Origin: Prauserella flavalba
GTDB taxonomy: Bacteria; Actinomycetota; Actinomycetes; Mycobacteriales; Pseudonocardiaceae
Reading direction: 5' to 3'
Assembly: GCF_003202235.1 (NCBI RefSeq)
Contig: NZ_MASU01000036.1
Span: forward strand, 1 to 47,191
DNA length: 47,191 bases
Shown: positions 1-47,191 of the stretch, one piece after another
Numbering within the stretch: position 1 is the stretch's first letter
Layout of the letters: the number at the start of each line of letters is the position of its first letter
Translations under genes and position numbers: made by a program
Notes under the pieces: model-generated
What the model saw: the letters and a program-made list of their open reading frames with translations, nothing else
Database searches by the model: none
What the model was told of the DNA's origin: nothing

Positions 1-326
1 AATAGGCCCCGTAGGGCGACGTCGAGGCCGGGGGCTTCGGGTGCGTCGTAGCGTTCGTCGTCGAGGTCGGCTTCGTGGATGATCTGGGCGATGCGCCACA
101 GCACGGGGTCGTCGAGGTGGTAATGGCGCAGGATCGTTTCGAAGCTGCAATCGCCCTGGTGGTGGCCAAGCTCGACGCCGCGCATGTCGAATGCGGTGGC
201 GTTGGCGGGCACCTCGGCGGGATCGGTGACGAAGACGAACTCAGCGTCGGGATCGATGTGGCGGCGGATGAGCCAGGCGCAGGCGGCGCGGTCGATGTGG
301 ATGCTGGCGCGGGTGGCCCACTTCAC
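1..326 (-). CDS. chrB: ChrB C-terminal-domain protein (partial, runs off the window)
   Basis: The minus strand from GTG at 326 reads without a stop to the window edge (about 108 residues). It opens VKWATRASIHIDRAACAW and continues with LIRRHIDPDAEF, FDMRGVELGHHQGDCSFETI and LWRIAQIIHEADLDDERYD, which I recognise as the C-terminal half of the chromate-resistance protein ChrB. In Ochrobactrum-type ChrB, a single protein reported to act as the chromate-sensing regulator, this half follows the N-terminal half. Here it is a separate gene whose GTG overlaps the TGA of the N-terminal gene by 4 nt (GTGA), so the two are probably translationally coupled. Histidine- and cysteine-bearing motifs suggest metal or oxyanion contact (inference). 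The end lies outside the window. Confidence 0.85.
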   Translation of the reverse strand, partial: MKWATRASIHIDRAACAWLIRRHIDPDAEFVFVTDPAEVPANATAFDMRGVELGHHQGDCSFETILRHYHLDDPVLWRIAQIIHEADLDDERYDAPEAPGLDVALRGL

Positions 327-829
327 GACGGTTGTTCCTCCGGGTGCGGGATGGGCTGGGTGAGTGCGTTGACGGCGGCGTTGGCCTGGTCACGCTCTGC
401 GGGCGGAAAGTAGTCGCGGCGGTGGATGCGGCGCAGTTCGGCGCGTAGGCGCCGGGCCAGCGACAGCCGGGAGGTCTCGTCGCGGCCTGCCGCGGCGGTG
501 GCTTCGGTGATGACTTTGGTGTATTCGGCGGCGCGGGCGGTGGCCATCGCGGTGGCCAGGTCGCGTTCGGTGGCGGTGGTGCCGGGGTGGGCGATCCAGA
601 CGGAGGCGTTGCCGCCGGCGTCGAGGATCTCGTCGGCGATCCAGTCCAGGTGCTCGCGGGTGCGGGCGTCGGCCGGCAGGGCAACCAGGCCGTCGGAGAT
701 CTGGGCGACGCCGAGCCGCTTGAGCTTGCGCCAGATCGTGATCCGGGGTGTCGAAGGCTCTCGAGGGATCCGGTAGGACAGCAGCACCCACTCGCCGGGC
801 GCGCCCGGCCGGGATGGCTGGACCGTCAT
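323..829 (-). CDS. chrB: ChrB N-terminal-domain protein
   Basis: A 168-residue protein starting MTVQPSRPGAPGEWVLLSYR. The block WVLLSYRIPREPSTPRI, then IWRKLKRLGVAQISDGLVAL and PADARTREHLDWIADEI, is the typical ChrB N-terminal domain. A longer frame begins at 853, but the ATG at 829 is chosen because GGAGG lies about 8 nt upstream. Its stop overlaps the next gene (ChrB C-terminal half), giving a split ChrB as described in actinobacterial chromate determinants such as that of Arthrobacter. It is transcribed away from a palindromic site at 875-888, likely its own operator. Role: candidate chromate-responsive regulator of the chr genes here (inference from family). Confidence 0.85.
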   Translation of the reverse strand: MTVQPSRPGAPGEWVLLSYRIPREPSTPRITIWRKLKRLGVAQISDGLVALPADARTREHLDWIADEILDAGGNASVWIAHPGTTATERDLATAMATARAAEYTKVITEATAAAGRDETSRLSLARRLRAELRRIHRRDYFPPAERDQANAAVNALTQPIPHPEEQPS

Positions 830-874
830 GACCACCACCTCCACGCAACACACCGGGACACCACCACATGCACT

Positions 875-888
875 GTAACCTTGGTTGC
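875..888. promoter_or_regulatory. Palindromic operator site 1 (chrB / beta-propeller divergent region)
   Basis: GTAACCTTGGTTGC is a near-palindrome matching sites at 3916-3929 and 7593-7606. On the minus strand it reads GGTTACAGTGCA, the same 12 bases as at the chrA site, including a possible -10 hexamer TACAGT placed to start a chrB transcript near 866. It sits in the only gap between the divergent chrB and 926 genes, so one regulator could control both. Binding by ChrB is inference. Confidence 0.7.
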
Positions 889-925
889 TCTGAGTCTGGC
901 GACCTTGGTAGGAGAGGCAGGTGCG

Positions 926-1966
926 ATGCCGCTGTCCGCGCGGTCCCGCTGGCTGCTGGCAGCGGCAGGTGCCCTGGTCGTGGCGCTGGTGGTGACGCTC
1001 GTGGTGATCACCCGGAGCGGCGGTGGCCAGCCGTCGGCGGCGACATTGCCGTTGCGACTAGCTGGTGAGGTGGCGTTGCCGGGTGATTCCTCGCGGTTCG
1101 ACTACGCGAGCCTGGACGCCGATCGCGGCCTGCTGTTCGTGGCGCACCTGGGCGCCGGCGAGGTCGTCGAAGTCGACATCCGCGCGCACCGGGTTGTGCG
1201 CACAATCCCGAACCTCGCGCAGGTGCACGGGGTGCTGGTGGTGCCCGCGCTGCACCTGGTGTTCGCGACCGCGACCGGCGCGAACCAGATGGTCGCACTG
1301 GACGAGGACACCGGCGCAGTGCTCACGCAGGCGGCGACGGGTGACTACCCGGACGGGCTGGCCTACGACCCGCGGCGGGGCGCGATCTGGACAACGAATG
1401 AGTCCGGCGGTTCGGAGACCGTGATCGACGCCACCACCGGCGCGGTGCGCGGCACCGTGACGTTGGGTGGCGAGGTCGGCAACGTCGTCTACGACCCGAC
1501 GAGCGACCGGATACTGGTGGCGGTCCAGGGCCACAATGAACTCGCCGTGATCGACCCAGCCTACCTGGTCGTCGAGCGACGGGTGCCGTTGCCGGGCTGC
1601 GAGCACGATCACGGCCTCGCCCTGGACGCGACTGACCGGCTGGCGTTCGTCGCGTGCGACGGCAACGCGACCCTGTTGACGATCGACCTGACCGGCTGGC
1701 AGGTGACCGGGACCGATCGGGTCGGTGAGGATCCGGATGTGCTGGCCTACGACCAGAGCGCGCATCGGTTGTATGTCGCCGCGGAGAGCGGCACAGTGAC
1801 TCTGTTGGACCTGAGCGAGCGCCGGTTGACCGTGGCGGGCTCGACGCACCTGGCCGACGGCGCCCACGTGGTGGCGGTCGACCCGACCACACACCACAGC
1901 TTCTACCCAGTGCCGACGGGCACGGGCGGTCGTCCCGCGCTGCTGGAGCGAGAACCCGCCCCGTAG
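926..1966 (+). CDS. Membrane-anchored YncE-like beta-propeller protein
   Basis: 346 residues from ATG 926, with GGAGAGG upstream. After MPLSARSRWLLAAAG comes one hydrophobic segment (about residues 9-31), so the body is probably extracytoplasmic and tethered. The rest is a run of YVTN/YncE-type blades of about 40 residues with repeating motifs such as GLLFVAHLGAGEVVEVDI, YDPTSDRILVAVQGHNELAV and HRLYVAAESGTVTLLDL. CEHDHGLALDATDRLAFVACD carries two Cys and three His residues that could bind metal (speculation). Frames reading further upstream are ignored because they run through chrB on the other strand. It shares the GTAACC operator region with chrB, suggesting co-regulation. Biochemical role unknown. 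Confidence 0.75.
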   Translation: MPLSARSRWLLAAAGALVVALVVTLVVITRSGGGQPSAATLPLRLAGEVALPGDSSRFDYASLDADRGLLFVAHLGAGEVVEVDIRAHRVVRTIPNLAQVHGVLVVPALHLVFATATGANQMVALDEDTGAVLTQAATGDYPDGLAYDPRRGAIWTTNESGGSETVIDATTGAVRGTVTLGGEVGNVVYDPTSDRILVAVQGHNELAVIDPAYLVVERRVPLPGCEHDHGLALDATDRLAFVACDGNATLLTIDLTGWQVTGTDRVGEDPDVLAYDQSAHRLYVAAESGTVTLLDLSERRLTVAGSTHLADGAHVVAVDPTTHHSFYPVPTGTGGRPALLEREPAP

Positions 1967-1987
1967 GTGCCGGGCTGGGTTGTCGGC

Positions 1988-2365
1988 TCAGTAGAGGTAG
2001 ATGTCGACGAGGAGCGCGACGGCTCCAGTGGCCATCGACAGGTTGGCCACGTCACGCGCGGGCTGGTTGCGCATCGGACCGAAGGTGAGCAGGAGCGAGC
2101 GCACCGTGTAGGTGGCGATGCCGCTGCCGGTGTCCTGCCAGCTGATCGGGAATATCTTCAAGGGCAGGTCGGTGTAGAACTCGTAGGAGTGGGTGAGTTT
2201 CAGCACGATCTGCCAGCCGGCCGGGACCAGGAATCCGATGGCCGCGGTGGTCGCGATGAGACCGGGCCGGCGCCATTTGGGTACGGCCAGCATGAGCAGG
2301 ACTTCGAGGACCGCGGTCATGGTTGCGCCGCCGAGCAGTTCGGGGTAGCTGAGCGGGGTGAGCAC
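1988..2365 (-). CDS. Small integral membrane protein of unknown function
   Basis: About 125 residues from a GTG at 2365 (GAAAGG 8 nt upstream), VLTPLSYPELLGGATMTAVL onward. Hydrophobic stretches around ATMTAVLEVLLMLAV, ATTAAIGFLVPAGWQIVL, TYTVRSLLLTFG and LSMATGAVALLVDIYLY suggest three or four membrane spans. It lies downstream of the DUF1259 lipoprotein gene on the same strand, so it is probably co-transcribed with it. Because of the frameshift in that lipoprotein gene, the upstream frame now reads into this gene without a stop, so a fused product is possible. I do not recognise the family. Confidence 0.55.
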   Translation of the reverse strand: MLTPLSYPELLGGATMTAVLEVLLMLAVPKWRRPGLIATTAAIGFLVPAGWQIVLKLTHSYEFYTDLPLKIFPISWQDTGSGIATYTVRSLLLTFGPMRNQPARDVANLSMATGAVALLVDIYLY

Positions 2366-2460
2366 GCGACGGGCCTTTCGTGGGGTTCCGTACGGGTGGC
2401 GGCCGGTACGGTGCGGACGGTTCGCGCGGAGGTTCCGCACAGCTGACCTGAGCTGATATC

Positions 2461-2504
2461 GCGGCGACTGCCCGGTTCCCGCTGTGGCACGGGCAGCCGC
2501 CGCG
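2461..2504. terminator. Strong GC hairpin between the lipoprotein and the membrane-protein gene
   Basis: GCGGCGACTGCCCG pairs with CGGGCAGCCGCCGC across a loop of about 15 nt. No U-tract is visible, as is common for high-GC hairpins. It begins a few bases beyond the intended TGA of the lipoprotein (2517-2519) on the minus strand, so it could terminate or attenuate transcription before the 2365 gene. Confidence 0.4.
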
Positions 2505-2516
2505 GGGACCGTGAGA

Positions 2517-3520
2517 TCAGCTGGGGGGTTGGAGATTGGTGGCGTCCAGCGCGGGCCGCAGCGCCTTGGCCAGCGTGACACCGTCGTCGACGGCCCAGAA
2601 GTGGGCGTAGAGAAGTGGGCGTAGAACAGCCGGGGTTGTTCGGTGAAGCTGTGGTTGTGCACCTCGACCAGGGAAATGCCGCCCTTGCGCAATGCCTGGA
2701 TCACCTGCTGCACCTCGGGTGCGGTCATGACGAAGTCGCCGTTGATCGCCGCTTTGCCGCCGCCGACGGGCTGGAAGTTGATGCCGGTGGTCACGCCGAA
2801 CGTGGGCGGCAGGACGTGCCCGTCGTCGGTGATGGTCTCCTTGCGGGCGACGGTGAACTTGTAGAGCCCACCGTCGGCAGTTCCCTTGCGCCCCAACACT
2901 TTGTCGATACCGGCGGTGTCCAGGTCGACCGGCGGCTGCTGACCCGGTGGCGCGGCGGCGGGCGGGATCGCAGTGGCATCCAGCGCGGCCTTCACCCCTT
3001 GGGCAAGCGCTGCGGGGTTGTCGCCCATGGCGTGGATGTGGGTCCACCAGATCGGCGGGTCCTGCTGCAGCAGGTGCTTGTGCAGCGCGGTCTGCTCGAT
3101 CCCGTGCGCCTGCAGCGCGTCGGTGACCTTGGGCAGCTCGGCCTCGGTGACGACCAGGTCGCCCATGAGCATGACCCCGTCGTGGTACTTGGCGAAGGCG
3201 GCGTACCCGCCGAGCGACAGGCCGGGTTTGATCGCGACCCCGCCGGAGGTGACCCGCAGATCGTTGCGGGGCAACGGGATCCGGTACACGGTGTTGCCGT
3301 CGCCGAACTTCCCGGTCCGGCCCAGGGCGTCGGTGACTGGTTTCCAGTCCGCCTCGGTGGTGGGAATCGGCTGGTGACGGCCATGGGTGGTGTCACTGTC
3401 GGTGTCTGCGCCGGGGCCGGCCGCGCTGGTGGGGGTACCACAGGCGGCCAACGCCACCAGCAGCAGCGCAGCCAGCGGCGCGACCGCGCGCCGGGCCACG
3501 CCGGCGGTGATGAACGGCAT
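2517..3520 (-). pseudogene. DUF1259 (LppY/LpqO-like) lipoprotein gene, frameshifted
   Basis: Starts MPFITAGVARRAVAPLAALL with a lipobox ending LAAC (Cys27), so the precursor is a secreted lipoprotein. Two tandem DUF1259-type halves follow, with GDLVVTEAELPKVTDALQAHG, WTHIHAMGD, GDFVMTAPEVQQVIQALRK and LVEVHNHSFTEQPRLFYAHF. This family (LppY/LpqO) occurs in actinobacterial chromate clusters (as ChrL, from memory). At 2598-2625 a perfect 14-bp tandem duplication shifts the frame after about residue 298. Removing one copy restores a C-terminus AHFWAVDDGVTLAKALRPAL to TGA at 2517, giving 329 residues. As sequenced, the frame instead runs on to 1988 (510 codons), appending the downstream membrane protein. 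Confidence 0.8.
2598..2625. repeat. 14-bp tandem duplication (GAAGTGGGCGTAGA x2)
   Basis: Two perfect adjacent copies, 2598-2611 and 2612-2625. Fourteen is not a multiple of three, so the duplication breaks the lipoprotein frame; deleting one copy restores it. It may be recent slippage, a phase-variation-like switch, or an assembly error. Confidence 0.9.
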
Positions 3521-3564
3521 GTCTGGTGTGCTCCTCGGATGTCGTCGGTCAGATGATCGTGGGG

Positions 3565-3891
3565 TCAGCCGTCGTCGCCGTCGCGGTCCTGGTCTGGGGC
3601 TTGGGTGCCCAGGACGTGGAAGTCCTTGTCCAGGTGGACCTCGACCGCGCTGCCGTCGGGCTTGGTGACGGTGACGCCGTAGACGGCGGCGCCCTCGTTG
3701 GTTTCGGCGTCGACGGCGCCGGCCTTTCCGCCGGGAACCGCTTGCACGGCGGCGGCGCGTGCCTGGTCGGCGGTGCTACCGCTGACCTCGTCGCCGTCAC
3801 CACCGACGGCGGAGGCGATGCCGATCGCGCCGCCGGACAGGACCAGGACGCCGGCGGCGATCCCGATCCCGATCTTCGTCTTGTGGTTCAC
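3565..3891 (-). CDS. Exported PepSY-domain protein
   Basis: 108 residues from GTG 3891 (AGGAGAG just upstream). An N-terminal hydrophobic segment, KIGIGIAAGVLVLSGGAIGI, acts as signal or anchor. A single PepSY-like domain follows: ARAAAVQAVPGGKAGAVDAE, then YGVTVTKPDGSAVEVHLDKD and FHVLG. PepSY proteins are often encoded beside OmpR-type two-component systems, as here (divergent from the response regulator at 4041). Operator site 2 lies about 25 nt upstream in the same orientation as at chrB and chrA, so this gene is probably part of the same regulon. Confidence 0.7.
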   Translation of the reverse strand: MNHKTKIGIGIAAGVLVLSGGAIGIASAVGGDGDEVSGSTADQARAAAVQAVPGGKAGAVDAETNEGAAVYGVTVTKPDGSAVEVHLDKDFHVLGTQAPDQDRDGDDG

Positions 3892-3915
3892 CGGTCTCTC
3901 CTGTTCAACTAGCGT

Positions 3916-3929
3916 GTAACCGTGGTTGC
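3916..3929. promoter_or_regulatory. Palindromic operator site 2 (PepSY / two-component divergent region)
   Basis: GTAACCGTGGTTGC, a second member of the GTAACC-N2-GGTTRC family. On the minus strand it reads GCAACCACGGTTACA, matching site 1 in the same orientation, which points toward the PepSY gene. The response regulator start is about 110 nt away on the other side, leaving room for its own promoter. Confidence 0.65.
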
Positions 3930-4040
3930 CTGAGCATGAGTAGTCCGTGGAGATGAAGCCACGATGAAGACGCCGCGGAATTCACCCGCCGGTGGTGCGA
4001 CGCTGCCGCTGGCGGGTGCCGGATCGGAGGTGTCGGACGG

Positions 4041-4736
4041 GTGCGGGTGCTGGTGGTGGAGGACGAGCCGAAGATGGCCGGCCTGCTGCGCCGCGGCCTG
4101 GAAGAGGAGGGCTACGCCGTCGACATCGCGACTGACGGGGCCGAGGGGTTCGGGGCGGCCATCAGCCGGGACTACGACGCGGTGGTGCTGGACGTGATGC
4201 TGCCCAGGCTGTCGGGATTCGAGGTGTGCCGACGGCTGCGCCGAGACGGGGTGTGGGTGCCGGTGCTGATGCTCACCGCCCGTGACGCCGTCCCCGACCG
4301 GATCGCCGGCCTCGATGGCGGCGCGGACGACTACTTGACCAAGCCCTTCCATCTCGACGAGCTGTTCGCCCGGCTGCGCGCCCTGACCCGCCGCGGCCCC
4401 CTCGCGCGTCCCACTGTGCTGGGCGCTGGGGATCTGCGGGCGGATCCGGCGAGCCGCCGGTGCTGGCGCGGTGAGACCGAGATCGTGCTGACGGCCAAGG
4501 AGTACGCGCTGCTGGAGATGTTCCTGCGCCGGCCGGGAGCGGTGCTCACTCGCGAGATGTTGCTGGAGCACTGCTGGGACTTCGCCTACGAGTCCCATTC
4601 CAATGTGGTCGAGGTCCACATCCGCGCGTTGCGGGAGAAGATCGACCGGGCGTTCGGCGTGGTGTCGCTGGAGACCGTGCGCGGGGCCGGCTACCGGCTG
4701 CGCGCCGAGGGCGGACGAACGGACCCGCGGCCGTGA
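4041..4736 (+). CDS. OmpR/PhoB-family response regulator
   Basis: 231 residues from GTG 4041 with GGAGG about 10 nt upstream. Receiver domain: acidic pocket VEDEP (residues 6-10), phosphoacceptor Asp in [14 protein letters not shown], Thr in MLTARD and Lys in [10 protein letters not shown]. The C-terminal winged-helix domain ends with [14 protein letters not shown] and VRGAGYRLR. Its TGA overlaps the histidine kinase GTG (GTGA). It begins a four-gene coupled run with the kinase and a FetAB-like transporter, so it probably regulates metal or envelope-stress genes; the signal is unknown. Confidence 0.9.
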
Positions 4737-6130
4737 GGCCGTGGCGCTGGCCGACGCGGATCCGGCTCACGACGGCGTTCATCGTGTTGATGGCGGTGGT
4801 GCTGCTCGGCGTCGGGTTCGCGACGGTGTCCCACACGCGGTCCTCACTGGACGCCTCGATCACCGAAGCACTGACCTACCGGCTGAGCGACCTGCAGCCG
4901 ATTGCGGCTACGGCCACGCCGGTGCTGTCCGGGGTCAGCCGCGACACCGGCCAGCAGGTGCTTGACCTGACCGGTCACCTCGTCGCCGCGTCGCCGGAAG
5001 TCCCAGAGCCGCTGCTGACTCCGGCGGAGCTGGCCTCGGCCCAGCGCGGCCGCGTGCTGGTGGATCACGCGGCAGCCGGGATGCTGGACGGGCCGGTGCG
5101 CATCGGCGCCGCCCCCACCGGCGATGGCAGCCGGATCGCGGTCGTCGCGGTCACCCTGTCCGACCGGGACGCCGCGGTAGCGGACTTGCGCCAGGAACTG
5201 CTGATCGGGCTCCCGCTTGCGCTGCTGGCTTCGGCCGTCGGGGCCTACCTGCTGGCCGCCGCCGCCCTGCGTCCGGTAGAACGGATGCGGGCCCGCGCCG
5301 CCGCGATCACCGCCGAAGCACCGGACCAGCGACTGCCCGTGCCCGCCGCGCGAGACGAGATCTCCCGCCTGGGGATCACCTTCAACGATCTGCTCGACCG
5401 GCTGCACGCCGCTCTGGAACGGGAACGGCAGTTCGTCGCCGACGCCAGTCACGACCTACGCACCCCGCTGAGCTTGCTGACCACCGAACTCGAACTCGCG
5501 CTGCGCCGCCCCCGCACCGCACGAGAGCTGACCGCCGCGCTTGGCTCGGCGTTGGAGGAAACCGGGCGCCTGTCCCGCCTGGCGCAAGACCTCCTCCTGC
5601 TGGCCCGCACCGACCAGGCGAGCATCGATCATGTCGGCATCACGAGCCGCTCGCCCGAGGTCGTCGAGGTGCGGCCAGTAATCGAATCGGTGATCGCCCG
5701 CTACCGCACCAGCACGGGTGAGCGCGAGGTGATCCTGGACAGCGCGCCGGGGCTCTCCGTGCGTACCGACGCGGACGATCTCGACCGCGCCATGGCCAAC
5801 CTGATCGACAACGCCGTGCAGCACGGCCGGCCACCGATCATCATCACGGTCCAGCCCGCCGCCACGACCAGGTCGCAGGGCACGATGACCGTCGAAGTCC
5901 GCGACCACGGTCCGGGCTTCGACCCTGACTTCCTGCCCCGCGCCTTCGACCGTTTCACCCGCGCCGACGACGCCCGCACCCGCGGCGGCACCGGCCTCGG
6001 CTTGGCCATCGTCGCCGCACTCGCCCGCCGCAACGGCGGCCGGGTCACTGCCACCAACCACCCCGACGGCGGCACCACCGTCACCCTCACCCTGCGCGCC
6101 GCACCCACACCGATTCCGGCTTCCGGGTGA
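4733..6130 (+). CDS. Sensor histidine kinase
   Basis: 465 residues. Two membrane segments (about 11-31 and 157-178) bracket an extracytoplasmic sensor region of about 125 residues. A HAMP linker beginning [20 protein letters not shown] follows. The H-box is [13 protein letters not shown] (His240). ATP-binding motifs are N-box [12 protein letters not shown]1 DHGPGF, F-box FDRFTRAD and G2 [10 protein letters not shown]. Partner of the response regulator at 4041 through a 4-nt overlap, and itself overlapping the ABC ATPase gene by 4 nt. The sensor region has no motif that reveals a ligand; chromate, iron or oxidative stress is inference from context. Confidence 0.9.
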
Positions 6131-6807
6131 CCACGAACAGCGGCTTTCTCCTCGACCAGGTCACGGTGACCCGCGGCGAGACCCGGCTGCTCGACGCGGT
6201 CAGCGCCCACCTGCCCGTCGGCCATTGCACGGCAGTGGTCGGTCCCAGCGGGGCTGGCAAATCCACCCTGCTGCGCCTGCTCAACCGGCTGGACGACCCC
6301 GGCAGCGGCCAGATCCTGCTCGACGGCATCCCCATCTCCGACCTTGACGTGCTCGACCTGCGCCGCCGCGTCGGCCTGGTCGCCCAACAACCCGTCCTGC
6401 TCACCGACCGCGTGGCCGGCGACCTGCGCCTCGGACAGCCCACACTCGGCGACCACCGCATGTGCGAGCTTCTGGAACGCGTCGGGCTGCCCGCCGGTTT
6501 CGCGCAGCGCCGCACGAGTGAACTGTCCGGCGGCGAGGCACAACGGGTGTGCCTCGCGCGGGCGCTGGCCGTCGAACCCGAGGTGCTGTTGCTGGACGAA
6601 CCCACCTCTGGGCTGGACGGCGTGAGCAGCGGCGTGATCGTCGAGGCCGCCCGCGATCACGTCGCCGCAGGCGGGACCGTGGTGCTGGTCAGCCACGACC
6701 TCGCCGTCGTGCGCGGCATCGCCGACACCGTGCTGGTCCTCGAGCACGGCCACCTGATCGCGCACGGGCACCCCGACGAGATCGACTACCTGGAGGCCGG
6801 GCGATGA
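6127..6807 (+). CDS. fetA: FetA/YbbL-like ABC transporter ATPase
   Basis: 226 residues, GTG start overlapping the kinase stop. Walker [10 protein letters not shown] (39-47), Q-loop region LVAQQPVLL, signature LSGGEAQR, Walker [14 protein letters not shown] and switch SHDLAVVRG are all present. The following gene is a FetB-family permease, which makes this the ATPase of a FetAB-type pair. In E. coli FetAB (YbbLM) has been linked to iron export and peroxide resistance. The direct coupling to a two-component system inside a chromate cluster is notable. Confidence 0.8.
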
Positions 6808-7583
6808 CCGGACTGGCCGAACTGGGTTGGGGCGGTGTCGCCGCTTCCCTGGTCCTCGTGGCCCTCGCCGCCGCAGTCGCTTGCCGGCAGCGCCTGCACC
6901 TGACCCGCGAGCTGATCATCGCGTCCATGCGCGCCGGGGTGCAGTTGATCGCGGTCGGCGCGCTGCTGCTGGTGATCTTCGCCCACGCCGGGCTGCCCGG
7001 CGGGTTCGCCTGGGTCGTCATCATGATCCTCGTCGCCGGGCAGGTCGCCGGCCACCGTGGCACCGGCCTGCCCCGCGCTCGGATAGCGGCCACCGCCGGA
7101 GTCGCCACCGGCAGCGTCGTGACCCTCGGCGCGCTGCTGGCTCTCGGCGTGATCTCCGCCGAAGCCCGTGTGGTGGTCCCGGTCGGCGGCATGATCGTCT
7201 CCGGCGCGATGCAGGCCGCCGGGGTGGCTCTCCGCCGGCTGTGCGAGGACGTCCAGCAGGCCCGCCCGGCCATCGAGGCCCGGCTCTGCCTCGGGTTGCC
7301 CGCCCGCGAGGCGTTCCTGCCGCACCAGCGCTCCGCGTTGCGCACCGCGCTGCTGCCCGCGATCGACTCGACCAAGGTCGTCGGACTAATCAGCCTGCCC
7401 GGCGCGATGACCGGGCTGATTCTGGCCGGGGTCGACCCGCTCACCGCGATCCGCTACCAGATCGTCGTGATGTACATGCTGCTCGCCGCCACCGCCCTCG
7501 CCGCGCTGGCCACCGCCCGCCTGGCCGAACACGCCCTGTTCGACCACGCCCACCGGCTCGTCCCACTCCCCGAACCCACCTAG
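6804..7583 (+). CDS. fetB: FetB/YbbM-family ABC transporter permease
   Basis: 259 residues from ATG 6804, which overlaps the ATPase stop (ATGA). About seven hydrophobic segments are visible. Family blocks include LHLTRELIIASMRAGVQLIA, VVVPVGGMIVSGAMQAAGVA and LLPAIDSTKVVGLISLPGAM followed by TGLILAGVDPLTAIRYQIVV. These match the UPF0014/FetB family of iron-export permeases. It is the last gene of the coupled run starting at 4041; chrA follows after 32 nt with its own operator. Confidence 0.85.
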   Translation: MTGLAELGWGGVAASLVLVALAAAVACRQRLHLTRELIIASMRAGVQLIAVGALLLVIFAHAGLPGGFAWVVIMILVAGQVAGHRGTGLPRARIAATAGVATGSVVTLGALLALGVISAEARVVVPVGGMIVSGAMQAAGVALRRLCEDVQQARPAIEARLCLGLPAREAFLPHQRSALRTALLPAIDSTKVVGLISLPGAMTGLILAGVDPLTAIRYQIVVMYMLLAATALAALATARLAEHALFDHAHRLVPLPEPT

Positions 7584-7591
7584 CCAGACGA

Positions 7592-7607
7592 TGTAACCAT
7601 GGTTACA
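7592..7607. promoter_or_regulatory. Perfect 16-bp palindromic operator overlapping the chrA promoter (site 3)
   Basis: TGTAACCATGGTTACA is its own reverse complement. A -10-like hexamer TACAGT (7604-7609) overlaps its right arm and ends 6 nt before the chrA GTG at 7616, which suggests a leaderless chrA mRNA repressed by a protein bound here. It shares the core of sites at 875-888 and 3916-3929. Confidence 0.75.
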
Positions 7608-7615
7608 GTGCAGAT

Positions 7616-8833
7616 GTGAGCCAGGTGCGACCCGAACACTCCGACAACGCGGACACCCCAGCACCGGTGGGGTTCGCGCGAGTCCTGGGCTACTTCCTGC
7701 GACTGGGCACCATCGGGTTCGGCGGGCCGATCGCCACCGTCGGCTACATGCAACGCGACCTCGTCGAACAGCGGAACTGGATGGCCCGCCAAGACTTCCT
7801 CGACGGCGTCGCACTCGGCCAGACCATGCCCGGCCCGCTCGCCGCCCAGGTCGCCATGTGGGTCGGCTACCTGCGCCGCGGCCCTCTCGGCGCGCTCGCC
7901 GTCGCGGTGGCGTTCATTGCCCCGTCGTTCCTGATCGTCGTCACCGTCGGGTTTCTGTACTCCCGCTACGCCGGCCTGCCGGTGGTGCAGGCGCTGTTCT
8001 ACGGCATCGCCCCGGCCGTGATGGCGATCATCACCATCGCCGCGGTGAAACTCGTGCGGCTGACCGACCGCCGCGATTGGCGCCTGTGGGCTATCAGCGC
8101 GCTGGTGTTCGTGCTCACCGCCCTCACCGGGACCGAACCCGTGCTGGTCATCATCGGCGCCGGGCTGCTGATGATCCTGCTCGACGCCCGGCCGCGCCTG
8201 CGCTGGCCGCACCGGCGCGGAAAGGACGGCGAGCAACCGCCCGCACGGGACGACGGCCCGTCCCGGTCTCTCCCATTCGCGTTGCCCTACGGTGCGCTCG
8301 GTGCCGTCGTGGGTGGCGGAACGCTGCTCGCGCTCGGCCTGTTCTTCCTCAAAACCGGTGCCGTCGTGTTCGGCTCGGGCCTGGCCATCGTGCCGTTCCT
8401 GCGCGACGGGGTCGTCAACCAGCACCACTGGCTCACCCAGGCCCAGTTCCTCGACGCCGTCGCGATGGGCCTGATCACCCCCGGACCAGTCGTGATCACC
8501 GCCGGATTCATCGGCTACCTCGTCGCCGGCCTGCCCGGCGCGATCGTCGCCACCGTGGCGATCTTCACCCCGATCTACCTCGGCGTCATCGTCCCCGGAC
8601 CCTGGTTCCTGCGCCACCGCGACAACAAACAGGTCAAAGCCTTCGTCACCGGCGCGACCGCCGCCGCGGCCGGTGCCCTCTGCGGTGCCGTTGTTGTCCT
8701 CACCCGCCAGGCCGTCACCGACTGGACCACCGCCGCCATCGCGATCGTCACCCTCGGCCTGTTGTGGCGCTTCAAAATCGGCGAACCGTACATCGTGGTC
8801 GCCGCAGGAGCGCTGGGAATCCTGCTGCATTGA
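7616..8833 (+). CDS. chrA: Chromate transporter ChrA (long-chain CHR family)
   Basis: 405 residues from GTG 7616. Two homologous CHR domains are visible. The first has RLGTIGFGGPIATVGYMQRD and LDGVALGQTMPGPLAAQVA; the second has LFFLKTGAVVFGSGLAIVPF and LDAVAMGLITPGPVVITAGF. About ten to twelve membrane segments with a hydrophilic linker (residues about 195-220) join them. Long-chain CHR proteins expel chromate from the cytoplasm. A longer upstream frame is rejected because it runs through fetB. The GTG lies 8 nt after the palindrome and has no ribosome-binding site, as expected for leaderless translation in actinobacteria. Confidence 0.92.
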   Translation: MSQVRPEHSDNADTPAPVGFARVLGYFLRLGTIGFGGPIATVGYMQRDLVEQRNWMARQDFLDGVALGQTMPGPLAAQVAMWVGYLRRGPLGALAVAVAFIAPSFLIVVTVGFLYSRYAGLPVVQALFYGIAPAVMAIITIAAVKLVRLTDRRDWRLWAISALVFVLTALTGTEPVLVIIGAGLLMILLDARPRLRWPHRRGKDGEQPPARDDGPSRSLPFALPYGALGAVVGGGTLLALGLFFLKTGAVVFGSGLAIVPFLRDGVVNQHHWLTQAQFLDAVAMGLITPGPVVITAGFIGYLVAGLPGAIVATVAIFTPIYLGVIVPGPWFLRHRDNKQVKAFVTGATAAAAGALCGAVVVLTRQAVTDWTTAAIAIVTLGLLWRFKIGEPYIVVAAGALGILLH

Positions 8834-8887
8834 TTCACCGAGCCGCCACGACCAGCGGCGCCGTGGCATCCACACGAAGGAGGTTGT

Positions 8888-9958
8888 GTGTCTCACTCGG
8901 TTTCGGCGCCCAGGATCGGGCTGCTGTCGCGTGGTGACCGATCATCGGGCCGCCAGTCCGCTTGTGCCGAGGCCAGGCTCGCGCCGCTCGTCACGGCGTT
9001 CGCCGAACGGGACGTGACCGTCGAACCCGTCGTGTACGGGGACGACCAGATCGACGATGTTCGCCGGCAGATGCTCGGCCTGGACGGCGTGCTGGTGTGG
9101 GTCAACCCGCTGCAGGACGGCGCGGACCGCTCCCACCTGGACGCCCTCTTACGCGAGGTGTCCGCCTGCGGGGTCTGGATATCCGCACACCCCGACGTCA
9201 TCATGCGGATGGGCACCAAGGAAGTCCTGTACTCCACCCGCGATCTGGGCTGGGGCACCGACACCGCGCTCTACCGATCCCCGGACGAGTTCGCCCTGCG
9301 CAACCCGCGGCTGGCCGCACACCGTGTCCTGGTGCTCAAACAGGGCCGCGGCACCGGCGGCACCGGCGTCTGGAAAGTCGAACTGACCGACACCTCCACC
9401 CCGGACGCGGTGGTGCGCGTCCAGCACGCCGAAACCCGCGACAGCACCACCGAGCAGATGACCTTGACCGCGTTCCTGCGACACAGCCGCAGCTACTTCA
9501 CCTGGTCCGGCTTCCTCGTGGACCAGCCGTTTCAACAGCGACTGGCCGACGGCATGATCCGCGCCTACTTCGTGCACGGCCAACTGGTCGGATTCCAACA
9601 CCAATGGCCAACCGCCCTGCTCAATGCCGGCCAGATAGTTCGGCCAGACCCACGCGGCATGGAAGACCCGGACACCCCCACGTACCAACCGCTGCGCGAG
9701 TCCCTGGAGACCGAATGGATCCCACGGCTACCGAGCCTGCTCGGCCTCGACACGGCCGCGCTGCCGGTGATCTGGGACGCCGACTTCCTCTACGGCCCCA
9801 AAACCGACACCGGCATCGACACCTACGTTTTGTGTGAGATCAACGTCAGTTGCGTCTGGCCCTACCCCGAACAGGCGGCAGCCACGATCGCTCAAGCCGC
9901 ACTCGACCAAGTTCTGCGCACGATCACCACACGCAGCCGAACCACGCTCACCGAATGA
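8888..9958 (+). CDS. Cj0069-like protein, probable ATP-grasp-type fold
   Basis: 356 residues from GTG 8888, preceded by AAGGAGG. It starts MSHSVSAPRIGLLSRGDRSS and contains VLVWVNPLQDGADRSHLDAL, VWISAHPDVIMRMGTKEVLY and VLKQGRGTGGTGVWKVEL, then FLVDQPFQQRLADGMIRAYF and CEINVSCVWPYPE. The lysine- and glycine-rich loop followed by acidic C-terminal motifs resembles ATP-grasp ligases. I associate it with the Cj0069 family by memory of its N-terminal and central motifs, without a search. It lies 54 nt after chrA in the same orientation, so co-transcription is likely. Substrate unknown. Confidence 0.6.
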   Translation: MSHSVSAPRIGLLSRGDRSSGRQSACAEARLAPLVTAFAERDVTVEPVVYGDDQIDDVRRQMLGLDGVLVWVNPLQDGADRSHLDALLREVSACGVWISAHPDVIMRMGTKEVLYSTRDLGWGTDTALYRSPDEFALRNPRLAAHRVLVLKQGRGTGGTGVWKVELTDTSTPDAVVRVQHAETRDSTTEQMTLTAFLRHSRSYFTWSGFLVDQPFQQRLADGMIRAYFVHGQLVGFQHQWPTALLNAGQIVRPDPRGMEDPDTPTYQPLRESLETEWIPRLPSLLGLDTAALPVIWDADFLYGPKTDTGIDTYVLCEINVSCVWPYPEQAAATIAQAALDQVLRTITTRSRTTLTE

Positions 9959-10038
9959 CGGCTGGCAGACCGACGCCGAGGACACCGGAGGCGGGACACC
10001 TTAGGGGAACAAGCGAAAAGTTGACGAAAACGCCGACA

Positions 10039-10100
10039 CCAGCGCCACCCCCTACGAGCCGCTGACCTGCGGTTTTGCGGTGTCTAGGGGGTGGCGCTGG
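10039..10100. repeat. Perfect 16-bp inverted repeat (62-nt span)
   Basis: CCAGCGCCACCCCCTA (10039-10054) and TAGGGGGTGGCGCTGG (10085-10100) are exact reverse complements separated by 30 nt. The right arm ends 10 nt before the chosen GTG of the HTH gene at 10111. It could be a terminator for the chr cluster, an operator, or an att/IR-like end of a small mobile cassette. Confidence 0.75.
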
Positions 10101-10110
10101 GGGTTCATCT

Positions 10111-10551
10111 GTGGACCTTGGGGGAACTTACTACAACACAAAAACCCAGGTAGAAGCCCTGAAGACCCTGCTCAGGAAGCTTCCAGACCCCACCGAGCCG
10201 GCTCCACCGCCTGTAGTCCGGCCCAAACCACGACGGGCACGCCAGCTCGACGCTGGCCAGGTCCAGGAACTCATCGCCGGATACCAGGCCGGAGCAACCG
10301 TTTACGAACTCGGTGCGCGGTTCGGCATCGAGCGGCGGACAGTCAGCAACATCCTTCGCCGACATCAAGTGCCGATGCGGCGGCGCGGTCTCTCCCCCGA
10401 GCAGGTTGACGACGCCATCCACCTTTACAACCTTGGCTGGTCGTTGGCACGAGTCGGCGGACATCTGGGAGTCGACCACACCACTGTGCTGACCAAACTC
10501 CGCCAGCGCGGCGTCCCCACTCGAGACAGTCACGGCCGACCACGAGCGTGA
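10111..10551 (+). CDS. Orphan protein with two resolvase-type helix-turn-helix motifs
   Basis: 146 residues from GTG 10111 ([20 protein letters not shown]...). After a proline-rich linker, the segment [20 protein letters not shown] continues as [20 protein letters not shown], a Hin/resolvase C-terminal-like HTH. A second copy is [20 protein letters not shown] with [19 protein letters not shown]. No catalytic serine-recombinase domain is present, so it may be a DNA-binding orphan or a remnant of a recombinase. Similar short proteins are scattered through actinomycete genomes (recollection). The inverted repeat immediately upstream may be its operator. Confidence 0.65.
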
Positions 10552-10728
10552 ACGTCACCGAGGCGGTCGCGCAGAGGCAAGGTCGTCGTCAGCCTGGGTA
10601 TCGCGGAGGCTGCTGGCACGCGCTTGGCGACGACCAGGTGGTCGGCCGTCGAGAGGTTTCCCGACAGCCCGATGGACGGCCATTCCTGAGCATCGACGTC
10701 TGGTACGACGACGCGTTCTGCCGCCTGC

Positions 10729-11315
10729 CGGGCTGGTGGCCGCGATCGGCGCGACCCTGCCCGGCGCGTCCTGGCAACGCTGCCGCACGCATTACACGGT
10801 GAACCTGATGTCGGTGTGCCCCAAGGCATCCTGGCCATGGGTGCGGACTCTGCTGCACTCGGTGTTCGACCAAGCCGACGCCGAATCCGTTGCCGCTCAG
10901 TACGACCGGACGCTCGACGCGTTGAGCCACAAGCTACCGAAGGTGGCCGAGCACCTGGACGCGGCCCGCGCGGACCTGCTGGCGTTCACCGCTTTCCCCA
11001 AGCAGATCTGGCGTCAGATCTGGAGCAATAACCCGCAGGAGGGGCTGAACAAGGAGATCCGCAGGCGCACCGACGTGGTCGGCATCTTCCCCGACCGCCA
11101 AGCCATCATCCGGCTCGTCGGCGCGGTCCTGGCCGAACAACACGACGAATGGATCGAAGGCCGCCGCTACCTCGGCCTGGACGTCCTGACCCGCTGCCGC
11201 ACCACCACCCAGCCCACCAACCCCGAGGAGGACACCACCCCAGCAGCCCTCACCGCATAACCCGACCACGGATTACGCGGTGACCTTCGATACACCACGT
11301 CTCTGGACTTGACCC
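10729..11315 (+). pseudogene. IS256-family transposase, 5'-truncated remnant with right end
   Basis: From about 10729 the frame reads AGLVAAIGATLPGASWQRCR then THYTVNLM, and later PKQIWRQIWSNNPQEGLNKE followed by IRRRTDVVGIFPDR. These are the C-terminal blocks of IS256 transposases, including the catalytic Glu region, to a TAA at 11258-11260. The N-terminal domain and both catalytic Asp residues are missing. After the stop, the sequence CGATACACCACGTCTCTGGA (about 11288) resembles a typical right end of actinobacterial IS256 elements. Sequence 10552-10728 upstream shows no transposase homology; I see no gene there. Confidence 0.75.
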
Positions 11316-11318
11316 GGT

Positions 11319-11552
11319 GCCGATCGGGTCAACGACGCCTGCCGGCGGGCGTTGGAGGCCGAGGCGGTCAACGTCGGGCTGATCGATCGCATGCTCGAAC
11401 GGGGCCTGACCGATACGCCACCACAAGTCGGCCAACCGGGCAGGGCGAACCGGTTCATCAGCGACACCACCGCCATCACCGACCTCACCACCCGCATGGA
11501 CACCGCCGCCCGCCACATCACCATCCCCACCCTGCTCATCCGGGGACGCTTC
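11319..11552 (+). pseudogene. Probable IS21-type IstA C-terminal remnant
   Basis: The frame reads DRVNDACRRALEAEAVNVGL then IDRMLERGLTD and GRANRFISDTTAITDL. The first part parallels the intact IstA in this window near 41670-41760 (RLDAACAKATAVGD, then VKGLLAAGLE) and the C-terminal tail of other Mu-type IstA transposases. It begins directly after the IS256 right end and lacks any start, so it is a fragment. The family call is moderate at best. Confidence 0.4.
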
Positions 11553-11554
11553 AG

Positions 11555-11587
11555 GTCCCGGCGGGGCCAAGGGTGTGCCGCCGGGAC
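11555..11587. terminator. Perfect 10-bp stem hairpin
   Basis: GTCCCGGCGG (11555-11564) pairs exactly with CCGCCGGGAC (11578-11587) around a 13-nt loop. It lies about 140 nt beyond the stop of the leftward MMPL gene and just after the IstA remnant, so it may terminate either. Confidence 0.4.
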
Positions 11588-11724
11588 AGCGCCTGCACCG
11601 TTGCTGTTCCGGACTTTGTTCCGGTGGCGTTGCGCCGCTGTCGGACTGCCCGTCCGCGGCTTTCGCGAGGGGAACGCCGACCTGTCCGGCGGCGGCTGTT
11701 CGGGTGGGTGGGTTCGCTACCGTT

Positions 11725-14097
11725 TCACGGACGGTCGTCGCGGGGTGCGGTGATCATCGTGGCTGCCGCTGGCTGGTCACGGCTCTGGGTGCGCAGAGCC
11801 TCGTGCAGACGGTCGCCTTCGATGTCGAGGTTGGGCAGGACGCGGGAGAGCCACCGGGGCAGCCACCAGGCGCGGTCGCCGAAGAGGGCCATGACGGCGG
11901 GGACGAGCGTCATCCGGACGACGAACGCGTCGATGAGGATACCGACGGTGAGGGCGAACCCGATCTGGGCGATCATCGGTTCGGGGCTGAACACGAACCC
12001 GGCGAACACGGCGGACATGATCACCGCGGCGGCCACGACCACGCGGCTGGCCTGTTCGAAACCGTGCACGACCGCGTCGCGGCCGTGGTCGTGGTGGAGG
12101 GTGGCCTCGCGCATGGAGGAGACGAGGAACATCTCGTAGTCCATGGCCAGCCCGTACAGCACGCCCGCGACGATGATCGGCAGCATGCTCAGCACGGGAG
12201 AGGTCGCGTCCATCCCCAGGGCCTGCTGCAGCCAGCCCCACTGGAACACCGCGGTCGTCGCACCGAGCGCGGCGCCGATGCTGAGCAGGAAACCGAGGGT
12301 GGCCTTGACCGGCACGAGGATCGACCGGAACACCAGCAGCAGCACGATCAGCGAGAGCGCGAGCACGACCGCCACATAGATAGGCAGCACGTCGGCGAGC
12401 CGGTCGGACACGTCGATACCCAGCGCGGAGAACCCGGTGACCCCCACAGTGATCCCATCGGTGACGCCATCGTGGGCGGCCAGTCGCGCGGTCTGGTCGC
12501 GTAGGGTCCGGACGAGGGTGGCGGTGGCCTCGTCGGTGGGGCCGGTGGCGGGGATGACGGACAGGATCGCGGTCGTGCCGGCGTCGTTGAGCGCGCCGAG
12601 GTTCACCGCGGCCACCCCGTGCGTCGCAGAGAGGTCCTGGTAGAGGCCGGCGAGCCGCTCGGGTGGGATCGCGGTGTCGTCGGTGCTGGTGACCGCGAGG
12701 ATCAGCGGGCCGTTGTAGCCGTCACCGAACGCGCGGGCCACGGTGTCGTAGCTGTCGCGTTGCGGCGTGCCGGTGTCGTAGCTGGAACCCGCGGGCAGGC
12801 CGAGGTTCATGGCCAGGGCTGGTATGGCCAGCACGGCGGCGACCGCGATGGCCGCGGCCCCGCCCACGATCGGCCTGCGGGTCAGCGTGGTGGCCCAGGC
12901 GTGGGCCACCGGGTGGCGGGTCCGCTTTCCGGTCCGCCGCTCGGCGCTGCGCCGGGCCGCCGGCGAGCAGATCCGTTCCCCGACCAGACCGAGCAGCGCG
13001 GGCAGTGCGGTCAGCGCGGCGAGCACAGCGATCGCGACGGTGGCGGCGGCGACCAGCGCCATCGTGGTGAGGATCTGGATGTTCACCACGAGCAGACCGA
13101 CCAGCGCGATAATGACCGTGCTGCCGGCGAAGAACACCGCGTTACCCGCGGTGCCCATCGCCCGGCCGGCCGCCTCGTGCGCGGTCAGGCCCTGGTCCAG
13201 GACCAGCCGCCGCTGCCGGTTGACGATGAACAACGCGTAGTCGATCCCGACCGCGAGACCGAGCATCAGCGCCAGCACCACCGTCACCGAGTGCATCGAG
13301 AACACCGCGGACAGGGCGAACGCGCCACCGACCCCGACCCCCACCCCCAGCAACGCGGTCACCAGCGGAAGCCCGGCCGCGATCACGGAGCCGAGGGTCA
13401 GCAGCAACACCAAGGCCGCCACCACCACGCCCACGAACTCACCGACCCCCAGCACGTCCGGCACCTGCAGCATGACCGACGACGGCAACACCTCGATGTG
13501 CGCACCGGCGACCGCGTCCTCGGCGACGCCCACGACCCGGTCGACCGTGCCCGCCGGCAATTCGAAGGTCTGCCGGTCGAACTGGAACTGAACCAACGCG
13601 ACGCTACGATCGGCCGACACGACCACCCCGGGAACGGGCCGGCCGTCCATCACCAGCGGTACCGGCGCGCCCGGCGGTGGTGCGCTCGCCGACCGCACCC
13701 GCTCGATCGCGCCGGCCGCACGCAGCAGCGGGCTGTCCGCACCTTTCGCGGCCTCCTCGGCCAGCATCCGCCGGGCGTCCACGACATGGTCGGCGCCATA
13801 GATCCCGTCGACCGCGGCCAGCACCGCCGCCCGGTTGCCCCCCTCGTCGACGCGCTGCCCGTCCTCGGCGGCGAACGCGATCACACCCTGCCCACCCGAG
13901 GCCGCCGGCAGCGACCTCGCCAGCTGGTCGATGGTCTCCTGCGCCGGAGTCCCGTCGATCCGGATCTCGTTGGTCAGCCGCACAGGCTGCACCACCAGCG
14001 CGACCGCGATCACCGCCAGCAGCAACAACCACGCGCCCAGCACCCGCCACGGCCGGCCGAAGGCGAACCGTCCCACCCGATACAGCAACGTCGACAC
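11725..14097 (-). CDS. MMPL-family (RND-type) transporter
   Basis: About 790 residues from GTG 14097, with GGGGAG 5 nt upstream; the frame continues 57 codons further up but those overlap the operator. It begins VSTLLYRVGRFAFGRPWRVL followed by a hydrophobic segment. Two repeats each hold one large exported loop and a bundle of about five or six membrane segments, with MMPL motifs GLAVGIDYALFIVNRQR and GVLYGLAMDYEMFLVSSMRE. These proteins export lipids or drugs. It diverges from a TetR gene across a perfect palindrome, the usual arrangement for a ligand-induced exporter. The stop is at 11725. Confidence 0.88.
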   Translation of the reverse strand: MSTLLYRVGRFAFGRPWRVLGAWLLLLAVIAVALVVQPVRLTNEIRIDGTPAQETIDQLARSLPAASGGQGVIAFAAEDGQRVDEGGNRAAVLAAVDGIYGADHVVDARRMLAEEAAKGADSPLLRAAGAIERVRSASAPPPGAPVPLVMDGRPVPGVVVSADRSVALVQFQFDRQTFELPAGTVDRVVGVAEDAVAGAHIEVLPSSVMLQVPDVLGVGEFVGVVVAALVLLLTLGSVIAAGLPLVTALLGVGVGVGGAFALSAVFSMHSVTVVLALMLGLAVGIDYALFIVNRQRRLVLDQGLTAHEAAGRAMGTAGNAVFFAGSTVIIALVGLLVVNIQILTTMALVAAATVAIAVLAALTALPALLGLVGERICSPAARRSAERRTGKRTRHPVAHAWATTLTRRPIVGGAAAIAVAAVLAIPALAMNLGLPAGSSYDTGTPQRDSYDTVARAFGDGYNGPLILAVTSTDDTAIPPERLAGLYQDLSATHGVAAVNLGALNDAGTTAILSVIPATGPTDEATATLVRTLRDQTARLAAHDGVTDGITVGVTGFSALGIDVSDRLADVLPIYVAVVLALSLIVLLLVFRSILVPVKATLGFLLSIGAALGATTAVFQWGWLQQALGMDATSPVLSMLPIIVAGVLYGLAMDYEMFLVSSMREATLHHDHGRDAVVHGFEQASRVVVAAAVIMSAVFAGFVFSPEPMIAQIGFALTVGILIDAFVVRMTLVPAVMALFGDRAWWLPRWLSRVLPNLDIEGDRLHEALRTQSRDQPAAATMITAPRDDRP

Positions 14098-14116
14098 GTA
14101 CACTCCCCGGCAACAA

Positions 14117-14153
14117 GTGATAGCGAACTCTCGAACCGAGAGTAAGCTATCAC
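14117..14153. promoter_or_regulatory. 37-bp two-part palindromic operator between MMPL and TetR genes
   Basis: GTGATAGC-N2-ACTCTCG-N3-CGAGAGT-N2-GCTATCAC: both nested arm pairs are exact. It starts 20 nt upstream of the MMPL GTG and lies about 50 nt before the TetR ATG. This is the expected place for the TetR protein at 14202 to repress both genes. Confidence 0.8.
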
Positions 14154-14201
14154 CCATAGGGTGGCGGGTGCGCCCAGGAACCGGGAGGACGATGCGGCGA
14201 T

Positions 14202-14801
14202 ATGGCCTCACAGTCGATGTCGTCACGGTCGCTGTCGTCACGCGCGGACGCGCTGTCCAACATCGCACGAATCCTCGACGCCGCGCGCCGGGTATTCGCC
14301 ACCGGCGACGGCACCGGGCCCCTCACCCACATCGCGCGCGAGGCCGGTGTGGGCATCGCGACCCTCTACCGGCACTTCCCCAACCGGGAATCCCTCGCCT
14401 GCGCCGTGTACGACCAGATCTTCGCCACCGAGATCGAACCCGCACTCGCCACCTTCGCCGACACCGGCGCATCCCGGCAGGCCCTGCTTGACGTCGCCGA
14501 ACGAATCAGCGACCTCATCCTGCGAGAACCCGGCCTGGTCGCGGCGATCGGGCAGCTCACGGAGGTCACCGGCGAACTGCTCCGCCGCAGCATGCAGACC
14601 TTCACCCCCATCCTGCGCGCCGCCCAGCAAGCAGGCAACATCCGCCCCGACATCACCCCCGAAGACATCCCCGTGCTGCTCGCCCTCGCCACCACCGCCT
14701 TCAGCACCACCAACCTCGACCGTCGTACCCGCCGCCGCTACCTGAGCCTGCTGCTCGACGCGCTCAACCCGTCGCGGTCCACCCCGATGCCGCCACGCTG
14801 A
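14202..14801 (+). CDS. TetR/AcrR-family regulator of the MMPL exporter
   Basis: 199 residues. The N-terminal HTH is clear: IARILDAARRVFATGDGTGP, LTHIAREAGVGIATLYRHFP and NRESLACAVYDQIF. The C-terminal ligand domain includes REPGLVAAIGQLTEVTGELL and PILRAAQQAGNIRPDITPED. The ATG at 14202 has GGGAGG 13 nt upstream, so a start a few codons later (14217) is possible. It diverges from the MMPL gene; local repression of the exporter is the simplest reading. Confidence 0.85.
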   Translation: MASQSMSSRSLSSRADALSNIARILDAARRVFATGDGTGPLTHIAREAGVGIATLYRHFPNRESLACAVYDQIFATEIEPALATFADTGASRQALLDVAERISDLILREPGLVAAIGQLTEVTGELLRRSMQTFTPILRAAQQAGNIRPDITPEDIPVLLALATTAFSTTNLDRRTRRRYLSLLLDALNPSRSTPMPPR

Positions 14802-14831
14802 ACGTCTCGATCAACAGTACGGAGTCGCGTC

Positions 14832-15590
14832 ATGCCCACCCCGCGGGTTGGTCTCGCCCTGGGCGGCGGTGCCGCACTGGGCGCCGCCCACATTGGTGTC
14901 CTGCATGCACTCGCCGAGCGGGGCATCGAACCGCGGATCGTCACGGGCACGAGCGCCGGAGCGCTCGTCGGCGCGGCGTTCGCGGCCGGGTTGCCGCTGG
15001 ATCTCATCGAGGAGCGGGTCCGCGTGGCGGGCTGGGCGACCTTCGGCAAGTTCACCCTCACGCCACGCCTGGCCCTGCTCGACAGCTCCGTCCTGTCGGT
15101 CTCCGTCGGTGTGCTCGGCCCAGAGCCGAGGATCGAGCATTTGCCACGTCGGTTCGGCGCGGTAGCCACCGACCTGCGCACACGGTCGGCCGTCGTGCTC
15201 ACCAACGGCCCCCTCGACCTGGCGCTGCGCGCGAGCATCGCCGTCCCCGGACTGTTCCCCCCGGTCTCCTGGAACGGTCGTCTCCTGGTCGACGGCGCGC
15301 TCGCGGACAACCTGCCCATCACACCCGCCCGAGATCTCGGCGCGGACCTCGTCATCGCCGTGCGGCTACGCCCAGGCTGGCAGTGGCCCGGCACCGGCCG
15401 CGTCACCGCCGCGACCGTCGCCGCTGCACGCGACGACACGGGGATCCTGGTCGTCGAACCCGACCTGCGACGATATTCCCCATGGTCACGAACGGACGTT
15501 CCCCACATCATCGACGCGGGACGACGCGCCGCCGATACCGCGCTGGCCCGGTTCGCCTGGGAGATCGGTGACCAGGACCAGGCATCCTGA
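14832..15590 (+). CDS. Patatin-like phospholipase (RssA-like)
   Basis: 252 residues, ATG 14832 with GGAG 7 nt upstream. Oxyanion loop GGGAALGAAHIGVLHAL (from residue 11), nucleophile elbow GTSAG (Ser41) and catalytic Asp in LLVDGALADNLP (Asp154) are all present, so a Ser-Asp dyad acyl hydrolase is expected. No signal peptide is seen; it is probably cytoplasmic or membrane-associated. It follows the TetR gene by 30 nt on the same strand and may be co-transcribed, but its tie to the MMPL exporter is unclear. Substrate unknown. Confidence 0.85.
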   Translation: MPTPRVGLALGGGAALGAAHIGVLHALAERGIEPRIVTGTSAGALVGAAFAAGLPLDLIEERVRVAGWATFGKFTLTPRLALLDSSVLSVSVGVLGPEPRIEHLPRRFGAVATDLRTRSAVVLTNGPLDLALRASIAVPGLFPPVSWNGRLLVDGALADNLPITPARDLGADLVIAVRLRPGWQWPGTGRVTAATVAAARDDTGILVVEPDLRRYSPWSRTDVPHIIDAGRRAADTALARFAWEIGDQDQAS

Positions 15591-15691
15591 GACCGGTTCG
15601 AGGCGAGTTCGTGCCGGCGGAACCGACGGACCAGATCACCGAACCCATCAAGATCATCGGTCGTCCGCCGGCCGCGGTGTCCGCGCGGCTT

Positions 15692-16192
15692 TCAGTGGTG
15701 GTGTTCGCGGTCGTGTGGTTGGTGGTGGGTGAACATGGCCTGCACCTCGGTGTCGGCGCCGTGGGGGGCGAAGTGGTTGTGGTCGACGGTGAGGAACAGG
15801 GCTTCGGCGGTGAACCGGGTGAGGCCGTCGGGGCCGGTGCCGGTGGCTTCCAGGTGCAGTCGCCGGCCATGGCGGTGCTGCAGGCGTGCGGTGATGCGGT
15901 GTGGCTGGCCGAGCGGCACCGGTGCGAGGTAGTTGACGGTCAAGGTGCGGGTGACGGCGACTTCTTCCACGAGGTAGAGGACGAACCCGAACAGGTCGTC
16001 GCAGGCCGCCGAGATCGCGCCGCCGTGTGCCAAGCCGGGGGCGCCGCGGTGCCGCGGGTCGAAGGTGATGTCGGTGACCACGGTGTCCCCGTCGCGGTGG
16101 ACGTCCAGGTGCAGACCGGCCGGGTTGTCCGGTCCGCACCCCAGGCACTGAGGGTGGTGCGGTGGCAGCGAGATGGGCATGGGGTCAGCCAT
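15692..16192 (-). CDS. PaaI-type hotdog thioesterase
   Basis: About 166 residues from ATG 16192 (MADPMPISLPPHHPQCLGCG...). Motifs: CLGCGPDNPAGLHLDVHRDG, GAPGLAHGGAISAACDDLFG (catalytic-type HGG segment) and VTRTLTVNYLAPVPLG. This resembles cytosolic acyl-CoA thioesterases of the PaaI group, with a short His-rich tail. Its start overlaps the end of the upstream TetR gene by 8 nt, so the pair forms an operon; a longer frame upstream is inside that TetR gene. Confidence 0.8.
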   Translation of the reverse strand: MADPMPISLPPHHPQCLGCGPDNPAGLHLDVHRDGDTVVTDITFDPRHRGAPGLAHGGAISAACDDLFGFVLYLVEEVAVTRTLTVNYLAPVPLGQPHRITARLQHRHGRRLHLEATGTGPDGLTRFTAEALFLTVDHNHFAPHGADTEVQAMFTHHQPHDREHHH

Positions 16193-16865
16193 TGCGTGTC
16201 GATCCTTCGGTAGCGGCCGGCATGGCCGGGTCGCGGGGTTGAGATGGGCTTCGCCGGGTGGCGGCGGCGAACAGGGTGGCGGCGACATCGATGATGTTCT
16301 GGCGGTCGACCGGGAGTTCGCCGCTGAGCCAGGCCATGAGCAGTTCGGCGAGGCCGCCGGTGAGCAGGAGACCCGCGATCTGGTCATGGGGTGGGGAGAG
16401 TGCGTCGGCGCCGTGCAGAGCCTGGGCCTGGGTGGCGATCAGCTGGGCGAACTCGCGCAGCAGTTCGTGGCGTCGGGTGCGCAGCGGCTCGGCGGCGGCG
16501 GATTCCAGCATGGCCACACGGCCGATGCGCGGATCGCCGGTGAGCAGGTCGACGAACGCGCTGATCGCCGCCGTGGCCTTCCGGTAGGGATCACCGCCGG
16601 GGGTCGCCAGGGCGCGCAGCCCGACATCACGGATCCGCTCGGCGACCCGGTCGAGCACCGCCAGCAGCAGCTCGTCACGGTGGGCGAAACTCTCGTAGAA
16701 GTACCGCTCGGTCAGTCCTGCCCGCGCGCACACCGCGGTCATCGTGGTCTGCTGCCACCCTTCGGTGCCCAGCAGATCCAAGCCGGCTTCCAACAGCTGC
16801 TCGCGCCGCTGGTCGCGGCGTTGCTGAGAACTGACGCCTCGATAGCTGCGCTTCGGCATCGACAT
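16185..16865 (-). CDS. TetR-family regulator diverging from the SDR-LLM-P450 operon
   Basis: 226 residues from ATG 16865 (MSMPKRSYRGVSSQQRRDQR), or 224 from the in-frame ATG 16859. HTH region: LLEAGLDLLGTEGWQQTTMT, then AVCARAGLTERYFYESFAHR. The longer upstream frame covers the operator and is rejected. In mycobacteria a TetR gene next to an SDR gene and CYP136 is found at the Rv3057c-Rv3059 locus; the same neighbours occur here, so this is probably the local repressor of the 16954-20380 operon. Confidence 0.82.
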   Translation of the reverse strand: MSMPKRSYRGVSSQQRRDQRREQLLEAGLDLLGTEGWQQTTMTAVCARAGLTERYFYESFAHRDELLLAVLDRVAERIRDVGLRALATPGGDPYRKATAAISAFVDLLTGDPRIGRVAMLESAAAEPLRTRRHELLREFAQLIATQAQALHGADALSPPHDQIAGLLLTGGLAELLMAWLSGELPVDRQNIIDVAATLFAAATRRSPSQPRDPAMPAATEGSTRNG

Positions 16866-16883
16866 GCACCCATCTTGACATAC

Positions 16884-16923
16884 GTTCCTGTCAGAACCAT
16901 TCTGACTGTAGTTCCTGTCAGAA
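16884..16923. promoter_or_regulatory. Repeated TetR-type operator and promoter upstream of the SDR operon
   Basis: GTTCCTGTCAGAA occurs at 16884-16896 and again at 16911-16923. Between them, GTCAGAA-CCA-TTCTGAC (16890-16906) is an exact inverted repeat. A -35-like TTGACA lies at 16875-16880 with a weak -10 (CATTCT) 17 nt later for the rightward operon, so bound regulator would cover the promoter. Confidence 0.65.
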
Positions 16924-16953
16924 TTCGGTGGTCGGCAACGGAGGCGATACGAC

Positions 16954-17862
16954 GTGACGCAGCGAGGCAGGAAGGTCCGACGGCACGCGGAGACCGTGCC
17001 GGCACTTGCCGGTGTGGTGGTGGCGATCACCGGGGGTTCACGCGGAATCGGGCTGGCGACCGCTCAGGCCCTTGCCGCGGCGGGGGCCACGGTCGCGATC
17101 GGTGACCTCGATGTCCCACCGGGGTGGCTGGCGGACCAGCACCCCGCCGTCCGTGCCTGGCGGGTGGATGTGACCGACCAGGATGCGTTCGCCGGGTTCC
17201 TGGACGAGGTCGAGTCGACCTGCGGACCGCTGGATGTGCTGATCAACAATGCGGGGATCATGCCGTTGGGGTCGCTCGGTGACGAGCCGGCGTCGGTGGC
17301 GGCCCGGCAGTTGGCGATCAACCTCCATGCCGTGATCCACGGCAGCCGTGACGCTCTGCGCCGGATGCTTCCGCGTGGGCGGGGACACATCGTCAACGTG
17401 GCCTCGCAGGCGGGCAAAGTTGGCTTCCCCGGCGCGGCCACCTATTGCGCCACCAAACACGGTGTCGTGGGCTTGTCCGAGGCGTTGCGCGCCGAACTGC
17501 GGGGCAGTGGGGTGGCGGTGTCGTGTGTGATGCCCACGGTGGTAAGGACCGAATTGGCCACTGGGCTGGGTGAGTCCCCGCTGGTGCGGCCGGTCACGCC
17601 GCAGCAAGTGGCCGACGCGATCACGGCTGTGCTGCGTCGGCCGCGGTTCGACGTGTACGTGCCGCGGTCGCTGGCGGTGGTCAACCGGCTGCTCGTGCTG
17701 GCGCCCCGTGCGCTGCGCGACGCCCTGCTGCGGATCTCGGGCGCGGATCGGGTCCTCGCCGGCGCTGACCCGGTCGCCCGGGCTGGTTACGACGCCCGTG
17801 CTGTGCCCGAGCGCGGGCAGGACGCGATGGCCGACCGGCCGAGGGAACGGGAACGTCGATGA
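16954..17862 (+). CDS. Short-chain dehydrogenase/reductase (classical SDR)
   Basis: 302 residues from GTG 16954, GGAGG 10 nt upstream. Cofactor motif TGGSRGIG (26-33), NNAG at 98-101, catalytic Ser151 in VASQAGKVGFPG, and Tyr164/Lys168 in YCATK. An extension of about 60 residues after the core includes VYVPRSLAVVNRLLVLAPRA, probably membrane-proximal, as in mycobacterial SDRs of this type. NAD(P)-dependent alcohol/ketone oxidoreduction is expected. ATGA overlap with the LLM gene; the first gene of the CYP136-like operon. Confidence 0.85.
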   Translation: MTQRGRKVRRHAETVPALAGVVVAITGGSRGIGLATAQALAAAGATVAIGDLDVPPGWLADQHPAVRAWRVDVTDQDAFAGFLDEVESTCGPLDVLINNAGIMPLGSLGDEPASVAARQLAINLHAVIHGSRDALRRMLPRGRGHIVNVASQAGKVGFPGAATYCATKHGVVGLSEALRAELRGSGVAVSCVMPTVVRTELATGLGESPLVRPVTPQQVADAITAVLRRPRFDVYVPRSLAVVNRLLVLAPRALRDALLRISGADRVLAGADPVARAGYDARAVPERGQDAMADRPRERERR

Positions 17863-18908
17863 CGAGCGACGCGGCCACTCCTGCGGCGGTGCATCGTGGA
17901 CTGTCGCTCGTGTGCACCGGTGGGAATGTGCACGAGGTGGCGGCGATGGCCGCGGACGCCGAACGAGCGGGGTTCGAGTCGGTGTGGGCGGCGGAGTTCT
18001 ACGACCGCTCGGCGGTGGTCGCGGTGGCGGCGATGGCCGCGGTGACCGAGTCGATCACACTGGGCACCGGAATCGCCTACGCGTTCGGGCGCAGCCCCCT
18101 GGTGCTGGCCATCGAGGCGCGGGATCTGGACGCACTGTGCGGCGGTCGGCTGATCCTCGGACTGGGCACGGGAACACGGCGCATGCAGCAGGACTGGCAC
18201 AGCCTGTCCGGAGAACATCCCGCACCCCGGGTCGAGGAACTGGTGCCGCTGCTGCGCAGGCTGTCGCGGCTGGACGAGGGGCCGGTGCGGCACGAGGGCC
18301 GGTTCTACCGCGCACACGTGATCCCAACCGCGCCCGTCGCGGTCCCGACGCGGCCAGCGGTGCCGGTGTATCTGGCCGGGGTGAACACGCGCATGGTGCG
18401 CGCTGCCGGGGCGGTGGCCGACGGATTGGTGGGTCATCCACTGTTCACCCCGGAGTACCTGCGCCACACCGTGCGGCCTGCGCTGCAGGCGGGCGCCGAC
18501 CGCGCCGGACGCACCGGGCCAGTGCCGGTGGCCGGGTATGTGATCTGCGCGGTGGATCCCGACGAAGACCGTGCTCGCAGGATGGCCGCCGCGCAAATCG
18601 CGTTCTACGCCTCGGTGAAAACCTACGACTCCATCCTCACTCTGCACGGCTTCACCGACGAAGCGGGCGCCATCCGGGCGGCGCGTCGCGCTGGTGACCT
18701 GGAGGCGATGGTGGCCGCAGTGTCGGACGGGATGATCGACACCATCGCCGTGGCCGGCAGTCCTGAGCAGGTCCGCAGCCAGTTCGCCGCACGGTGGGCG
18801 GGTCTGTACGAGCGGACCCTGCTGTATCCGCCTTCCTTCGCCGGCCCGTCGGCCACCACCGCCGTGCTCGACGCCTTCGCACCACTCACCCGCACCCCTA
18901 CCACATAA
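17859..18908 (+). CDS. LLM-class flavin-dependent oxidoreductase
   Basis: 349 residues. Luciferase-like (bacterial luciferase/F420-type TIM barrel) motifs: AERAGFESVWAAEFYDRSAV, GTGIAYAFGRSPLVLAIEAR, LCGGRLILGLGTGTRRMQQD and LAGVNTRMVRAAGAVADGLV. It is clearly paralogous to the protein at 31343, with long shared blocks. The start overlaps the SDR stop (ATGA), and the P450 follows 11 nt later. FMN/FMNH2 or F420 as cofactor cannot be decided from sequence alone. Confidence 0.85.
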   Translation: MTSDAATPAAVHRGLSLVCTGGNVHEVAAMAADAERAGFESVWAAEFYDRSAVVAVAAMAAVTESITLGTGIAYAFGRSPLVLAIEARDLDALCGGRLILGLGTGTRRMQQDWHSLSGEHPAPRVEELVPLLRRLSRLDEGPVRHEGRFYRAHVIPTAPVAVPTRPAVPVYLAGVNTRMVRAAGAVADGLVGHPLFTPEYLRHTVRPALQAGADRAGRTGPVPVAGYVICAVDPDEDRARRMAAAQIAFYASVKTYDSILTLHGFTDEAGAIRAARRAGDLEAMVAAVSDGMIDTIAVAGSPEQVRSQFAARWAGLYERTLLYPPSFAGPSATTAVLDAFAPLTRTPTT

Positions 18909-18919
18909 GGAGAGCCGTC

Positions 18920-20380
18920 ATGGTCCACATCATCGAGCGCACCACCCAGGCGGCGCGGCAGCGCCTGTCCTCGGTGCTGGTCGCACCAGCACCCCGGGCG
19001 GTCGACGAGGCGTGGCGCCGGTTCAGCCGCCGCTGGCCCACCACTGACCTGGCCACCCCACCCGAGGGCAGCGGCCTGCGGGCGGTCCGCGGCGACTACG
19101 GCCCGCCCGTGGTGGGGCACCTGCTCGACTACATCCGCTTCGGCACCGAGTTCGGCCGCGAACGCTACGACCGCTACGGCCCGGTCACCTGGATGGGCGC
19201 GTTCGGCACCCGCGTCGCCGTGGTGGCAGGCCCCGAGGCGACCCAGCGCGTGTTCACCAACGCCGACAAAGCCTTCTCCCAAGCCGGCTGGCAGTTCCTC
19301 ATCGACCGGTTCTTCCACCGCGGGCTGATGCTGCTCGATTTCGACGAGCACAAGATGCACCGCCGCATCATGCAGCACGCCTTCACCCGCGACCGCCTCG
19401 CCGGCTACACCCACCAGATCAGCCCGCGTGTGCGCGCCACCATCCCCAACTGGCCGACCCAACGACCGGTACGGCTGTACTGGCTGCTCAAACGCCTCAC
19501 CCTGGACATCGCGACCCAGGTGTTCATGGGCGGCCGCGGCGGCTCCACCGACACCGAACGGATCAACCAGGCGTTCGTCGCCACCGTCCGCGCCGCCAGC
19601 GCGCTGGTGCGCGCCCCGCTGCCCGGCACCCGCTGGCGCGCCGGCGTACGCGGCCGCCGAGTCCTCGAAGACTACTTCGCCCAGCACCTGCCAGCCGCCC
19701 GCGCCAGCACCGGGGAGGACCTGTTCGCCGCGCTGTGCCAGGCCACCACCCCCGAAGGCGAGCACTTCAGCGACGACGACGTCATCAACCACATGATCTT
19801 TCTGATGATGGCCGCCCACGACACCGCCACCATCACCACCACCGCCGCCGCCTACTACCTCGCCACCCACCCCGACTGGCAAGACCGCGCCCGGCAGGAA
19901 TCCCTCGCCCTCGGCGACGCCCCCCTCGACATCGACGCCCTGGACAACCTCGACACCCTCGACCGCGTCATCAAAGAAGCCCTCCGGCTACTGGCCCCCG
20001 TGCCCCTCGTGATGCGCAAAACCGTCACCGACACCGACATCCTCGGCCACTACCTGCCCGCCGACACCCTCGTCGCCCTCGCCCCCGCCATCAACCACTA
20101 CGTGCCCGAATACTGGACCGACCCCGACACCTTCGACCCCGACCGCTTCGCCCCACACCGCCGCGAAGACCACCGTCATCGCTTCGCCTGGCTCCCCTTC
20201 GGCGGCGGCGTGCACAAATGCATCGGCATGCACTTCGGCACCCTCGAAGTCAAAACCATCCTGCACGAAATGCTGCGCACCACCCACTGGACCATTCCCC
20301 ACGGCTACCACATCCGCTGGGACAACACCTCCCTCCCCGTGCCCTCCGACGGACTCCCCGTACACCTCAACCCACTCTGA
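18920..20380 (+). CDS. Cytochrome P450, CYP136-like
   Basis: 486 residues from ATG 18920 (AAGGAGAG just upstream). It carries FFHRGLMLLDFDEHKMHRRI, the I-helix NHMIFLMMAAHDTAT, the ExxR motif in IKEALRLLAPV, and heme loop FGGGVHKCIGMHFG with Cys434 as thiolate ligand. From memory these blocks match mycobacterial CYP136 (Rv3059) unusually closely. The substrate of CYP136 is not firmly established. A redox partner gene (ferredoxin) is not seen nearby. The 155 nt after the stop contain no gene. Confidence 0.88.
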   Translation: MVHIIERTTQAARQRLSSVLVAPAPRAVDEAWRRFSRRWPTTDLATPPEGSGLRAVRGDYGPPVVGHLLDYIRFGTEFGRERYDRYGPVTWMGAFGTRVAVVAGPEATQRVFTNADKAFSQAGWQFLIDRFFHRGLMLLDFDEHKMHRRIMQHAFTRDRLAGYTHQISPRVRATIPNWPTQRPVRLYWLLKRLTLDIATQVFMGGRGGSTDTERINQAFVATVRAASALVRAPLPGTRWRAGVRGRRVLEDYFAQHLPAARASTGEDLFAALCQATTPEGEHFSDDDVINHMIFLMMAAHDTATITTTAAAYYLATHPDWQDRARQESLALGDAPLDIDALDNLDTLDRVIKEALRLLAPVPLVMRKTVTDTDILGHYLPADTLVALAPAINHYVPEYWTDPDTFDPDRFAPHRREDHRHRFAWLPFGGGVHKCIGMHFGTLEVKTILHEMLRTTHWTIPHGYHIRWDNTSLPVPSDGLPVHLNPL

Positions 20381-20535
20381 GCCCCCAACCGCGACACCTG
20401 CACCGTGCCAGCAACCACGAGGACACGGACACCCCCGGCCGGTGGCCAACTCGAAAGGGGACCGTCTCAGGCAAGCACGATCCCCAACGATAGGTGCACC
20501 GCAACGAACAGCACTCCGGCCGGCACCCAGCTCGG

Positions 20536-23304
20536 TTACTCGGGGCCGGCGGTGCGCTGTCCTTGGCGCAGGCGGCTGGCGACGTAGCTGGCGCGGTCGC
20601 CACCGTTTTCGCGGTGCCAGGCGCTGGCGGTGGTGTCGGCGACGCCGAGCAGGTCGGCGAGCATCTTCCAGTGGACCGAGCCGACCAGCGAGAGCCACGC
20701 GCCGTTGCGGGCGGTGCGGACACTGGGGACACCGAGCTTGCGCAGTCGAGTCTGCAGCGTGGCTGAGGTGATCGGCCGGTCGGGGCGCAGCCCGGGGAAC
20801 AGGTAGGGCGTCGGGCGGTCCCGCAGCGCGCCAGCGAGCGGGCGGCGGTTGGTGACGAGCCGGTGCAGCAGCGCGGAGAGCCGGGGCCGCAGCCACAAGG
20901 AATCGCGACCGAGACGCAGGCCGAGGATGCCGGGTTCGTCGGGATGGGCGAGGACATCGTCGGCGGTGAGGTTGACCAGGCGCCAGCAGCTTTGGCCGTA
21001 CTGCAGGACCAGGCAGCCGGCGACCCGGTCCGCCAGCGGCAGCGTGTCGTCGGTCTCCAGCGTGACGGCGAGCAGGACACGGTCGGTGTCGCTCATGATC
21101 TCCCGGTCGCCGGTGTGGCGCGAGGTGCCGATCGCGACGTGGGCCGGGGCCAGGCCGTTGGTCGCGGCCCACAGCAGGAACGAGCGGGCATGGTGCTGGC
21201 GGGGCCGATTGCGGATCAGCCAGCGGTCCACCACGGGTTGGGTGAGAGTGGCCAGGCTTGTGCCGCGGGTGCCGAGGTAGCTCAACAGCAGGCGGGCGCC
21301 GTCCAGCTTCCGGCGGAGGTGTTCACGCTGGTAGTACGTGAAGCAGGCGTCCTGCTCGGCGTGTTGGTGGACCAGCGGCATCAGGTGCCATCGGGCGTAG
21401 CGGGCCAGGATGGTCTTGTCGTGCGGGGTGGTCGCCCGCTCCAACAGGGTCTGGACGTCGCGGGTGAGCTGGGCGAGTTCTTCCTCGCGGGGTTCGAGGA
21501 GTTCGGCGAGCACCAGCAGGCCGCGCAGGTGCTGCACGGCGGTGGTCTGCCGCAACTCGTCGAGCGCTTGGTGGGTGCAGGCCAGTTCGCCGGTGACCAG
21601 CCGGCGGATGAGTTGCCCGCCGGGCCGGCGCAGGTACAGGCACAGCGAGTAGGGGTTGTCGTAGTTCTCCAGCAGCTCGGCCAGCGGCGCCAACCAGGCG
21701 GCCGGTTGCCCGTCGGGTTGGGTGAACACCTCGCCCAGGTCGCGGCGTGCGGTGCAGGACGGGCACTGGCCGCGGAGCAGACGGCCCATCGCTCCGCAGG
21801 TTGGGCACTGGTAGGAGAACGTGACGCCCGCGCAGTCCGGGCACAACGGTCCGGCAGCCTCGCGGCGGAACACCCCGGCCAGCTCACCGCAGCGGTGGCA
21901 GCGCGCGTGCGTGAGTCGTACGGCGTCCACACAGGACAGGCAGACCGGGCCTTCCGGCCAGTGCCGTTCGGCGCGGGCTGTGGTTCCGCACCGGGCGCAC
22001 GGGACCTGGGCGGCCAGGTGGCACGGCACGCACCTGGCCACACCGTCCGCACCGGGCATCGGCATCGACGGTCGTTGCCCGCAGTCGTCGCACGGTGGCC
22101 CGGGCCTTACCACTTCCCAGCACGCTTTGCACCACGGTCCATTGTGGTCGCGAGAGCACACGACCTTGCGAGCGCCGCAGCCCGAGCACGGTTCGGCCTG
22201 CGCCCGGCGGCGGCAGCGGTCACACCACGGTTCGCCGTCGGCGTCGCGATAGACCACCAACCGGGTCCGGCCGCAGTTACAGCACGGCTGACGCGGAATA
22301 GCCCGCTGAGCGCAGGCCCGGCAGCCGCCGGTGCTCACGATCCCGACCTTGCGGGTCTTGCCGCAGCGCGGGCACAGCACCTTCGGCGCACGCCGGTTAT
22401 CGCACCTCTCGCACAGCGGGCCCTCGTCGGTGAGCCGAGCCGCCGGCTTGTCCTCACCGCAGTCGACGCAGCGGCGCAATGGCCGTTGATGCTCGCGCTG
22501 GTAGCACGCCTTGCACACCGGCCATCCCTCGTCGCGGATGGCGACCGGTGCCGTCCGGCCGCACCGCGAGCAGGGTTCGGCCAAGTGCGCCTGGCGGCAC
22601 CGCTCGCACCACGCTCCCTCCTCGGTGTGAACGGCGGCCAAGACGACCTTGCCACAGACCCAGCACGGCTCGCGGGGAAGTGAGCCCGCCAGGATGGCTC
22701 GGGCAACCGCCGCCCAGTCCGTGATCAGCCGCTCGGTACCGCGCCGCTCACCGCGCAGCACATTGGAAATCGCCAGGCCGCGCAGGAACTGCACGGTCAG
22801 CGACGCCACCATGGGGTAGCGTTCGTCGGCCACCACATCCTCGCCGAACACCTCGGCGACCACCCGGTAGAGATCCCTGCGTGCCCGCTTCTCCTCGCAG
22901 CGCAGCACCTCGCGCAGCGCGCTGTCCGTGCGTGCGGCCGCCCACAATTCCAGTTCGGCAATGAATGCTGGGCGCACCACCGACGCGCACAGCACCCGAA
23001 CAGCACGCTCCACACGATCGAGGTTCGCCGGCGCCGCGGCATCGACCTCGACCTCGGCCTGCCGTACTGCCGCCTCATTGCGCTCCATCAGCGCGCGGAT
23101 CGTGGCTCCCAGCATCGCCTCCCGAGTGGGGAAGTGATGTAGCAACGCGCCCCGGCTGAACCCACCAGCGCGTTGCACCCGCACGGTTGTGGTCGCCGCA
23201 AGTCCGCGCGTGGTCAGCAACTCCACCGCGATCTGGACGATCCGCTGCCGTGTCGCCTCACGCTGCGCGGCCCGTATGCCCGAGGGCCTGCTGTCCGGCG
23301 GCAT
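20536..23304 (-). CDS. TetR domain - ten zinc ribbons - inactive tyrosine-recombinase-like domain fusion
   Basis: One uninterrupted frame of 922 residues from ATG 23304. Residues 1-210 form a TetR regulator: HTH RQRIVQIAVELLTTRGLAAT, FSRGALLHHFPTREAMLGA, then an all-helical ligand domain. Residues 214-517 contain 20 CxxC pairs making ten ribbons with a 30-34-residue period, first Cys at 214, 245, 279, 311, 341, 373, 405, 436, 469 and 500. Residues about 530-912 resemble an actinobacterial zinc-ribbon/XerD-like family, with LSYLGTRGTSLATLTQPVVD, RSFLLWAATNGLAPAHVA and WKMLADLLGVADTTASAWHR. The usual catalytic Arg motif is replaced (YGQSCWRLVNLTADDV), the HxxR box is RTARNGAW and the Tyr position reads Trp. 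So it is probably a DNA-binding rather than DNA-cutting module. An 18-bp palindrome lies just upstream. Confidence 0.85.
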   Translation of the reverse strand: MPPDSRPSGIRAAQREATRQRIVQIAVELLTTRGLAATTTVRVQRAGGFSRGALLHHFPTREAMLGATIRALMERNEAAVRQAEVEVDAAAPANLDRVERAVRVLCASVVRPAFIAELELWAAARTDSALREVLRCEEKRARRDLYRVVAEVFGEDVVADERYPMVASLTVQFLRGLAISNVLRGERRGTERLITDWAAVARAILAGSLPREPCWVCGKVVLAAVHTEEGAWCERCRQAHLAEPCSRCGRTAPVAIRDEGWPVCKACYQREHQRPLRRCVDCGEDKPAARLTDEGPLCERCDNRRAPKVLCPRCGKTRKVGIVSTGGCRACAQRAIPRQPCCNCGRTRLVVYRDADGEPWCDRCRRRAQAEPCSGCGARKVVCSRDHNGPWCKACWEVVRPGPPCDDCGQRPSMPMPGADGVARCVPCHLAAQVPCARCGTTARAERHWPEGPVCLSCVDAVRLTHARCHRCGELAGVFRREAAGPLCPDCAGVTFSYQCPTCGAMGRLLRGQCPSCTARRDLGEVFTQPDGQPAAWLAPLAELLENYDNPYSLCLYLRRPGGQLIRRLVTGELACTHQALDELRQTTAVQHLRGLLVLAELLEPREEELAQLTRDVQTLLERATTPHDKTILARYARWHLMPLVHQHAEQDACFTYYQREHLRRKLDGARLLLSYLGTRGTSLATLTQPVVDRWLIRNRPRQHHARSFLLWAATNGLAPAHVAIGTSRHTGDREIMSDTDRVLLAVTLETDDTLPLADRVAGCLVLQYGQSCWRLVNLTADDVLAHPDEPGILGLRLGRDSLWLRPRLSALLHRLVTNRRPLAGALRDRPTPYLFPGLRPDRPITSATLQTRLRKLGVPSVRTARNGAWLSLVGSVHWKMLADLLGVADTTASAWHRENGGDRASYVASRLRQGQRTAGPE

Positions 23305-23318
23305 GACCGAACCATTTC

Positions 23319-23336
23319 ACAGTCACATGTGACTGT
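23319..23336. promoter_or_regulatory. Perfect 18-bp palindrome upstream of the TetR-zinc-ribbon fusion
   Basis: ACAGTCACATGTGACTGT equals its own reverse complement. It ends 14 nt before the ATG. On the minus strand a TTGACA hexamer (23339-23334) overlaps its outer edge, so binding would block a -35 element. It is the natural candidate for autoregulation by the TetR domain. Confidence 0.75.
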
Positions 23337-23372
23337 CAATGTTCGAGGAGTGGGCGTCTGGCAGTGTGGGGT

Positions 23373-23400
23373 TACGGGTTCAAGTCCCGCCAGTGTGACC
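23373..23400 (+). other. tRNA 3'-end-like sequence (T-arm plus acceptor), possible attachment-site remnant
   Basis: TACGGGTTCAAGTCCCGCC has a T-stem (CGGG/CCCG) closing a loop TTCAAGT that fits the TTCRANY consensus, followed by an acceptor-like tail AGTGTGACC. No D-arm or anticodon arm is found upstream, so it is not a whole tRNA. Such fragments are left by integrative elements that use tRNA 3' ends. Chance similarity is possible. Confidence 0.35.
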
Positions 23401-23606
23401 GAGGCGTGGCCGGACCGTGTAGCCGCCGTCAGGGGCGTCGCGGCTGGTCCCCATGCCGGCACACCCAGCGCATCGCTGATGAGATCGGCCAGGCCGACGA
23501 CGTCGCCTGCGATCTCGTCGCCGTCGCGCGATGCAGCACACCATGGACGAACGACGTTCGATCGGAGTGCGAAGTCGAGTTGCGCAGGATCAACCGCGTG
23601 CCACGC

Positions 23607-23712
23607 GGCCAGGCGGGTAGTTGCTGATGTAGGCGAACACCGCCCGGCGAGCCCGGACGCGGGTGACCCAGACCCGGGTGCCGATCTCGGCCTTGAGGAC
23701 CGGCGAAGAACG
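23607..23712 (-). pseudogene. IS3-type transposase C-terminal remnant
   Basis: On the minus strand a short frame reads VLKAEIGTRVWVTRVRARRA then VFAYISNY, the conserved segment before the YNxxRxHSxLG end of IS3-family (orfB) transposases. It then diverges and stops. Upstream SFFA-like coding is present only in a shifted frame. No intact transposase remains. The flanking bases 23401-23606 show no gene I can support. Confidence 0.5.
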
Positions 23713-23730
23713 ACCGTGACTACACCGTGA

Positions 23731-24630
23731 CTACTCGTTGCCGAGCACGTCGGCGAGCGCCTCGTACTGCGCGTGGTGATCGGCGGCCGCCGGGAACAGG
23801 ACGAACTCCTCGACTCCGGCCGAGGCCAACTCGCGCAACCTGGCCGCGACCTCGGACGCCGAGCCGATGAGGGCATACCGCTCGATCTTGCCGAACGGTA
23901 TCCGGTACTGCCCTTCGATGAACCGTGCCGTCTCGGCGCGCCCCGCGTCATTCTGTCCGATGTGGACGAATGCGAGCAGACCGATGCGGGGGACAGGCCG
24001 GGCGACCTCGTCGCTCAGCGCGCGCAGCCGATCCCGCGCGCCGGCGATGCGCCCTGCGTCGGCCCACATGCCGAGCCACCCGTCGCCGAACAGCGTCGCC
24101 CGCCGGAGCGCCGCCTCGCTGCGCCCGCCGATCCAGATGGGTGGTGGTTTCGCGTGCGGCGACAGGGTCGGGACGGTGACGTGATACGGCGCGTCAACCG
24201 TGGCCGGCTTGCCGGACAACAGATCCGGCAGCGCGCGCAACACGGTGTCGGTGCGCCGGGCACGCTCGCCGACCGGCACGCCCGCCGCCGCCCACTCGTC
24301 CGGATTCTCGCCGCCCACGCCGATACCGAGGTCGACCCGCTCGTTGCTGAGCACCTGCAGCGAGGTGATCTGCTTCGCCGTCCACGCCGGATGACGCAAC
24401 GCCAGCAGCAGCACACCGAAGCCGAGCCGCACCCGTTCGGTGACGGCCGCGGCCGTGGCCAGTGCCACGGTGGCCTCCACCACCGGCGTGTGGAACGCGA
24501 GGTGGTCGCCGACCCACACCGAGTCGGCGCCGACGCGCTCAAGATGTTGTGCGGCACCGGCGATATCGGCCACGCCGGTGCCGAACGGATCGGAGATCGG
24601 CAGCATGACCCCGATGCGCGGCCTCACCAT
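23731..24630 (-). CDS. LLM-class (F420-dependent-type) oxidoreductase
   Basis: 299 residues from ATG 24630 (MVRPRIGVMLPISDPFGTGV); GTG at 24627 is an alternative that would make a 4-nt overlap with the SDR stop. Motifs: VGADSVWVGDHLAFHTPVVE, RVRLGFGVLLLALRHPAWTA, LQVLSNERVDLGIGVGGEN and PPIWIGGRSEAALRRATLFG. It belongs to a different LLM subgroup from the two paralogues at 17859 and 31343. Last gene of the leftward catabolic operon; probably an accessory monooxygenase or reductase of that pathway. The frame upstream to 25011 is a shadow of the SDR gene. Confidence 0.85.
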   Translation of the reverse strand: MVRPRIGVMLPISDPFGTGVADIAGAAQHLERVGADSVWVGDHLAFHTPVVEATVALATAAAVTERVRLGFGVLLLALRHPAWTAKQITSLQVLSNERVDLGIGVGGENPDEWAAAGVPVGERARRTDTVLRALPDLLSGKPATVDAPYHVTVPTLSPHAKPPPIWIGGRSEAALRRATLFGDGWLGMWADAGRIAGARDRLRALSDEVARPVPRIGLLAFVHIGQNDAGRAETARFIEGQYRIPFGKIERYALIGSASEVAARLRELASAGVEEFVLFPAAADHHAQYEALADVLGNE

Positions 24631-25397
24631 CCGGCCACCAGCCCACCGTCGACCACGATCGCCTGGCCGGTGAGGTACGCCGATGCGGGCGAGACCAGCA
24701 GGAGCAACGCGCCGTCCAGGTCTTCCGGCACCCCCCACCGCCGGGCGGCGATCCGGCGCATCGCGCGCCGGTGGAACCTCGGATCCTCGCGCAGGTGCGT
24801 GACCATGTCGGTGTCCACCCAGCCGGGGCACAGCGCGTTGACCGTGACGCCGCTCGATGCCCATTCCACGGCGAGCGAGCGGGTCAGGCCGAGCACGCCG
24901 GACTTGGACGCGACATACGGTGCCGCATACGGCTCGCCGACCAGGCCGAGCGCGCTGGCCACCGTCACGATCCGGCCCCAGCCGCGGGCGAGCATCCCGG
25001 GCGCGAGGCACCGGGTCAGCGTGAACACGCTGCGCAGGTTCACCGCCAGCACGTCGTCCCAGTCCGTTGTGGACATTTCTACCGCTGGTGCGGTCCTGGA
25101 CAGTCCAGCGTTGTTCACCAGGATGTCCGCGCCGCCCCAGCGCTGCTCGATCCGCTCGGCAAGTCGCTCACCGGCGTCGGGTTCACCCAGATCCGTGGGC
25201 AGCACGATGGTGTCGTTGCGCAGCGTGGCCGCTACCTCGTCCAGCCGGGCCTCGTCCCGCGCGACGAGCGCCACGCTCGCACCTGCCGCGTCGAGCACCT
25301 GGGCGGCTCGCGCGCCGATTCCCCGGCTCGCGCCGGTGATCACGGCGCGGCGCCCGTCGAGGGCGAACAGTTCCGCCGGGCTCGCCGCCGCGGTCAC
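24624..25397 (-). CDS. SDR-family oxidoreductase (BadH/FabG-like)
   Basis: 257 residues from GTG 25397, which overlaps the TetR stop (GTGA). Cofactor motif TGASRGIG (21-28), NNAG at 95-98, Ser148, Tyr161 and Lys165 (YVASK), and a C-terminal TGQAIVVDGGLVAGW typical of FabG-like SDRs. In this context it may oxidise a hydroxyacyl-CoA, as BadH does in cyclohexanecarboxylate degradation; that role is inference from neighbours (acyl-CoA ligase, dehydrogenase, hydratase, BadI-like crotonase). Confidence 0.85.
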   Translation of the reverse strand: MTAAASPAELFALDGRRAVITGASRGIGARAAQVLDAAGASVALVARDEARLDEVAATLRNDTIVLPTDLGEPDAGERLAERIEQRWGGADILVNNAGLSRTAPAVEMSTTDWDDVLAVNLRSVFTLTRCLAPGMLARGWGRIVTVASALGLVGEPYAAPYVASKSGVLGLTRSLAVEWASSGVTVNALCPGWVDTDMVTHLREDPRFHRRAMRRIAARRWGVPEDLDGALLLLVSPASAYLTGQAIVVDGGLVAGW

Positions 25398-26038
25398 GTC
25401 GCCGCCCCGGGCGACATGAACAGCCGGAGCAGGCTGTCGACCACGGCCTGGGACATCTGGCTGAAGTCCTTCTTCCGCGTCGGCCGGAGCCACACCGGTA
25501 CGTAGTTCATGCCGCCGTACAGGTTGTGAATCGCGGCGGCCTCATCGTCCACATGGAACTCACCGTTCTTGACGCCCTCGCGCACCACGGAACGGAAAAT
25601 CGAGTAGTGCTCGCGCTGAAGCTCCCGGATACGCTCCCGGTACGCCTCCGGCCAGTCCAGCGGTTGCCGGAACAGTGAGGCCATGTGCGGGGACCGGTGC
25701 ACAATCGTGTCCAGTTGATACTTGATGAGCGCGATCAGCCGGTCGCGCGCCGGTACCGACCGGTCGGCGGCGATGGCCCGCAATTTCCCGTTGACCTCGG
25801 TCCCGACCGCCTCCATGCACGCCATGACCAGCGTTTCCTTGCTCGGAAAGTAGTGGTACAGCGTGGCTTTGCTGAGGTCGATCCGTTCGGCGATCTCGTC
25901 GAGGTTGGTGTCGTGGTAGCCACGTTCGGCCAGCACTTCGGAGGCGGCGGCGAGAATGTCGGCCACCTTGCGGTCGCGGCGACGGGCCACCCGATTCGAT
26001 TTCGGCGGTGAGCCCGTGTCCGATGCCGGCACTGGCAC
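25394..26038 (-). CDS. TetR-family regulator of the catabolic cluster
   Basis: 214 residues from GTG 26038, chosen because AAGGAGG lies 6 nt upstream; the frame is open a further 28 codons. HTH: ILAAASEVLAERGYHDTNLD, EIAERIDLSKATLYHYFPSK and ETLVMACMEAVG. The C-terminal half, including SLFRQPLDWPEAYRERIREL and MNYVPVWLRPTRKKDFSQMS, resembles KstR2-type TetR ligand domains that sense acyl-CoA intermediates (inference). It sits within the leftward operon between the acyl-CoA dehydrogenase and SDR genes. Confidence 0.85.
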   Translation of the reverse strand: MPVPASDTGSPPKSNRVARRRDRKVADILAAASEVLAERGYHDTNLDEIAERIDLSKATLYHYFPSKETLVMACMEAVGTEVNGKLRAIAADRSVPARDRLIALIKYQLDTIVHRSPHMASLFRQPLDWPEAYRERIRELQREHYSIFRSVVREGVKNGEFHVDDEAAAIHNLYGGMNYVPVWLRPTRKKDFSQMSQAVVDSLLRLFMSPGAAT

Positions 26039-26094
26039 TGCTGTCCTCCTTGTCCGCGCTGTCCGGTATCGGAGCGCGCCACGTCCGGTCGTGA

Positions 26095-27282
26095 TCACGA
26101 CAACCCCGCAGTCGTACTCCATGACCGATGCTGCCGCAATTGTCCGGCGATAATCTTTCGCTGGATCTCGCTCGTCCCGCCACCGATGGTGAACAATCGG
26201 GCATCCCGGTACAGGCGCTCGACTTCGAACTCCCTGGTGTAGCCGTAGCCGCCGTGCACCTGCACAGCGAGGTCGACCACCGAGTTGGCCAGCCGACCGC
26301 CCGTTAGCTTACCAATCGAGCCATCGAGAACCGCGGGCCGCTCCGCGTCCACGAGGTCGGCGATATGCCGGTAGAGCAACCGGCACTCCAGCAGCGCGGA
26401 CGCCATGTCCGCGAGCATCGCCTGCACCGTGCCGAGCTGGTCGAGCCGGCCGCCGAACGCGGTCCGGCTGGCCGCGTACGCCGAGCTGAGATCGAGCGCC
26501 CTGGCGGACATTCCCGCGGCGATGGCGGGCACCGCGAGACGCTCGTAGTTCAGCACGTCCATCGCCAGGGCCCAGCCCTGCCCGACGCCCGCGATCCGGT
26601 GGTCGTCGGGCACGCGGACGTCGTCGAGCACGAGTTCGCACGTCGGGGACGAGCGCAGGCCCATCTTGTCCAGGGTGCGGGCCACCGTGATGCCGGGGGT
26701 GTCCATCGGCAGCACGAACGCCGTCAACGTGCCATCGATCCCGGTGCCGCCGGAGCGGCAGAGCAGCAGCAGTGCGTCGGCGATCGCCGCGTTGGTGATG
26801 AACATCTTGCGGCCGTTGATGCGCCACCCGTCCGCGGTGCGCTCGGCCTTCGTGGTGATCGCGGCGACGTCCGACCCGGCATGCGGTTCGGTGACCGCCC
26901 AGGAGCCGAGTATGCGGCCCTCGGCGATCGGCCCGAGCCATCGCTGCCGCTGTTCAGGCGCACCGTGCCGGGCGACCGCGCGGGCGAGCAGGTAGGTCGG
27001 CATCGTGGACATGGCGAGCCCGGCGTTGCCGTAGGCCAACGCCTCGATTCCCTCATGCATCGCAACGGAGTTCGGCCCGGTGCCGCCGTACTCCTCGCCG
27101 ATCACCGCGCCGTACAGGCCGATGCGGCCGACTCCGAGCAGCAGTTCCCTGATGAGGTCCAGGTCCGGCGGATGGCGGTCGAGTTCGTCGGCCACCGGGA
27201 TGACCCGCTTGGCAGTGAAATCGCGGATCGCCTCGCCGAACGGCGAAACCCGTTGGGCCGGCGACGAACCAGGTGCGGTCAT
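26095..27282 (-). CDS. Acyl-CoA dehydrogenase
   Basis: 395 residues from ATG 27282, overlapping the DUF35 stop (ATGA). FAD-binding and substrate motifs: [60 protein letters not shown] and [18 protein letters not shown]. The medium-chain-type catalytic Glu (IYEGT) is replaced by GGG. The Glu in LNYERL is in the position used by isovaleryl-CoA-type dehydrogenases, suggesting that class of base. Single, full-length subunit, so not the two-part ChsE1-ChsE2 type. It introduces a double bond ahead of hydration by a crotonase. Confidence 0.9.
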
Positions 27283-27689
27283 CGGTCCTCCGTGCGGAAG
27301 CGCAGTTCGACCCAGCCGTCGTGATCGACGAACATCCCGGTGACGCGCGTGCCGATGGCGGGCGTGCCGGCCAGTCGCGCGACGATCCGAGCGCCCGCGT
27401 CCAGGTCGACCGTGGCGATCGGGTAGGGCACCTCGCCAGCGAACGCGGGGTCGAACGTGCGGTGCACGACGATGAACGAGTAGACGGTGCCGGTCGCCGG
27501 GACCTCCACCCAGTCCGAACCGGGGTGCGCGCAGTACGGGCAGGCCGGCGTCGGCGGGAAGCGGCGGCGCGCGCAGCCCCGGCATTCCTGCACCCGAAGC
27601 CGGTGCTGGCGCAGCGCCGCCCAGTAGGGGGCGCTGTCCTCGTCGGGAGCCGGTGCGATCGGCGGTGTGGTGACGGGTTCGGCGGTCAT
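27279..27689 (-). CDS. DUF35 (zinc ribbon plus OB-fold) acyl-CoA-associated protein
   Basis: About 136 residues. Start set at ATG 27689 because GAGGAAAGG lies 6 nt upstream; an ATG two codons earlier (27695) touches the ribosome-binding site. A rubredoxin-like zinc ribbon, [20 protein letters not shown], precedes an OB-fold with [20 protein letters not shown] and [22 protein letters not shown]35 proteins partner with thiolase-like lipid-transfer proteins or MaoC hydratases, as in the Ltp2-ChsH2 retro-aldolase of steroid side-chain degradation. A thiolase of that kind is at 29150. Confidence 0.88.
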
Positions 27690-27713
27690 CGCCATCCTTT
27701 CCTCAGCCGTTGC

Positions 27714-28532
27714 TCAGCGTCCGGTGAAATTCGGCCGGCGTTTCTCCGCGAATGCCAGCAATCCCTCGTGGGCGTCGTCGCTGGTCACGCAGTACCGGGC
27801 GGTTGTCTCCCGTTCCAGCCGAAGCCCGGCGGCGATCCCGGTGCCGTCCCAGAACGCCGCGTTGAGCACCTGCTTGGCGTTGGCGACGGCCAGTGGCGAC
27901 TTCTTCGCGACGTCGGTGGCGAACTCGATGCCGGCCGGGATCAGTTCGTCGTCCGCGACCACCCTGGAGACCAGGCCCCAGTCCGCCGCCTCCTCTGGGG
28001 CGAGCATGCGGCCGGAGAAGATCAGCTCACGGGCCCGCGCCGGTCCGACCGCCCTCGGCAGCAGGGTGAGCACGCCGCCCCCGCCCATCTGCCCGAACGG
28101 AAGGTGCGCGTCCCCGATGCGGGCGGATGCCGAGGCGATGGCGAGGTCGCAGGACAGTATCAGTTCGATGCCGCCGGCGACGGCGACCCCGTTGACCAGC
28201 GCGACAAACGGCTTGGGGTACTCGGAGATGCGGGCGAACACCCCGTGCAGGTCGGCCAAGAACCGCGGGAAGTCGCGCGGATCCCGTTGCAGGGCCTGAT
28301 ATTTCTTCATGTCGCCGCCCGCCGAGAACGCGCGGCCCGCCCCGGTGACGGCGACGACCCTGACCCGCTCATCGGCGGCGAGTTGGTCGAAGACGGTGCC
28401 CAGCCGCAGCCCGGTGTCCCAGTCGATCGGGTTCATGTCCTGCGGCCGGTTCAGGGTGACCAGGCCGAGTTGGGCGGCTCCGCCCAAGAGGTCGATCCGG
28501 TCGACGATGATGGTGTCGTCCTTGTCGGACAT
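27714..28532 (-). CDS. Enoyl-CoA hydratase/isomerase (crotonase)
   Basis: 272 residues from ATG 28532, sharing one base with the thioesterase stop (TGATG). Oxyanion-hole segments AFSAGGDMKKY and NGVAVAGGIELILSCDLAIA are clear. The region that usually holds the first catalytic Glu reads DAHLPFGQMGGGGVL, so classical hydratase catalysis is uncertain and isomerase or hydrolase activity is possible. C-terminus LLAFAEKRRPNFTGR is typical of actinobacterial EchA paralogues. A longer frame to 28703 overlaps the thioesterase gene and is rejected. Confidence 0.85.
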   Translation of the reverse strand: MSDKDDTIIVDRIDLLGGAAQLGLVTLNRPQDMNPIDWDTGLRLGTVFDQLAADERVRVVAVTGAGRAFSAGGDMKKYQALQRDPRDFPRFLADLHGVFARISEYPKPFVALVNGVAVAGGIELILSCDLAIASASARIGDAHLPFGQMGGGGVLTLLPRAVGPARARELIFSGRMLAPEEAADWGLVSRVVADDELIPAGIEFATDVAKKSPLAVANAKQVLNAAFWDGTGIAAGLRLERETTARYCVTSDDAHEGLLAFAEKRRPNFTGR

Positions 28533-29032
28533 CAGTCGGTTCCTCGCAATCCGGGCAACTCGTTGGGGCTCGGTGATCGATGGGGGGCAGCGGGATCGGT
28601 CAGCGGCGCGGCGGCCAAGGCCGTCCGCAGCCAGTCCGGCAGTGGTCGCGCCTGGATTCCGCCCGGAGATCGGGGGTCGCCGAAGCTGGACCAGACGTGC
28701 CACGAACTCGCCTCGACGGCGACGGCTCCGTCGTCGATCCTGGTGACCACGGCGGTCACGGCGAAGGACGTACGACCGATCAACGAGGGATACAGCGCCA
28801 GCGCGATCTCGTCGTCGACCGTCAGTGGCCGCGAGTAACGCGCCGCCGACGCCACTGAAGGGCAGCCGCTGCCCGACCGCAGCATCTCACTCAGCGGATG
28901 CCCGGTCGCCTTCCACCAGCCGGTGAGCAGTTCCTCAAGCCAGCGGTACGGCGCGGCGAAGTACAGGATGCCGGCGGCGTCCACATCGCCCATCGTGACC
29001 CTCCGCCGGGAACTGGCGAGCGGTCCGCCCAT
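28532..29032 (-). CDS. YbgC/4HBT-type acyl-CoA thioesterase
   Basis: 166 residues from ATG 29032 (GGAG about 6 nt upstream); a GTG at 29044 is the alternative and could be leaderless, with TTAGGC just upstream. The hotdog signature RRRVTMGDVDAAGILYFAAP contains the catalytic Asp of 4-hydroxybenzoyl-CoA-thioesterase relatives, followed by RWLEELLTGW and later TSFAVTAVVTRIDDGAVAVE. First gene of the leftward catabolic operon; may release CoA from a dead-end or product thioester. Confidence 0.82.
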   Translation of the reverse strand: MGGPLASSRRRVTMGDVDAAGILYFAAPYRWLEELLTGWWKATGHPLSEMLRSGSGCPSVASAARYSRPLTVDDEIALALYPSLIGRTSFAVTAVVTRIDDGAVAVEASSWHVWSSFGDPRSPGGIQARPLPDWLRTALAAAPLTDPAAPHRSPSPNELPGLRGTD

Positions 29033-29102
29033 GGTGGTCTCCACGCGCAGAGCCTAACACTGAGTTGGAACCCGACCACAAGAACGAAATTCGACGTACA
29101 AG

Positions 29103-29131
29103 TTGACACTTTTCGCAACGGCTACTTATCC
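29103..29131 (+). promoter_or_regulatory. Sigma70-type promoter of the rightward catabolic operon
   Basis: TTGACA (29103-29108), 17-nt spacer, TTATCC (29126-29131), then GCAGGAGG and the thiolase ATG at 29150. The 117-nt gap also carries the start of the leftward operon. A weak dyad CGAAATTCG lies at 29084-29092; a TetR operator here is plausible but not clear. Confidence 0.6.
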
Positions 29132-29149
29132 TCCCTGGCAGGAGGTGCG

Positions 29150-30298
29150 ATGAGAGCGACCGCGATAGCCGGTGTTGCCTACACCGAGCTCAGCAAGAAG
29201 TCGGGCCGGACGGTGCTTGACCTGGCGACCGAGGCGACCCGGGGTGCCGCCGCGGATGCCGGAGTTCCGCTGTCCGATGTGGATGGCGTGGTGAGCTTCA
29301 GTGTCCTCGACGACTCGGTGTCCAGCGAGGCCGTCGCCACCACCCTCGCCCTGCCGGGACTGCGCTTCGTCATGGACTTTCAGCAGGGCGGGCAGTCGCC
29401 GTGCTTCATGGTCCAGCAGGCGGCGATGGCGGTCAGCCTCGGTTATGCGGAGAACGTCCTGGTGTTCCGCGCGCTCAACGGGCGTTCCGGTGTGCGCGTG
29501 GGCAGCACATCGTTCGCCGGTGGCGGCGGCCAGTACCGGTACCCGATCGGCTACAACGCCTACCTGATGTACATCGCCATGTGGGCGCGCCGGTACATGC
29601 ACGAGACCGGTGCGACGGCGGAGGATCTCGCCGCCGTGGCGATCGCGCAGCGCGACTACGCGATGCGCAACACGCGAGCGGTGGTCCGTAAGCCGCTCGA
29701 CCTCCAGTCCTATCTGGACTCGCCGATGGTCGCCGATCCGTTCCGGGTGGCCGACTGCACGAGTGAAGTGGACGGCGCCTGCGCGGTGCTGGTGACCTCG
29801 CTCGAACGGGCCCGCGATCTGCGGCAGCGGCCGGCCGTCATCGCCTCGGCGGCCTACCGGGCCGGCGCGCGGCCCGGCCTGGACATCGGCGACCAGCTCC
29901 TGTACGACGACTACACCCGCAACTTCACCGGCCTGCTGCGCGACGAGCTGTTCGGCCGCGCCGGCATCGGCCCGGCGGATGTCGACTTCGCCGAGATCTA
30001 CGACTGTTTCACCAGTACAGTCCTCTTCGGACTCGAAGGGCTCGGATTCTGCGAGCGCGGGGAGGCGGGCGCGTTCGTCCGGTCCGGCGCGACCGCCCAG
30101 CACGGGCAGCTGCCGGTCAACACGAACGGCGGCCTGCTGGCCGAGGGATACCTGCACGGCATGAACACCGTCGCCGAGGCGGTGCTGCAGATCCAGGGCA
30201 GGGGCGGTGACCGGCAGGTGCCGAGGCATGACGTCGGCGTGGTCACGTCGGGAGCCCTGGTTGACGGTTCGGCGCTGGTCCTGACCTCGGATCGCTGA
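29150..30298 (+). CDS. Thiolase-fold lipid-transfer protein (SCP-x/Ltp type)
   Basis: 382 residues from ATG 29150, GGAGG 4-5 nt upstream. MRATAIAGVAYTELSKKSGR, then LDLATEATRGAAADAGVPLS and DVDGVVSF match the thiolase-like Ltp family. The canonical thiolase nucleophile motif (CxSG) is absent: the region reads QQGGQSPCFMVQQAAMAVSL. The C-terminal part has FAEIYDCFTSTVLFGLEGLG and LPVNTNGGLLAEGYLHGMNT. This pattern is shared with Ltp2-type retro-aldolases, which act with a DUF35 partner (here encoded at 27279). It probably cleaves a beta-hydroxy- or beta-keto-acyl-CoA. Confidence 0.85.
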   Translation: MRATAIAGVAYTELSKKSGRTVLDLATEATRGAAADAGVPLSDVDGVVSFSVLDDSVSSEAVATTLALPGLRFVMDFQQGGQSPCFMVQQAAMAVSLGYAENVLVFRALNGRSGVRVGSTSFAGGGGQYRYPIGYNAYLMYIAMWARRYMHETGATAEDLAAVAIAQRDYAMRNTRAVVRKPLDLQSYLDSPMVADPFRVADCTSEVDGACAVLVTSLERARDLRQRPAVIASAAYRAGARPGLDIGDQLLYDDYTRNFTGLLRDELFGRAGIGPADVDFAEIYDCFTSTVLFGLEGLGFCERGEAGAFVRSGATAQHGQLPVNTNGGLLAEGYLHGMNTVAEAVLQIQGRGGDRQVPRHDVGVVTSGALVDGSALVLTSDR

Positions 30299-30311
30299 CG
30301 GAAGGAACCCG

Positions 30312-31346
30312 ATGAGCGTGTTGTCCAATCGGCTCACCGAGCTGTTGGGAATCGAGTACCCGATCATCCAGGAGGGCATGGGGCCCTACCAGACTGATCG
30401 GATCGCGGCCGCGGTGTCCGCGGCCGGTGGGCTGGGCACCGTGAGCATGCCGGGGATGACCAAGGACCCGGCGGCCGGCGCGAAACTGCTGAGGGAACAC
30501 ATCGACCGTGTCGCGTCGCTGACGGACCGGCCGTTCGCGGTGAATGTCCCGGTCGGGCGGGACAGCACGAACCGCGTGCTTCCGGTCAGTGAGGCCTACA
30601 TCCGTGCCGTCGTACAGGCGCGGGCGAGCGATTCCGCGCTGGCCAAGCAGTTGCGGGTGCTCACCACCAGCGCGGGCTTCCCCGGCGAGTTCCGGCCGCT
30701 GATCGCGGACAGCGGGCTGGTGCACATGCACAAGGTCGGCGCGACCGCGCATGCGCGCAAGGCGGAGGAGGCCGGCGTTGACGTGGTGATCGCGTCCGGC
30801 TACGAGATGGGTGGGCACACGCACGCCCGGCCGGTACATACGTTCGTGCTGGTGCCGAATGTCACCGAGACGGTGTCGGTGCCGGTGGTCCTGTCCGGCG
30901 GGGCGCGGGACGGCCGCACGCTCGCGGCGGCGCTGGCGCTCGGTGCGAGCGGGGTCGCGATGGGCACCCGGTTCATCGCGACCGAGGACAACACCGACTG
31001 GCACCCCGCATACGCCGCGCGGATCATCGCGGCCGGCGAGGGAGACGACACCGTCGCGCCAGGGGTCTACGGCCCGGCGCGCGTGCTGCGCAACGGCGCC
31101 GTGGACCAACTGGAGCAGATGATCCGGACGAATGAGCTGGATACCGGCGAGATCACTAAATGGAAGGACGAGGCGCTGATCCGTGCACAGTCCACAGGGG
31201 ACGTCGACGGCGGGCTGATGGCCGCCGGCCAGGTTTCCAGCGGGATCGCGGATCTGGTCCGCATCGCCGATTTCGTGCCGAGAATCGCGCAGGACGCCGC
31301 GGCAATCCTGCGCAACCTGGCCGGAATCGCGGAGCCGGTGCCGTGA
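30312..31346 (+). CDS. Nitronate monooxygenase-family flavin oxidoreductase
   Basis: 344 residues, 13 nt after the thiolase. TIM-barrel FMN protein with LLGIEYPIIQEGMGPYQTDR, SAAGGLGTVSMPGM, EEAGVDVVIASGYEMGGHTH, VVLSGGARDGRTLAAALALG and ASGVAMGTRFIATED. The catalytic His of true nitronate monooxygenases is probably the H in EMGGHT. Actinobacterial catabolic clusters use relatives as acyl-CoA reductases or dehydrogenases (for example IpdC in steroid ring degradation), so nitroalkane oxidation should not be assumed. Confidence 0.85.
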   Translation: MSVLSNRLTELLGIEYPIIQEGMGPYQTDRIAAAVSAAGGLGTVSMPGMTKDPAAGAKLLREHIDRVASLTDRPFAVNVPVGRDSTNRVLPVSEAYIRAVVQARASDSALAKQLRVLTTSAGFPGEFRPLIADSGLVHMHKVGATAHARKAEEAGVDVVIASGYEMGGHTHARPVHTFVLVPNVTETVSVPVVLSGGARDGRTLAAALALGASGVAMGTRFIATEDNTDWHPAYAARIIAAGEGDDTVAPGVYGPARVLRNGAVDQLEQMIRTNELDTGEITKWKDEALIRAQSTGDVDGGLMAAGQVSSGIADLVRIADFVPRIAQDAAAILRNLAGIAEPVP

Positions 31347-32377
31347 CCGGGCCGGGAGGTCAACCGCGGCCCGGCGGGATCGTCCTGCTCGGTGGCGACC
31401 TGGCCACGGTGACGGATCTGACCGCGCGCGCCGAGGCCGCCGGGTTCAACTCCGTGTGGACCACCGAGTTCTACGAGCGGTCCGCGATAGTGTCGCTCGC
31501 GACCATGGCCACGGCGACGACACGGGTGACGCTTGGCAGCGCGATCGCCTACGCGGTTGGGCGTTCCCCGCTAGTGCTGGCCACCGAGGCCCGCGATCTG
31601 GACGAGCTGTCCGGCGGCCGGCTGGTATTGGGCCTCGGCACCGGCACCCGCACGATGCAGCGCGACTGGCACGGCGCCGATCCGGACGCACCCGCGCTCC
31701 GGATGGAAGAACTCGTCCCGCTGCTGCGGCGCTTCTGGGCGATGGACGAGCGGGGCATCGACCACGACGGCCGGTTCTATTCCGTGCATCTCCGGCCGAC
31801 CGCCGACATCCGGCCGCCGCTGCGGCCCGATATCCCGGTGCATCTGGCCGGTGTCAACCGCAGGATGATCCGGGCGGCCGGTGCCGTCGCCGACGGCCTC
31901 GTCGGGCATCCGGTGTTCAGCAGGAAGTACGTGGACGCGGTGGTCCGGCCGGCGCTGGAGGACGGCGCCGAACGGGCGGGCCGGCCGTCGGGCCAGGTGA
32001 CGCTCAGCGGCTATCTCATCTGCTCGGTCCACGACGACGTGTCGATCGCGCGGCAGGAAGCCAAGGCGCAGATCGCCTTCTACGCCATGGTCCGCACCTA
32101 CGCGGCGGCATTCGAACTGCTCGGCTTCGGCGCGGCCATCGCCGAGATCCGCGCGGCCTGGCAACGCAGGGACCGCGCGGCCATGATCGCGGCGGTTCCC
32201 GACGACCTGGTGGACCTCCTGGCCGTCGCGGGCCCTCCGGACGAAGTGCGGCAACGGTTCGCCACGAACTTCGCCGATGTCTACGACCACACCATGTTGT
32301 ATTCCCCGAGTTTCGGCCTTTCTGAGGAGCGATTCGCGGAAAACGTCCTGGCGACCATCGAGACGTTTGCCGGCTGA
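31343..32377 (+). CDS. LLM-class flavin-dependent oxidoreductase (paralogue of the 17859 gene)
   Basis: 344 residues from GTG 31343 overlapping the upstream TGA (GTGA). Motifs AEAAGFNSVWTTEFYERSAI, GSAIAYAVGRSPLVLATEAR, LSGGRLVLGLGTGTRTMQRD and LAGVNRRMIRAAGAVADGLV line up almost block for block with the protein at 17859. The pair are therefore close paralogues serving two nearby operons. A role as a Baeyer-Villiger-like or epoxidising flavin monooxygenase, or as an F420 enzyme, is possible. Confidence 0.85.
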   Translation: MTGPGGQPRPGGIVLLGGDLATVTDLTARAEAAGFNSVWTTEFYERSAIVSLATMATATTRVTLGSAIAYAVGRSPLVLATEARDLDELSGGRLVLGLGTGTRTMQRDWHGADPDAPALRMEELVPLLRRFWAMDERGIDHDGRFYSVHLRPTADIRPPLRPDIPVHLAGVNRRMIRAAGAVADGLVGHPVFSRKYVDAVVRPALEDGAERAGRPSGQVTLSGYLICSVHDDVSIARQEAKAQIAFYAMVRTYAAAFELLGFGAAIAEIRAAWQRRDRAAMIAAVPDDLVDLLAVAGPPDEVRQRFATNFADVYDHTMLYSPSFGLSEERFAENVLATIETFAG

Positions 32378-32461
32378 CTTTCCGTCGCCGGTCGCCAAAC
32401 ACCCAACCAACGATGGTCTTTCTTTCTCGGCCCAATGAGGTGCAGGAAAGGATCCGTTCCC

Positions 32462-33973
32462 ATGCGAATTGGCGGCAAAGGGTTGACCCTGTTGGGCATC
32501 CTCGCGCTACTGATCGGCAATGCGCTCGCCGGTTCGGCGGCGGCGACGGCCGAGCCCCCGCTCACCCGACCGCTGTCGGCGCCCTACGCCCAGTGGGATG
32601 TCTCGGTGGCGCCGTTCCAGGGCAACGCCAGGACACTTGAGGTCGATTTCAACAGCCCGCTGATGCATCGCCGGGTGACCAACCTGGTCTACCTCCCCGA
32701 CTCGTACGCGCCGGACGGAGTGCCGTCCCCGGTGCTGTACTACCTGCACGGCACCGTGTTGCAGGAACTCGACAATCCGGTGCTCGATCCGGTCACCAAG
32801 CAGGAGTCGTTGCTGTACATGGTGTCCGCCGGCGGCGGCTACCGGCAGACCCAGCTGATGGGTTTCCAGTCCCAGCTGAGCAGGGCACGATTCGTCGTGG
32901 TGGCACCGGATGCCAACCCGGCCGCGTCCTGGTGCCACAACTGCGGCTGGATCGACGGTCGGTCCCACCTGCTGCCGAACCTGCCGCCGGTGACCGGCGA
33001 GCAGGTCCCCGGAGACACCTTCCTGCACCAGGAACTCTACCCACTCATCGAGCACCTGTTCAACGTGCGCACCGACCGGGCCGGCCGGGGCGTGTCCGGA
33101 TTCTCGATGGGCGGCTACGCGGCCATGATCCAGGGTATGAAACACCCCGACGACTACGCGTTCGTCGGATCGGTCAGCGGTGTCTACGAGATCCTGACCG
33201 AGCCACGGCTGCGCGCGATCTGGGAAGCGCTCGGTTACCTGCGTGATCAGGGTTACGGCACCGGGCTCACCGAAGAGGTGTGGTGGCGCAACTATGATCC
33301 GAGCCAGCTAGCCACCAACCTGGCCGGTACCGGCACGAAGTTCCTGCTCAGTTACGGGGATGCCTGCCTGTCGCGCGCCGCTGTCGGTAACGCGGCCTAC
33401 CCGCCGCTGCGTAATCCGGCAGCGGCCTCGATCGAGTTCGTACTGAACGCCAACAACAGCCTCGGAGTGCGGGACCTGGCGGCCAAGGGCATCCCGGTTC
33501 AGGTCGTGACGCTGCCCGGCGTGCACGGCGCCAACGACCACCGGGTGTACTCCGACTACCTGGTGGCGGCGGCGAACGACACCTTCACGCACAGCGTGCC
33601 GGACCCGGCGACGTTCAGCTACCGCACGGTGAATCCCACCTTCTCGGTGTGGGGATACGACGTGTCGGTGCACCGGTCGGCCGACGAGTTCCTCAGCCTC
33701 GACAACGCGCGGCGGGACGGTACGTCGTTCACCGTAACCGGTACCGGACAGGCCGAAGGGGACACTCCCGCGACTTTCGCGCCCGGCAGCACCCATCAGG
33801 TGGTGCTCACCGCAGGCGACGGAAGCACAGTGACGCGCGCCGTGACCGCGGACGGCAGCGGCAGGCTGCCGGTGTCCGTCGACCTCGGCCCGTCGAATCT
33901 CCTTCCACAGCAGACACTCACCGACGCGCTGGCGCTGTCGTCGGCGCGCACCGTGACTGTCCGGATCGACTAA
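32462..33973 (+). CDS. Secreted alpha/beta-hydrolase (esterase-D/antigen-85-like)
   Basis: 503 residues. Signal peptide MRIGGKGLTLLGILALLIGN with a likely cleavage after the AATA near residue 30. Catalytic domain: VLYYLHGTVLQEL (oxyanion region), nucleophile elbow GFSMGGYAAM (Ser215), later DYLVAAANDTF. SWCHNCGWIDG may form a disulphide. The C-terminal region of about 130 residues (from about 370) is beta-rich, PTFSVWGYDVSVHRSADEFL onward, possibly a carbohydrate- or surface-binding add-on. As the only exported enzyme in the operon, it may hydrolyse an ester or polymer outside the cell so that the acid can be imported and activated by the ligase at 34034. Confidence 0.8.
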   Translation: MRIGGKGLTLLGILALLIGNALAGSAAATAEPPLTRPLSAPYAQWDVSVAPFQGNARTLEVDFNSPLMHRRVTNLVYLPDSYAPDGVPSPVLYYLHGTVLQELDNPVLDPVTKQESLLYMVSAGGGYRQTQLMGFQSQLSRARFVVVAPDANPAASWCHNCGWIDGRSHLLPNLPPVTGEQVPGDTFLHQELYPLIEHLFNVRTDRAGRGVSGFSMGGYAAMIQGMKHPDDYAFVGSVSGVYEILTEPRLRAIWEALGYLRDQGYGTGLTEEVWWRNYDPSQLATNLAGTGTKFLLSYGDACLSRAAVGNAAYPPLRNPAAASIEFVLNANNSLGVRDLAAKGIPVQVVTLPGVHGANDHRVYSDYLVAAANDTFTHSVPDPATFSYRTVNPTFSVWGYDVSVHRSADEFLSLDNARRDGTSFTVTGTGQAEGDTPATFAPGSTHQVVLTAGDGSTVTRAVTADGSGRLPVSVDLGPSNLLPQQTLTDALALSSARTVTVRID

Positions 33974-33983
33974 GGCGCATATT

Positions 33984-34016
33984 GGCGGTGGCCGGCCGCG
34001 CGTGCCGACCACCGCC
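33984..34016. terminator. Hairpin between esterase and acyl-CoA ligase genes
   Basis: GGCGGTGG (33984-33991) pairs exactly with CCACCGCC (34009-34016); an outer TTGGC/GCCAA adds to it. No U-tract is seen, so it may be an attenuator or a processing point inside the operon rather than a full terminator. Confidence 0.35.
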
Positions 34017-34033
34017 TGCCAAAGGAGAGAGAA

Positions 34034-35590
34034 ATGGCTCAACTGGTTCACGAGTTCGTCGGCTCCTCCGTCCGCCGGTTCGGCCCTCGCCCGGCGCTGG
34101 TGGACGCGCGGGGAACGCTGACCTACCAGGAAATGTGGGATCGCAGCAGGCGGTTGGCCTCGGCGTTGCGCGGGCTGGGCGTCCAGCGGGGCGATCGGGT
34201 GGTCGCCCTCATGCACAACCGCAACGAGTGGGTCGAGGTGGACAACGCGGTCGCCATGATCGGCGCGGTCCGGGGCCGGCTCAACGCCCGTGACTCGGTC
34301 CGGGAGTTCGCCTGGGTGCTGAACGACCTGCGGCCCTCGGTGGTGGTGGCCGGTGAGGAATTCACCGGGCAGATCCAGGGGATCATCGAATCCGGCAAGG
34401 CACCGAGTGCCCGCGTCGTCGGCCTCGGGGACAAGGGTGACTACGAGAAGCTGATCGCCGAGTCGGCACCGTTCGACGCGGAGCCCTTCGGCGACGACGA
34501 GCGGTATCTGATCTTCCACACCTCCGGCACGACGGGCAACTACAAGGGCGCGGTGTACCTGCACCGGCACTGGGTGAACATCTACCGCAACATTCTCGCG
34601 ACGATGATGAACGACGTCGGACCGGATTCCGCGCTACTGCACGTCGGTCCGCTCTCGCATCAGTCCGGCATCCTGACGGTGCCCGCGCTCTACCATGGTG
34701 CGCGCTCGGTGATGATGAGCCATTTCGATCCGGTGGCCTTCTTCGACGTCGTCGAGCGGGAGCGGATCACCCACATGATTCTCGCGCCGGCCATCATCAA
34801 CGCCCTGGCGCATCACCCGCAGGCCCGCAGCCGGGACGTGAGCAGCCTGCGGCGCATCTACTACTCCGGTTCGCCCATCGCGCCCTCGGTGCTCCGGACC
34901 GCGATGGAGGTGTTCGGTCCGATCTTCTTCCAGGGCTACGGATCGACCGAAGGTGGGACGATCTACAACACGATCATGTTCCCGGATGAGCACGTGGACG
35001 CGCTGGAACATCATCCGGAGCGGCTCGCGTCCTGCGGCCGGCCGGCACCGTTCTTCGACGTGAAGATCGCCGGCGACGACGGCCGGGATGTCGGCGTCGG
35101 CGAGATCGGTGAACTGTGGGTCCGGGGCGACGCCGTGTCCGTCGAGTACTGGAATCAACCGGAGGCCACCGCGCAGGCGTATGTGGACGGCTGGTTCCGG
35201 ATGGGAGACCTGGCGACCCGGGACGACGAGGGCTACATCACGATCGTGGACCGCAAGAACGACATGATCATCAGCGGTGGCCTGAACGTGTACCCGCGCG
35301 AGGTCGAAGATGTCATCGCGGCCCATCCAGATGTCAACGAGGTCGCGGTGATCGGCATACCGCACGACAAGTGGGGCGAGGCGGTCCACGCCTGCGTCTC
35401 GCTGCGGCCGGGCGCGTCGTTGACGCTCGAACAGCTCCAGCAGCACTGCCGGGACAGCGGACTCGCGACGTACAAGAAGCCGCTGTCCCTCGAACAGGTC
35501 GAGGAAATCCCGAAGACGGCCGTCGGCAAGGTGTTCCGCCGGGCGTTGCGGGACAAGCACTGGGAGGGGCAGGGCCGCCGGGTCGGCTGA
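34034..35590 (+). CDS. AMP-forming acyl-CoA synthetase/ligase (FadD/AliA-like)
   Basis: 518 residues, ATG 34034 with AGGAGAG upstream. P-loop-like A3 motif HTSGTTGNYKGAVYLH, A5-type GYGSTEGG, A7 GWFRMGDLATRDDEGYI, A8 DRKNDMIISGGLNVYPREVE and catalytic Lys near PKTAVGKVFRRALR. It activates a carboxylic acid to its CoA thioester via an acyl-AMP. It follows the secreted esterase and precedes the MenB/BadI-like crotonase, which fits activation of the acid freed by the esterase. Substrate cannot be predicted from sequence here. Confidence 0.9.
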   Translation: MAQLVHEFVGSSVRRFGPRPALVDARGTLTYQEMWDRSRRLASALRGLGVQRGDRVVALMHNRNEWVEVDNAVAMIGAVRGRLNARDSVREFAWVLNDLRPSVVVAGEEFTGQIQGIIESGKAPSARVVGLGDKGDYEKLIAESAPFDAEPFGDDERYLIFHTSGTTGNYKGAVYLHRHWVNIYRNILATMMNDVGPDSALLHVGPLSHQSGILTVPALYHGARSVMMSHFDPVAFFDVVERERITHMILAPAIINALAHHPQARSRDVSSLRRIYYSGSPIAPSVLRTAMEVFGPIFFQGYGSTEGGTIYNTIMFPDEHVDALEHHPERLASCGRPAPFFDVKIAGDDGRDVGVGEIGELWVRGDAVSVEYWNQPEATAQAYVDGWFRMGDLATRDDEGYITIVDRKNDMIISGGLNVYPREVEDVIAAHPDVNEVAVIGIPHDKWGEAVHACVSLRPGASLTLEQLQQHCRDSGLATYKKPLSLEQVEEIPKTAVGKVFRRALRDKHWEGQGRRVG

Positions 35591-35620
35591 CCGGCCGGCG
35601 AACAGGTAGGAGGACCGCAC

Positions 35621-36421
35621 ATGCCCAGAACCACGGATTTCCAGGACATCCGCTACCAGATCGACGGGCCGGTCGCGGTCGTCACCATCAATCGGCCCGA
35701 GCGGTACAACGCCATGCGGGCCAGGACCGTCGAGGAGTTGGTGCACGCCTTCCGCGCCGCGTGGGCGGATCACGCGGTGCGCTGCGTGATCCTCACCGGT
35801 GCCGGGGGCAAGGCGTTCAGCACCGGCGGAGACGTCAAGCAGCGCGCGGAAACCGGTGACTACGGGCCGAGCGAAAGCGGCCTGTTCGAGCTGGACCACC
35901 TGCACCGGCTGATCCGTGAGCTGCCCAAACCGGTGATCGCGGCGGTGAACGGGCTCGCCATCGGCGGTGGCCACGTCCTGCACGTGCTGTGCGATATCTC
36001 CATCGCCAGCGAGACCGCCCGGTTCGGCCAGGCCGGTCCCCGGGTCGGCTCGTTCGACGCCGGATTCGGCACCAACTACCTGGCCCGGGTGATCGGCGAG
36101 AAACGCGCCAGGGAGATGTGGTTTTTCTGCCGCCAGTACGACGCGGCCACGGCCGAGCGGTGGGGGCTGGTCAATGCGGTGGTGCCACCGGACCAGCTCA
36201 TGCCGGAGGCGATGAACTGGGCGACCGAGGTCGCCAGGATGAGCCCGACGGCCATCAGGTTCCTCAAGCACTCGTTCAACACCGACACCGAACACCAGGC
36301 CGGGGTGGCCAACCTCGCCACAGCCGCACTGGACATGTTCGTCGACACCGCGGAGGGACAGGAGGGCGCCGCGGCGTTCGCCGAGAAACGCAAGCCTGAC
36401 TTCACCCGGTTCTCACTCTGA
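35621..36421 (+). CDS. MenB/BadI-like crotonase
   Basis: 266 residues, GGTAGGAGG upstream of ATG 35621. Residues 108-129 (VNGLAIGGGHVLHVLCDISI...) and 135-153 (FGQAGPRVGSFDAGFGTNYL) match the DHNA-CoA synthase (MenB) and 2-ketocyclohexanecarboxyl-CoA hydrolase (BadI) branch of the crotonases rather than ordinary enoyl-CoA hydratases. No other menaquinone gene is nearby, while acyl-CoA ligase, acyl-CoA dehydrogenase, hydratase and SDR are, so a BadI-like ring-opening hydrolase is more likely. C-terminus FAEKRKPDFTRF is usual for this branch. Last gene of the rightward operon. Confidence 0.82.
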   Translation: MPRTTDFQDIRYQIDGPVAVVTINRPERYNAMRARTVEELVHAFRAAWADHAVRCVILTGAGGKAFSTGGDVKQRAETGDYGPSESGLFELDHLHRLIRELPKPVIAAVNGLAIGGGHVLHVLCDISIASETARFGQAGPRVGSFDAGFGTNYLARVIGEKRAREMWFFCRQYDAATAERWGLVNAVVPPDQLMPEAMNWATEVARMSPTAIRFLKHSFNTDTEHQAGVANLATAALDMFVDTAEGQEGAAAFAEKRKPDFTRFSL

Positions 36422-36721
36422 GCTCGGCCTGGGCCGCCGACGTCGGTCCGGTCATCGACGTGCCGGCAAGCCGTCGGGGACGATGATGACCTTGATGTTG
36501 TTGGGGGAGGCGGTGAACGCCTCAGGCGTTGTCCGCTTGCGTGCCGGTGCCCGGAACATTGACCACCACGGTGCGACCCACCGCCATAGACATGCTGACC
36601 ACGGTCACGGTGAGGCGCGTCCATCGCGTCACGACCACTTGATCGCAGCGTTCGGGCCCTTCGTTGTCCCGGCTGTGCCGCGCACCGCGTACCAGGCGGA
36701 GCGCACGCCGGTCGCGACGAA
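36422..36721. other. Non-coding stretch after the catabolic operon
   Basis: I see no supported gene in these 300 nt. Short frames on either strand lack start, ribosome site and recognisable domains. It marks the change from the catabolic cluster to mobile-element debris. Confidence 0.5.
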
Positions 36722-36913
36722 TCAGGTGCGTTCTTCGGTGTCGGCTGGTGGCAGGCCACGCATTTCGCGGATCTTCGCTTCGATCTCGTCGACCGAGGGA
36801 CCACCCGAGTACCAGGCCGCCTCAGCGGCAAGACGGGGCGGCAGGGCGTCGGGCTCGGCGCAGGCCAAGGCGAAGATGTGTGCGGCTTTCTCGATCGCCT
36901 CGCGATTGATCAT
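36722..36913 (-). CDS. Small hypothetical protein of a tiny-ORF chain
   Basis: 63 residues from ATG 36913, with GGGGAGG about 8 nt upstream. MINREAIEKAAHIFALACAE then PSVDEIEAKIREMRGLPPAD, so mainly helical and acidic. Its ATG overlaps the TGA of the next upstream tiny ORF (ATGA). I do not recognise the family; small coupled ORFs like these are common in actinomycete integrative elements and prophages (inference). Confidence 0.55.
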   Translation of the reverse strand: MINREAIEKAAHIFALACAEPDALPPRLAAEAAWYSGGPSVDEIEAKIREMRGLPPADTEERT

Positions 36914-36978
36914 GACGCGCCCTCCCCGGACTTCTCGCGGCGAGCACGAGCTTGTGCGGCACGCTCCTCGGGGATCAC
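36910..36978 (-). CDS. 22-residue ORF in the same coupled chain
   Basis: VIPEERAAQARARREKSGEG then AS and stop; a very basic, probably helical micro-peptide. The GTG overlaps the stop of the upstream frame (GTGA) and its own stop overlaps the 36913 ATG (ATGA). The double overlap is the main support for it being translated. Confidence 0.4.
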   Translation of the reverse strand: MIPEERAAQARARREKSGEGAS

Positions 36979-37116
36979 CACTGCCCGTTTCGCTTCTGTG
37001 CGTCGTCGGCTGCGAGTTGCGCGCATCGGCGTTCCCAGACGGGACCAAACATGGCCCAGAGGCCGCGGATCTGCTCGTCACTGAAGGGCGGCAACTTGGC
37101 CGCTGTTGCCTTTGCC
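36975..37116 (-). pseudogene. 5'-truncated small ORF cut by IS21
   Basis: The frame reads ...AAKLPPFSDEQIRGLWAMFG then PVWERRCAQLAADDAQKRNG and QW before TGA at 36975. Upstream it meets the TG that begins the IS21 left end, then a stop inside the IS, so the native start was probably lost on insertion (a TTG start at L is a weak alternative). It was the first gene of the tiny-ORF chain. Confidence 0.5.
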
Positions 37117-37122
37117 TGTCAG

Positions 37123-37198
37123 CGCTCACGTATTTCCCCAGCTAGAGCCGGGTTTCGCTCACGTAATTGGGCAGGTGGTGCGCTCACGTAATTCCCCA
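37123..37198. repeat. Three IS21 terminal repeats
   Basis: CGCTCACGTATTTCCCCA (37123-37140), CGCTCACGTAATTGGG (37156-37171) and CGCTCACGTAATTCCCCA (37181-37198). Multiple end repeats are typical of IS21-family ends and act as transposase binding sites. No matching inverted copies are found on the right side, consistent with truncation. Confidence 0.8.
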
Positions 37199-37310
37199 CC
37201 GGGAAGGTGAGCGTGTCGCCGGGCGTGTGAGTCCTCGCAGAGTTGATCATGCTCCTGTTGGCTGTCTGGCAACGGCGGCAGGAGCCGGTGTGGCGAGGAG
37301 AACCTTCAGC

Positions 37311-37929
37311 GTGGTTGACGTGACGGAAATCTTGATCCACTGGCATGCCGGCCGGTCCCAGGCGGAGATCGCGACCAGCCTGGGCGTGGACCGCAAGACG
37401 GTGAAGAAGTACGTGTCCCCGGCCATCGCGGCCGGGCTGGCGCCCGGCGGGGCGGCGAAGCCGCCCCGGGAATGGGAGGCGCTGGTGCGGGAGTGGTTCC
37501 CGCAGCTGGACGACACCCGGTTGCGGCAGACGACCTGGCCGGAGATCGAAACCCACCGGGACTACATTGTGGCGCAGCTGCGGGCCGGGGTCACCAAGGC
37601 GACCATCCACCAGCGGCTGCGCGACGAGCACGGCCTGGCCGCGTCGCTGGCCTCGCTCAAGCGGTTCATCGCCGCGAACCTGCCCGAGGAGTCGATGCGC
37701 GAGCGGGTCACCGTCCTGCGCGATGATCCACCGCCGGGCGAGGAAGCCCAGATCGACTACGGGTTCCTCGGGACCTGGATCGACCCGGTCGGCGGCCAGA
37801 AACGCCGGATCTGGGCGTTCGTGATGGTGCTGGCCTGCTCGCGGCACCTGTTCGTCCGGCCGGTGATCTCGATGAACCAGCAGGTCCTGGACCGAGGCCC
37901 ATGTCGCGGCGTTCGCGTTCTTCGACGGT
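37311..37929 (+). pseudogene. istA: istA transposase, N-terminal part (interrupted)
   Basis: GTG 37311 with GAGGAGAA upstream. HTH: VVDVTEILIHWHAGRSQAEI then ATSLGVDRKTVKKYVSPAIA. The start of the DDE catalytic domain follows: PPPGEEAQIDYGFLGTWIDP, with the first Asp in QIDYG. Near 37881 one extra base shifts the frame after MNQQ; in the shifted frame the sequence continues SWTEAHVAAFAFFDG. It is then broken by the inserted element. The C-terminal part resumes at 40933. Homology across the break (FFDG then VPRRLVPDN) shows that they were one gene. Confidence 0.85.
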
Positions 37930-37996
37930 TATGCGGGTGTCGATACCGCGATCTCGAAGGCGTACCCGCGAGGATGGGTGTCCATCCGGCCGAGGA

Positions 37997-39049
37997 GTGC
38001 GGGTGCCCTGGCAACCGAGTTTGCTGCGCCGTGTCGACGCCGCGGGCCAGCCCGCGGTGTCGCTGGGTCATGCGCTTGTTGACGACTACTTGGCGTTCGT
38101 TGCGGCTCGGGGCCGCCCGAACACGCTGCTGGCGGCGGCCTACGACCTGAAGGTGTTCTTCATGGTCGTGCGGAAGGAGCCGACCGAGGTGGTGACGGCG
38201 GATGTCTTCGCGTTCATCACAGCGCAGCGGGCTCCTCGCCGCGGGTCGAGGGTTGTGCGGTTAGAGGACGGGGAGGCCGGGCTGTCGGCGAGGACGATCA
38301 AGAGGCGGCTCTCCAGCGTGTCAGGGCTGTTCGGCTACCTGATCACACGCGATGACGTCGCGTTGGACCGCAACCCGGTGCCGTCGGGCCTGGCCGGGCG
38401 CCGTCGGGGCACCCGTGGGGCACCGCTGCTACGGACGCCGCGCACCCTGCCGAGAGTGCTGGGCCCGGACGAGGTCGACGCCGTGCTGGGAGTCTTGAAC
38501 ACCCACCGGGACCGGGCGATGGTCTTGGCGATGCTGTTAGGCGGGCTGCGGCGCTGCGAGGTGCTGGCCTTGCGGCTGCCCGACTTGAGGCCGGGCGAGC
38601 GGCGAGTGTTCATCACGGAGGGCAAGGGAGGGCATCAGCGGCTCGTCCCGGTCTCCGCGCGGTTCTTCGCGGCGGTCGGGGAATACCTGGACCGCGAGCG
38701 GCCCGCGGCTGACCACGACCGGCTGTTCGTGGTCCTGCGCGGCCCGACACGCGGCCGGCCGCTGACGGCGGCGGGGCTGGACGAGATCGTCGCCGGCGCG
38801 CGCAAGCGGGCCGGCCTGCCGAAGCTGACCTGCCACCAGCTGCGGCACACTTGCCTGACCCGCCTGAGGGAGGCGGGAATGGCGCTGGAGGCGGTGCAGG
38901 CTCAGGCCGGGCACCGCTCGATCGAGTCGACCCGGATCTACCTCCACCTGGCCAACGCCTGGTTGGTCGAGCAATATCTCAGCGCGTCCGCAGCCATCGA
39001 CGCGGACCTCGCCGAACCGGGATCCATAGCGGCGGAAGGGGAATCCTGA
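37997..39049 (+). CDS. Tyrosine recombinase 1 (TnpA-like)
   Basis: About 350 residues from GTG 37997 (GTG 38003 has better spacing to GAGGA and is an alternative). N-terminal SAM-like core-binding domain: VDDYLAFVAARGRPNTLLAA and SARTIKRRLSSVSGLFGYLI. Catalytic residues are intact: Arg in LLGGLRRCEVLALRL, Lys in GKGGHQRLVPV, box II HQLRHTCLTRLREAGM, His in AQAGHRSIESTRIYLHLAN with the nucleophilic Tyr. The stop shares one base with the next ATG (TGATG). Likely functional as a protein. Confidence 0.85.
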   Translation: MRVPWQPSLLRRVDAAGQPAVSLGHALVDDYLAFVAARGRPNTLLAAAYDLKVFFMVVRKEPTEVVTADVFAFITAQRAPRRGSRVVRLEDGEAGLSARTIKRRLSSVSGLFGYLITRDDVALDRNPVPSGLAGRRRGTRGAPLLRTPRTLPRVLGPDEVDAVLGVLNTHRDRAMVLAMLLGGLRRCEVLALRLPDLRPGERRVFITEGKGGHQRLVPVSARFFAAVGEYLDRERPAADHDRLFVVLRGPTRGRPLTAAGLDEIVAGARKRAGLPKLTCHQLRHTCLTRLREAGMALEAVQAQAGHRSIESTRIYLHLANAWLVEQYLSASAAIDADLAEPGSIAAEGES

Positions 39050-40866
39050 TGCCCCGGCCGCTTCCGCTTGCGCAGCCTGATCTCGTGGCGTCCTATTTGG
39101 AGCATCGGGCCGCCCAGGGCATGGGCACCGACCACAAGGTCCGCTGGGGTGCACGAACGCTGCTGGCGAGGGTGCCCGACCTGGACTCGTTCCGCGGGCT
39201 TCCGCTGGACGAGCAGTTGGCGTTCAACCACGAGACGCACCGATTCATCGGCTAGCTCGCGGTCACCGCCCGGCTGCGCCCGGGAGCGGAGTACTTGGTC
39301 GCACGCCGTCCCAGGCTGGGCATCATCCTGGCGCGAATCGACCCGGAGCTGCACCTTCTGTTCACTGAGACCGCGAGGATGCTGGGCTTCCGCGACCACG
39401 GCGCGAACGCGCAGTTCAACCTTCTGGCGCACCTCGCAGCGCTGGCGGGCAAGCGGGCGCAGGAGCTGGTCCAGGCCGATTGGGACGAGGGACGTCGTCT
39501 GTTGTTGGAGGCCGCGGCGCGGATCCCCAACCGGGGTGTCAAAGAGCTGTCGACGTCGCTGTTCAACCTGGAGGCCACCCTCTTCCACGCCGGGTTGACC
39601 GATTCGCTGCCGCGCCGCCGCAATCCGGACCGGGCCGACATACGCGAGCGGGAGTGGGCGCAGATCCCACCCACGATGGCGGCGACGATGCGGGGTTACG
39701 TGGGGCAGATCGCGACCACGTTGCGGCCGGGGACGGTGAAAAACGCCGAGGCTACGCTGCGGGAGTTCGCGTTGCTGGTCTGCGCCGAGGATCCAGACAC
39801 CACACGGGTCGCCGACCTGCGACGGGCCCACATCGAGCGCTACAAGGCCTGGCTGCTGGAACGCCCCGCCGCTCGAGGCGGTCCCCTGCACCGCCACACA
39901 GTCCGGGACCGGCTGAGCAAGCTGCGGGGGTTCTTCCGCCGGCTGGACGAGTGGGACACCCCGGACCGCCCGGCGCGGCAGTTGGTGTTCGACAGCGACT
40001 TCCCGATCGCCGACGAGCCTCTGCCCCGGTTCCTCGATGACGCTGCCGCCGCGAAGTTGCTGGCCGCGGCCCGCCAGGATCCGGACCCGTTCGCACGGCT
40101 GGCGATCGAAATCCTTGCGCGCACAGGGATGCGCCGATCCGAGATGCTGGGTCTGACGATGGACGCGGTCGTGCTGATCGGCTCGGCCTACTGGCTGCGC
40201 GTCCCGGTCGGCAAGATGCACACCGACCGCTACGTCCCCCTGCACCCACAGCTGAAAGCGCTGATCGACGACTGGCTGGCCCGGCGGCCGGAGGGCCTGC
40301 GCTCCAACCTCCTGTTCACCGACCACGGTCGGCCGGTCAGCGCCTCCCGGATCGAGGCCGCCGTCCGCAACGCCGCCCAGCGAGCCGGTTTGGGCAGGGT
40401 CACACCGCACCAGCTCCGACACACCCTGGCCACCCAGGCCATCAACCGCGGCATGTCCCTGGAGGCCATCGCGGCCTTGCTTGGCCATCGATCTTTGTCC
40501 ATGACGCGCGTTTACGCCCGCATCGCTGACCGCACCGTGGCCGATGAGTACTTCGCCGTCTCCGAGCGCGTCGAGGCCCTCTACGACGCGCCCAAACACC
40601 TACCCGCCGACGCGGAAGGCTCCGAGATGCGCAAACTTCGGGCCGAGGTGCACCGGAGGATGCTCGGCAACGGCTACTGCGCCCGCCCGGTAGAGATGGA
40701 CTGCCACTTCGAATCCATCTGCGAGTCCTGCACCTTCTTCGTCACCACCATCGAGTTCCGCCCCACCCTGGAGCGCCAACGCGATGACGCGGACGCCAAG
40801 GGCCAGGTCGCTCGCAAACAGATCTTCGACGGTCTCATCGCCCGCCTCGACGATCAGGCATCCTGA
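39049..40866 (+). pseudogene. Tyrosine recombinase 2 (TnpB-like) with in-frame amber codon
   Basis: 605 codons from ATG 39049; TAG at 39253-39255 (codon 69) interrupts an otherwise continuous frame (THRFIG-stop-LAVTARLRPGAEYLV), probably TGG to TAG. The rest is intact, with catalytic Arg in ARTGMRRSEMLGLTM, box II HQLRHTLATQAINRGM and LLGHRSLSMTRVYARI carrying His and Tyr. The C-terminus has a Cys cluster, GYCARPVEMDCHFESICESC, as in Tn554 TnpB relatives. Translation could restart at TTG 39295, giving a protein lacking the first 82 residues. Confidence 0.8.
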
Positions 40867-40932
40867 CCCGCAGGCCAAGAAATCCACAGAATCTGAGCCC
40901 GAAGGCTTGACAACGAGACCCGCATATTAGAG

Positions 40933-41966
40933 GGGTGCCGCGCCGGCTGGTGCCGGACAACCTGCGCACCGGCGTCGAACGCACCGACCTCTACGATCCG
41001 AAGATCAACCGCTCCTATGCCGAGCTCGCCGCGCACTACGCGACGCTGGTCGACCCGGCCCGGCGCGGCAAGCCGAAGGACAAACCCCGGGTCGAGCGGC
41101 CGATGCCCTACATCCGGGACAGCTTCTGGCGCGGCCGGGAGTTCACCTCGCTGCAGCAGATGCAGCAGGCCGCGCTGGCCTGGTGCACCACGGTCGCCGG
41201 CCGCCGCTCGTCACGGGCATTGCAGGGCGCCTCACCGCTGAGCGTGTTCGCCGAACGCGAGGCCGCGGCGCTGGCGCCGTTGCCGCGGCGGCCGTTCGAG
41301 CTGGCGACCTGGTCGCGCGGCACCATCGGACCCGACATCCACCTCAAGGTCGGCAAGACGCTCTACTCGGTGCCCTGGCGGCACATGGGCCGCAAGGTCG
41401 ACGCCCGCACCACCGCGGCCACGGTCCAGATCTTCGACAACGGCGAGCTGATCGCCACCCACCCGTTCCAGGCGGTCGGCAAACGTACCGAGCCCGGGCA
41501 CTATCCGCCGGAAAAGGTCGCCTTCCAGCTGCGGAACCCGGACTGGTGTCGCACCCGCGCCACCGAACTCGGCGAGCACGTCGCCGCCATCATCGAGGAC
41601 CTGTTGCAGGTCAACGCGATCTTCCGGCTGCGGGCCGCGCAGAAGATCATCGCGCTGGCCGACACCTACGACCCCGTCCGGCTCGATGCGGCCTGCGCCA
41701 AGGCGACCGCGGTCGGCGACCTGACCCTGCGCACGGTCAAGGGCCTGCTGGCCGCGGGCCTGGAAACCGACCCCGTCGACGACGACACCCGCCCAGGTGA
41801 CGGGGGCGCGGCCGCGTTCCTGCACGGCCCCTCGCGGTTGTTCGTGAACGTCGTGGCCATGCCCACCGCGGACGAAGCGTCCGTCGCGGACACCGCCACC
41901 ACGGACGCCGCTCACCCCGGACCGGGCCAGCCCGGCCGCGGCAGCGATGCGGGGGTGTCCGCGTGA
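40933..41966 (+). pseudogene. istA: istA transposase, C-terminal part
   Basis: Resumes GVPRRLVPDNLRTGVERTDL then YDPKINRSYAELAAHYATLV, the second Asp region of the DDE domain, followed by the Mu-type C-terminal beta-barrel (RGTIGPDIHLKVGKTLYSVP) and the tail RLDAACAKATAVGDLTLRTV. Its 3' end overlaps istB by 4 nt (GTGA). Starting translation at GTG 40935 would give only the C-terminal domain. Confidence 0.85.
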
Positions 41967-42577
41967 TCATCGACGCCGCGCTCGAGCAGGCCCTGCGCAA
42001 GCTCAAGCTGTCCGGGATGCTGCAAACCCTCGACGCTCGCCTGGCCCAGGCCCGCGCCGGCGAACTCGGCCACATCGAGTTCCTGCAGGTCCTCTGCCAC
42101 GACGAGATCGCCCGTCGCGACTCCCAGGCCATCGCCCGGCGGATCAAGGCCGCCGACTTCGAGGAGATCGTCACCATCGAGGAGTTCGACTTCTCCATCA
42201 ACCCGAAGATCCCGGCCGCGCAGATCCGCGACCTCGGCGCGCTGCGCTGGCTGGCCGGAGGCGAGTCGGTGATCCTCTACGGCCCGGTCGGGGTCGGCAA
42301 GACCCACATCGCCCAGGCGCTGGGGCACAACGTCATCCGCCAGGGCGGCGACGTCCGGTTCTTCAAGCTGCGCAAGGTCTTGGCCACCCTGGCCGGCGGG
42401 CACGCCGACAAGACCTGGGAGAAGCGGATGCGGGAGCTGATCAAACCCGCGGTGCTCATCCTGGACGACTTCGGGATGCGGGATCTGACCGCCACCCAGG
42501 CCGACGATCTGTTCGAGCTGATCTCCGAACGGGGCCGGGCCGAACGCTCGTTGGTTCTGACCAGCAACCGTTCGCCG
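41963..42577 (+). pseudogene. istB: istB ATPase, 3'-truncated
   Basis: About 205 codons from GTG 41963. Walker A GPVGVGKTHIAQALGH, Walker B VLILDDFGMRDL, sensor-like SLVLTSNRSP. Normal IstB continues with about 45-50 more residues (QDWYPLF-type ending), lost at about 42577, where the reading frame runs into unrelated sequence. Confidence 0.85.
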
Positions 42578-43427
42578 GTCCACCTACGGCGGTGGCCTCG
42601 CGCGCGAAGCCGTCCAAGCCCAGCTGCACTGGTCGGCAGGGCTGCTCGACGCAAGTTGCGACGAGGCGCTGCGCGGCCCGTTGCGCAGCGCGATCGGCTA
42701 CCTGGCCCACACCTGCGGGTTCATGGCCTTCGACGCCTACGCCCACGACGACGCCACCCACGCGTTCCAGTTCGGCCTCGCCTGTGCCGAAGAGGCGGGC
42801 GACTGGCACCTGCGCGCCAAGATCCTCTCCTCGATGGCGCGGCACGCGATCTGGATCGGCAAACCCGACGAGGGGCTGACCTGGATCGAGCACGCCCTGG
42901 TGCGCGCCGACCGGCTCACCGCAACCGAGCGGGCGATGCTGCACACCGCCCACGCCCGCGCGCTGGCAAAGATGCGGCGCACCCACGACGCCCTCGCCGC
43001 CGTCGGCCGCGCCGACGACGAATTCGCCCACGCCACCCCGGCCAACGATCCACCCTGGATGGCCTACTACGACCACGCCCAGCACGTCGGCGACACCGGC
43101 CACGCCCTGTTCGACGTCGCCGTACACGGGCACCGGCCGCTCGACGCCACCGCGCGGCTCTCGGACGCCGTCACCGGACACACCGACGCCTACGCCCGCT
43201 CCCGCGCGATCTCCCAGATCAAGCTGGCCACCTTGACCATGGCCACCGGTGATCCCGCCGAGGCTGCCGTCATCGGCCAGGCCGCGCTCGACATCGCGGG
43301 CACCGTGCGCTCACGCCGGGCCGCCGACGACCTGCGCGAGCTGTCCCGCTACGCCCACCGCCACAGCCGCACCCCCGAGGTCGCCGCCTTGCGCCAGCGC
43401 ATCCACACGGTGGTCGCCGCATCGTGA
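42578..43427 (+). pseudogene. XRE-type TPR regulator, 5'-truncated at the IS junction
   Basis: Open frame from the junction: TYGGGLAREAVQAQLHWSAG, then LRSAIGYLAHTCGFMAFDAY, FQFGLACAEEAGDWHLRAKI and LSSMARHAIWIGKPDEGLTW. These are the TPR-like repeats of actinobacterial helix-turn-helix regulators. The N-terminal XRE HTH domain is missing, so no regulator can be made as it stands. The stop overlaps the following GTG (GTGA), so it was once coupled to the phosphotransferase gene. Confidence 0.75.
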
Positions 43428-44318
43428 CCACGACCGGAACCGAGGAAGCCGAAGAGCTACTGCGCGACGCCTGTAACCAGGCAGGTATCGACGCGCGGGG
43501 CGCTGAGCCCATCCGGCTCGGCGAGAACGCGATCTTCCGGCTCCCCAGCGGCATCGTCGCCCGCATCGCCCGACCCGGCCAGCTCGACGCCGCCGCCCGG
43601 GAAGTCCGCATCGCCCGATGGCTCGCCGACCACGACATCCCCGCCGTCCGCGCGCTCGACGACCTCGACCACCACATCGAGGCGCACGGGCGTGCGGTGA
43701 CCTTCTGGCACGAACTTCCCGAGCATCACAAGGGCACCCCCGCTCAAGTCGCGACGGCTCTGCGCCGCCTGCACGACCTGCCGGTCACCGGGGCAGCACC
43801 CGTTCTCCGCGCTGGAGCCGTTCGTCCGGCTCGACGAGCGCATCGCCGCCGCCACCAGCCTCACCGACGACGACCGCGCCTGGCTGCACCAGCACCTCGC
43901 CACCCTGCGAGAGAGCTACGACAACCTCCCCGCCGGCCTGCCGCACACTGTGCTGCACGGCGACGCCTGGGTCGGCAACGTCGTCGCCACCACCGACAAC
44001 CAGGTCGTGCTGCTGGACCTCGAACGCGCCTCCATCGGCCCACCCGAATGGGACCTCGTCTCCACCGCCATCAAACACACCAGCTTCGCCTGGATCAGTG
44101 CCGCCGACTACCGCGACTTCTGCCACCGCTACGGCCACGACGTCACCACCTGGGACGGATTCGCGCTCCTGCGCGACATCCGCGAACTCCGCATGACCTG
44201 CTACCTCGCCCAACACGCCGCCGAGAACCCCCGCACGCACCGCGAAGCCGCACTCCGTGTCTCCTGCCTACGCGGCCTGAACGGGCCTCGTCCCTGGTCC
44301 TGGTCGCCCGCGTCCTAA
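43424..44318 (+). pseudogene. Aminoglycoside-phosphotransferase-family kinase, frameshifted
   Basis: Starts GTG 43424: MTTTGTEEAEELLRDACNQA, then EPIRLGENAIFRLPSGIVAR and RALDDLDHHIEAHGRAVTFW. Near 43790 (a GGGG run) the frame shifts: after LRRLHDLPVTG the homologous continuation is PFSALEPFVRLDERIAAATS in another frame. It goes on to the catalytic loop VLHGDAWVGNVV and the metal-binding LLDLERASIGPPEWDLV, ending at TAA 44316-44318. The APH/choline-kinase family covers many small-molecule kinases; antibiotic resistance is not implied. A one-base sequencing error could also explain the break. Confidence 0.75.
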
Positions 44319-44500
44319 CCTCCCGCCGGACACCGAAATAGCTTGTCCGGGCCCAAAAGATGTTGCGGTGAATGGATCTCATCGGATGGACGGGCCGTGA
44401 ACAGGGTGGTCCGCAGATGCGACGCGTACTGCGGCAGGGACTCGGCGGGCACCCATTCCTCGATCGAACGGCACTCGCAATGAGCATGGTTGCCCAGCAT
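44315..44500 (-). CDS. Small hypothetical ORF
   Basis: 61 residues, MLGNHAHCECRSIEEWVPAE then SLPQYASHLRTTLF. No recognised domain, no clear ribosome-binding site, and it touches the end of the opposite phosphotransferase frame. Codon use is less GC-biased than its neighbours. It may be a remnant. Confidence 0.25.
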   Translation of the reverse strand: MLGNHAHCECRSIEEWVPAESLPQYASHLRTTLFTARPSDEIHSPQHLLGPDKLFRCPAGG

Positions 44501-44544
44501 CTACACCGCCGCCCGCTGAGCGAGCCGGAGTGCAACCGCGGTGA

Positions 44545-45153
44545 TCACTCGCGCACAGCACTGCCCAAGACGACGGGATCGATCGGATCGGGTTCTCGTT
44601 CGTACCGCTGCTCGAAGACCTCGGCAAGGATGCGCGCGACGGTGTTCTGCAGGCTGGATGCCGACGGGATGAGCTGCTCGCCAGCCAGTCCGAGCAAGTC
44701 CCGTTCGCGGTACCACTCACGCATGTGCTCGGCGCCGAACTCGCCTGATTGCGGCCGGGCCTCGTGCCGGCGCAGGGACTCCTCGAACGAGACATCCAGA
44801 TAGTAGACGCCGGTACGACCGCGGTGATCGGCGGCGAGTTCGGCGAGCATGTCGCCGTAACGCTCGGCGTGCAGGATGCCTTCCACGATCACATGAAAGC
44901 CGTTGTCGAGGGCGTAGCGAGCCACGGTCGAGAGCAAACCGATGTTCACGCCGCCGGGCACGTCGCGTTCTTTTAGGATGGTCCGGCGGATGACGTCCTG
45001 GGCCGCCACTGCGCAGGTCCGCCCGAGGTGTGAACGGACGGCCAGCGCCACGGAACTTTTGCCCGATCCCGAATTGCCGCGCACGATCGCCAGGCGTGTG
45101 GACTCCGATCCGGTGGGCGTCATCGGCAGCAGTCTAGGCGGCGGGACCGTCAT
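44545..45153 (-). CDS. P-loop kinase (AAA_33/zeta-toxin-like fold)
   Basis: 202 residues from ATG 45153, or 192 from ATG 45123 (MTPTGSESTRLAIVRGNSGS). Walker A RGNSGSGKSSVALAVRSHLG near the N-terminus, then VAAQDVIRRTILKERDVPGG, GFHVIVEGILHAERYGDMLA, DVSFEESLRRHEARPQSGEF and WYRERDLL. This resembles small predicted kinases of the AAA_33 type that phosphorylate small molecules. No antitoxin-like partner gene is adjacent, so a toxin role is not supported. Confidence 0.75.
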   Translation of the reverse strand: MTVPPPRLLPMTPTGSESTRLAIVRGNSGSGKSSVALAVRSHLGRTCAVAAQDVIRRTILKERDVPGGVNIGLLSTVARYALDNGFHVIVEGILHAERYGDMLAELAADHRGRTGVYYLDVSFEESLRRHEARPQSGEFGAEHMREWYRERDLLGLAGEQLIPSASSLQNTVARILAEVFEQRYEREPDPIDPVVLGSAVRE

Positions 45154-45180
45154 GACGTGCCCGCCGCACGCGGTGTGTCG

Positions 45181-45537
45181 TTATGGCTGGGTGTCCTCGC
45201 GTGGCCACCAGCGCACGGCACCGTCGATGAGGTCAGCGGTGTGTTCGGGCGCGTCGTCTGGGCAGTTCTCCCAGCGAGATTCGCCCGGCCCGTCGTGGAC
45301 GCGGATGCCTTCGGTGTAGACGCCGAACAAGAAGGCTCCGGCGGTGCTGTGGGGGCGCTGGTGGACCCAGTCCGGCATCGCGGCGGTCGGCAGGGTCTGC
45401 TCGATCCAACGGCGGGCCTCATCCTCGGTGGCGGCATCGTGTTCGGCGACGCAGGCGACGTTGTCGTCATCGCCGACGCCCAGCAGAATCGCCGCACCGA
45501 ATCCGGTGCGGACCTCCGTGGTGGTCGCAGTGCTCAA
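45181..45537 (-). CDS. Hypothetical protein (about 118 residues)
   Basis: Start taken as TTG 45537 because AAGGGGG lies 7 nt upstream; the frame is open to 45576. TEVRTGFGAAILLGVGDDDN, ATEDEARRWIEQTLPTAAMP and HSTAGAFLFGVYTEGIRVHD are the main blocks. No family recognised. It lies 27 nt upstream of the kinase gene on the same strand, so an operon is possible. The roughly 200 nt between it and the IS701 end hold no supported gene. Confidence 0.5.
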   Translation of the reverse strand: MSTATTTEVRTGFGAAILLGVGDDDNVACVAEHDAATEDEARRWIEQTLPTAAMPDWVHQRPHSTAGAFLFGVYTEGIRVHDGPGESRWENCPDDAPEHTADLIDGAVRWWPREDTQP

Positions 45538-45805
45538 TGCAGTTCCCCCTTGTGCTTCCGGCAGGAACTTCAGCATGCGCCCGTTCCGGCGATCTCGCTA
45601 GTCACCCACTGACCTTTGTTCTCGGCATCGTGGCCGGTCAACGCGGGCGCGGTGTGGCACTGCAGTGGTACTTCGCCCCCGCCGTACCGCGGCATTCTGT
45701 CGATTCCCCGTGCGCTCGACCGCGCACGAAAACAGCCTTCCGAGAACGACCTAGTACGGCAGCCGCACAGTGTGATCTTGGTCGGCGTGTCGTGATCACG
45801 AGGGC

Positions 45806-45861
45806 GGCCACCGCGTGATCAACTTCAAGGTGTGTTGGATCTTGAAACTGACGCGGTGGCC
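45806..45861. repeat. Long hairpin around the transposase start
   Basis: GGCCACCGCG (45806-45815) pairs with CGCGGTGGCC (45852-45861), continued inward by TTCAAG/CTTGAA. The transposase start GTG (45832) and the AAGG before it lie in the inner part, so the RNA would hide the ribosome-binding region. Confidence 0.65.
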
Positions 45862-47191
45862 GCGTCGTGGACTGTAGTTGGTGATCCGCTTGCGCGCTGG
45901 CAGGCGGGGTTCGGTGAGGTGTTTGGGCTGGTGGCGGGCCGGTTCGCGCAGGTGCAGTCGCGGCGCCGGGCGCGGCTGTACCTGCTGGGGCTGCTGTCGG
46001 GGGCCGAGCGCAAGAACTCCTGGACGCTCGCCGAGCAGGCCGGCGAACTGAGCCCGGATGGCATGCAGCGGCTGCTGAACTGTCTACGCCTGGGACGCCG
46101 AGGCGGTGCGCGATGACCTGCGCGGCTACGTGCTGGACCGGCTGGGTGATGCGGCCGGTGTGCTGGCCGCCGACGAGACCGGATTCCTGAAGAAAGGCAC
46201 CCGCTCCGCTGGCGTTCAGCGGCAGTACTCCGGCACGGCGGGCCGGATCGAGAACTGTCAGCTCGGGGTGTTCCTGGCCTACGTGTCACCGCGGGGGCGG
46301 GCGCTGGTCGACCGGGAGCTGTACCTGCCGCGCTCCTGGACCGACGATCCGCAGCGCTGCGCCGAGGCCGGGATCGGCGACGAGGTCGGCTTCGCCACCA
46401 AGCCGGAGCTGGCGCGGCGGATGCTGCAGCGGCTGCTGGCCGCGCACGGGCACCAGGCGGTGCCGTGGTTCACCGCCGATGAGGCCTACGGCGACAACCC
46501 CGGACTGCGCGCCTGGCTGGACGAGCAGAACCTCAACTACGTGATGGCCGTGTCCTGCGACCAGCGGTTCGCCACCCCGACCGGCCCGCAACGCGCCGAC
46601 CAGCTGGCCGCCGCGGCACCCAGACGCGGCTGGCAGCGGCTCTCGGCCGGCGACGGGAGCAAGGGCCAGCGACTCTACGACTGGTTGCTGCTCGACCCCG
46701 GAGCCGACCAGCACCACCTGCTGGTCCGTCGCTCGATCAGCAAGCCCAGCGAGCTGGCCTACTACATCTGCCACGCCAACCAGCCGGTCCCGGTCGCCGA
46801 GCTGGTCCGGGTCGCCGGGTCCCGGTGGGGCATCGAGGAAACATTCCAGTTCGCCAAGAACGAGACCGGCCTGGACCACTACCAGGTCCGCCGCTACGAC
46901 GCCTGGTACCGGCACATCACGCTCTCGATGCTCGCCGCGGCGTTCCTCGCCGTCACCGCCCACACCGAGCGCGCACGAACCGCGTCAAAGGGGGCACCAC
47001 AGGCGGCATCGACCAGCTGATCCCGTTGTCCTGCAACGAAATCCGGCGCCTCTGGGCCAAGCTGACCCACCCCGATCACCCCCGAGCCCATGCCGACCAC
47101 TGGTCAGCCTGGCGCCGACTCCACCAAACCCGCGCCAAGCGCAGCCACTACCAGCGACAACGCCTCAAACATCACAGCCTGCGGCTGCCGT
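45832..47191 (+). pseudogene. IS701-type transposase with two frameshifts, 3' end off the window
   Basis: Part 1: ASWTVVGDPLARWQAGFGEV, then VQSRRRARLYLLGLLSGAER and LSPDGMQRLLN. Near 46082 the frame shifts to YAWDAEAVRDDLRGYVLDRL. Part 2 holds the catalytic segments AADETGFLKKGTRSAG, WFTADEAYGDNPGLRAWL and GSRWGIEETFQFAKNETGLD (DDE). Near 46983 a second shift leads to VKGGTTGGIDQLIPLSCNEI then RRLWAKLTH, reading open to the window edge. All blocks match IS701 transposases. The gene is disrupted unless both shifts are sequencing errors. Confidence 0.8.

Follow-up and report, generated by a model that had tools for sequence, protein, structure and literature searches.

Actinobacterial Tn554-like pairs (Famint36/41) consist of a short and a very long tyrosine recombinase in tandem on plasmids (PMC3414803). 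They resemble the three-gene unit treated here, in which a short and a long protein likewise occur in tandem on actinobacterial plasmids. However, the pair on plasmid 1 of Arthrobacter FB24 had no zinc-ribbon array, carried no helix-turn-helix (HTH) gene between or after its members, and kept a catalytic-looking motif in the long protein. Assignment of the unit to Famint41 was considered and rejected, the unit lacking Tn554-like character in a comparison made with the Arthrobacter pair only. GInts (ginABCD) are recombinase operons with a degenerate partner, GinC, which lacks the first Arg, and a small protein (PMC5385486). They differ from the unit in having three recombinases, and the word zinc was absent from the text; they offer a precedent for a degenerate recombinase partner. 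The word was also absent from the part of the tyrosine recombinase classification that was searched (PMC8138268). RIT elements are three adjacent tyrosine recombinase genes, whereas the second gene of our unit encoded an HTH_26 protein. Neither the unit nor its fusion to a TetR regulator was found described among the best-ranked matches of larger result sets from the open-licence literature.

A TetR regulator joined to a zinc-ribbon array

The window, that is, the whole 47,191-nucleotide stretch of Prauserella flavalba DNA analysed here, is the entire contig C36 of an 8.1-Mb draft genome. Its fused gene was a single open frame of 922 codons beginning with ATG (Table 1), as claimed in an earlier note on this DNA, which gave no strand; the gene lies on the minus strand. 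In the Pfam search with the fused protein, TetR_N matched residues 22-67 above the cut-off (E 1.3e-7), demonstrating a TetR-family HTH. TetR_C_6, a BetI-type C-terminal domain and the candidate alpha-helical ligand/dimerisation domain, matched residues 97-201 weakly and below the cut-off (E 4.4e-4); free-standing TetR orthologues aligned throughout. Exactly 20 CxxC motifs were counted between residues 214 and 517, making ten ribbons and agreeing with the number noted earlier, and all 40 motif cysteines were intact. Full-length close relatives carried 28 CxxC motifs (14 ribbons), indicating that the array is not a product of chance. With C4 ribbons followed by the common C-terminal region, the window protein belongs to an actinobacterial family, and the earlier recognition of the zinc-ribbon/XerD-like module as such a family was correct. 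The last 405 residues matched no curated family of their own in the profile search. A structure database search with the full protein returned TetR structures only, and the C-terminal profile, run against solved structures, had no match below E 0.35. No match was obtained with P0001 in the phage search or in the defence-system search (PADLOC).

Table 1. Features of the fused gene and its surroundings in the window (residue numbers refer to the fused protein)
Feature	Position	Strand	Basis
P450 gene, convergent with the fused gene	18794-20380
Flank common to both A. acididurans copies, including the 3' part of the convergent P450 gene	19875-20532		DNA identity
Point just past the stop codon where copies with different flanks cease matching (probable right boundary of the unit)	20530-20535	-	pairwise DNA comparison
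Fused gene P0001, 922 aa	20536-23304	-	one open frame
Probable pseudo-recombinase C-terminal region, residues 518-922	20539-21753	-	PHROG integrase matches of 3 of 22 relatives; column counts
Ten zinc ribbons, residues 208-517	21754-22683	-	20 CxxC counted
Fusion junction (TetR ...AGS followed by LPREPCW...)	22680-22684	-	tetR homology ends at 22684, third-gene homology starts at 22680
TetR part, residues 1-207	22684-23304	-	Pfam TetR_N; DNA homology to free-standing tetR
Palindrome ACAGTCACATGTGACTGT, 18 bp, 14 bp before the ATG	23319-23336		same place in five of five tetR genes
Luciferase-like monooxygenase frame, 426 bp beyond the other side of the fused gene	23731-25011	-

Mobile DNA was abundant in the window. 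Two adjacent open tyrosine recombinase genes of 382 and 523 aa were located at 37901-39049 and 39295-40866 on the plus strand (Phage_integrase E 2.9e-32 and 7e-34), kin to the recombinase of the unit only at superfamily level, and were followed at 40935-41966 by a frame with a Mu-type transposase C-terminal domain. A Mutator-family transposase fragment was seen at 10736-11260 and a DDE transposase near the contig end at 46106-47020. The stretch 15724-20373, with a luciferase-like monooxygenase and the P450 gene, is a large duplication of contig C12 of the same genome around 307933-311917, with 92% identity over 17898-20373 and 84.5% over 15724-16948. A tRNA-like stretch noticed by eye near 23361-23401 was rejected, as neither ARAGORN nor Rfam found a tRNA there.

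Sources of the two halves and their junction

Orthologues of residues 1-207 were found in four genomes (G132, G117, G170 and G179; loci L069-L072) at 80-82% identity, all of them free-standing; in the genome search the values were 81-84% for three of them, and 61% across a longer stretch for G179. Their stop codons lie 2 to 10 codons past the point where the window protein departs, indicating that its TetR part is almost complete. An enoyl-CoA hydratase gene stood directly after the free-standing tetR in all four loci (88.9-100% identical to the G117 hydratase), and an AMP-ligase gene came next in three of the four, being absent from the G117 stretch. These regulators presumably control the adjacent genes. 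No hydratase more than 44% identical to the G117 hydratase was present in the window genome, which thus has no orthologue of it. In four of the five tetR genes, the palindrome, common to the window gene and the free-standing ones, agreed at all six outer bases of each arm, and in L072 it had one change; judged by its sequence and placement, it is probably the TetR operator, overlapping a TTGACA box. Box and palindrome were both kept in the window as in the four other tetR genes. Searched across the window genome, the operator pattern occurred without mismatch only at the fused gene's own promoter, and with one mismatch at C7:296367, directly ahead of a different TetR gene (35% identical).

The remaining 715 residues (208-922) were 98 and 96% identical to two genes of Amycolatopsis acididurans (L081 and L078), 87% identical in Amycolatopsis sp. 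2-2 and 79% in A. antarctica. At the DNA level, positions 19875-22680 matched the two A. acididurans copies with 97.9 and 96.7% identity, ending at the ends of those contigs. Both of these genes were intact third genes of the unit: ahead of them lay an open frame of 419 codons for the recombinase and the gene of a 127-residue HTH_26 protein. They share the C-terminus and the last ten ribbons with the window protein but carry 14 ribbons, have no TetR part and are preceded by the recombinase and HTH_26 genes, in whose place the window copy has TetR.

A second copy in the window genome, on contig C24 (L009), was 88% identical and retained an open recombinase and HTH gene. A frameshift in the ribbon region had broken its third gene up into two frames, of 241 and 676 codons, the latter open and covering residues 257-922. 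The surrounding 18 kb was also present in P. endophytica (contig C16, L027) at 99.98%, and bore, beside the unit, MerR-like and metal P-type ATPase-like genes named from their translations. A further copy, disrupted by a stop codon and by some 7 kb of inserted DNA, occurred in P. endophytica, P. muralis, A. marina, A. palatopharyngis and A. roodepoortensis and, as far as the data extend, without its last part in Saccharopolyspora endophytica. In L026 (12820-14385) and its twins L062, L063, L073 and L074, the broken third gene left an open frame of 522 residues with 26 CxxC motifs; copies of the L026 type in several genera gave identical match values.

The longest tetR DNA match ran from 22684 to 23356, and nothing intervened between the tetR and third-gene homologies at the junction. 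The TetR part lost its 2 to 10 terminal codons and the third gene its first four ribbons; both breakpoints fall at domain borders. The fusion described in the earlier note was confirmed, and the protein is an unusual one. At the other end of the gene, the match between copies with different flanks broke off within an interval from 25 bp upstream to 14 bp downstream of the third-gene stop codon, making this point the probable right boundary of the unit; in copies sharing a flank the match continued past it (L009 with L028; L078 with L081 and the window). A core repeat was sought without success. A left end 652 bp before the recombinase start was considered but not adopted, since this is the start of a conserved coding stretch that contains an SGGKDS motif. 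This stretch had no Pfam match, and we take it to be PAPS reductase-like. It ended as a truncated frame some 70-270 bp before the recombinase in six copies (L009, L027, L078, L080, L081 and L082) and had no match in the other 21 sequences searched, including the broken close copies; it was perhaps the target gene of the insertion.

The fusion was seen in the window genome only: in one of four genomes of the genus, one of 60 relatives, one of 249 family genomes, one of 298 genomes sampled from the order (searched with 335 residues taken from the TetR end) and none of ten named carriers of the zinc-ribbon half. These samples overlap, and scoring was limited to 14, 3 and 7 candidates per genome for the 60 relatives, the 249 family genomes and the 298 order genomes, respectively, so that weaker places could be missed, although a full fusion should rank first. 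None of 247 plasmid records had a place covering 80% of the fused protein. The earlier proposal that the TetR fusion is the new part held. The same proposal named the window protein as the candidate for an undescribed system, which did not stand as worded, the fusion being confined to one genome; in every relative examined, the halves were separate genes, the very finding that had been set out as counting against it.

The three-gene unit and its degenerate third protein

By gene content and sequence, the unit comprises a tyrosine recombinase, a small Cro-like HTH protein and a zinc-ribbon protein read as a pseudo-recombinase, with 14 ribbons in A. acididurans. The HTH and recombinase genes, some partial or in two frames, lay just upstream in 12 of 19 genome-scan loci, and the remaining seven were truncated or split copies; both genes were present in nine of the 11 genome-search loci examined for neighbours. 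An annotated integrase, an HTH regulator and the long gene were found together in six of eight plasmid regions around family matches, while region H13 had the HTH and long genes only and H1, which bore no annotation, had only an HTH fragment. The module was thus confirmed to be tied to a recombinase unit. Plasmid pNit of Rhodococcus rhodochrous (L113) carried two integrase/HTH/long-gene sets in tandem; an unfused TetR gene was also observed just downstream of these sets. The C-terminal region was matched in 249 plasmid records, with at least 80% of the query covered in 199, and among the 30 matches listed the annotations were hypothetical protein, recombinase XerD, site-specific integrase, phage integrase family protein, and Fis or XRE regulator. 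Among actinobacteria, the three-gene unit is common, both on plasmids and on chromosomes.

Three of 22 members of the third-gene family matched a PHROG integrase profile (best E 9.7e-9), showing sequence homology to integrases for the family; three of 22 matched Pfam Phage_integrase weakly (best 0.0094), and the window protein alone matched no integrase profile. Profile comparisons of the family with the partner recombinases were not significant (E 0.45; E 0.13; best 0.11). To assign the catalytic positions, we compared motif spacing with that of the partner recombinases and the XerD motif, rather than using a structural alignment. On this assignment, the window protein has Ser at Arg I, Arg at the His of HxxR, Val after the conserved Gly and Trp at the Tyr position. 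The earlier note had the Arg, HxxR and Tyr positions replaced; Arg I, the His and the Tyr are indeed replaced, but the Arg of HxxR is kept (R866), so that its statement on Arg was half right. None of the 22 members showed the full R...HxxR...H/W...Y set: Arg I was present in four, the His of HxxR in none and its Arg in 21. His directly after the Gly was found in none and one position later in ten (Ala in the window protein), and Trp replaced the catalytic Tyr in 21. These column counts indicate that the family is probably non-catalytic, with the caveat of another Tyr, 11 residues after the Trp position, kept in 21 of the 22. The degenerate active site, as judged from the aligned columns, is a trait of the whole family rather than of the window protein.

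Origin and fate of the fused gene

Pairwise omega between third genes was 0.17-0.34, indicating purifying selection on the family; the TetR halves compared with the window gave 0.15-0.20, a value reflecting mostly the time before the fusion. The window copy differed from its nearest A. acididurans counterpart at 41 positions, 33 of which could be assigned to a branch. With junction codon 208 left out and codon 830 resolved site by site, eight nonsynonymous and six synonymous changes were specific to the window, against five and 13 on the A. acididurans branch (no significant difference, Fisher P=0.15). The 14 window changes fitted neutrality (P=0.14) as well as an omega of 0.2 (P=0.09) or 0.27 (P=0.21) and are thus compatible both with neutrality and with constraint. 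Only about 0.5 stop codons would be expected in 15 random changes, showing that the open frame says little about constraint.

Taking the observed sources, junction, intact frame, kept palindrome and missing hydratase orthologue together, we consider the gene to be a recent chimera that represses itself and is otherwise a young by-product under little constraint, with a probability of roughly two in three. The event would have been a rearrangement, perhaps one deletion, placing a 5'-truncated third gene in frame behind the 3' end of a tetR that came from a fatty-acid-type operon. The fused protein would be made from the tetR promoter, dimerise through its TetR half, bind the palindrome and repress its own gene, and its ligand may be of the acyl-CoA type, to judge from the neighbour genes of the TetR orthologues. 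The appended part is predicted to form a rod of zinc ribbons with a non-catalytic recombinase fold at its end; the ancestral third protein may have been a non-cleaving partner of the recombinase that bridges DNA or helps to choose sites. The chimera is separated from the recombinase and HTH genes of its own unit and from the target operon, and beyond autoregulation it is therefore most likely a young by-product.

The same near-complete TetR part, intact frame, palindrome, full set of motif cysteines and domain-border breakpoints might also belong to a working new regulator kept by selection, in which the ribbons and pseudo-recombinase provide the TetR dimer with another surface for binding DNA or protein, and the ligand, once bound, alters DNA architecture or brings in a recombinase. 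This we regard as unlikely. The fusion is the longest uninterrupted version of the third gene found in the window genome, the C24 gene being split by its frameshift; however, the 676-codon C24 frame is itself open, so that the genome may not need another copy. Occurrence in one genome, an operator matched without mismatch only at the gene's own promoter and the want of a clear sign of constraint since the fusion also argue against selection for such a role. Substitutions compatible with neutrality are equally what a pseudogene that has already fallen silent would show, whether untranscribed or yielding a protein that is unfolded and degraded, and no sigma-70-type promoter was found in 20300-23500 by a scan of a kind that is weak in high-GC actinobacteria. 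Silence is nevertheless rather improbable, as the frame has neither stop nor frameshift and the TTGACA box persists with the palindrome.

A draft contig and a fusion seen once would suit an assembly artefact that joined two unrelated stretches, but we consider this very improbable: each side is unique in the genome at its level of identity (the next tetR match is at 35% and the next zinc-ribbon match at 88%), on the right the sequence continues collinearly into the same P450 flank that A. acididurans has, and the left side bears the tetR palindrome. It is also a long shot that the chimera acts in trans with the C24 recombinase, whose own third gene is split by the frameshift. If it did, a ligand-responsive TetR would place a mobile recombinase unit under metabolic control, and the operator would become a new docking site for that unit.

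Read as a recent chimera, the fused gene is a natural domain swap caught early. Relatives of both parents are in hand (96-98% identical for the third gene and 80-82% for TetR), and its origin can therefore be stated almost base by base. The family behind the fusion is worth more than the fusion itself, and it is the three-gene unit, source of the C-terminal part, that holds the wider novelty. In that unit, a recombinase relative that probably lacks the catalytic residues bears a long zinc-ribbon array, and its role as a partner is directly testable.
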